A DNA stretch of 33,188 nucleotides, taken from Fibrobacter sp. (GTDB lineage: Bacteria; Fibrobacterota; Fibrobacteria; Fibrobacterales; Fibrobacteraceae). The stretch spans positions 1 through 33,188 of the forward strand of contig JAFVTX010000012.1 of NCBI GenBank assembly GCA_017503015.1, read 5' to 3'. Positions within the stretch are counted from its first letter, which is position 1, and each line of letters opens with the position of its first letter. Made by a program: the position numbers and the translations under genes. Shown one piece after another: positions 1 to 33,188 of this stretch. The notes under the pieces are model-generated. The model was not told where the DNA came from. It made no database searches and worked only from the letters and a program-made list of their open reading frames with translations.

Positions 1-186
1 AAGTATTCTTAAACTGGGTACAAAAAACTAAGCCCCATATTAAAAGTGAAACGGGACTGCTACTTTTTGTTCCCACTATCAAATTGACAGTTTATTTAAG
101 AATACCTTGCCGCATATTTATTAACTCCTTGTATAATACTAAATCTAATTATATTCCTTAGATTAGGCAAGTCTTTTTCTGTAAAT
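1..186. other. Left-edge non-coding stretch with inverted repeat
   Basis: No coding region is supported here. The sequence is AT-rich. A 10-bp motif TATTCTTAAA near position 4 recurs inverted as TTTAAGAATA at about 95-104, so the first ~105 bases could fold or could be ends of a small element. Bases about 160-190 read on the minus strand directly after the transposase stop codon as TTTACAGAAAAAGACTTGCC, which resembles the kind of terminal inverted repeat found just after IS256-family transposase genes; this is an inference because the partner end is not present. Confidence 0.35.
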
Positions 187-495
187 TCATGCACAAAAAG
201 CAGATTTTTCCATTTCCTTCTCGGTTAAGTAAGCTTTTTCTTCCATCCATTCCTCGTGTTGTTCCATCAGTAGCGAGCCGATGAGCCTCTCGCACGATTC
301 TGGATTCGGGAAGACGCCTACGACTTTTGTCCTCTTCTTGATTTCCTTGTTCAGGCGTTCTACGCAGTTCGACGTCCTGATTCTTCGCCACCATCCCTCG
401 TTGAAGTCGAAGTAGGTCATGGATTCCTCCGCGTTGCTTTCCAGCCAATCCGCGAAGGACTGGTGCTTCTTGGTCTCGGACCAGTATTGCACAGC
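160..495 (-). mobile_element. Truncated IS256-family insertion sequence (3' end only)
   Basis: The reading frame between about 495 and 187 encodes only the C-terminal third of an IS256-family transposase, with the conserved RxRTSNxxERLNKEIKxRT segment and the following VGVFPN motif. The 5' part of the transposase and the other inverted repeat are missing; their place is taken by the TPR coding sequence. The right boundary (about 495) is placed where TPR similarity ends and is approximate. The left boundary is placed at an IR-like sequence after the stop codon and is inferred. Confidence 0.6.
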
Positions 496-1116
496 ACCGC
501 GTAGCGCCATGCCATAATAGGGGTTCAAGTTTTCGGGGTCGATGGAGAGCGACTTCTCGAAAAGCTCCTTTCCCTTCGCGTACTTGCCCTGCTTGCAGTA
601 GATGCCGCCCAGGTTGTTCAGCGCGAGCGCGTTGTCCGGGTGGTATTGCAAAATCTTGCTGAAATATCCGTCCGCAGCCTCGGTGTTTCCCTTGGCGCTC
701 AATATGTTGCCCATCAGGAGCAAAGCCCACAAATTCTTGTCGTCAAGCAGCAGCGCGTCAAGACAGCTGTCTTGCGCCTTTTCCAGGTCGCCGCCTTCCA
801 TCGTCACCTGCGCGAGCAGACGGTGGTATTCGCTGTTGTATGGCCAGAGTCCGATGGCCTCGCGAAGCGCGAACCTTGCGCTGTTGAACTTGTGAGCGTT
901 TGAATGTTCCACCGCCTTGTCGAACTGCTTCTGCGCCTTTTGCGCCTTGCGTTCGTCGATGGAAACCTTTATTTCATGGTCTGAAATGCGTTCAAGCTGG
1001 GGACGGCAGGAATCCTCGGCTTTGAAGAAGCCGAGGATGGAGTACTCCATCGCGTCCAGCGAATCCGCCTTGAAGGGCGGCTGGTGCATGTCGAAGATTC
1101 GTTCGAAATTCTGCAT
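187..1116 (-). CDS. TPR protein fused in frame to the C-terminus of an IS256-family transposase
   Basis: Start chosen at the ATG at 1114-1116, preceded by AGAGAG; an in-frame upstream extension to 1242 is less likely. The 309-residue product has two unlike parts. Residues ~60-203 form tetratricopeptide helices (motifs such as LWALLLMGNILSAKGNTEAA and ALALNNLGGIYCKQGKY). From about residue 208 to the end the protein matches the C-terminus of IS256/Mutator transposases: RRIRTSNCVERLNKEIKKRT, then VVGVFPNPESCERLIG and MEQHEEW. The transposase N-terminus and most of its catalytic core are absent. The simplest reading is that a truncated IS copy lies against a TPR gene and supplies its new 3' end. 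The TPR part may still bind a protein partner; the transposase part cannot be active alone. Codons run open through the junction, so the chimera may be expressed. Confidence 0.7.
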   Translation of the reverse strand: MQNFERIFDMHQPPFKADSLDAMEYSILGFFKAEDSCRPQLERISDHEIKVSIDERKAQKAQKQFDKAVEHSNAHKFNSARFALREAIGLWPYNSEYHRLLAQVTMEGGDLEKAQDSCLDALLLDDKNLWALLLMGNILSAKGNTEAADGYFSKILQYHPDNALALNNLGGIYCKQGKYAKGKELFEKSLSIDPENLNPYYGMALRGAVQYWSETKKHQSFADWLESNAEESMTYFDFNEGWWRRIRTSNCVERLNKEIKKRTKVVGVFPNPESCERLIGSLLMEQHEEWMEEKAYLTEKEMEKSAFCA

Positions 1117-1679
1117 CTGTTCTCTCTTTTCGCCGTAAAAGATACAAAAATGGAGGCGCCTCACTTGACAGCTTCTGCAATTCGCAAGCAATCGCAGCCG
1201 TTCCCGCCGTTTCGCTTTTGTTCGCTGTGCAAAACGCTGCAAGCGTTCCGCAGCATTAAGCCGCTAAACTGTCCGCCAAAGGCGCCAAATGGGCGTACGC
1301 GAAGCTGCACGCCTGCGGGGGGGGGGGGGCTAAAGTTGCGAAATTTCACTTTTTTCAAAAGTGTCACGAATTGACAGAATAAATTTTTATTTTTTCCGCT
1401 GCTCAAGTCGGGACGGAAAAAATCCCCTTCGATATCTATATCGCCCTCAAGCTCATTTTCTTTTTTTCGTCGCGCAGTCGCGTGAGTTGAGTATGAGGTT
1501 TTTATATATCAATATCTCCACAATAACGGAGTGAGTCCTACTCATACTCCTACTGTTGATTATTCTCCTATTACTACTACTGATATAATAGGCTTGCAAG
1601 TTTTTGTCGCGACTTGAACCCGTTTGTTATGCCTGGGTTCAAGCGTTTGCAAATCGTTGCGACTTGCAAAAGTTCCCAC
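1117..1679. other. Spacer of ~560 bp without a convincing gene
   Basis: Only short shadow reading frames occur here and none has recognisable similarity. Visible structure: a run of 13 G at 1317-1329; an AT-rich patch at 1375-1400; a string of CTACT/TACTAC-like triplets at 1538-1582; and an inverted repeat CTTGAACCC (1613-1621) / GGGTTCAAG (1635-1643) with a 13-nt loop. The left boundary of the integrative element probably falls in this spacer, but no direct repeat matching the tRNA-like right end was found. Confidence 0.5.
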
Positions 1680-1701
1680 AAAAAAAGGCCCGAACAGGGC
1701 C
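1680..1701 (-). terminator. Rho-independent terminator of the XRE repressor gene
   Basis: On the minus strand GGCCC-TGTTC-GGGCC is followed by seven T. It lies about 40 bases beyond the stop codon of the leftward repressor gene and so ends its transcript. Confidence 0.75.
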
Positions 1702-1741
1702 AAAGGACTGCTTATGCCTAAGCTAAAGGAACACGGGGAAA

Positions 1742-2065
1742 TTACCCTTGTTGGTCTTCAGAACTTTCATCTTTTAGACGCAGACTGCGAAGCCCGTTGC
1801 GTACGATTAGAGCGCATTCCTCGGGAGTCAGCACAACCTCGCCCCGAAACTCCGCAGCGTGACGAGTCTTTATCGCCTCCCAAAGTTCAGGAGTGAAAAG
1901 CTCGTCGATTCCCATGCCGATTTCCAGTAGCTTCTGGCAAATGTCGTAGCTGGGAGTCGCCTTGCCTTTCTTCCAAGCGGTGACGCTTGAGGCGTTGAGT
2001 CCCAGTTCGTCGGCCAGGGTGCTGGCCGTCTTGTTTGTTCTGTCAAGGTATTTTTCAACGTTCAT
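1742..2065 (-). CDS. XRE/Cro-CI-type HTH transcriptional regulator
   Basis: The 107-residue product has an N-terminal helix-turn-helix of the XRE type, roughly residues 8-55: ASTLADELGLNASSVTAWKK followed by GKATPSYDICQKLLEIG. The remainder (residues 60-107) is a short charged tail with no recognised domain. The family binds operators as a dimer and typically keeps a temperate element silent. It is transcribed away from the rightward early operon across a 90-bp AT-rich control region that holds two TATTCAAT half-sites in opposite orientation, which are plausible operators. It is followed by its own terminator. The role as element repressor is inferred from position and fold; no cleavage or peptidase domain is present, so induction would not be by CI-type self-cleavage. 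Confidence 0.8.
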   Translation of the reverse strand: MNVEKYLDRTNKTASTLADELGLNASSVTAWKKGKATPSYDICQKLLEIGMGIDELFTPELWEAIKTRHAAEFRGEVVLTPEECALIVRNGLRSLRLKDESSEDQQG

Positions 2066-2158
2066 GCCATAAATTTAATCAAAAATTGCACAGTATTCAA
2101 TAATTTTTAAAAAATTTTTAAAAAATCCCTTGATTTTTTGCTTAGAATTGAATAGATT
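2066..2158. promoter_or_regulatory. Divergent control region with paired half-sites and phased A-tracts
   Basis: This AT-rich gap separates the leftward repressor from the rightward early genes. TATTCAAT at 2094-2101 recurs inverted as ATTGAATA at 2147-2154; the two sites are 53 bp apart, close to five helical turns. Between them the 11-bp unit TTTTTAAAAAA is repeated exactly twice (2104-2114 and 2115-2125), giving phased A-tracts expected to bend DNA. The arrangement suggests a repressor-controlled divergent promoter; binding by the XRE protein is an inference. Confidence 0.5.
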
Positions 2159-2188
2159 TTGAATGTAAGGCAAAAGAAATTGAAAAGT

Positions 2189-2371
2189 ATGCAAAAGAAA
2201 ATAAACGGTACGCAAAAAATTTGGCAGGTCGGCATAACGGCACGGGCGAAGCAGGCCCTGGAGCAGCTGGCCAGCGAGAACAAGCGAAAGGGTTTCCCGG
2301 CGAGCCAGGGACTCATTGCCTCAACCTTGATACTTAGGGCTTTTGAACATGGCGAATCCATATTGGGCTAA
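2189..2371 (+). CDS. Small DNA-binding-like protein, first gene of the early operon
   Basis: The 60-residue product starts at the ATG at 2189; a TTG at 2159 in the same frame would add ten residues. The central segment QVGITARAKQALEQLASENK, followed by a stretch that includes SQGLIASTLILRAF, has the layout of a short beta strand and two helices seen in ribbon-helix-helix proteins, but no diagnostic motif fixes this. It overlaps the next gene by 23 bp, suggesting translational coupling. Function is not known; a role in regulating or organising the early operon is possible. Confidence 0.5.
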   Translation: MQKKINGTQKIWQVGITARAKQALEQLASENKRKGFPASQGLIASTLILRAFEHGESILG

Positions 2372-2819
2372 GGTTTCGTTCAGTGACTTTATCAAGCACT
2401 TCCGAAAAATGACGGATGAACAGATTATCGCCGACGTGAGGGATTCGATGGATGCACTTGAGGATGTTGACGGGACTGGCGACAGTTTCGGGGCGTTCAT
2501 GGTGAAATGTTCCAGCGAGAGAATCCAGCAGCGCAGCGAGGTCAACAGGGCGAACGCCCTGGCTGGACACGAAAAACACGGACATGAGATTAGGAAAGTA
2601 CAGCCGCCGCGATTGCCGACGACCGAGGAACTTTACGACTTCTGCGCGGAAAAGCACCTCGACGACGCGCTGGGACGCGAATGGCTGGAGATTACGCTTT
2701 CCAGGGGAGGGAAAACCCGTGAGGGCATGACGATTATGAACTGGAAAGGGGCAGTCACGAACTACGTGGCGGCAAGGCTAAAAAACCTGTCGAAGGGACA
2801 ACAAATGAACAACTACTAA
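2349..2819 (+). CDS. Phage-type replication-like protein
   Basis: The 156-residue product begins at the ATG at 2349; a TTG two codons upstream is an alternative. Residues ~90-150 contain LPTTEELYDFCAEKHLDD, an aromatic WLEITL segment and MTIMNWKGAVTNYVAARL. This pattern (a short PTxxEV-like helix, then a glycine-rich turn, then NWKxAVxNW-like end) is common at the C-terminus of phage replication-initiator or DnaD-like proteins. The N-terminal half (FSDFIKHFRKMTDEQIIADV) is not recognised and is short for a full initiator. It lies immediately before the Bet/RecT gene, fitting a DNA-replication module. The assignment is moderate to weak. Confidence 0.55.
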   Translation: MANPYWAKVSFSDFIKHFRKMTDEQIIADVRDSMDALEDVDGTGDSFGAFMVKCSSERIQQRSEVNRANALAGHEKHGHEIRKVQPPRLPTTEELYDFCAEKHLDDALGREWLEITLSRGGKTREGMTIMNWKGAVTNYVAARLKNLSKGQQMNNY

Positions 2820-2840
2820 CAATAAAGGGAAACCAAAACC

Positions 2841-3692
2841 ATGATGAACACATTAGCTACACAATCCAATCCGCAGCAGGTCAACGACGCCCTGCTGCTT
2901 GACTACCTCACCGCGACGACGCCGGGTCTCAACGACCACCAGGTCAAGCAGTTCCTCGCGGTTTCCATGGCGTTCGGGCTGAACCCGTGGAAGAAAGAAG
3001 TTTATGCCGTCACGTACAACAATCGCGACGGCGGAAAGACGATGAGCATCGTCACGGGGTACGAAGTGTACCTCAAGCGTGCCGAGATGAACCCCAACTA
3101 CGACGGCTACGAGACCGAATGGCGCGGCGAGTTCGTCAGGGGCAAGTCCACCAAGAGTGGCAAGAACGGCAACTACAGCGTGGATGCACTGGTTCCCAAG
3201 GACGGGGACGTGAGCTGCATCTGCCGCGTTTTCCGCAAGGACAGGAAGGTTCCCGTAAAGTGCGAGGTATTTTTCAGCGAGTACGACCAGGGCAATTCCA
3301 TGTGGCAAAGCAAGCCCAGGGTCATGCTTGAGAAGGTCGCGATTGCGCGTGCGTTCCGCCTCGCTTTCCCCGTGGAGTTCGGCGGGATGCCCTATGAGAG
3401 CGCGGAGCTTTCGCCGGAACAGGGACTCGACCCCGAAAAGGAAATCAAGATTGAGGAAGCGGTGGAAAGGGCGGAAGCCCCGAAGCCGGAACAGCAGCCG
3501 CAGGAACATACGGGCGACCGCAAGGCGAAATTCATCGAGGTGTGCAACAAGATGATTCCCGCCGCGATTAAGGACACGCTCAAGGCGTACAACTGTCGCA
3601 GCCTGGAAGAACTGGGCCTTGACCAGATTGACGGATTCTACCGCGAGGCGAAGCGCGTGGAAGCCGGAATGATGCAGGAGGTGGAGTTCTAA
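2841..3692 (+). CDS. bet: Phage recombination protein Bet/RecT (single-strand annealase)
   Basis: The 283-residue product belongs to the Bet/RecT single-strand annealing family. Family hallmarks are visible: QVKQFLAVSMAFGLNPWKKE with following VYAVTY, then SIVTGYEVYLKRAEMNP, the KVPVKCEVFFSEYDQ segment, and KPRVMLEKVAIARAFRLAFP leading to GGMPY. The core spans residues ~30-185; residues 190-235 are a Glu/Pro-rich linker and 235-283 a variable helical tail. The protein anneals complementary DNA during recombination and replication of the element. A ribosome site AAAGGGA precedes the start. The usual partner exonuclease (lambda Exo, RecE or YqaJ type) is not adjacent. The gene overlaps the next by TAATG, so the pair is probably coupled. 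Confidence 0.92.
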   Translation: MMNTLATQSNPQQVNDALLLDYLTATTPGLNDHQVKQFLAVSMAFGLNPWKKEVYAVTYNNRDGGKTMSIVTGYEVYLKRAEMNPNYDGYETEWRGEFVRGKSTKSGKNGNYSVDALVPKDGDVSCICRVFRKDRKVPVKCEVFFSEYDQGNSMWQSKPRVMLEKVAIARAFRLAFPVEFGGMPYESAELSPEQGLDPEKEIKIEEAVERAEAPKPEQQPQEHTGDRKAKFIEVCNKMIPAAIKDTLKAYNCRSLEELGLDQIDGFYREAKRVEAGMMQEVEF

Positions 3693-4687
3693 TGGAGGCG
3701 ACGATGGAAACCGAAGAAGTGATGGAAGAAAAGAACCCCAATGCGCTCGTCCTTATCGACGAGGGAAAACAGTTCGCGGTCAAGACGGACTGCATGGACC
3801 CGGAGGCGCTTTTCCTGGACAAGAAGAACTTTGTCCCGATGCTCAACCAAGTCAAGAAGATTGCGCGTGGGCTGATTGCCGATGTTCACACCGAGGAAGG
3901 GTTCAAGGCCCGCAAGGCGATGAACGCCAAGCTCGCGAAGCTCAAGACCGCCATCGAGGACAGGGGCGCACAGGTCGCCAAGGAACTCAAGGCGAAGCCC
4001 AAGCGCGTCGATGAAACGCGGCGGCTTGTGAAGGAAACGCTCGAAATGCTCCAGAAGGAGGTCATGGCGCCCATCAGGGAAATCGAGGCGAGACAGCAGG
4101 AAATCGTGGAGATTTCCAACATTCCCGCGACGGCCATCGGCTGCAATTCCGAAGGGTGCAGGCAGGTGCTTGAAGCCATCGAAGCACATGTTCACGACGC
4201 CAAGTACTGGGACGAAAGCTACCAGGAAGCGATGGACGCCATCAACGACGCGAGGCGCCAGGTCAACGGCATCCTCGCCAGCGCGGAGAAGCAGGAGGCG
4301 GAGAAAGCTGAACTGGAACGCTTGAGGGCGAGTCAGGCGGACTTTGAAAAGGCGGCGCGTGAAAAGGCGGAAGCCGAGAAACGCGAAACGGAAGAAAAAC
4401 TGCGCAAGGCGCAAGAAGAAGCAGAAACGGCAAAACGCGAGGCGGAAGCGGCCAAGCGCGAAGCTGCGGAAGCACAGAAATTGACCAATGTCGATTTCGG
4501 GGAGGCTGATGCCAAGGCGACACGCGAGGCGATGCTTTTCCCGGACGACGAACGCCAATACCGACGCATGGCGAATCGGGAAGCACTCGAAGACCTGATG
4601 AACTACGGACTTGACGAAGCCGCCGCGAAGCAGCTCGTTACGGACATAGTGCACGGGAAAGTGCGCCATGTGCGGTTTGTTTACTAA
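3692..4687 (+). CDS. DUF1351-like phage coiled-coil protein
   Basis: The 331-residue product is strongly charged. Residues ~40-130 (LNQVKKIARGLIADVHTEEG, then a KARKAMNAKLAKLKTAIEDR segment and IREIEARQQE) resemble DUF1351-type proteins that accompany RecT genes in phages. Residues ~190-270 form a long Ala/Glu/Lys/Arg coiled coil. The C-terminus (EALEDLMNYGLDEAAAKQLV) is helical. The start at 3692 overlaps the bet stop codon; a second ATG at 3704 has a GGAGG five bases before it and may be the true start. The role is unknown; the neighbourhood suggests it aids annealase-driven replication or recombination. Confidence 0.7.
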   Translation: MEATMETEEVMEEKNPNALVLIDEGKQFAVKTDCMDPEALFLDKKNFVPMLNQVKKIARGLIADVHTEEGFKARKAMNAKLAKLKTAIEDRGAQVAKELKAKPKRVDETRRLVKETLEMLQKEVMAPIREIEARQQEIVEISNIPATAIGCNSEGCRQVLEAIEAHVHDAKYWDESYQEAMDAINDARRQVNGILASAEKQEAEKAELERLRASQADFEKAAREKAEAEKRETEEKLRKAQEEAETAKREAEAAKREAAEAQKLTNVDFGEADAKATREAMLFPDDERQYRRMANREALEDLMNYGLDEAAAKQLVTDIVHGKVRHVRFVY

Positions 4688-4810
4688 GAAAACTCGCAGC
4701 TTTTTCTAACCCAAGCTGCGGCGCTGCTGGTGCGCGAATCGCCAGCGTTCTTTCTTTGACTAAAAACAGTTAAGAAAATCAACAACCAATAACCATAAAG
4801 GAAAAAACAA
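4688..4810. other. Intergenic hairpin between coiled-coil and 88-aa genes
   Basis: A perfect 8-bp inverted repeat CGCAGCTT (4695-4702) / AAGCTGCG (4713-4720) lies just after the stop codon, followed by a weaker GCTGG/CCAGC pair and a T-rich stretch. This may attenuate or end the early transcript. A ribosome site AAAGGAAAAAACAA leads into the next gene. Confidence 0.4.
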
Positions 4811-5077
4811 ATGACATACGAAGCAAGAGGAAGGTTCGAGGAAACCTTCGCAAATGTACCGGGCGTAACCGTTTCGGAACTCAAGATTACCTGCGACGAC
4901 CATGCACACGTTCTTCGCTGGATGGCAGCTGTCGTAAAGGAATGTACGGGCGTCGCACTTGAGGAACGGATAAAGTTCAGCGTCTATGAAAAGATTGACG
5001 ACGAACGCGTGAACTCGAAGGAGTATTTCGTTTACGAGGGAGGCGAGAACGTCTCCTGGAACAAGGTGAAGATTTAG
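4811..5077 (+). CDS. Unrecognised 88-residue protein of the element
   Basis: The gene has a good ribosome-binding site (AAAGGA) and base composition like its neighbours. The product is acidic, with alternating hydrophobic residues suggestive of an alpha/beta fold (VTVSELKITCDDHAHVLRWM, then RIKFSVYEKI). No family was recognised. Position in the rightward operon suggests an accessory early function. Confidence 0.6.
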   Translation: MTYEARGRFEETFANVPGVTVSELKITCDDHAHVLRWMAAVVKECTGVALEERIKFSVYEKIDDERVNSKEYFVYEGGENVSWNKVKI

Positions 5078-5125
5078 CCGACCGCTGCATGGTGCAGGCG
5101 GTGGCCTAGATGGATTGAATCGAAG

Positions 5126-5443
5126 ATGGACAGACTTGAAAAGGAACTTGAACAGATAATCGTGATGGAAGATGCAGGGCTTAGCCTACGCTCGCTCTGT
5201 CGCATTTATAAGGAAACCGTGCTGGACGACGAGTCCATGAAGGACATTCCGCTTGAGGCGAAGCAGTTCGCCGTTGCGGAGAGCCTTACCAAAGGCTACT
5301 GCGGGATAGCACGGAAGTTCGGGTTTAATGATGAAAGGTTCATGTCTGGACTCATGTCAAACTTTATGCTGCCACTTGTGGCCGCGCTGCATTATATCGT
5401 CACCAGGAATGGTGAAAGGAGTACCGATGAAGATAATCGCTGA
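5126..5443 (+). CDS. Unrecognised 105-residue helical protein
   Basis: The product starts MDRLEKELEQIIVMEDAG and is predicted to be mostly helical from its residue pattern; the segment SLRSLCRIYKETVL could be helix-turn-helix-like but this is not secure. No clear ribosome site precedes the ATG. The 48-bp gap upstream contains an imperfect hairpin (CCGC TGCA...TGCA GGCGG). The 3' end overlaps the next gene by 17 bp, which supports it being a real gene translated with its neighbour. Confidence 0.5.
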   Translation: MDRLEKELEQIIVMEDAGLSLRSLCRIYKETVLDDESMKDIPLEAKQFAVAESLTKGYCGIARKFGFNDERFMSGLMSNFMLPLVAALHYIVTRNGERSTDEDNR

Positions 5444-5693
5444 TGAAGAATTTCTCGACCGTACCGAGGCTGGGAATTTTATCGGGATGGCGACATCCAC
5501 TTTCGACAAGCTGTTGGCAAAAAGCCGTCACGGCAAGTTGGTCTATCCGCTGGAAGTTTACCAGCCGGGCGGACGCGGTACTCCGATGTGGTTCAGCAAA
5601 TCCAGGTTGAAGGAATGGCTCAACAATGTCATTTCCAGCGGCGGCATCGCCGTGTGTGCGAGAAAGACGCACTTCACGATGGACGAATTTTAG
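5427..5693 (+). CDS. Excisionase-like HTH DNA-binding protein
   Basis: The start at 5427 is chosen for its AAAGGAG ribosome site; longer upstream readings in this frame lack one. The 88-residue product has the layout of AlpA/excisionase-type winged helix proteins: FLDRTEAGNFIGMATSTFDK (recognition helix region, residues ~8-28), then a basic loop and FSKSRLKEWLNNV as the closing helix. Such proteins direct excision by a tyrosine integrase or activate its gene. The presence of an integrase in the same element fits. The C-terminal 20 residues are not conserved in that family. Confidence 0.65.
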   Translation: MKIIADEEFLDRTEAGNFIGMATSTFDKLLAKSRHGKLVYPLEVYQPGGRGTPMWFSKSRLKEWLNNVISSGGIAVCARKTHFTMDEF

Positions 5694-5758
5694 GAAGATA
5701 CCTCCTTGACGCACGAAGGCCCTGGCTTATGCCGGGGCCTTTTCTATTTTTGTTTCAA

Positions 5759-6247
5759 ATGGAGAATGAAGCAATGGCTCAAAAGTTAAAAACAGTTCAA
5801 AAAGCATGGATTGAACATATTAAGGCAGGGAATCGGATAAAAGAACTGATTAAGGGAACGTCAAATATAATGGGCGATTACTCTGAGTTTCTTATAAGCA
5901 AACTGTATAAAGCGGAAAAAATGCCCAATTCGAATAAAAGTTTTGATTTGAAATGTGAAGATGGAACTCGGATTCAAGTGAAATCGAGACAAGTTTCTTC
6001 CGGGAAAACAGATAAATCGTTGAATATTTTTCGCTCTTGGGATTTTGATTTGCTTGTTGTTGTGTTGTTTTGGAATGATGGTTCGTTATATAAAGTTATT
6101 GAGATGAAAGCTGACGATGCAAAAGTTTTTAGAACGCCTAATAAACATCAAAATGGATTTATAATTCATACTTCAAAAGATTTTCTTGAATGTAGCGAGG
6201 CAAATGACAGAACCGCTGATATGAAAAAAATGATTGACGAAGAATAA
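5759..6247 (+). CDS. PD-(D/E)XK-like nuclease-fold protein (DUF6998-like)
   Basis: Two starts fit: ATG at 5759, or ATG at 5774, which has GGAG nine bases upstream. The product has the order of motifs expected for a restriction-endonuclease fold: GDYSEFLISKLY (acidic residue in a helix), then SFDLKCEDG (Asp), then RIQVKSR (QxK), then FDLLVVVLF strand. DUF6998-type proteins show the same order. Residue roles are inferred from the pattern only. The gene is clearly more AT-rich than the flanking element genes and sits with the next gene between the early operon and the integrase, where phage and satellite elements often carry cargo. It may be a defence or DNA-processing nuclease. It is not a recognised partner exonuclease of Bet. 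Confidence 0.65.
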   Translation: MENEAMAQKLKTVQKAWIEHIKAGNRIKELIKGTSNIMGDYSEFLISKLYKAEKMPNSNKSFDLKCEDGTRIQVKSRQVSSGKTDKSLNIFRSWDFDLLVVVLFWNDGSLYKVIEMKADDAKVFRTPNKHQNGFIIHTSKDFLECSEANDRTADMKKMIDEE

Positions 6248-6259
6248 TTATTTGTAATT

Positions 6260-6601
6260 ATGGTCGAGATTGAACATGCATTGAGGAACTACCTTGTGAA
6301 CCCAAATGACTTGGATTTGGGCTTCGCGATGGCTGCTTTGGCTCGAAAGACAAAAGCGCATTATCGCGAACTGGGAGGCAACCTAAAGAAGGAAGCGGTC
6401 ACGCTCGGCAAGACTTTCGCGATTGATTTGAAAATCGGTAAATGGCCCGATGTTCTTGACGGAAGGTTTGAAAACAACTTTAAAACAAAAACCGTTTCCT
6501 TCTTGAAGAAGATAAACGGTGATGTGCATAAGGCTGCGGAACTAATGCTCAAGCAGTGCCTTAAAACAGTTGAAAAGAATGCTGGTTTGAAAAAGCCTTA
6601 G
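6260..6601 (+). CDS. Unrecognised 113-residue cargo protein
   Basis: The gene starts 12 bp after the nuclease-like gene, so the two are probably cotranscribed. The product is basic and helical (FAMAALARKTKAHYRELGGN, DVHKAAELMLKQCLKTVEKN), with no transmembrane segment and no recognised motif. Its 3' end overlaps the convergent membrane-protein gene by four bases. A joint function with the nuclease-like protein is inferred from spacing only. Confidence 0.55.
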   Translation: MVEIEHALRNYLVNPNDLDLGFAMAALARKTKAHYRELGGNLKKEAVTLGKTFAIDLKIGKWPDVLDGRFENNFKTKTVSFLKKINGDVHKAAELMLKQCLKTVEKNAGLKKP

Positions 6602-6798
6602 AGGCGACTAAACAGGAAAAATACCAGTCCCCATGCGGCAATGACAGCAGCGCCGCCAACAACAATTAGAGACCCAAGAATGAGGCAGAAGGAACGGAAC
6701 GTTTCGGGCTTCGATTTATGTTCTTGAAGCGGCACGAATAGCATTTCGTAAAGGCCGAGAATAAAGTTTTTCCATGCGTCGATAGTCTCTTTAATCAT
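6598..6798 (-). CDS. Small single-span membrane protein
   Basis: The 66-residue product has a hydrophobic segment at residues ~38-63 (FCLILGSLIVVGGAAVIAAW and following FFLF) after an amphipathic N-terminal part. No ribosome site is obvious. It lies downstream of the integrase terminator on the same strand. It is too short for a confident holin call and has no lysis partner. It could be a small envelope protein of the element or an unused frame. Confidence 0.45.
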   Translation of the reverse strand: MIKETIDAWKNFILGLYEMLFVPLQEHKSKPETFRSFCLILGSLIVVGGAAVIAAWGLVFFLFSRL

Positions 6799-6810
6799 GT
6801 TTCAATAATA

Positions 6811-6861
6811 ACAAAAAGAAAACCCGGAATAGATTTCATTGATGATAAAATCTACTCCGGG
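6811..6861 (-). terminator. Rho-independent terminator of the integrase gene
   Basis: The minus strand holds CCCGGAGTAGATTT pairing with AAATCTATTCCGGG (one mismatch) and then TTTTCTTTTTG. It begins 15 bases beyond the integrase stop codon. Confidence 0.8.
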
Positions 6862-6875
6862 CAGATTGGAGGAAA

Positions 6876-7907
6876 TTATTTCTTATTGAGAGCCTTTTCC
6901 AGGTCGTCTTGCAGCAAGTGACTGTAGGTGTCCAAGGTCTGACGCACATCTTCATGACGCATCAACTGCTGAACGATTTTCGGGCCAACGCCGGAACGGA
7001 TAAGGTTGGAGGCGAAAGAGTGTCTCCACTTGTGGTTCGTCGCGTCGTCGCTCTTATATCCCGCTGCTTCCACTGCAATTCGCAGCGTTTCGTTGCACCT
7101 GTCCGCATGGTCGAAACGAGCTGTCGCGAACATGCCATCTTTCAGCTTGCCGTAGCGCTTGATTTCCGCCTTGAGGCGGTCGCTAATCGGAAGGAACGCC
7201 TCCTTGTCGCCCTTGCCGACGACGCGCATCTTTCCGTCCTCCTGGATGCATGACGGTCCAAATCGGCAAGCCTCCGCATGACGCAGGCCAGCGAAGGCCA
7301 TGACTGACCAGAACAGTCTAAATTCCGGGTCGGGCGCGTTGTCGAGAATCCTTTCAATCTGTTCGGGAGTCCAGAACGCCTTGGCGCGTTTCGGAACCTT
7401 GGGGAACGCCACGTCGCGGAACGGGTTGTAGTCGCCCAGGTCGTAAATCTTAGCCGCCCACTGGCAGAACTGGCTTGTGCAGCGAACCATTTCGTGCTGG
7501 GACTTGGGAGCGTACCTTTCGGACAGCCACACCGCCCAGTTCGTCGCCTGCTCCGCGTCGAAGCGCATGAGCGTCTTGATGCCGTTTGCGTCAAGCCATT
7601 CCCTGAATGTCTTGAGTCGGTACTTGTAAGCGAGGTGGGTCTTGGAGTCGTCGCCCTTGGACGCCGCGACGGAATCCAGGAACTTCGGGAGCGCCTCGTC
7701 GAAGCCCCTGTCCTTCGGCATGAGCTTGCGGCGGATTTCCTCGGGCATGAACCTGGCCGCGTTCATCATGTTCAGCCATTCCTGTGCGTCGCTCTTGCGC
7801 TTGGTTTTAAGACTGATGTAGGAGAACTCGCCATCCTCCGCGATTCTCCCGTACCATGTAAGGTTGCCGCGGTACTTGTACCGCTGCGATATGCTGTAGC
7901 TTTTCAT
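6876..7907 (-). CDS. int: Tyrosine recombinase (phage/ICE-type integrase)
   Basis: The 343-residue product has the full tyrosine recombinase catalytic set: Arg209 (FAGLRHAEA), Lys235 (GKGDKEAFLPI), His292 and Arg295 (HKWRHSFAS), His318 (MRHEDVRQTL) and nucleophile Tyr328 (DTYSHLL). The N-terminal ~60 residues are a small arm-binding-like domain (TWYGRIAEDGEFSYISLKTK), followed by a core-binding SAM-like domain at ~68-165. It catalyses integration and excision of the element. It is transcribed leftward from next to the attachment-site region; three 11-bp-phased repeats just upstream are candidate arm sites. It has its own terminator. Confidence 0.93.
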   Translation of the reverse strand: MKSYSISQRYKYRGNLTWYGRIAEDGEFSYISLKTKRKSDAQEWLNMMNAARFMPEEIRRKLMPKDRGFDEALPKFLDSVAASKGDDSKTHLAYKYRLKTFREWLDANGIKTLMRFDAEQATNWAVWLSERYAPKSQHEMVRCTSQFCQWAAKIYDLGDYNPFRDVAFPKVPKRAKAFWTPEQIERILDNAPDPEFRLFWSVMAFAGLRHAEACRFGPSCIQEDGKMRVVGKGDKEAFLPISDRLKAEIKRYGKLKDGMFATARFDHADRCNETLRIAVEAAGYKSDDATNHKWRHSFASNLIRSGVGPKIVQQLMRHEDVRQTLDTYSHLLQDDLEKALNKK

Positions 7908-7942
7908 ACAAACAAATCTACTAAAATTTGCCTAAAAGTCGG

Positions 7943-7971
7943 CTCACAAAAAGCTCACAAATGTCTCACAT
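7943..7971. repeat. Three 11-bp-phased direct repeats upstream of int
   Basis: CTCACAAA occurs at 7943-7950 and 7954-7961 and as CTCACAT at 7965-7971, exactly 11 bp apart, 36-64 bp before the integrase start codon. Short phased direct repeats beside an integrase gene are typical of integrase arm-type sites; an operator for int is the alternative. Confidence 0.55.
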
Positions 7972-8081
7972 CATACCCGATTTTTGGCGGTTTCTCCCGT
8001 CTTTCGGGAAAAACCATTACAAGCGACGGAGAACCGCGACAGACAGTCCAAATCGCGCCGGAAGCCTTGATTTTACTGATG

Positions 8082-8111
8082 AAAAAGGCCCGGAGGCTTT
8101 TGCCTTCGGGC
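8082..8111 (-). terminator. Rho-independent terminator downstream of the tRNA-like fragment
   Basis: On the minus strand GCCCGAAGGC-AAAA-GCCTCCGGGC is followed by CTTTTTC. It would end a transcript coming from glgA or from the tRNA-like sequence at 8151-8189 and lies 175 bp upstream of int. Confidence 0.75.
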
Positions 8112-8150
8112 TTCCAATGGAGTACTTTCTGAAAATTTTTCGGGGCTGGG

Positions 8151-8189
8151 TTGATAGTCCGACGCTCTAACCAATTGAGCTAAAGTCCC
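8151..8189 (-). tRNA. 5'-half tRNA sequence at probable element attachment junction (partial)
   Basis: The minus strand reads as a tRNA 5' half: acceptor strand GGGACTT, TA, D-arm GCTC-AATTGGTTA-GAGC, G26, anticodon-stem TCGGA and loop CTATCAA. After the loop the pairing strand should be TCCGA but the sequence is CCCAG, and no T-arm or acceptor 3' strand follows within 70 bases before the terminator. It is therefore a fragment, not a working tRNA gene, and its identity cannot be set. Its position beside an integrase suggests an att junction. It overlaps the last codons and stop of glgA. Confidence 0.5.
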
Positions 8190-9604
8190 AGTTCGCCCAA
8201 AATTAGTAAATATTTTCCGATAGTCCGGTCCCACTCGTAGTGGAACCCGCTGTAGGCGTTTATCACCGCCTTGTCCCAGTCGGCACTTTCTTCGTAATAA
8301 ACGTGCAGGGCATCTTTCAGCCTGCGCAACATCTGGTGGGGAGCGTTGGCGTCATCCACCAAGAAGGCGTTGGCGCATCCCGAAGTTTCCGGGGCGTAGT
8401 CGTCCAGCATGGTGGCCACCCCGACGTTACGTCCGGTCAGGGGAAGCGTTCCTGTGGCGAGGGCCTTCAAGATGATGGAGGTGGATGGCTCCTTCAGGTT
8501 TGCCGCGAACAAGATGTCGGAACCGGCCAGCACGTCGCGCAGGGCGCTGGCACTCTTGGTCTCGATGGGCCGAACCGCCATGATTCCCGGATACTGTTTG
8601 GAAACATCCTGGTAGTAGTTCCATTCTGGATCGTCTGGAGCGATGCCCACCACGATAAAGATGTCCTGCTTGGCAATATCCGAAAGGATAGTGGCCAGGG
8701 TTTCCGAAGTGTTGCCTGCTTCGGGATCCAGGTGGGCGTAGAGGATTGGTTTGTTCCCGACCTCGCACCCCAGTATTCCCTCCAGTTTGGCACGGGCTTT
8801 CTTCTTTGCCTGCTTGATGGGCAACTTGTCCTTGCTGTTGAAGTCCCAGACTTGGTAGCTGACACCGAACTGCACGCCAATCAGTTTGTCCTGGTTGTGA
8901 ATCAAGAATCCGCTGAGACCGCCGGGCAAGTTGGTGTTGATCATGGCGTCGCGATAGCCCGGAGAGGGGAATAGCACCTTGTGGGCATAGCAGATGCCGG
9001 CCTTCAAAAGGCTTACCTTACCCCAGAATTCGTAGCCGTCCATATTGAAATCTTGCCTGGGTAGCCCAATATTTTCGATTTCGCTAGAGGAAACGTGGAA
9101 GTCGTAGGTAATGTTGTGGACCGTAAAGAAGAAGGGAACCTGGCCAAAGGCTTCTTGGTAAACGGTATGGATAAGGGCTCCGGCCAGGGCACCGCCCCAT
9201 TCGTGGCCGAGAATCGCCTGGCACTTGAAACCAGTTTCCTGGGCGTAGTCCAGGGCGGCAGAAGCCAGGAAGGCGAACCGCAGGTGGTTGTCGCCGTAGG
9301 GAAGGTCGCCGGGAGGGCCGTAAATATCGGGCCTGCCGAAGTATTCTTCGTTGTAGATGTAGGTGTGGAAGGGGTCCCCCGGAGATTTCCAGATTTCGTA
9401 GGGCTTGCCGTGGAGCTTTTCAGTGCCGCTGAAAACGCAACTGTAACCTTCCAGATCCTGCAACAGGGGCTTGTAGAAAGGGGAGCAAGTCAGGGCGTTG
9501 GCTCCGGCCCTTGCAAAGGCGTAGGTCATCCGGTTTACAGCGGTGGCCAGGGGACTCAGCGTCCGCCAATTTCCGGCTTCTGGACTGACCACCAGGATTT
9601 CCAT
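8180..9604 (-). CDS. glgA: Glycogen/starch synthase-like GT5 glycosyltransferase, divergent active-site motifs
   Basis: The 474-residue product aligns along its length with GT5 glycogen synthases: DNHLRFAFLASAALDYA, ILGHEWGGALAGAL, FFFTVHNITYDF, the EFWGKVSLLKAGICYAHKVL segment, KLIGVQFGVSYQVW, and EPSTSIILKALATGTLPL near the C-terminus. Known members move glucose from ADP-glucose to a growing alpha-1,4-glucan. However, the N-terminal KxGGL nucleotide-sugar motif is replaced by SPEAGNWRTLSPLA, and the late TGGL motif by NVGVA. The enzyme may thus have altered donor use or lower activity; the gene symbol marks family, not proven function. The stop codon lies inside the tRNA-like fragment, so the last residues may have been changed by element insertion. 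Confidence 0.8.
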   Translation of the reverse strand: MEILVVSPEAGNWRTLSPLATAVNRMTYAFARAGANALTCSPFYKPLLQDLEGYSCVFSGTEKLHGKPYEIWKSPGDPFHTYIYNEEYFGRPDIYGPPGDLPYGDNHLRFAFLASAALDYAQETGFKCQAILGHEWGGALAGALIHTVYQEAFGQVPFFFTVHNITYDFHVSSSEIENIGLPRQDFNMDGYEFWGKVSLLKAGICYAHKVLFPSPGYRDAMINTNLPGGLSGFLIHNQDKLIGVQFGVSYQVWDFNSKDKLPIKQAKKKARAKLEGILGCEVGNKPILYAHLDPEAGNTSETLATILSDIAKQDIFIVVGIAPDDPEWNYYQDVSKQYPGIMAVRPIETKSASALRDVLAGSDILFAANLKEPSTSIILKALATGTLPLTGRNVGVATMLDDYAPETSGCANAFLVDDANAPHQMLRRLKDALHVYYEESADWDKAVINAYSGFHYEWDRTIGKYLLILGELGL

Positions 9605-9752
9605 TGATTTTGCCCCTTTTTTAATAAAATTTTACTATTTGTAATAGTAATAGGCCAAATTTATTTAATTAAATTATAATTTGAAAGTCCTAAATCCAAA
9701 TTTTTCGGATAAAAGGTTTCTTTTTGAACTTAATCTTCGAGGATTTAATAAA
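9605..9752. promoter_or_regulatory. Divergent promoter region with perfect palindrome
   Basis: The AT-rich gap between the leftward glycogen-synthase-like gene and the rightward lipoprotein gene contains a perfect inverted repeat TTACTATT-TGT-AATAGTAA at 9632-9650. Its size and symmetry fit a dimeric regulator site. A GAGGA ribosome site precedes the lipoprotein start. Confidence 0.4.
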
Positions 9753-10811
9753 ATGAAGAAATTGTTAATCGCTGCATTGGCTGCCTCCGTGGCATTTACC
9801 ATGGTTGGTTGCAAGGGCACCAACGAAAAGCGCGGTGACGAACACCTCAAGGAAGGCCGTTTCCGCAATGCCATCAACTCCTACCTGGAAGCCAAGAAAA
9901 AGGGCAGCATGTCCAGCGAGTTCTACGATAACTTCACCCTGGCCTTGGTCCGTGCTGCCGAAATCGAAGCCAAGAAGGACCTGAACAGCGACCTCATCAA
10001 CGGCTACTTCGAAAAGGCCTCCGTGAACATGCCCGAAGTCAAGGAAGACGTGGTGGTAGAAGAATATGTGACTACCCTCGCCAATGTGGGTAAGCAGCAG
10101 GCCGCTCAGGAAGGCGTGGATTACAATACCGTCATCAACGCTTTCGCCAAGATTGATACCGCCCTCGCTACCGCCAAGGCCCGTAACGTGGCCGAAGGTG
10201 CCGTGAAGGCTATCCGCACCGAAGCGGAAAACGCCTATGTGGCCAAGAACCTCCCCATGGCAAAGGATGAATCGGACCCGGTGGTTCGTGAATACCAGAT
10301 CATGAAGATTGCCGAAATGGCTCCCGAAAACTCCGAAGTGAAGGCCGTGCTGAACAAGAGCCGTATCGGCACCCGTGGTTACTTCCTCATCTTCGGTGAA
10401 CAGATCGGTGAACCGGTGAACCGCCGTATCGACAAGTGGGGCTATGTCATGGCGTTCCCCACCATCAAGATTGCTCCGGGTTCTCTCTCTGGCGAACTCC
10501 AGTTCTGGGCCTCTACCGGCAACAACACCGAACTTGACCCCTCCAAGATCAAGCTGGTCTCTACCGACGGCAAGGAAGTGATTGCCAAGGCTACCGGTGG
10601 CTGGTGCGAAGCCGAAGTCCTGGTTGGCAAGAAGGGTGACGAAAAGATTGAAAAGAAGCAGCAGAAGATCAAGGCTGGCGAAAAGGGCAAGCTCATGAAC
10701 GAGTTCCAGTGCTCCTTGAACGTGAGCTTCAGCTTCGGCAAGGACTTCGTGCCTGACTACGTGGAATACAAGGACGAATTCGGCATCGGCCGCAAGTTCC
10801 TCGGTCAGTAG
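9753..10811 (+). CDS. Lipoprotein with N-terminal TPR-like repeat, unknown function
   Basis: Start at 9753 gives a clear lipoprotein signal (MKKLLIAALAASVAFTMVGC with the Cys at residue 20) and follows a GAGGA site; an upstream extension to 9681 has no such logic. Residues ~27-50 (GDEHLKEGRFRNAINSYLEA) look like a TPR helix pair; the middle is helical; residues ~200-350 look like a beta-rich domain. The strong preference for a few codons (GAA, AAG, CTC, CGT/CGC) suggests high expression. It is followed by its own terminator. The role is unknown; export to the envelope is well supported. Confidence 0.75.
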   Translation: MKKLLIAALAASVAFTMVGCKGTNEKRGDEHLKEGRFRNAINSYLEAKKKGSMSSEFYDNFTLALVRAAEIEAKKDLNSDLINGYFEKASVNMPEVKEDVVVEEYVTTLANVGKQQAAQEGVDYNTVINAFAKIDTALATAKARNVAEGAVKAIRTEAENAYVAKNLPMAKDESDPVVREYQIMKIAEMAPENSEVKAVLNKSRIGTRGYFLIFGEQIGEPVNRRIDKWGYVMAFPTIKIAPGSLSGELQFWASTGNNTELDPSKIKLVSTDGKEVIAKATGGWCEAEVLVGKKGDEKIEKKQQKIKAGEKGKLMNEFQCSLNVSFSFGKDFVPDYVEYKDEFGIGRKFLGQ

Positions 10812-10816
10812 GATTT

Positions 10817-10877
10817 TAGAGACTAGGATATAGGGGCTAGAGACTAGTGTAGAATCTAGAGACTATGAACTAGATAA
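10817..10877. repeat. Heptanucleotide tandem repeat array (TAGAGAC-type)
   Basis: Units of seven bases beginning TAG recur: TAGAGAC, TAGGATA, TAGGGGC, TAGAGAC, then in a shifted register TAGAATC, TAGAGAC, TATGAAC, TAGATAA. The array starts six bases after the lipoprotein stop codon and lies before its terminator. Confidence 0.6.
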
Positions 10878-10888
10878 TTGAGTCAGTA

Positions 10889-10916
10889 GAGGCGGGAGTG
10901 ATCCCGCCTCTCTGTG
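10889..10916 (+). terminator. Rho-independent terminator of the lipoprotein gene
   Basis: GAGGCGGGA-GTGA-TCCCGCCTC forms a 9-bp stem and is followed by a weakly T-rich tail (TCTGTGTTTG). Confidence 0.65.
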
Positions 10917-10938
10917 TTTGTTGATGTGCTTTCGTGGC

Positions 10939-10967
10939 AAAAAAAAAGAGCCGGGCTGCGCCCGGCT
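10939..10967 (-). terminator. Rho-independent terminator of the outer-membrane protein gene
   Basis: On the minus strand AGCCGGGC-GCA-GCCCGGCT is followed by CTTTTTTTTT. Confidence 0.8.
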
Positions 10968-10985
10968 GCATCCTAAAACTCTAGA

Positions 10986-11013
10986 TCCTAAATCCTATTC
11001 CCTGATCCCTAAA
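10986..11013. repeat. Heptanucleotide repeat array (TCCTAAA-type) at the 3' end of an outer-membrane protein gene
   Basis: Seven-base units TCCTAAA, TCCTATT, CCCTGAT, CCCTAAA follow one another and run into the stop codon of the minus-strand gene at 11009. A further TCCTAAA lies at 10971-10977. Confidence 0.55.
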
Positions 11014-12130
11014 ATTCCACCTTGCCGCTGATGCCCAGGGCGAAGTCGGTGTCGAAGTTGTCACTGAAATTGTAGCCGAACCAGAACACGATTTCGCTAC
11101 CCATGGTGGGGTACAGGTAGTTGTTCATGCCCAGGAAGGTGTAGTCGTCACCGTGGACTTCTCTATCCGGGTCGTGGTATTCGTAAGACACGCCCATGGT
11201 AAATTTCTTGTGGAGATTGAAACTGGGCTCCACGGCAAACATGTACTGGTCGTCGGTAAACAGCTGGGGCTCGGCCTTGTAATCCTTGTCCGTGATGGTA
11301 TAGAAGTAGGTGAATCCCAGATTGAAGAAGTAGAAGTTGAAGCTGGGTTCCAAAAGGAAGGAGTGTACTCCCTTGCCCTTGTAGGGGTGGAGTCCCCATA
11401 CGGCGTAGATACCATAGTTCAGGTTTTCATAGCTCTTGGAGTAATCCACTTCGGTACCTAGCACATAGGTATGGGTACGGTTGATATGCTGTCCGAACAT
11501 CCAGTCCAGGCTGGGGGTGAGCACCAGGTGCTCGTTGGCTCGGTTCAGCAGGGGGAACGCGTAGGTGGCGAACAGAGCCATGGTATGGTCCGTGTCTTCG
11601 GACGCTCCGAAATAGACCTTGCCCTTGCCGTACTTGTCGTTGCCGAATTCGGCGCCTACACCCCTCATTCCTTCTTCGCGGGTGATGACCGCATAGCGGG
11701 CAGGGTCGCGCCAGTAGTAGTAGTTGAATGCGCCTGCACTGTAGGTCAGGTCACCGAACACCAGGGCTACGGCATGGGTTACATCCCAGCGGAGCTCCAC
11801 TCCATCGAAGTTGAATTCCGTAAAGCGTCCACCGTCACCCATGGCGGTAGTCCTTGCCATGTAGTGCCTGCGGGTCTCAGAGGCGTCCTTGTTGCCCGTG
11901 CTGTCGGTAACATAGGTGCTGTGGGTGTTGGTCTTTACCGTGACGGAGACTTTTTCGTCGATGTGGGCGGTGGCCGCAAGGTCTATATCCTGGTTCGCCG
12001 CGTTGGTGGGGTCAAAATCGCTGTCAAAATAGGTGGCATAGTCCGCATTGACGGAGCCGTGAAGTTCCACTTCGGCGGCGAGGGCAAAAGATGCTCCCAT
12101 CAGGGCCATGGGTAAAAACAGTTTACGCAT
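11009..12130 (-). CDS. Outer-membrane beta-barrel protein
   Basis: The 373-residue product has a signal peptide MRKLFLPMALMGASFALAA with likely cleavage before EVELHGSV. The mature part alternates polar and aromatic/hydrophobic residues in short strands (for example FNFYFFNLGFTYFYTI) and ends in Phe (GISGKVEF), as outer-membrane barrels do. The ribosome site AAAGGA is five bases before the start. It is probably a porin-like channel; substrate unknown. It is divergent from the LolA-like gene, with which it shares a short promoter region. Confidence 0.75.
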   Translation of the reverse strand: MRKLFLPMALMGASFALAAEVELHGSVNADYATYFDSDFDPTNAANQDIDLAATAHIDEKVSVTVKTNTHSTYVTDSTGNKDASETRRHYMARTTAMGDGGRFTEFNFDGVELRWDVTHAVALVFGDLTYSAGAFNYYYWRDPARYAVITREEGMRGVGAEFGNDKYGKGKVYFGASEDTDHTMALFATYAFPLLNRANEHLVLTPSLDWMFGQHINRTHTYVLGTEVDYSKSYENLNYGIYAVWGLHPYKGKGVHSFLLEPSFNFYFFNLGFTYFYTITDKDYKAEPQLFTDDQYMFAVEPSFNLHKKFTMGVSYEYHDPDREVHGDDYTFLGMNNYLYPTMGSEIVFWFGYNFSDNFDTDFALGISGKVEF

Positions 12131-12231
12131 AAAATCCTTTCAAAAAAGTACAGGCGTAAAATAGAAATATTTTGCCAGGGAAAGTAGTGTTTTTGCCAAA
12201 AGCGACCCCTCCTTTTTGTATTTTTGACCCG

Positions 12232-12864
12232 ATGAGAAACCGATTTCTTTTTTTATTGTCTTTTTTGTGCTTGCTTGCCTCCGCTGCATATGCCCTGACT
12301 GCCGACCAGGTCATGAAAAAATCCCAGGACTGGTTCAAGTCGGGCAAGGCCTGGAGTCTTGATTTCAAGCTGCAGCTGTTCTACGCGGATTCTCCGGATA
12401 TCGTAAGCCAGCAGGGTAAGCTCGTAGTGGCTGAAGGGGACAAGTTCAAGCTGGAACTGGCGGGCATCAAGTTCTACAGCGACGGCGAAAGCATGTGGCA
12501 GCACAACGTGGAGCAGAAGCAGGTTTTAATCAAGTTGGTGGAAGACCTGTCCTCTTCGCTGCACCCTTCGGAGCTGTTGTTCAAGTACCTGAACTGCAAG
12601 GCCTTGAGCGTTTCGGAAGGTGTGTTTGCCAACCAGAAGCTCTGGGTGCTCAAGCTGGACCCTTCTAAGTACAAGGGGCAGTTCACCCAGATGGAGGTCT
12701 GGCTCTCTCAAAAGGACTTTTCTCCGGTGCGGCTCTTTACGGTGGACCCGTCGGGCAATTCTAGCTGGTATAACATCGTGAACCTGAAGGTCATGAAAAA
12801 CGTGTCCGTTGAGGACTTTCGGTACAAGGCCCTCCCTGGGGTAGATGAAATCGACATGCGGTAG
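12232..12864 (+). CDS. lolA: LolA-like outer-membrane lipoprotein carrier
   Basis: Start at 12232 gives a signal peptide (RFLFLLSFLCLLASAAYA). The mature part resembles the LolA fold: ADQVMKKSQDWFKSGKAWSL, then SQQGKLVVAEGDKFKLEL, SDGESMWQHNVEQKQVLIK, and late strands FTQMEVWLSQKDFSPVRLF. LolA carries lipoproteins from the inner membrane to the outer membrane through the periplasm. Length (210) is typical. No ribosome site is evident; a TATTTTTG element lies four bases before the ATG, so the message may be nearly leaderless. It stands at the head of a rightward series with two secreted/outer-membrane proteins and recF. Confidence 0.75.
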   Translation: MRNRFLFLLSFLCLLASAAYALTADQVMKKSQDWFKSGKAWSLDFKLQLFYADSPDIVSQQGKLVVAEGDKFKLELAGIKFYSDGESMWQHNVEQKQVLIKLVEDLSSSLHPSELLFKYLNCKALSVSEGVFANQKLWVLKLDPSKYKGQFTQMEVWLSQKDFSPVRLFTVDPSGNSSWYNIVNLKVMKNVSVEDFRYKALPGVDEIDMR

Positions 12865-12878
12865 GGTGCGCTGTAGCT

Positions 12879-14513
12879 ATGTTCTTTTTGAATAGAAAAA
12901 TGGCCGGAAAATTTGTGGCGGGAGTGGCTCTGCTCCTGTGCGGGACGGGTGTTGCCTTTGCCGAAGGGGAGACCCTCTTTAGCAACTGGGCGGTGGGTGT
13001 TGCTCCTGGGCCGACGGCCGGGCAGCTCTGGGTGTATTCCCGCGGTGAAGTAAACCAGGGAGTCGCCCTCTTGAACCTGAACCTGAATGCCTCCGGCAAG
13101 ATTACGGCAGGCAAGTCCCAGGTGGAACCTGTGGACAATGAGTTTTCCGCCGTGCATTACCAGACCTATGCGGACAAGCTTGCGGAACGCAGGCGCTTCC
13201 CGATGGAAGTGGCTGGCAACTTGGGAGTGGTACTCCCCATGTTCGGACTGGACGAAGAGGACCATTTTACGGAACCCCGAGGGTTTTTCTCCTTGAAAGA
13301 GTCCGGTTCTGTTCCGACTCCGATAGACGTACCCTCTTCGGCGGAGTCCGTCGAAAGCCCTATGGACTACGCCGTCAGCGGCTTTGCCTATAGCGAAAAG
13401 GCCAAGACCTTGTACGCGGCCCGAGGCCGCCTGGGCATTGTGGAATACGAAATTTCCAAGGGCGCGGGAAATCCGCAAATTGCCGAAAAAATTCTGAGCA
13501 AGAAAAGCCACCAGTGGGAAAAGTTGCCTTCGGCAGGATCGGTGGATTTTTCCAAGTACTTGGATGTATTTGATCTGGAATTGAATTCTGAAACGGGGGA
13601 GCTGTGGATTGCCACTTCTGAAGGATTGTGGATGCAATCTGCCTCAGGCTCTATTGCAAGCGCTTCCAAGGCTCTTGAAAAAGAGCGTGTCACCGGCGTG
13701 TGGATTGGCGGCAAGCCCTTGCAGGCCATCGTGGAAACGTCTGCCTTGAACAAGGGTGTATCTACCGGAGGGCTTTGGCGGAAGGTGCTGGGAGCAAAGG
13801 ACGATTTCAAGAAGGTGGCTTTCTTGGATTCTGCCGGCACCGCCCAGAAAAAAGACGTTTACGACAATGCGGACTACACCGTAACGGGTGTCGCCTTTAT
13901 GGGTGACAAGGCCTATGTGGGCGTGTGGGTGGCGGGAGGCTCTGTCAGCGGCTACCTGCTTTTAGATTCCAAGGGAGTACGCGCCCACGGACAGGGCACG
14001 GAGTCGACGGACCCTTGGCTTCATGGATTTGAGACCGGGGTGACGGATCGCGATGCCATCATTACCTCTATTACCGAATTTCCTTTGAACGCAAAGACCA
14101 TGGGCCTCGCCGTTGCTACAGACGGCAACGGGATTTCGGTTTCTGCCGATTCGGGCAAGACCTGGACGCCGGTACTCAACCGTGCGAAGCTAGGCGGTAA
14201 CCTGGGCTCTGTGCGAATGGTCCCCTCCGTTATTACGGCAGGCGGTGAATCCCTGGTGTCTTACAAGGTGGGCAAGGATTCCAAGATAACCATCGAAGTC
14301 TTCAGCTACGACATGCGCAGGGTCCGTAAGATTGTGAGCGGGGCTCCACGCTCCGCAGATGAATCTCGCAGTACCAATGCCAAGAAAGATTTCTGGGACG
14401 GCATGGACGATGCGGGCAGACCTTGCACTATGGGCATCTATTATGTGCGGGTCAAGGACAACCACGGTCACGTGGGTTGGGGTAAGGTCATGAGTCTGGG
14501 GGGCGGCCGATGA
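12879..14513 (+). CDS. Secreted beta-propeller-like protein with FlgD-type C-terminal domain
   Basis: The 544-residue product has a signal peptide (VAGVALLLCGTGVAFA). The body contains repeating strand motifs (GELWIATSEGLWM, TVTGVAFMGDKAYVGVWVAG, GNGISVSADSGKTWTPVLNR) of the kind found in propeller/sialidase-like repeats. The last ~80 residues (TIEVFSYDMRRVRKIVSG, then KDFWDGMDDAGRPCTMGIYY) match the FlgD-like immunoglobulin fold often seen at the end of exported proteins in this phylum. It is followed by an overlapping ATGATGA start for the PorV-like gene, so the two are translationally coupled and probably work together at the cell surface. Ligand or activity unknown. Confidence 0.7.
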   Translation: MFFLNRKMAGKFVAGVALLLCGTGVAFAEGETLFSNWAVGVAPGPTAGQLWVYSRGEVNQGVALLNLNLNASGKITAGKSQVEPVDNEFSAVHYQTYADKLAERRRFPMEVAGNLGVVLPMFGLDEEDHFTEPRGFFSLKESGSVPTPIDVPSSAESVESPMDYAVSGFAYSEKAKTLYAARGRLGIVEYEISKGAGNPQIAEKILSKKSHQWEKLPSAGSVDFSKYLDVFDLELNSETGELWIATSEGLWMQSASGSIASASKALEKERVTGVWIGGKPLQAIVETSALNKGVSTGGLWRKVLGAKDDFKKVAFLDSAGTAQKKDVYDNADYTVTGVAFMGDKAYVGVWVAGGSVSGYLLLDSKGVRAHGQGTESTDPWLHGFETGVTDRDAIITSITEFPLNAKTMGLAVATDGNGISVSADSGKTWTPVLNRAKLGGNLGSVRMVPSVITAGGESLVSYKVGKDSKITIEVFSYDMRRVRKIVSGAPRSADESRSTNAKKDFWDGMDDAGRPCTMGIYYVRVKDNHGHVGWGKVMSLGGGR

Positions 14514-15586
14514 TGAAAATTTCGGAATTCGGAATTCGGGATTCGGAATTGTTGGCGATAGTCTGCCTCGTTCTGATTTTCTCGACCATGGCCGCTGCAG
14601 GTGTAGTCGAAAAGAAAGCCGCCTTGGGCGGCTTTGATGGATTCGTGGAACGTATGGGCGCAGGTACCCGGGAGCTGGGCCGCGGAAATACCGGTTCTGC
14701 GGATACTTCTGCCATGCCCGGCGCCTATTGGAACCCGGCTATCCTAGGTTTTAGGCAGAACCTGAGCTATACGCTGAACGGCGAAAAGCGTGATCTGGAC
14801 CGCACCGGCGGTTCTCTTGGAATTGAGTCTTCAGTAGGCAAGCGTATGGGAATCGGTTTTGCCATGCTTTACCGTGGCGACATGGATTTCAAGGTTATCG
14901 ACGATGACGACCAGACTCTCGGTACGGCAACGCCGTTCTTTTCCATGATGTACCTTGGTTTTTCGTACAGGGCCACCCGCAGGGACGCTTTCGGTATCTC
15001 CCTTTCCATGAGTTACGACAACATGGACATTGCCGAATACTATGAAGACGAAAACATCGACCTGAACGACGGCTATACCAGCCCCGTTTCGCTGAACCTC
15101 GGCTGGCTTAGACAGTGGAACGAAAAGTGGTCCACTTCGGTGGTCATTCGGAACTTGAGCTTCAGCAAGAACCTGTCCTCTCGCTGGACCAAGACGGTGA
15201 GCTCCGACAATTCCGTGCCCTCTACCGAAGGGGTGCGCCCGAAGGTCTTGCAGATTGGGGCGGGTTACCGCTCCAAGGTGATGGGCAAGCCCGTTTACGC
15301 CTGGATGGAAGCCCTGGATTACCAGCTGGCAGATACGCTTTTGGTCTTTGACACCCATTGGCACTTGTGGACCGCCCGTGTGGGCTTTGAATGCGAAATC
15401 ATTACGGACGGGACTATCCGCACGGGTATGGACGACCGGAATTTCATGGTGGGCCTTGGTTACAAGTTCCGCATTCCCATCGCCAAAAAGAAATACCTGT
15501 TTGACGTGAACTACGCCCTGACTTACGAATCGGAGGCGGACCTCTGGAATCCCCTGAGTTTTGGCTTGCGAGGCTACATCCCGTGA
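14510..15586 (+). CDS. PorV/PorQ-like outer-membrane beta-barrel protein
   Basis: Starts at 14510 or 14513, overlapping the previous stop codon. After a signal segment (LLAIVCLVLIFSTMAAAG) the mature part shows the PorV-family opening RELGRGNTGSADTSAMPGAY followed by WNPA, then barrel strands. PorV/PorQ proteins belong to the T9SS, which exports proteins bearing C-terminal sorting domains such as those on the cellulase and the right-edge protein here. The first codons consist of four 7-bp units CGGAATT (14523-14550), so unit gain or loss would break the frame before the signal peptide. The GTG start of recF overlaps its stop codon. Function within T9SS is inferred from family. Confidence 0.75.
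   Translation: MMKISEFGIRDSELLAIVCLVLIFSTMAAAGVVEKKAALGGFDGFVERMGAGTRELGRGNTGSADTSAMPGAYWNPAILGFRQNLSYTLNGEKRDLDRTGGSLGIESSVGKRMGIGFAMLYRGDMDFKVIDDDDQTLGTATPFFSMMYLGFSYRATRRDAFGISLSMSYDNMDIAEYYEDENIDLNDGYTSPVSLNLGWLRQWNEKWSTSVVIRNLSFSKNLSSRWTKTVSSDNSVPSTEGVRPKVLQIGAGYRSKVMGKPVYAWMEALDYQLADTLLVFDTHWHLWTARVGFECEIITDGTIRTGMDDRNFMVGLGYKFRIPIAKKKYLFDVNYALTYESEADLWNPLSFGLRGYIP
14523..14550. repeat. In-frame heptanucleotide tandem repeat (CGGAATT)4 inside a signal-peptide coding region
   Basis: CGGAATT at 14523-14529 and 14530-14536, CGGGATT at 14537-14543 and CGGAATT at 14544-14550. The units encode the ISEFGIRDSEL segment. Seven is not a multiple of three, so slippage by one or two units would shift the reading frame. 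Confidence 0.8.
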
Positions 15587-16791
15587 TTTCGGAACTTTGG
15601 ATAGAGAACGTCCGGAGTCTTGTTTCCAGGGAACTGATGTTTTCTCCCGGAATCAACGTGGTGGGCGGCCCTAACGGCTGCGGAAAGACCACGGTTCTGG
15701 AATCTGTCCATCTGCTTTCCCAGGGTTTTTCTTTTCGGGCACGTGACCTGAAGGAGATGATATCCTGGAACGCGGACGAGTTTATTCTTCGAGGAAATTT
15801 CGAGGATGCCGGCCGCTCGACTGCCCGCGGAATTCGCATGGGACGAAGAACCTGTGAGGTTCGTGAAAACGGGGAATCCCTCAAGTCGGTGGCGGCTCTT
15901 TTCGGGAACTTACCCGCCGTGGTGATGCAGCCTTCGGATATTGAGCTTTTACGCGGAGCTCCGGATGTGCGCAGGCGCTGGCTGGACGAAATCCTTTGTT
16001 TTAGGTCGGCGGCAAACGCTACGACCTTGCGGAACTACCGGCGGATTTTGCAGCAGCGGAACCAGTGGCTTAGGCAGTTCAAGCGGGAAGGTTCAGCCAC
16101 CGGCGGCGAAGAACTGTTCCTGGTGCTTACGGACCAGCTGGCCGACCTGGGTGCAAAACTCTGGGCCGCCCGTATAGAACTTTCAAAAGAGATTTCGCCG
16201 ATTATTACGGGCTATTACCGCAAGCTTTCCAACGGCATTGACGAAATTACCTGCGCTTACAAGAGTTCCATTCTCAAGGAGCTGGACGCCTTGGACGGTG
16301 CGGAATTTCTGGACGATTTCGGGCTTGACCAGGCGGCTTCTTCGACCAACGGGAGCGCGGATTGCCTTGCGTCGGACTCTGGAGAACTGAGCGACGGCTC
16401 CGTAGATGAAAACGCCCTGCGTGAGGCTTACCGCCGTAAGCTTTCGGGCCTGGAATACGCCGAAAAAATCCAGGGGATTACGCTGTCGGGCCCTCATAAA
16501 GATGACCTTGGCGTACGCATCGGTGATGTGGAGATGCGTTCTTCGGGCTCCCAGGGACAGTGCCGCTGTGCGGCTATTGCCATGCGTTTTGCCGCCGTAG
16601 ATGTGGCCAGCCGTTACCTGAACAAGCCAATCCTTTTGCTGGACGATGTGTTTGCGGAACTGGACGTGAACCGACGCGATGCCGTAGCCGCCCTGATTCG
16701 ACAAAAGCAGTGCCAGGTGATTATCGCCACTCCCGAACCCGAAGAGCTGCCGTTCAAGGCGGACAACGAAATAAAACTTCGTCAAGCGTAG
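15583..16791 (+). CDS. recF: DNA replication/repair protein RecF
   Basis: GTG start overlapping the upstream stop (GTGA). The 402-residue product has the SMC-like ATPase motifs of RecF: Walker A GGPNGCGKTT (residues 28-37), QPSDIELLRGAPDVRRRWLD (RecF signature region), ABC signature SSGSQGQ (320-326) and Walker B ILLLDDVFAELD (350-361). RecF loads RecA at single-strand gaps with RecO and RecR. Residues ~245-275 form an acidic, Ser-rich insertion before the SGPHKDD motif. Its place behind envelope genes, not beside dnaN and gyrB, differs from the classic order. A strong terminator follows. Confidence 0.95.
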   Translation: MISELWIENVRSLVSRELMFSPGINVVGGPNGCGKTTVLESVHLLSQGFSFRARDLKEMISWNADEFILRGNFEDAGRSTARGIRMGRRTCEVRENGESLKSVAALFGNLPAVVMQPSDIELLRGAPDVRRRWLDEILCFRSAANATTLRNYRRILQQRNQWLRQFKREGSATGGEELFLVLTDQLADLGAKLWAARIELSKEISPIITGYYRKLSNGIDEITCAYKSSILKELDALDGAEFLDDFGLDQAASSTNGSADCLASDSGELSDGSVDENALREAYRRKLSGLEYAEKIQGITLSGPHKDDLGVRIGDVEMRSSGSQGQCRCAAIAMRFAAVDVASRYLNKPILLLDDVFAELDVNRRDAVAALIRQKQCQVIIATPEPEELPFKADNEIKLRQA

Positions 16792-16811
16792 CTTGCCTCG
16801 CACCCTAAAAA

Positions 16812-16839
16812 AACGAAGACCGCCAGAGCGGTCTTCGTT
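16812..16839. terminator. Bidirectional terminator between recF and mscL
   Basis: AACGAAGACCGC-CAGA-GCGGTCTTCGTT is a perfect 12-bp stem preceded by seven A and followed by TTCGATTTCT, so it can act for both convergent genes. Confidence 0.8.
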
Positions 16840-16852
16840 TCGATTTCTCTTA

Positions 16853-16895
16853 GATCCTTCGACGCCGAGGCTATGCCTCGTTGCTCAGGATGACA
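16853..16895. repeat. Dispersed palindromic repeat (GATCCT...AGGATGACA type)
   Basis: GATCCT at the left pairs with AGGAT at the right around an inner CCGAGGC-TAT-GCCTCG hairpin. Related copies in this window lie at 18967-18991 and 28920-28962. It sits just downstream of mscL on its minus strand. Confidence 0.55.
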
Positions 16896-16902
16896 CTTCG
16901 TG

Positions 16903-17346
16903 TCACTTCTTCAGCAAATCGCGGATTTCGGTAAGGAGTTTTTCTTCGACAGACGGCTCTGGCGGTGCAGGCGGTTCGGCCGGTTTTTCTTCTTCCTTCT
17001 TGCGCATGTTCTGCACGAATCCCAGGAACTTCTTCATGACGATGAACACCACGATGGCAACGATCAGGAAGTCCACGATGTTGCCGATGAAGGCTCCGTA
17101 GGGAATCTGGGCTCCGGCGGCGGTTGTGTAGGTGAGGGCCTTGAGGCCTTCGCCGGCACCTTCTGCACCGAGGCTTGCCACGATGGCGTTCACGCAGGGC
17201 ATGACGATGTCGTTCACGAAGCTGGTGACAATTTTGCCGAATGCACCGCCGATGATAACACCGATGGCCATGTCGACGATGTTGCCCTTGAGGGCGAAAG
17301 CCTTGAATTCTTCAAGGAGGGATGTTGCTTTTCCTTTGATACCCAT
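16903..17346 (-). CDS. mscL: Large-conductance mechanosensitive channel MscL
   Basis: The 147-residue product starts with the MscL opening EEFKAFALKGNIVDMAIGVI followed by GGAFGKIVTSFVNDIVMP, has a second transmembrane helix FIGNIVDFLIVAIVVFIVMK, and ends in a charged cytoplasmic helix (VEEKLLTEIRDLL). It forms a pentameric inner-membrane pore that opens under hypo-osmotic stress. Length and motif order are normal; a Pro/Glu-rich linker before the terminal helix (EEEKPAEPPAPPEPS) is slightly long. AAAGGA precedes the ATG. Confidence 0.96.
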   Translation of the reverse strand: MGIKGKATSLLEEFKAFALKGNIVDMAIGVIIGGAFGKIVTSFVNDIVMPCVNAIVASLGAEGAGEGLKALTYTTAAGAQIPYGAFIGNIVDFLIVAIVVFIVMKKFLGFVQNMRKKEEEKPAEPPAPPEPSVEEKLLTEIRDLLKK

Positions 17347-17429
17347 AACGGTTCCTTTTGGTTGATGTTTTGATAAAAAATAGTATTGTGGCGCCCTTTG
17401 GCAAGATGAATTTCTAGATTTTGTGACCT

Positions 17430-18302
17430 ATGTCATGGCTGTTGCTGGCACTTTCCTCCGCTTTTTTCCTGGGTTTTTACGACCTGGCCAAGAAAAAGTC
17501 CGTCCAGGGGAATGCGGTGCGTCCCGTGCTGTTCCTTTGCAGCGCATGCTATGCCCTGTTTATGCTGCCTATCCTGGTTTCGGGGCATACCGAAACCCTG
17601 GCGCTCCGCGAACATGTTTTCTTGATGGGCAAGGCCTTAATCGTTGGCGGCAGCTGGCTTTTGACCTACAACGCCATCGCCCACATGCCCCTCAGCATTT
17701 CGGCCACCATCCGCGCCCTGGCCCCCCTTTTTACCATCGGCATCGCGGTGAGCTTCATGGGGGAGCGGCCTTTCCCCCTGCAGTGGGCGGGCATTGGCCT
17801 GTGTGTGGTTTCTTACATAGGCCTGAGCCTCGCGGGCCGCAAGGAGATGGGGCATTTCTTCAGCAGCCCGTGGGTCATTTCCATGGTGCTCGGCACTATC
17901 CTTGCAGCCTGCAGCGGGGTCTACGACAAACTGATATTGCAGCGGATGGATTTCGACCCTCTGACGGTGCAGGTCTGGTTCAGCCTGTACATGGCCCTAT
18001 GGCAGTTTATCATCTGTGCAGTGACCTGGTACCCGACCCGAAAAAAGACCACGCCATTCCAGTTCCGCTGGAGTTTTCTCCTGGTGGCCCTGCTCCTGAT
18101 TGTGGCGGACCGCTGCTACTTCTTGGCGGTAAGCGACAAGGACGCCCTGATTTCGGTGATTACCGTTTTCCGCCGTTCCAGCGTGTTCATCAGCTTTGTG
18201 GCGGGGATTGTTATCTTTAAGGAGCGCAAGAGCAAACTGAAATTCCTTGCGCTGCTGGGAATTGTGGCGGGGCTCTGTCTGATTTCTCTTGGAAAGGGCT
18301 AG
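17430..18302 (+). CDS. EamA/DMT-family transporter
   Basis: The 290-residue product has about ten hydrophobic helices arranged as two similar halves, the usual EamA layout: SAFFLGFYDLAKKKSVQ at the start, LTYNAIAHMPLSISATIRAL and PLFTIGIAVSFMGERP in the first half, and VITVFRRSSVFISFVAGIVI with FKERKS in the second. DMT transporters export small metabolites; the substrate cannot be told from sequence. The coaE gene begins 25 bp after its stop, so they may be cotranscribed. Confidence 0.85.
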   Translation: MSWLLLALSSAFFLGFYDLAKKKSVQGNAVRPVLFLCSACYALFMLPILVSGHTETLALREHVFLMGKALIVGGSWLLTYNAIAHMPLSISATIRALAPLFTIGIAVSFMGERPFPLQWAGIGLCVVSYIGLSLAGRKEMGHFFSSPWVISMVLGTILAACSGVYDKLILQRMDFDPLTVQVWFSLYMALWQFIICAVTWYPTRKKTTPFQFRWSFLLVALLLIVADRCYFLAVSDKDALISVITVFRRSSVFISFVAGIVIFKERKSKLKFLALLGIVAGLCLISLGKG

Positions 18303-18327
18303 CTTGCAGGGCTCGGGTTGAAAGGTT

Positions 18328-18921
18328 ATGGCAGATAAGCGCATCGGCATCACGGGAACCATTGGTTCCGGAAAGTCCACGGTGGGGGAGTGCCTCCGCC
18401 GGCAGGGGCTCCCCGTGCTGGACGCTGATGCCTGCGTGCATGAACTTTACCGGGATTGCGAAGCCCTGCGCAAGGAACTGGCGGAGGCCTTTGGCCCGGA
18501 ATGCCTGACTGCCGATGGCGTGAACCGCAAATTTTTTGCGGACCTTATTTTCAAGGACGATGCCGCCCGTGAAAAACTGGAGGCTCTGGTTTATCCCTAC
18601 CTGACGGACGCGGTGCAGGAGTTTTTCGCGTCGCACTCTGTCCCAGCGTTTCTGGAGGCGGCCCTCTTGCACCGCATACCCCAGGTGGTAAAGCTTCTGG
18701 ACCAGGTGTGGCTGGTGGATGCTCCTGCAAAGGTTCGACTGGAGCGGTTGGTGTCCCGGGGCCTTGCCCGTGGAGATGCGGAACGCCGTATTGAAACCCA
18801 GGGCGACATCGTCGCCTTTGCCGCCGTTTGGCAGGCACAGGGGATTACCGTTACAAGAATTGAGAACGGTGGCTCCTTGGAACAACTGGAAGAACTTGTA
18901 CATCAACTCAGCCTTTCCTAA
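18328..18921 (+). CDS. coaE: Dephospho-CoA kinase
   Basis: The 197-residue product has the P-loop GITGTIGSGKSTV (residues ~7-19), the DADACVHELY motif, a lid-like region (VYPYLTDAVQEFF) and late RLERLVSRGLARGDAERRI with conserved arginines. CoaE phosphorylates dephospho-CoA at the 3' hydroxyl in the last step of coenzyme A synthesis. AAAGG lies six bases upstream of the ATG. The usual PLLFE stretch reads EAALLHRIP here, a modest change. Downstream lie palindromic repeats and a terminator. Confidence 0.92.
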   Translation: MADKRIGITGTIGSGKSTVGECLRRQGLPVLDADACVHELYRDCEALRKELAEAFGPECLTADGVNRKFFADLIFKDDAAREKLEALVYPYLTDAVQEFFASHSVPAFLEAALLHRIPQVVKLLDQVWLVDAPAKVRLERLVSRGLARGDAERRIETQGDIVAFAAVWQAQGITVTRIENGGSLEQLEELVHQLSLS

Positions 18922-18924
18922 ATC

Positions 18925-19014
18925 GTCATTCCGGCCTTGAGCCGGAATCTGGTGCCTCAGCTAACGGATCCTCGACCAAGTCGAGGATGACGAGTGCAAA
19001 AAGTCGAGGATGAC
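18925..19014. repeat. Cluster of short palindromic repeats
   Basis: Two perfect hairpins of related form: ATTCCGGC-CTTGA-GCCGGAAT (within 18925-18949) and ATCCTCGAC-CAA-GTCGAGGAT (within 18967-18991), each bordered by GTCATTC/GGATGAC-type sequence, and a half copy GTCGAGGATGAC at 19003-19014. Confidence 0.65.
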
Positions 19015-19020
19015 AAGCGA

Positions 19021-19053
19021 AAAAAAATACCCTCGGCTAAGCCGAGGGCAAAT
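19021..19053. terminator. Bidirectional terminator between coaE and an outer-membrane protein gene
   Basis: CCCTCGGC-TAA-GCCGAGGG forms an 8-bp stem with an A-run to the left and CAAATTTTT to the right; it can serve both convergent genes. Confidence 0.8.
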
Positions 19054-19073
19054 TTTTCTTGAACGGACTTCGA

Positions 19074-19832
19074 TTAGAAGTTGATGCCGAACTTGCCGGT
19101 GAGCCAAATGGGCATTTCTTCACCGTAGTAGTCGTCACCGATGCCGAACTTGGCGCTCAGGTCAACATAGAACATCGGGTTGATGGCGATGTTCACGCCA
19201 ACATACGGAGCGAGACCGAGGTCGCCGCTTTCGTCAGAACCCGGAATTTCGTCACCATCGTGGGTGTTTTCGCCGAGCTTCATGTCAATGTCGAGTCCGA
19301 CGTACGGAGTGAACATCTGGTTGATGGCGAAGTCGCCTTCAAGACCGATATGCAGGTTGTACGGAGGAGAAACTTCGTCGTCGCCTTCGGTACGGATGGC
19401 GAGGCCGGCTTCAGAACCGAAGTTCACCATACCGAAGTTCTGGGAGAACTGGACACCGAAGTAGAGGCCGAGACCGTCCGGGCTCACTTCTTCGTCACCG
19501 ACGGGCAGGTCCACGTCAACGAAGGCGTTCATGATGGGCATGAACTGGTAGCGAACCATCAGAGGAATGTTGTTCAGACCATCGGCCTTCGCATCTTCGC
19601 CATCCCAATGGGTGAAAACGGTGTAGGGGAGCTTGACACCCAGTTCCAAGTTCGGGATGACCGTGTAGCGGGCACCAACGAAGAGTCCGAGTGCGTTCCA
19701 CTTGTCCTGCATCCTGTCGGTGACGCCGACTTCAGCCTGGCCCTTGTGGTTTTCGAGTACCGGGAAGTAGTTCCAGGTAGCGAAGGAAGCTGTGGCCACC
19801 AAGGCGGTAGCGAGAGCGATTTTCTTGAACAT
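19074..19832 (-). CDS. Outer-membrane beta-barrel protein
   Basis: The 252-residue product has a signal peptide MFKKIALATALVATASFA and a mature part of alternating strands (NLELGVKLPYTVFTHW, LNNIPLMVRYQFMPIM, GLGLYFGVQFSQNFGM), ending KFGINF with terminal Phe. This is typical of small outer-membrane barrels in Fibrobacterota. The strand spacing suggests roughly 10-12 strands. A strong AAGGAG site precedes the ATG. Channel or structural role unknown. Confidence 0.75.
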   Translation of the reverse strand: MFKKIALATALVATASFATWNYFPVLENHKGQAEVGVTDRMQDKWNALGLFVGARYTVIPNLELGVKLPYTVFTHWDGEDAKADGLNNIPLMVRYQFMPIMNAFVDVDLPVGDEEVSPDGLGLYFGVQFSQNFGMVNFGSEAGLAIRTEGDDEVSPPYNLHIGLEGDFAINQMFTPYVGLDIDMKLGENTHDGDEIPGSDESGDLGLAPYVGVNIAINPMFYVDLSAKFGIGDDYYGEEMPIWLTGKFGINF

Positions 19833-20075
19833 GTATGTTCTCCTTGTTTGTGTTTTGACGGGGTAAAGGTAGTAATTTATTTACATTGAGGCAAGGCTGG
19901 GCGGGCCCTATACGGTGATAAAGTGCACAAAAGGTTGATAAAGTGTGATTTTTAACACTTCTCGCACTAGAGTCTGTTCCGGGCCTGTCCGCGCTGGGCG
20001 GAGCCGAAGTGCTTCTGGATAGTGGGACGCCAACCGGTAATTACTATATTCCACCCCTGAATTTAAGAGGTTTTT
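19833..20075. promoter_or_regulatory. Divergent intergenic region with 10-bp direct repeats and uxs promoter
   Basis: TGATAAAGTG occurs at 19916-19925 and again at 19936-19945, exactly 20 bp (two helical turns) apart, which suggests a regulator site. Near the right end TATATT at 20045-20050 is a likely -10 element for the rightward gene, whose leader carries the ribosome site AAGAGG. Confidence 0.45.
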
Positions 20076-21002
20076 ATGAGATGCTTGGTGACCGGCGGTG
20101 CCGGATTCTTGGGTAGCCACCTCTGCGAGAGGCTCTTGAACGACGGACACGAGGTCCTGTGCCTGGACAATTATTTCACCGGGCGTCTTCAGAACATCGC
20201 GCACCTGCGGGACAACCGTAATTTTGAACTTATCCGCCACGACGTCACCGAGCCTATCCTTCTGGAAGTGGACCGGATTTTCAACCTGGCCTGCCCCGCA
20301 AGCCCGGTCCATTACCAGTTCAACCCGGTAAAGACCATCAAGACCAGCGTCATGGGCGCTATCAACATGCTTGGGCTTGCCAAGCGGGTTCATGCCCGCA
20401 TATTGCAGGCCAGCACCAGCGAGGTCTACGGCGACCCGGCGGTACATCCGCAAAAAGAGAATTACTGGGGAAACGTGAACCCCATCGGTATCCGCAGCTG
20501 CTACGACGAGGGCAAGCGCGTGGCGGAGACCCTCTTTATGGACTACCATCGCCAGAATAAGGTAGATATCCGCATCGTGCGCATTTTCAATACTTACGGC
20601 CCACGTATGCTCATGAACGACGGCCGCGTGGTGTCTAACTTCATTGTGCAGGCATTGAAGGGCGAAGACCTGACCATCTACGGCGACGGCAGCCAGACCC
20701 GCAGCTTCTGCTATGTGGATGATCTTATCGAGGCCTTTGCCCGCATGATGGATCAGGGCGAAATTATTGGTCCGGTGAACATCGGAAATCCCGGCGAGTT
20801 TACTATGCTGGAACTGGCTCATGCCGTACTGGAGCAGACGGGTTCCAAGAGCAAAATTGTGTACCAACCCTTGCCTGGCGACGACCCCAAGATGCGCCGC
20901 CCGGACATTGGCCTTGCAAAAAAGGCCCTGGGCTGGGAGCCCAAGGTGAATCTGTTCGACGGCCTCCAGAAGACCATCGAGTATTTCAAGACGATTGTTT
21001 AG
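20076..21002 (+). CDS. uxs: UDP-glucuronate decarboxylase (UDP-xylose synthase)
   Basis: The 308-residue product is an extended SDR. It has the Rossmann motif GGAGFLG (residues 7-13), the UXS signature [20 protein letters not shown], the catalytic TSEVYGDP (Ser115, Glu116), [20 protein letters not shown] with YDEGK (Tyr143, Lys147) and [10 protein letters not shown]. It converts UDP-glucuronate to UDP-xylose in the cytoplasm using bound NAD. The product feeds xylose-containing surface glycans; no partner glycosyltransferase is next to it here. Length is that of bacterial stand-alone enzymes. Confidence 0.93.
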
Positions 21003-22313
21003 TTATTTCACCGCGACTTTGTGAGTCTCGGTAACGCCTTGTCCCTGGATTCGCACCAGGTAGATTCCCGGTTGTGTGCCTACGGACAAGCTAACGCTGC
21101 CATTGGCGTTCCCGTTCCAGAGGGTGCGGACGGTGCGGCCTTGCAGGTCCAGCAGTTCCACTTTGGACTGACCCTTGAGGTTTACGCTGACGGTGTTGTT
21201 TGCGAAGAGGAAACTGGAAGTGCTTGCGGCTGGGCGGGAGAGCGCGGCTGGACCGGGAGAATCTCCCCTGATGGGAGTCCATTCCGGATTCAGTTCGCGG
21301 AGTTTGTTCCTGAGCCAGGTGCCCGACGGAGTAAGGTCGCTTTCGGACCAGTTTCCGCTGGTGCTGGCGCTCGTTTGCAGAGCGGCGGATGTTTCTGCGG
21401 TGTTTGAAAGGCTCCATGCGGCCCAACTGAGTTTAGCTTCGTCAATCCATTGCCAGAATTGATTTATACTGTTGTAGTTTAGGGAACCATTTCCATCGGC
21501 ATTGGTGAGGCCACATTCAGAAATGAAGATTGGTATCGTGTTTAACGCTGATTTCGCAATGGGCAAGAGTCTGTTTAAATGATCATCAGTGGATGCGTAA
21601 AAATGGAATGCGTAGGCGACGTTTACGGCATTCGAGCCAGTCAGTGGGCTATTTGCAACCTCGCTGAGATTGCCCGAATAGGCCGGGGTTCCCGCAATAA
21701 TAAGGTTGTCTGGGTCGATTGCTCTGATTTTTGGAATAATAAACTCCAGGTAGGGCTTGATTGGATTCCAATCGCTTGGGCCTGTCCAGGTGTCTGTTCC
21801 AGGTTCGTTGTAGACTTCATAAATTACATTAGGATATTGTCCGTATTTCGTGGCCATGTATTCAAAGAATTCCGCGGCTTTATTCCAGCGCTGGCCGTCT
21901 CCATTGTCATTTGCCCAATGTGTGTGCAAATCAATAATGACGTAAATTCCCTTAGCGATTGCGGCATCAATAACAGCCTCGGCCTGTAGTATTGTGCCGG
22001 ATGGATCGGAAATGTATCCATTCTTATCAAGTTTCTGATTCCATGCGTTGGTTTCAAAGGCCATTGCCGCACGGACGAGGTTTACGTGCCAGTCTTCTGC
22101 TAACCAGTTTACGACACTTGCGTTATAGAAGGGGAATGCCGTGTGAGAATGGCTCCAGTAATAGCTCATTCCCCTGAGTTGGGCGGGCTGCCCGTTGGCG
22201 CCCACCACCTGGGTTCCCTGGACGGACAAAGCGCCGATGTCGTCAATGGGTGCGGCCTCGGATAGGCCAAATGCAAGCCCCAAAACCGCGACAATCTTCG
22301 TGGTGATTTTCAT
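21003..22313 (-). CDS. Secreted GH5 endoglucanase with T9SS sorting domain
   Basis: Start chosen at the ATG after AAAGGAG (22311-22313). The 436-residue product has a signal peptide to about residue 20, then a GH5 (subfamily 2-like) barrel: LRGMSYYWSH, NLVRAAMAFE, YVIIDLHTHW, acid/base in VIYEVYNEP (Glu170), AYAFHFYA, and nucleophile in PIFISECG (Glu266), then WAAWSLSN. Residues ~355-436 are a T9SS type A C-terminal domain (VELLDLQGRTVRTLW, PGIYLVRI, ending HKVAVK). It hydrolyses beta-1,4-glucan at the cell surface. No carbohydrate-binding module is present. It is convergent with uxs. Confidence 0.92.
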   Translation of the reverse strand: MKITTKIVAVLGLAFGLSEAAPIDDIGALSVQGTQVVGANGQPAQLRGMSYYWSHSHTAFPFYNASVVNWLAEDWHVNLVRAAMAFETNAWNQKLDKNGYISDPSGTILQAEAVIDAAIAKGIYVIIDLHTHWANDNGDGQRWNKAAEFFEYMATKYGQYPNVIYEVYNEPGTDTWTGPSDWNPIKPYLEFIIPKIRAIDPDNLIIAGTPAYSGNLSEVANSPLTGSNAVNVAYAFHFYASTDDHLNRLLPIAKSALNTIPIFISECGLTNADGNGSLNYNSINQFWQWIDEAKLSWAAWSLSNTAETSAALQTSASTSGNWSESDLTPSGTWLRNKLRELNPEWTPIRGDSPGPAALSRPAASTSSFLFANNTVSVNLKGQSKVELLDLQGRTVRTLWNGNANGSVSLSVGTQPGIYLVRIQGQGVTETHKVAVK

Positions 22314-22350
22314 AAAACACTCCTTTCTCATCTCTCCTTGAAAAATAATT

Positions 22351-22385
22351 AAAAATCGGCCAAAGCGAAAAATTGACCGATTTTT
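22351..22385 (-). terminator. Rho-independent terminator of the SPFH lipoprotein gene
   Basis: On the minus strand AAAAATCGG pairs with CCGATTTTT across a 17-nt loop and ends in a T-rich tail, 30 bases after the stop codon. Confidence 0.65.
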
Positions 22386-22415
22386 GTGAGAAATATTTAC
22401 GGCTGTGTGGCAATT

Positions 22416-23189
22416 TTACGGCTGAATATTGATCATGGGAATCATCTTATCATTTCCGTTGACCTGGGGGAGCTTGCCGTCCCATTTTTCAATCCACTTG
22501 AGCATCAGGTATTCCTTGCCGTTCTGTTTCTTGAGGGCTTCCATCTGGAGGGCGATGACGGCTGAGTCCGCCTTGGCCTTGGCCACCCGTTGCTCGTTTT
22601 GGTAGTCCATCTTAATCTTGATGTTCTTTTCCTTGAGAGCCTCTTGCTCTTGTACCTGCTTGGCCTCAATGGCCTCGTTGAAGGCTCTGCTGAACTGGAA
22701 TTCCGTAATGGTGAAACCATCAATGATGATATGGGCTCCGGCGGAGTCCAGCTTTGACTTGAGAGCCGATTCCATACGGCTGCGGATTTCTTCGCGTTTC
22801 TGGAGCATTTCTTCGGGAACGTATTGCGGTGTGATGCCCGTGATGGTTTCCTTGATTTTGGGCTGGAGGACGGTGGCCACATACCGTGTGCCGTACTTGG
22901 AGTAAATCTTGTCTACGTTCTGCGGGTCCACATGGTAGTTCACGTTGGTGCCCACATATACGGTCTGCAAATCTTTGGAGCCGGATTCTATCTTGACCGT
23001 TTCCAGCTGGGTGCTCACGGGGATACGGATGACTTCTTTGGTGACAATGTTGTAAAAGTTTAGCCCAGGCTCAAAGGTCTCGCTGTACTTTCCGAACTGG
23101 AGCACCACACCGCGCTCCGTTTCATCAATCTGGGCGCACCCCAAAAGGACGAGGGATGCGGCTATCGCTAAAAGAAATTTTGTTTTCAT
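22416..23189 (-). CDS. SPFH/prohibitin-family lipoprotein
   Basis: The 257-residue product carries a lipoprotein signal (MKTKFLLAIAASLVLLGC, Cys18). Residues ~25-190 are an SPFH/Band 7 domain: RGVVLQFGKYSETFEPGLNF, then VNYHVDPQNVDKIYSKYG and EIRSRMESALKSKLDSAGAH. A coiled-coil tail follows (EAIEAKQVQEQEALKEKNIK). SPFH proteins form membrane-associated rings. Most bacterial members use a transmembrane N-terminus; here a lipid anchor is predicted instead, placing the ring outside the inner membrane. AAAGGAG precedes the start. No NfeD or FtsH partner lies beside it. Confidence 0.85.
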   Translation of the reverse strand: MKTKFLLAIAASLVLLGCAQIDETERGVVLQFGKYSETFEPGLNFYNIVTKEVIRIPVSTQLETVKIESGSKDLQTVYVGTNVNYHVDPQNVDKIYSKYGTRYVATVLQPKIKETITGITPQYVPEEMLQKREEIRSRMESALKSKLDSAGAHIIIDGFTITEFQFSRAFNEAIEAKQVQEQEALKEKNIKIKMDYQNEQRVAKAKADSAVIALQMEALKKQNGKEYLMLKWIEKWDGKLPQVNGNDKMIPMINIQP

Positions 23190-23233
23190 AACGGTCTCCT
23201 TTCTTTCAAAGATAACATTTAGTCGGAAAAATG

Positions 23234-24178
23234 TTAGATGTCGTCCAGCACCTTTTCCATCATTTCCATGTTCTCTTCACAGTATTCGAGCTGCCTGGAG
23301 AGAATCTTGATGGCATTGATTTTTCCGCCCAGTTCACGGGTGAAGAACCGTGCCACATTCCAGAAGAACACGGCGAAATTGCGCTTGCCATTGGCATGGC
23401 CTTCAAACAGGCATTTGGCGAAATGCCTGTATACCAGGTAGGCGAGCAGGCGACTGCTTTCGGTTTCGGAAAAATAACCCTGGTCTTCGATGGGAGTGCT
23501 GTTGGCAGAATCTGCGTCAATGCGGGTCTTGATTCGGGCGAGGGCACTGTCCCATGCCGGGCCGAAACTGACCGTCTTGGCAAGAAGCTCGTACAGCTCG
23601 CAAACACTACCGAGAGGGGCGAAGGGTTTTTCATTGTTGTATCCGAAAGCGGTGTAGAGTTTCTCCTTGAAAGAGGCTGTGCCATCGGCGAGGGCTTTGA
23701 ACATTTGCTCCCTTTCGTAAAGCACTTCGTTCCGGATTTCGATGTCGTCTTCGCTCAGTTCGTCTTCGGGCTCGTCACATTCTTCGGCCGTGAATGCAAG
23801 AGGGCCTTCGCCTTCAAGCAGGAGCCGTGTCGCCTCTTCGCAGCAGAGCCCTAGGCCCCGTTCCATGATGTCACCGTATACTTCTACGAACCGCGGGTGC
23901 TCACGACAGATTTCGCAGAGGGCGCCCTCCCCCAGATTCTGATAGATTTCGCAGAGGTTGCTTTTGTCCAAAAACGGACAGCGGTCGTGGGGAAGCAGCT
24001 TGAAGTGTCCTTCTTCGATATTTGCGCGAAGCTTGTCGCCAAAGGGCCCTTTTACCTTGCTGTAGGAATCCTGCGAAGTTTTGTCGATGTCGATTTCCCA
24101 GCCTACGCAGCAGGTGTCGCTGCAGTGGGTGGCCGTGCATTTGAATTTATCATAAAAATCGGGCTTGCGAAGGATCAT
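23234..24178 (-). CDS. fliB: FliB-family (flagellin lysine-N-methylase-like) protein
   Basis: The 314-residue product has the conserved Cys-rich N-terminus of the FliB family: FKCTATHCSDTCCVGWEIDI, RCPFLDKSNLCEIYQNLGEG with CEICREHPRF, and later LGLCCEEATRLLL. The spaced cysteines suggest a metal or iron-sulphur centre. In Salmonella FliB methylates flagellin lysines. No flagellar gene is in this window and described Fibrobacter species are not flagellated, so the substrate is probably another protein. It starts four bases after the stop codon of the acetyltransferase gene, so they share a transcript. Confidence 0.8.
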   Translation of the reverse strand: MILRKPDFYDKFKCTATHCSDTCCVGWEIDIDKTSQDSYSKVKGPFGDKLRANIEEGHFKLLPHDRCPFLDKSNLCEIYQNLGEGALCEICREHPRFVEVYGDIMERGLGLCCEEATRLLLEGEGPLAFTAEECDEPEDELSEDDIEIRNEVLYEREQMFKALADGTASFKEKLYTAFGYNNEKPFAPLGSVCELYELLAKTVSFGPAWDSALARIKTRIDADSANSTPIEDQGYFSETESSRLLAYLVYRHFAKCLFEGHANGKRNFAVFFWNVARFFTRELGGKINAIKILSRQLEYCEENMEMMEKVLDDI

Positions 24179-24182
24179 GGTC

Positions 24183-24776
24183 TCAGTACTTTTCTTGTTC
24201 TACCTTCTTGAGTACGCGGCAGGGGTTGCCTACGGCAACGACACCCTGCGGGATGGCCCGTGTGACCACGCTCCCCGCCCCGATGACGCTGCCTGTACCG
24301 ATGGTCACGCCTCCGCAAATGGTCACGTTCCCAGCAATCCAGCAGTTGTCCTCGATAGTAACCGGCTTTGCATATTCTAGGTCGGTGAGGCTGCCGTCGG
24401 GCTTTTCGAACATGTTGCGTTCTTGCCAACGCAGCGGGTGTATGGGCGTGAGAATCGAAACGTTCGGGCCTATGAATACGTTGCTCCCGATGTTTACCGG
24501 AGCGCAATCCAACACGGTGAAGTTGAAATTCGCGTAGCTCTTTTCACCGATGCGGGTATTGCTCCCGTAATCGAAAAAGACAGGCCCTTGCAGGTAAACG
24601 CCCCTTGCGGGTGTTGTCTCCAGAATCTGGGCTAGGATTTCCTCCCGGGCCTTGTCGGTTTCCAGAAGGCCGTTATATTGTTGGCACAGGGCGTGGCATG
24701 CGGATCTTCTTGATGCAAGCTCCCTGTCGCTTGGATCGTAAAGTTTGCCGGCAAGCATTTTTTCTTTTTCTGTCAT
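24183..24776 (-). CDS. Maltose/galactoside O-acetyltransferase-type enzyme
   Basis: Start chosen at MTEKEKMLAGKLYDPSD (24774-24776), the usual opening of the Maa/LacA family; an 18-residue upstream extension is not supported. The 197-residue product has left-handed beta-helix hexapeptides (IGSNVFIGPNVSIL, IEDNCWIAGNVTICGG, VTIGTGSVIGAGSVV), the active-site HPLRW stretch and the ending GNPCRVL. It moves an acetyl group from acetyl-CoA to a sugar hydroxyl. It lies in a leftward run with the GNAT and FliB-like genes. Confidence 0.9.
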   Translation of the reverse strand: MTEKEKMLAGKLYDPSDRELASRRSACHALCQQYNGLLETDKAREEILAQILETTPARGVYLQGPVFFDYGSNTRIGEKSYANFNFTVLDCAPVNIGSNVFIGPNVSILTPIHPLRWQERNMFEKPDGSLTDLEYAKPVTIEDNCWIAGNVTICGGVTIGTGSVIGAGSVVTRAIPQGVVAVGNPCRVLKKVEQEKY

Positions 24777-24847
24777 GGCAAGAAAATAAAAAAGTTTGAG
24801 GGGTAAGAAACGCCGCGTTACCATCGCCACTTTGTAAAATTCATGAC

Positions 24848-25402
24848 TTACGGGTACTTCGCTCCGGGGACGTTCTTCAGGATTTCTTTCCAGAAGTCGC
24901 GGAATTCTTTTTCGGTGACGATGCCGCCGGCGGAAAGTAGGCGGTAGTGCTCGCCTTGCCAGATGTAATCGACGGGGGAGGAGTCAAAGCCGTTGCGGGT
25001 GTAAAATTCGCGACGGCGGTTCCTGTGTTCGAGTTCTTCGGCGTCCTTGGAATCTTCTTCGACTTCAATATCGACGACGATGCGCGTGTCGGGGTGTTGC
25101 CTGCGGATGGCCTGCAGGATTTGCGAACCGTATCCGCGACTGCGCAGTTCTGGCACAACCGCGAAATAGACGATGTTCGTGATGCTCCCGTGTGTGATGG
25201 AATTCGAGAACCCGCAGAACATGGGAGCCGCGGCGTTCTCGCCATTATCCTTGTTAAAAAACGCCCAGAATTCCCGCTTGATTTTATCGTCGAGCAAATG
25301 TTTTATCGGAATACGTTCGTTTGCCGGGAACGCCGATTCGTACAGTGCCTTGACCTGCGGAAACCAGGGGGCATCTCTTGTGACATCGAAAAACTGGAGC
25401 AT
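24848..25402 (-). CDS. GNAT-family N-acetyltransferase
   Basis: The 184-residue product has the GNAT acetyl-CoA loop VVPELRSRGYGSQIL (RSRGYG at residues 87-92), preceded by the strand ITNIVYFAV and followed by the expected helix and strand (RIVVDIEVEEDS) and FYTRNGF near the C-terminus. Substrate is unknown. It is the first gene of the leftward set ending with the FliB-like gene. Confidence 0.85.
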   Translation of the reverse strand: MLQFFDVTRDAPWFPQVKALYESAFPANERIPIKHLLDDKIKREFWAFFNKDNGENAAAPMFCGFSNSITHGSITNIVYFAVVPELRSRGYGSQILQAIRRQHPDTRIVVDIEVEEDSKDAEELEHRNRRREFYTRNGFDSSPVDYIWQGEHYRLLSAGGIVTEKEFRDFWKEILKNVPGAKYP

Positions 25403-25465
25403 CGGCAGAAAGAATAGGATAAAAAGGCGCGTGCGTCAAGCAGGGGCGCGCGCTTCGGTGTGTTT

Positions 25466-25483
25466 TAGTGTATATTTACCAAC
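25466..25483 (+). promoter_or_regulatory. Promoter -10 element placed for a leaderless SDR transcript
   Basis: TAGTGTATATTTA (25466-25478) holds the -10-like TATATT seven bases before the ATG. The identical 13-mer precedes the DUF4143 gene at 26577-26589. Transcription would start at or next to the start codon, and no ribosome site is present. Confidence 0.5.
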
Positions 25484-26194
25484 ATGAAATCGTTTGAAAA
25501 TAAAGTGGTCGTGGTGACGGGTGGGGCCCACGGGATAGGCGCTACCGTTGTGAGTGAATTCGAGAAAGAGGGGGCGAAGGTCGCCTACATCGACATTCGC
25601 GAGAATCCCTGTTTTGTAGGGGACTTGTCAAAAAAGGAAGTCCTCGAAAAATTTGCGCAGTTCGTCATCGAAAAATACGGGCACGTGGATGTGCTGGTGA
25701 ACAACGCGCTCCCGCTGATGAAAGGCATTGACGAATGTAGCTACGAAGAATTCAGCTATGCGCTGGCGGTGGGCGTGACGGCCCCGTTTTATCTCGCGAA
25801 ATTTTTCGCACCGCATTTCGGGGTGGGCGCGAGCATTATAAACATTTCTTCGAGTCGCGACCGCATGAGTCAACCGCAAACGGAAAGCTATACGGCGGCG
25901 AAGGGCGGAATTGCTGCCCTTACCCATGCGCTTGCAGTGAGCTTTGCGGGCCGCGTCCGCGTGAATTCCATTTCGCCGGGCTGGATCGATACGGATTTCA
26001 AGGTTTACGAAGGTCTCGATGCCACGCAGCAGCCCGCAGGCCGCGTCGGGAACCCGCTCGACATCGCCAACATGGTGCTTTACCTCGCCAGCGACAAGGC
26101 CGGTTTTATTACCGGCGAAAACATCTGCATCGACGGCGGTATGACCCGCCAGATGATTTACCACAACGACTGCGGCTGGAAATTCGAAGGGTAG
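25484..26194 (+). CDS. Short-chain dehydrogenase/reductase
   Basis: The 236-residue product is a classical SDR: cofactor motif TGGAHGIG (residues 12-19), DVLVNNA, the catalytic Ser in IINISSSR (122-124), Tyr136 and Lys140 in SYTAAKGG, and the family ending ENICIDGGM. Asp37 in AYIDIRE, after the second strand, favours NAD over NADP. The substrate is not known. The next gene, an alpha/beta-hydrolase remnant, starts three bases after the stop. Confidence 0.9.
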   Translation: MKSFENKVVVVTGGAHGIGATVVSEFEKEGAKVAYIDIRENPCFVGDLSKKEVLEKFAQFVIEKYGHVDVLVNNALPLMKGIDECSYEEFSYALAVGVTAPFYLAKFFAPHFGVGASIINISSSRDRMSQPQTESYTAAKGGIAALTHALAVSFAGRVRVNSISPGWIDTDFKVYEGLDATQQPAGRVGNPLDIANMVLYLASDKAGFITGENICIDGGMTRQMIYHNDCGWKFEG

Positions 26195-26197
26195 GAA

Positions 26198-26452
26198 ATG
26201 AAAAACCTTGTCATTTACGTGCACGGGAAGGGCGGGAACGCTGACTACGTGCGTGAAAACCCGATCGAGTGGCGTGTCCCGACAAAAATTCTGTACGGTT
26301 CGAACGACAACCTGACCTCGCTAGATACGATGCACGATTTCGTCCAGAGAATCGGAGCCCCCTTGACCATAATGGATGGCGGCGGACACTGGTTCCACAC
26401 TGACGAACAGATGGCATTCCTTGATAAGTGGATTAGAACGGAGGCTTTATGA
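26198..26452 (+). pseudogene. Alpha/beta-hydrolase with large internal deletion
   Basis: The 84-residue frame joins the N-terminal strand and oxyanion-type loop of a small alpha/beta hydrolase (MKNLVIYVHGKGGNAD) directly to its C-terminal part (YVRENPIEW, PTKILYGSNDNLTS, and the catalytic-His segment GGGHWFHTDEQMAFLDKWI). The middle, which should hold the lid and the nucleophile GxSxG elbow, is missing; intact relatives are around 200 residues. The frame is preserved across the deletion, so a short protein may still be made but cannot have the catalytic triad. Confidence 0.75.
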
Positions 26453-26523
26453 AGAAGTTTCTTGTTGCGATGACAGTTCAAAAAAGATTGAATTTGCTGG
26501 TTAAAGCGGATTTAATGGTGTAA
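26449..26523 (+). CDS. Possible 24-residue peptide or gene remnant
   Basis: An ATG overlapping the end of the hydrolase remnant (ATGA) opens a frame coding MKKFLVAMTVQKRLNLLVKA plus four residues. It begins like a signal peptide but turns basic at once. It may be the stump of a deleted exported protein. Evidence is only the start overlap and composition. Confidence 0.2.
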   Translation: MKKFLVAMTVQKRLNLLVKADLMV

Positions 26524-26558
26524 TTTTTGGTATTTTTGTAAAATCTACCCCCTTAACC

Positions 26559-26593
26559 TTGATTTTTGTCTAGTAATAGTGTATATTTAGGGT
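26559..26593 (+). promoter_or_regulatory. Sigma-70-type promoter of the DUF4143 ATPase gene
   Basis: TTGATT at 26559-26564 and TATATT at 26582-26587 are separated by 17 bp. The expected start of transcription falls at the ATG at 26594, and no ribosome site is seen, so the message is probably leaderless. Confidence 0.6.
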
Positions 26594-27829
26594 ATGAGTA
26601 CCAAGAATTATGCCAGGGAATGCTATCTCAAGAAAATCCGCGGTTTCTACCGCGATTGCGAGATAATCAAGGTCATTACGGGGGTCCGCCGCTGCGGCAA
26701 GTCGAGCCTGATGGAGACTATTGCGCAGGAACTCGCTGATTCGGGTGTCGCTCCCGAAAACATCGTCTATCTCGACTTGGACAGGCGCGGGTTCAAGAAT
26801 ATCAAGACTGCAGATCAGTTGGAAAAATGCATTGAGGAGCATTCCGCTGCGCAAGGGACCAAATTCCTGTTCATTGACGAGATTCAAAATGTCAAGGACT
26901 TTGAGGTGGTCATCAACGCATTCAGGGCGGAAGGCGACTTTTCCATATTCATTACGGGTTCGAATTCATACCTGTTGAGCGGTGAACTGGTCACCAAGCT
27001 GACGGGCAGATATATCGAGTTCGAAATGTTCCCGCTCAATTTCCAGGAATACTTGGGAATGAAGCGTTTCTTCGGCAAAGCAGTCAGCCAAAATCTTGTG
27101 GAAGAGTTCGACAACTTCCTCGTGGAGGGCGGTTTCCCGAAAGCGGTCCAGTACGATTCGCCGCAAGACAAGAGGGCTTACATCGAAAGTGTAATCAATG
27201 AAATTTTTGAGAAGGATATCAAGCGACGCGTGAAAATCCGCAATGTGTCGGTGTTCAACAAGATTCGAAACTACATGATAAACAACTTCGGTGCGACAAC
27301 GAGCCTTACCAACATGCTCGAAGACTTGCGTAAGAACGGCTCCGACATCAAGCGGGAAACCTTGAACAGGTACATCCAGATTTTGGTCGATTCGAAAATC
27401 CTCTACGAGTGCAACCGCTTCGACATGAAATCGCGAAGGTCTATCGCAGGCGAAAAGAAATACTACTTGGCCGATGTGGGATTTTACTACGCGACCAATA
27501 CCGACAACCGCATAAATTACGGCCCCGTCATGGAGAACGTTTTTTACGCCTACGCCAAATCGAACGGTTATAGCGTGAGTGTCGGGCGCATTGGGAAGCT
27601 GGAGTGCGACTTTATTCTGCAAAGGGATTTTTCGGAGTACAGTTACGTGCAAGTCTGCATGACGATGATGGATAGCCGAAAGACTGAGGACCGCGAATAT
27701 GCCCCGCTGGAGAAAATTCGGGACAATTACGCGAAGTACGTGCTGACTCGAAATGACGTTATCCAGCACAGGAACGGGATTGTCCACAAGAACATGCCCG
27801 AAATGATGAACGACGGGGAATTGCCGTAG
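26594..27829 (+). CDS. AAA-type ATPase with DUF4143 domain
   Basis: The 411-residue product has an N-terminal AAA domain with Walker A GVRRCGKSS (residues 30-38), Walker B FLFIDEIQ (91-98) and sensor-like FITGSNS, then a winged-helix region (residues ~200-290) and a DUF4143 part with VGFYYATN, NVFYAYAKSNGY and the nuclease-like GKLECDFIL. Such proteins are widespread in accessory regions; their function is not settled. The C-terminus (NMPEMMNDGELP) is followed in the same frame, straight after TAG, by an HTH-coding remnant. Confidence 0.85.
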   Translation: MSTKNYARECYLKKIRGFYRDCEIIKVITGVRRCGKSSLMETIAQELADSGVAPENIVYLDLDRRGFKNIKTADQLEKCIEEHSAAQGTKFLFIDEIQNVKDFEVVINAFRAEGDFSIFITGSNSYLLSGELVTKLTGRYIEFEMFPLNFQEYLGMKRFFGKAVSQNLVEEFDNFLVEGGFPKAVQYDSPQDKRAYIESVINEIFEKDIKRRVKIRNVSVFNKIRNYMINNFGATTSLTNMLEDLRKNGSDIKRETLNRYIQILVDSKILYECNRFDMKSRRSIAGEKKYYLADVGFYYATNTDNRINYGPVMENVFYAYAKSNGYSVSVGRIGKLECDFILQRDFSEYSYVQVCMTMMDSRKTEDREYAPLEKIRDNYAKYVLTRNDVIQHRNGIVHKNMPEMMNDGELP

Positions 27830-27985
27830 GTTGACTTTTCTGAGATTGCTCGCCGATTGGGAATCCCGCAACCCCTCTTTGCTGCATATGTAAATGGGAC
27901 GAAAAAGCCGTCGTCGGCAAGAAAGAAGCTCATTGACGAGGAATTGCGCCGCATTGGCAGGGAGTTGCTGAAAACCGTGGCGTAG
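27830..27985 (+). pseudogene. HTH C-terminal remnant in frame after the DUF4143 stop codon
   Basis: The 51 codons after TAG at 27827-27829 read VDFSEIARRLGIPQPLFAAY, then VNGTKKPSSARKKLIDEELR and an ending RIGRELLKTVA before TAG. This is the helix-turn-helix end of an XRE-like or HicB-C-terminal-like regulator. It has no start codon of its own. It may be the last part of a truncated antitoxin-like gene. Because the frame is shared, stop-codon read-through would fuse it to the ATPase. Confidence 0.65.
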
Positions 27986-28010
27986 TGATGTGCGGGCGGC
28001 TTTGCTTTTT

Positions 28011-28760
28011 TTATTGGCCAAATTCGACTTTGCTGAAAGACTTGTAATGGTTGCTAGTGTAATAGATGTTGCAGCCGCTGCTGTAGACTAGACGGTTTGT
28101 GCCACGGTTGCTTGCGAAGTAATCGACGTCGGCTTCGTACCAAGTCCCTTGGGGCAATAGTCCTTCGCGATTTTCGAAATAATCTCCACCGATCATCACG
28201 CCAAGCGTCGTAAGCGGATTGAAATTCCATTTGGTAAAATTCCGGCCGGTTTTTTGCTCGTAGAGCCTTTTACCTTCGCTTTTGCTCACGTAGTTTGAAG
28301 GAAGACTCCCATTTTCGCAAATGTATTTGGCGACTTCATTCTTTGATGTGTACTGAGTTCCTGGTTGGCTTGTTGAAACTATCGGGGCCGCACTTGAGGA
28401 GAATGGCGACGATTTGCCGACAAATGTATAGATACCGGATACGATTGCCAAGATAACGCATAGCGCGAACATAAAACTGCGCAGCGATTTGTTCTTTTTA
28501 TGGTAACCGGTGTTTGATGAGTAACGCGGTCGTGGTTCTTGGCGCAACGCAACGCCTTCGAGGGAGCCTTTCTCGATTCGGGTACCTTTCTCGGTTTTAC
28601 CGAAACTACTGATGATGATTGTATCGCCAACTCGTGGCTGTCGAACGGGATGCCCTAATGCTGAAATGTGGAAGAAAAACTTTGTTCCGTTCACTGTGGC
28701 GAAACCGAATCTTTTTTCTTCATTCCACTGCGTTACTGTTGCTTTATTTGTGATGGGCAT
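28011..28760 (-). CDS. Cold-shock-domain / transmembrane / barnase-like ribonuclease fusion
   Basis: The 249-residue product has three parts. Residues 1-70 are a cold-shock domain with both RNA-binding motifs (KRFGFATV and KFFFHIS). Residues ~95-113 form one transmembrane helix after a basic stretch, which puts the N-terminus in the cytoplasm. Residues ~138-247 match barnase-type guanyl-preferring RNases: VAKYICENGSLPSNYVSKSE, GGDYFENREGLLP, WYEADVDY, then SNHYKSFSKVEF. All barnase catalytic residues have counterparts: Glu209, Arg219, Arg223 and His238. The RNase part would face the periplasm. No barstar-like inhibitor gene is seen nearby. It may scavenge RNA, act as an envelope toxin, or couple RNA binding inside with cleavage outside; none is proven. 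Confidence 0.85.
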   Translation of the reverse strand: MPITNKATVTQWNEEKRFGFATVNGTKFFFHISALGHPVRQPRVGDTIIISSFGKTEKGTRIEKGSLEGVALRQEPRPRYSSNTGYHKKNKSLRSFMFALCVILAIVSGIYTFVGKSSPFSSSAAPIVSTSQPGTQYTSKNEVAKYICENGSLPSNYVSKSEGKRLYEQKTGRNFTKWNFNPLTTLGVMIGGDYFENREGLLPQGTWYEADVDYFASNRGTNRLVYSSGCNIYYTSNHYKSFSKVEFGQ

Positions 28761-28820
28761 GGGTGTTCCAAATGGTCGCGTTTATCTGCGATTGAAATAT
28801 AGAAAGAACCACCTCTTTTT

Positions 28821-28848
28821 CTAACCACTAGCCGCTGTTTACGGCCTG
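28821..28848. repeat. Heptanucleotide array (CTAACCA-type), copy 1
   Basis: CTAACCA, CTAGCCG, CTGTTTA and CGGCCTG follow as 7-bp units. The first 21 bases match 29133-29153 with two differences, so direct repeats flank the stretch between. Confidence 0.6.
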
Positions 28849-28919
28849 ACGGCCTAACCACTGTGGAACCGGGGCGTTGCGGGGTGTCCCCGCAGAGGGG
28901 GTGATGGAAGACCCGGCTA

Positions 28920-29032
28920 GATCCTTGGACTTCGGCGCGTCGCGCCTACACTCAGGATGACATGGCCGGGGCTGTAGCGAGGGGGAGGCTTCCCCCTTTT
29001 GTGTAATTGGAGGTCCCCGACCAAGTCGGGGA
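28920..29032. repeat. Palindromic repeat cluster
   Basis: GATCCTTGGAC...CTCAGGATGACA (28920-28962) resembles the copies at 16853 and 18967. TCCCCGAC-CAA-GTCGGGGA (29014-29032) has the same CGACCAAGTCG centre as the copy at 18967-18991. Confidence 0.6.
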
Positions 29033-29132
29033 AGACACGCAGGGATGGATTGCCGCGCTACACTGCGTTCCGCTCGCAATGATGCGTAGGGGGATTCTAT
29101 CGCCCTTGACAGGGCTCCAGAATGACATTTTC

Positions 29133-29190
29133 CTAACCACTAACCACTGTTTACTAACCACTTCTCTCGTCTCTCGTCTCTCGCCTCTCG
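29133..29190. repeat. Heptanucleotide array (CTAACCA then TCTCTCG units), copy 2
   Basis: Seven-base periodicity runs from CTAACCA, CTAACCA, CTGTTTA, CTAACCA into TCTCTCG three times and CCTCTCG once. It ends 57 bp before the ilvC start codon. Confidence 0.7.
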
Positions 29191-29246
29191 TCTAAAATGC
29201 TATCTTTCCCCCCCGGAAACATTCTACTTAACAGAGGTTCAAAAAA

Positions 29247-30725
29247 ATGAATTATTTCAATTCTATCCCTATGCGTCGCCAACTCGAAGAAATTGGCCAC
29301 TGCCGTTTCATGGAACATTCTGAATTCAGCCGTGGCGTTGAAGCCCTCAAGGGCAAGAAGATCGTGTTCGTCGGTTGCGGTGCCCAGGGTCTCCATCAGG
29401 GTCTTGACCTGCGCGATAGCGGCCTCGACGTCTCTTACACGCTCCGCAAGGAAGCCATCGAACAGAAGCGCCAGTCCTGGAAGAACGCTACTGAAAACGG
29501 CTTCAAGGTCGGTACCTACGAAGAAATGATTCCGGATGCAGACCTCGTTTGCAACCTCACACCGGACAAGCAGCACCACAACGTGATCCCGGCCATCATG
29601 AAGCTCATGAAGAAGGGCGCAGCCCTCTCTTACAGCCACGGCTTCAACATCGTTGAAGAAGGCCAGGAAATCCGCAAGGACATCACCGTGATCATGGTCG
29701 CCCCGAAGGGCCCGGGTTCCGAAGTCCGTAGCGAATACGTTCGCGGTTTCGGTATGCCCTGCCTTATCGCTGTGCACCCGGAAAACGACCCCGAAGGTAA
29801 GGGTTGGGACTACGCCAAGGCTTACGCCGCTGGCCTCCATGCCGACCGTCCGGGCGTTCTCGAAAGCTCTTTCGTTGCCGAAGTGAAGTCCGACCTCATG
29901 GGCGAACAGACCATCCTTTGCGGTATGCTCCAGACCGGCACCATCCTTTGCTACGACAAGATGGTGAAGGAATTCGGCGTTGAACCGGCTTACGCGGTCA
30001 AGCTGCTCCAGTACGGCTGGGAAACCATTTCCGAAGCCCTGAAGCACGGCGGCATCACGAACATGATGGACCGTCTCTCCAACCCGGCCAAGATCCGCGC
30101 AACGGAACTCGCCGAGAAGATGAAGAAGATCATGAAGCCGCTCTACTGCGAACACCAGGACAACATCATCTCTGGCAAGTTCTCCAGCACCATGATGGTC
30201 GACTGGGAAGCCGGCGACAAGGACCTCCTCAAGTGGCGTGGCGAAACGGGCGAGCTCGAATTCGAAAAGGTCGAAGCTACCGACAAGGTCATCACCGAAC
30301 AGGAATACTTCGACCGCGGCGTTCTCATGACCGCCATGATCAAGGCCGGTGTGGAACTTGCATTCGAAACCATGTGCTCCGTGGGCATCAAGCCGATGAG
30401 CGCCTACTACGAATCCCTCCACGAGACTCCGCTTATCGCGAACCTCATCGCTCGTAAGAAGTTGTACGAAATGAACCGCGTGATCAGCGACACCGCCGAA
30501 TACGGTTGCTACCTGTTCGCCAACAAGTGCGTGCCTCTGCTCGCCGACTTCATGAAGAACGAAGTGAAGAAGGACGACATCGGTGCTATCTACGGCGAAG
30601 GCAAGACCACCGCTGTGGATAACGAAGAACTCATCAAGGTGAACAAGAACATCCGTCAGCATCCGGTTGAAGAAGTCGGTGCTTGGCTGCGTGAACGCAT
30701 GTCCGGCATGACCCGCGTCGTGTAA
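29247..30725 (+). CDS. ilvC: Ketol-acid reductoisomerase, class II
   Basis: The 492-residue product matches the long (class II) form, whose E. coli member has about 490 residues, with two knotted C-terminal repeats. Visible motifs: NADPH loop VFVGCGAQG (residues 41-48), [35 protein letters not shown], and metal-site segments [11 protein letters not shown] and, later, [20 protein letters not shown]. It converts acetolactate or acetohydroxybutyrate to the dihydroxy acid in branched-chain amino-acid synthesis. Codon use is strongly biased, suggesting high expression. No other ilv gene lies beside it. A repeat-rich spacer precedes it and a hairpin follows. Confidence 0.97.
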
Positions 30726-30744
30726 CCTTCGCAATACGGCATCA

Positions 30745-30795
30745 CGATTTGGCTCACGTACGTTTTAGTACGCTACGCCAAATCGTTCTTTGTCT
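30745..30795 (+). terminator. Long hairpin after ilvC
   Basis: CGATTTGGC (30745-30753) pairs with GCCAAATCG (30777-30785), with an inner CGTAC/GTACG pair, and is followed by TTCTTTGTCTTG. It probably ends the ilvC transcript; the tail is not a pure T-run. Confidence 0.6.
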
Positions 30796-30911
30796 TGCTC
30801 GGTTCCACTTAGCGGGATAAAGAGTGGTGCTGCGGGGGCTCGCGCCTTGTCTTGCTTGATTATCCAACTTTCGAGAAAGATGTTTTGTCGTTCTTGAAAT
30901 TGCGAAAATTT

Positions 30912-30935
30912 AGCCCGCCTTTTGGCGGGCTTTTT
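30912..30935 (+). terminator. Strong rho-independent terminator
   Basis: AGCCCGCC-TTTT-GGCGGGCT followed by TTTTCT. It lies 185 bp beyond the ilvC stop, so either ilvC reads to here or an RNA starts between the two hairpins. Confidence 0.85.
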
Positions 30936-31023
30936 CTATAAGCGCATGTTTTTTAGCGAGGATGAGTTTAAAAAAATTGCAAGTAGAAAATCGGCACGAA
31001 AATGGAAGCGTCGGCCAAGGAAG

Positions 31024-31117
31024 GGGAGGGGACCGTGCTGCCTTCGCAACTCTGAGCTGGGTCCCCTCCCGCAAGAATATCAGAAAAAAAGGTATGGGAA
31101 TATTTCCCATTTTTTTT
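31024..31117 (+). ncRNA. Possible structured leader or small RNA with terminator
   Basis: GGGAGGGGACC (31024-31034) pairs perfectly with GGTCCCCTCCC (31060-31070) around a 25-nt loop that contains a small TGC-CTTC-GCA hairpin. Twenty-three bases on, ATGGGAA-TAT-TTCCCAT (31094-31110) is followed by a run of T, a terminator shape. It sits between an upstream terminator and the DUF1846 start, so it could be a separate small RNA or an attenuator. No known riboswitch signature was recognised. Confidence 0.35.
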
Positions 31118-31163
31118 ATCTTTGTGAGGTTGAATTTTTGATTAATTGATAGGCGAAAAAAAG

Positions 31164-32648
31164 ATGTTCAAAGTTGGTTTTGATAACGAAGCGTACCTGA
31201 AGACCCAGTCCGAAAAGATTGCGGAACGCATTGCAAAGTTTGGCGGAAAGCTTTACCTGGAATTTGGCGGAAAACTGTTCGATGACCATCACGCATCCCG
31301 CGTGTTGCCTGGCTTCGCACCCGACAGTAAGATACGCATGCTGGAAAAGATCAAGGACAAGGCCGAAGTCATTATCGCCATCAACGCAGGCGATATCGAG
31401 AAGAATAAGGTCCGCGGCGACCTGGGCATTACCTACGATCAGGACGTGCTCCGCCTGATTGACGCCTTCCGCGGCTACGGCCTTTACGTGAGCTCTGTGG
31501 TGCTGACCCGCTGGCAAGAACAGCCCAGCGCCATCGCCTACCAGAAAAAGCTAGAGGGTCTTGGCCTGAAGGTTTACCGTCATTATCCTATCGCTGGTTA
31601 CCCAAGCAACATCCCGCTGGTGGTGAGCGACGACGGCTACGGCAAGAACGAATTTGTCGAAACGACGCGCGAACTCGTCGTGGTGACGGCTCCCGGTCCC
31701 GGAAGTGGAAAGATGGCCGTGTGCCTCTCCCAGATTTATCACGAGAACAAGCGGGGCATCAAGGCCGGTTACGCCAAGTTCGAGACGTTCCCTATCTGGA
31801 ATATTCCGCTGAAGCACCCGGTGAACCTGGCCTACGAGGCCGCCACCGCCGACTTGAACGACGTGAACATGATCGACCCCTTCCATCTGGAAGCTTATGG
31901 GCAGACCACCATCAACTATAACCGCGATGTGGAAATCTTCCCGGTGCTGAACGCCCTGTTTACCCGCATTCTGGGCGAGTCTCCGTACAAGAGTCCCACG
32001 GACATGGGCGTGAACATGGCGGGCAACTGCATTATTGACGATGCCGCCGTGTGCGAGGCCGCCAAGCAAGAAATTATCCGCCGATACTACAACACCCTCT
32101 GCGACGTGCGCAAGGGCAACGCGGAAAAGGACCAGATTTACAAGCAGGAACTGATCATGGAGCAGGCGCAGATTAGCACTGCCGACCGCCCGGTGATTGC
32201 CGCTGCCGTAGAAAAGGCCGAACTGACCGATGGTCCGGCGGTTGCTATCCAGCTGAACGACGGCGCCATCATCTCGGCGAAGACGTCGTCCCTGCTGGGA
32301 GCCTCTTCGGCCATGCTTCTGGATGCGCTGAAACATCTGGCCCATATTCCTGACGAAGTGCGCTTGCTTTCTCCCATGGTGATTGAACCTATCCAGAATC
32401 TAAAGACCAAGCAGCTCGGACACAAGAACCCGCGTCTGCACATGGATGAGGCCCTGGTGGCGCTTTCTGTTTGCGCCCTGACAGACTACAACGCGAAAAT
32501 CGCTCTAGAGAAGTTGCCGGAACTCCGCCACTGCGAGGTCCATTCCAGCGTGATCCTTTCCCAGGTGGATGTAGGCGTGTTCCGCCGTCTCGGCGTGAAT
32601 TTGACGACCGAGCCGAACTATCAGTCCGGCAACCTGTACCACGGGTAA
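31164..32648 (+). CDS. UPF0371/DUF1846 family protein
   Basis: Start at 31164 (ATG) preceded by AGGCGAAAAAAAG; a TTG six codons upstream is less likely. The 494-residue product matches the DUF1846/UPF0371 family along its length: MFKVGFDNEAYLKTQSEKIA, KLYLEFGGKLFDDHHASRVL, PGFAPDSKIRML, TAPGPGSGKMAVCLSQIYHE with NKRGIKAGYAKFETFPIWN, and MGVNMAGNCIIDD. The PGPGSGKM segment looks like a nucleotide-binding loop. The biochemical role of the family is not established. It is followed by a bidirectional terminator. Confidence 0.93.
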   Translation: MFKVGFDNEAYLKTQSEKIAERIAKFGGKLYLEFGGKLFDDHHASRVLPGFAPDSKIRMLEKIKDKAEVIIAINAGDIEKNKVRGDLGITYDQDVLRLIDAFRGYGLYVSSVVLTRWQEQPSAIAYQKKLEGLGLKVYRHYPIAGYPSNIPLVVSDDGYGKNEFVETTRELVVVTAPGPGSGKMAVCLSQIYHENKRGIKAGYAKFETFPIWNIPLKHPVNLAYEAATADLNDVNMIDPFHLEAYGQTTINYNRDVEIFPVLNALFTRILGESPYKSPTDMGVNMAGNCIIDDAAVCEAAKQEIIRRYYNTLCDVRKGNAEKDQIYKQELIMEQAQISTADRPVIAAAVEKAELTDGPAVAIQLNDGAIISAKTSSLLGASSAMLLDALKHLAHIPDEVRLLSPMVIEPIQNLKTKQLGHKNPRLHMDEALVALSVCALTDYNAKIALEKLPELRHCEVHSSVILSQVDVGVFRRLGVNLTTEPNYQSGNLYHG

Positions 32649-32686
32649 AAAAAACTGTCTAAGCGCCGCATCGCAAACATACAAAA

Positions 32687-32713
32687 AGGCCGCGAATCAA
32701 TCGCGGCCTCTTT
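32687..32713. terminator. Bidirectional terminator
   Basis: AGGCCGCGA-ATCAA-TCGCGGCCT forms a 9-bp stem preceded by an A-run and followed by CTTTT, lying between the convergent DUF1846 gene and the right-edge gene. Confidence 0.8.
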
Positions 32714-32722
32714 TGGGAAAAG

Positions 32723-33188
32723 CTATTTCACCTGGGCACGAAGCGTCTGTACATTACCGCTCGAAACCACACGCACCAGGTATAAGCCTTGATTCAACTG
32801 ACCCAGCGACACGCTATGGGTTCCGGCGGATTGCCCGTGATACCGCTTCTTGAGGTTGCCCTGCAAGTCAAAGACATACACCTTGACTCCTGACGCCGTG
32901 GTTGCAGTTACTGTCAGTTCGTTACGGACAAACTGTACCTTCAAACCGCTTGCAGCAACAAAAGCAAAGCCATCTCCCTGTTCTTTACTAGAACTCGAAG
33001 CAATCTCTACACTCGAACTTGAAGAAGCTTCAATAGAAACAGTGAGCGTCTGAGCCTTAAGGTCGTTGTAATTGTCATTACCCCTTACCATAAAGTAAAC
33101 GGTATAATCACCCGCCTTCGTTGCGGTCGGCAAGGTCTTAGAATACTTGTCAGCGCCCTTTAACTTATAAACCATTACGCCGTTTTCA
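32723..33188 (-). CDS. Secreted multidomain protein, C-terminal end (partial, cut by window edge)
   Basis: The frame is open through the right edge of the window (reading ENGVMVYKLKGADKYSKTLP before the edge-limited part), so only the last ~155 residues are seen. They contain the end of a bacterial Ig-like repeat (TATKAGDYTVYFMVRGNDNY), a Ser-rich linker (EASSSSSVEIASSSS) and a T9SS type A sorting domain (VKVYVFDLQGNLKKRYHG, LNQGLYLVRVVSSG, ending LRAQVK). Proteins of this build are exported to the cell surface. The catalytic or binding part lies outside the window. Confidence 0.8.
   Translation of the reverse strand, partial: ENGVMVYKLKGADKYSKTLPTATKAGDYTVYFMVRGNDNYNDLKAQTLTVSIEASSSSSVEIASSSSKEQGDGFAFVAASGLKVQFVRNELTVTATTASGVKVYVFDLQGNLKKRYHGQSAGTHSVSLGQLNQGLYLVRVVSSGNVQTLRAQVK

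Follow-up and report, generated by a model that had tools for sequence, protein, structure and literature searches.

Between the early genes and the integrase of a prophage-type element in Fibrobacter sp. lie two adjacent small genes, which an earlier note took for an AT-rich cargo pair made up of a nuclease-fold protein and an unknown partner. The locus therefore raises two questions: what kind of nuclease is encoded, and whether the two genes belong together. The window, i.e., the whole stretch of DNA analyzed here, is 33,188 nucleotides long, and the features on which the argument depends are as follows.

1742 to 2065, reverse strand: helix-turn-helix repressor-like protein (PF01381, 1.5e-5)
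2841 to 3692, forward strand: RecT-type annealing protein, early genes (PF03837, 2.2e-29)
5715 to 5742, forward strand: terminator-like hairpin directly 5' of slot 1, also found in L001 and L042 to L046
5753 to 6259, no strand: cargo slot 1, delimited by blastn breakpoints and printed sequences
5759 to 6247, forward strand: predicted BisI-like modification-dependent restriction endonuclease (PADLOC mREase_II, PDB matches to NhoI and Eco15I, Foldseek)
6260 to 6601, forward strand: basic, all-helical protein of 113 residues (AlphaFold); fixed backbone gene (9/9 sister elements), not a partner of the nuclease
6582 to 6875, no strand: second variable slot, with a 66-residue hydrophobic open reading frame (ORF) here and other ORFs in sister elements
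6876 to 7907, reverse strand: integrase, tyrosine recombinase (PF00589, 4.1e-19; phrog_1, 7.6e-49)

The nuclease gene and its BisI-family relatives

Both ORFs were confirmed, and the first encodes 162 residues counted from the ATG at 5759. An alternative in-frame ATG at 5774, with a GGAG nine bases upstream of it, would give 157 residues; neither a Shine-Dalgarno sequence nor a promoter could be established for this gene, promoter-like sites showing no excess over shuffled sequences (3 versus 2.7). The E...D...QxK order reported before is present as E43 (GDYSEF), D63 (FDLKCEDG), and Q73 with K75 (RIQVKSR). With a G+C content of 33.3% (28.8% at third positions) against a window mean of 52.7% (standard deviation, 4.6; measured over 489-bp stretches), the nuclease gene is the most AT-rich part of the window: 8 of the 3270 stretches of that length are as AT-rich, and all eight start at 5741 to 5831, on the gene itself. 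The 113-residue gene is only mildly AT-rich (44.2% G+C), so the anomaly in composition, which the earlier note had correctly seen against the neighboring genes, belongs to the nuclease alone.

The PADLOC mREase_II profiles match the nuclease at 5.5e-20 and 1e-17, and a sequence search of the PDB returned NhoI (2.9e-15) and Eco15I (5.1e-9), with no other match below an E value of 0.1. Both are 5-methylcytosine (5mC)-dependent restriction enzymes of the BisI family (PMC11347163). An AlphaFold model was built from a four-row alignment and is of middling confidence (best pLDDT, 78.5; 62 to 67 for the other four models); in Foldseek it recovered the NhoI-DNA chains (E value of 1.0e-12), Eco15I (3.4e-9), DpnI (5.9e-5), and PvuII (4.9e-4). 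Pfam assigns the protein to DUF6998 at 27.8 bits, barely above the 27-bit cut-off, and phrog_24787 also matches; neither family has an assigned function. By profile, sequence, and predicted fold, the nuclease belongs with NhoI and Eco15I.

The catalytic residues point the same way. Eleven rows were aligned: the window protein, its counterparts in genomes G006 (93% identity) and G077 (40%), and eight plasmid proteins (25 to 38%). E43, D63, Q73, K75, and R77 are invariant in all 11, and R92 and H130 are kept in 10; the NhoI residues at the matching positions either take part in catalysis or form the lining of the methyl pockets (PMC11347163). A twelfth, distant homologue in G074 (24% identity), aligned later and left out of these counts, has a glutamate in place of Q73 and thus an ExK rather than a QxK motif. 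The fold match to NhoI together with the four retained catalytic residues supports the PD-(D/E)XK-type nuclease that the earlier note had proposed and for which it had suggested fold prediction and profile searches.

Recognition residues and predicted activity

In the alignment with NhoI, the counterparts of R77, R92, and H130 are Arg84, Arg101, and His139 (numbering of the NhoI paper), whereas two recognition positions are changed. NhoI Ser98, which contacts the guanine opposite the internal 5mC (PMC11347163), is N89 in the nuclease, and Val140 is Q131. Measured against the methyl-pocket motif given for the BisI family, (H/R)(V/I/T/M) (PMC11347163), H130 fits and Q131 falls outside, and the nuclease is classed as a variant. 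Asn and Gln co-occur in four of the 11 rows, namely, the window, L001 (G006), L055 (G077), and L065 (a Vibrio alginolyticus plasmid); six others have Ser or Gly plus Thr, and L072 has Ser plus Lys and lacks the histidine. In a 14-row tree, the four Asn/Gln proteins group together with a support of 94/95, just under the tool's star threshold, so that in the aligned sequences the two changes recur jointly in one small clade that spans Fibrobacterota and a Vibrio plasmid. With these two residues altered, precisely what the nuclease reads, in site or in modification, may differ from GCNGC with 5mC. A tentative extension, which we regard as possible rather than probable, is that the Asn/Gln clade constitutes a distinct subfamily that reads a cytosine modification or a site other than 5mC in GCNGC. 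If so, the joint shift of Gln for Val in the internal methyl pocket and of Asn for Ser would be expected from polar contacts in the pocket, for instance, with 5-hydroxymethylcytosine (5hmC) or a new base pair; how these substitutions would alter specificity is conjectural, and the two co-changed residues provide a small, testable hypothesis on how the reading of modifications shifts.

We consider it probable that the protein is a BisI-like restriction enzyme that depends on modification, acts alone, and is exchangeable cargo of a Fibrobacter prophage-type element, and that it destroys incoming DNA bearing 5mC or 5hmC. By homology, it would act as a homodimer through its PD-(D/E)XK core (E43, D63, Q73, and K75), detect modified cytosines within the DNA duplex without base flipping, and cut inside a short GC-rich site; a carrier cell would thereby destroy phage or plasmid DNA that enters with 5mC or 5hmC, and its own DNA would be spared. 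Restriction of incoming DNA with modified cytosine is the most likely activity, and an anti-phage role is probable. BisI homologues are often solo and located on mobile elements (PMC4926085).

Dependence on modification is likely, not certain, because cleavage of unmodified sites is known for Bce1273I and Bth171I, two BisI homologues from mobile elements (PMC4926085). Together with the replacement of Ser98 by Asn and of Val140 by Gln, these enzymes lend some weight to an alternative in which the specificity has drifted and an orphan nuclease cuts unmodified or otherwise modified DNA for the benefit of the element, by destroying competing DNA, instead of restricting 5mC-containing DNA. We regard this as unlikely: cutting of unmodified DNA would endanger the host, yet no protecting methyltransferase lies beside the gene in the window, and the methyl-pocket residues R77, R92, and H130 are retained. 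Still less probable is a decaying, inactive copy. Between the window and G006, the dN/dS ratio of the nuclease gene is 0.48 versus 0.05 for the 113-residue gene (Nei-Gojobori method), so constraint may have been lost, and of 34 BisI homologues that were expressed, 23 showed activity and the rest did not (PMC4926085); the ratio fits a fast-evolving defense gene or weak constraint alike, and against decay stand an intact frame in both copies, 93% protein identity, and preserved catalytic residues.

If the nuclease is indeed a modification-dependent restriction enzyme, it has to be compatible with its host, whose genome has three C5-methyltransferase genes; it must therefore not read, or must tolerate, their marks. 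BisI itself occurs alongside an active C5 methyltransferase whose specificity is different (PMC4926085). The host genes lie in two clusters (L053, 5681 to 12520; L054, 3001 to 12548), one with MzaB-, MzaC-, and MzaD-like neighbors and the other with two C5 methyltransferases and an McrB-like ATPase; the NCBIfam scores of the MZA-like and McrB-like neighbors are far under the cut-offs.

Among characterized enzymes, NhoI (PDB 8q5n and 8rpx) is the closest parallel, being similar in size, predicted fold, catalytic residues, and the equivalents of Arg84, Arg101, and His139; it differs at Ser98 and Val140, shares about 27% identity, and, unlike the nuclease, is not carried by a Fibrobacter prophage element. 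The N-terminal domain of Eco15I (PDB 8q5m and 8q5o), the part solved of a longer protein, shares the fold and the QxK active site but is the weaker sequence match, and its pocket is His-Val whereas that of the nuclease is His-Gln (PMC11347163). The Vibrio plasmid protein L065 (WP_158174302.1, annotated as hypothetical) is 38% identical and shares the Asn/Gln pair. Unlike the nuclease, it lies among hypothetical genes, including a DUF3265 protein gene that we take to be of the cassette type, and has no adjoining integrase or 113-residue gene.

An exchangeable nuclease beside a fixed gene

In blastn comparisons of window positions 1 to 10000 with sister loci, identity of 97 to 98% extends to 5751 to 5753, breaks, and resumes at 6260. 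The slot is readable in seven elements, in which it holds the nuclease (two; the window and G006), an 86-residue ORF (two; G037 and G031), or four bases (three; G107, G003, and G030); it is unseen in G022 and G111, where the contig ends within the 113-residue gene. The 86-residue ORF encodes an acidic protein unrelated to the nuclease, and its stop overlaps the start of the 113-residue gene. Different genes in one slot of near-identical elements are the mark of hotspot cargo, and the nuclease behaves as such exchangeable cargo beside the integrase, as the first reading had proposed. The late arrival suggested there gains support from the AT-rich composition and from presence and absence in this slot. 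Among the small cargo genes of the sister slots, no PADLOC family was matched below 0.01, and the only Pfam match above cut-off among sister-slot cargo ORFs was Fib_succ_major, in a 374-residue ORF of L046.

A whole integrase of 98 to 100% identity is present in 9 of 80 Fibrobacter genomes, that of the window included (G000, G006, G107, G111, G037, G003, G030, G031, and G022), and fragments occur in G043 and G034. The nuclease was found in 2 of 61 Fibrobacter genomes, with L001 and L052, the same 3069-base contig, counted once and a weak third match in G040 (27% identity, E value of 6.3e-4) dropped as short and missed by the PADLOC profile. A profile search placed nuclease-type proteins in 4 of 167 Fibrobacterota genomes. 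Homologues occur in 111 of 72,556 plasmid records, all below 60% identity, and in none of the phage or IMG/VR records searched.

The distribution of the neighboring gene is different. It is present in 9/9 integrase-carrying genomes (seven copies whole, two cut by contig ends), and more distant copies in six further genomes bring the total to 15 of 80. A cargo pair, as claimed before, is thus not borne out, and the counter-case that had been raised, fixation in every related element, applies to the 113-residue gene and fails for the nuclease (two of seven slots). The genes have also diverged unequally between the window and G006: dN and dS are 0.035 and 0.073 for the nuclease and 0.029 and 0.559 for the 113-residue gene, compared with 0.041 and 0.351 for the 66-residue gene and 0 and 0.109 for the integrase. 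The nuclease copies look younger than the adjoining ones, with the proviso that silent changes may be less readily tolerated in an AT-rich gene. Each gene is also found without the other: no 113-residue homologue is present in ten BisI-type loci (L055, L005, and L065 to L072), and no nuclease homologue in six loci with distant 113-residue copies (L056 to L060 and L085). A two-gene system, in which the nuclease would need the 113-residue protein as a sensor, immunity factor, or DNA-binding partner, is suggested by the adjacent, codirected arrangement of the genes, 12 bases apart, in both carriers, but it is highly improbable given their unequal distribution and synonymous divergence, their separation in these 16 loci, and the solved BisI-family enzymes that work without a partner (PMC11347163). 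The nuclease is therefore solo cargo and the 113-residue gene part of the backbone. A 20-residue match (E value of 0.007) in L044 falls outside the slot and was attributed to chance.

The 113-residue protein is basic (net charge of +8), as had been noted, and its AlphaFold model (mean pLDDT of 94.4) is entirely helical. It has no match among the 72,556 plasmid records and one relative in IMG/VR (L085). Pfam (above cut-off) and PHROGs (usual E values) gave no family for 11 aligned members, nor did NCBIfam and PADLOC for the window protein. A profile match to human S100-A9 (E value of 0.0016) was put down to chance, no member having matched any Pfam EF-hand family; fold searches gave a weak EF-hand kinase row (3v5p, E value of 6.0, Z of 3.2), Foldseek returned nothing at an E value of 0.001 or below in the PDB or BFVD, and VIA-align gave Z values of at most 4.0 among 215 chains. 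A toxin-antitoxin unit with the small upstream gene was rejected, since the upstream genes fall into three unrelated groups and three sister elements have none. In the distant elements, L056 and L057 have one kind, L058, L059, and L085 another, and L046 a third, with no BLASTP similarity below an E value of 1 between kinds. The apparent unknown partner is thereby removed from the candidate defense genes.

Two side observations concern this gene. In two other Fibrobacter genomes (L056, 6309 to 11497; L057, 3868 to 8204), its homologue follows a different small acidic ORF, which adjoins a 975-residue ORF that by eye resembles a Type I restriction subunit. Within elements otherwise 97 to 98% identical, the gene has dS values of 0.2 to 0.56 yet encodes a strongly conserved protein; the high dS is perhaps due to recombination around the slot.

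The sister prophages

G107 and G003 share a stretch of about 54 kb, from position 19,731 of G107:C1 to the right end of the element and minus the variable module and smaller gaps; this is the length of the shared stretch and not of the element, whose left boundary is undefined. Terminase and portal genes lie within it. In G030, the portal gene and a shortened copy of the terminase gene directly abut the right-hand part, the junction falling at window position 5638. The variable module precedes the repressor (L076, 4722 to 16575, in G107; L077, 8153 to 15566, in G003; L078, 2077 to 9438, in G031), and its counterpart in the genome of the window lies beyond the contig end. In G107 it comprises Ssp-like phosphorothioation genes (SspB, 1.7e-54; SspC, 8.9e-131; SspA or DndA, about 1e-36), in G003 a UvrD-like helicase with a methyltransferase, and in G031 Type I restriction genes (HsdR and HsdM checked). 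Given the terminase and portal genes, the variable module, and the two variable slots, the sister elements seem to form a prophage family in which three or more sites take up cargo, and their restriction modules (Ssp-like, Type I, and others) count in favor of a defensive role for the nuclease.

The element in the window may be reduced, or the assembly incomplete, because position 1 of the window is a contig end, beside a Mutator-type transposase fragment. Three queries against its own assembly (the portal, a DUF3383-like protein, and a 6.3-kb stretch of G003) gave no match, in a search that had no positive control. On the reverse strand at 187 to 1242, an ORF begins as a TPR protein and continues into the final part of a Mutator-family transposase (PF00872, 7.1e-23); in L078, an ORF that shares this start is 686 residues long. 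Sister homology stops at window positions 8183 to 8185 in L044 and L046, where neither a second copy of the element end nor a whole tRNA marks an attachment site. The integrase has no relatives in IMG/VR.

Prophage anti-phage hotspots likewise swap their cargo at one set position of otherwise near-identical phage elements; the Fibrobacter prophage is unrelated to them and has flanking genes of its own. Among the paper titles listed for Fibrobacter prophages or for BisI in prophages, none concerns this element, and the accessible portion of PMC8281217 makes no mention of Fibrobacter. According to the authors of the BisI-family structures, what the enzymes of this family guard against is unclear (PMC11347163); a set of near-identical prophage elements told apart by precisely the nuclease gene amounts to a natural experiment on that protective role. 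Fibrobacter carries 9.8 defense systems per genome, among the highest of rumen genera (PMC11834463). In the G107 sister prophage, L082 (4555 to 7444) encodes GTP cyclohydrolase I, a radical-SAM protein, QueC, and a 246-residue ORF without a Pfam match, a preQ0-type gene set that suggests 7-deazaguanine modification of the phage DNA.
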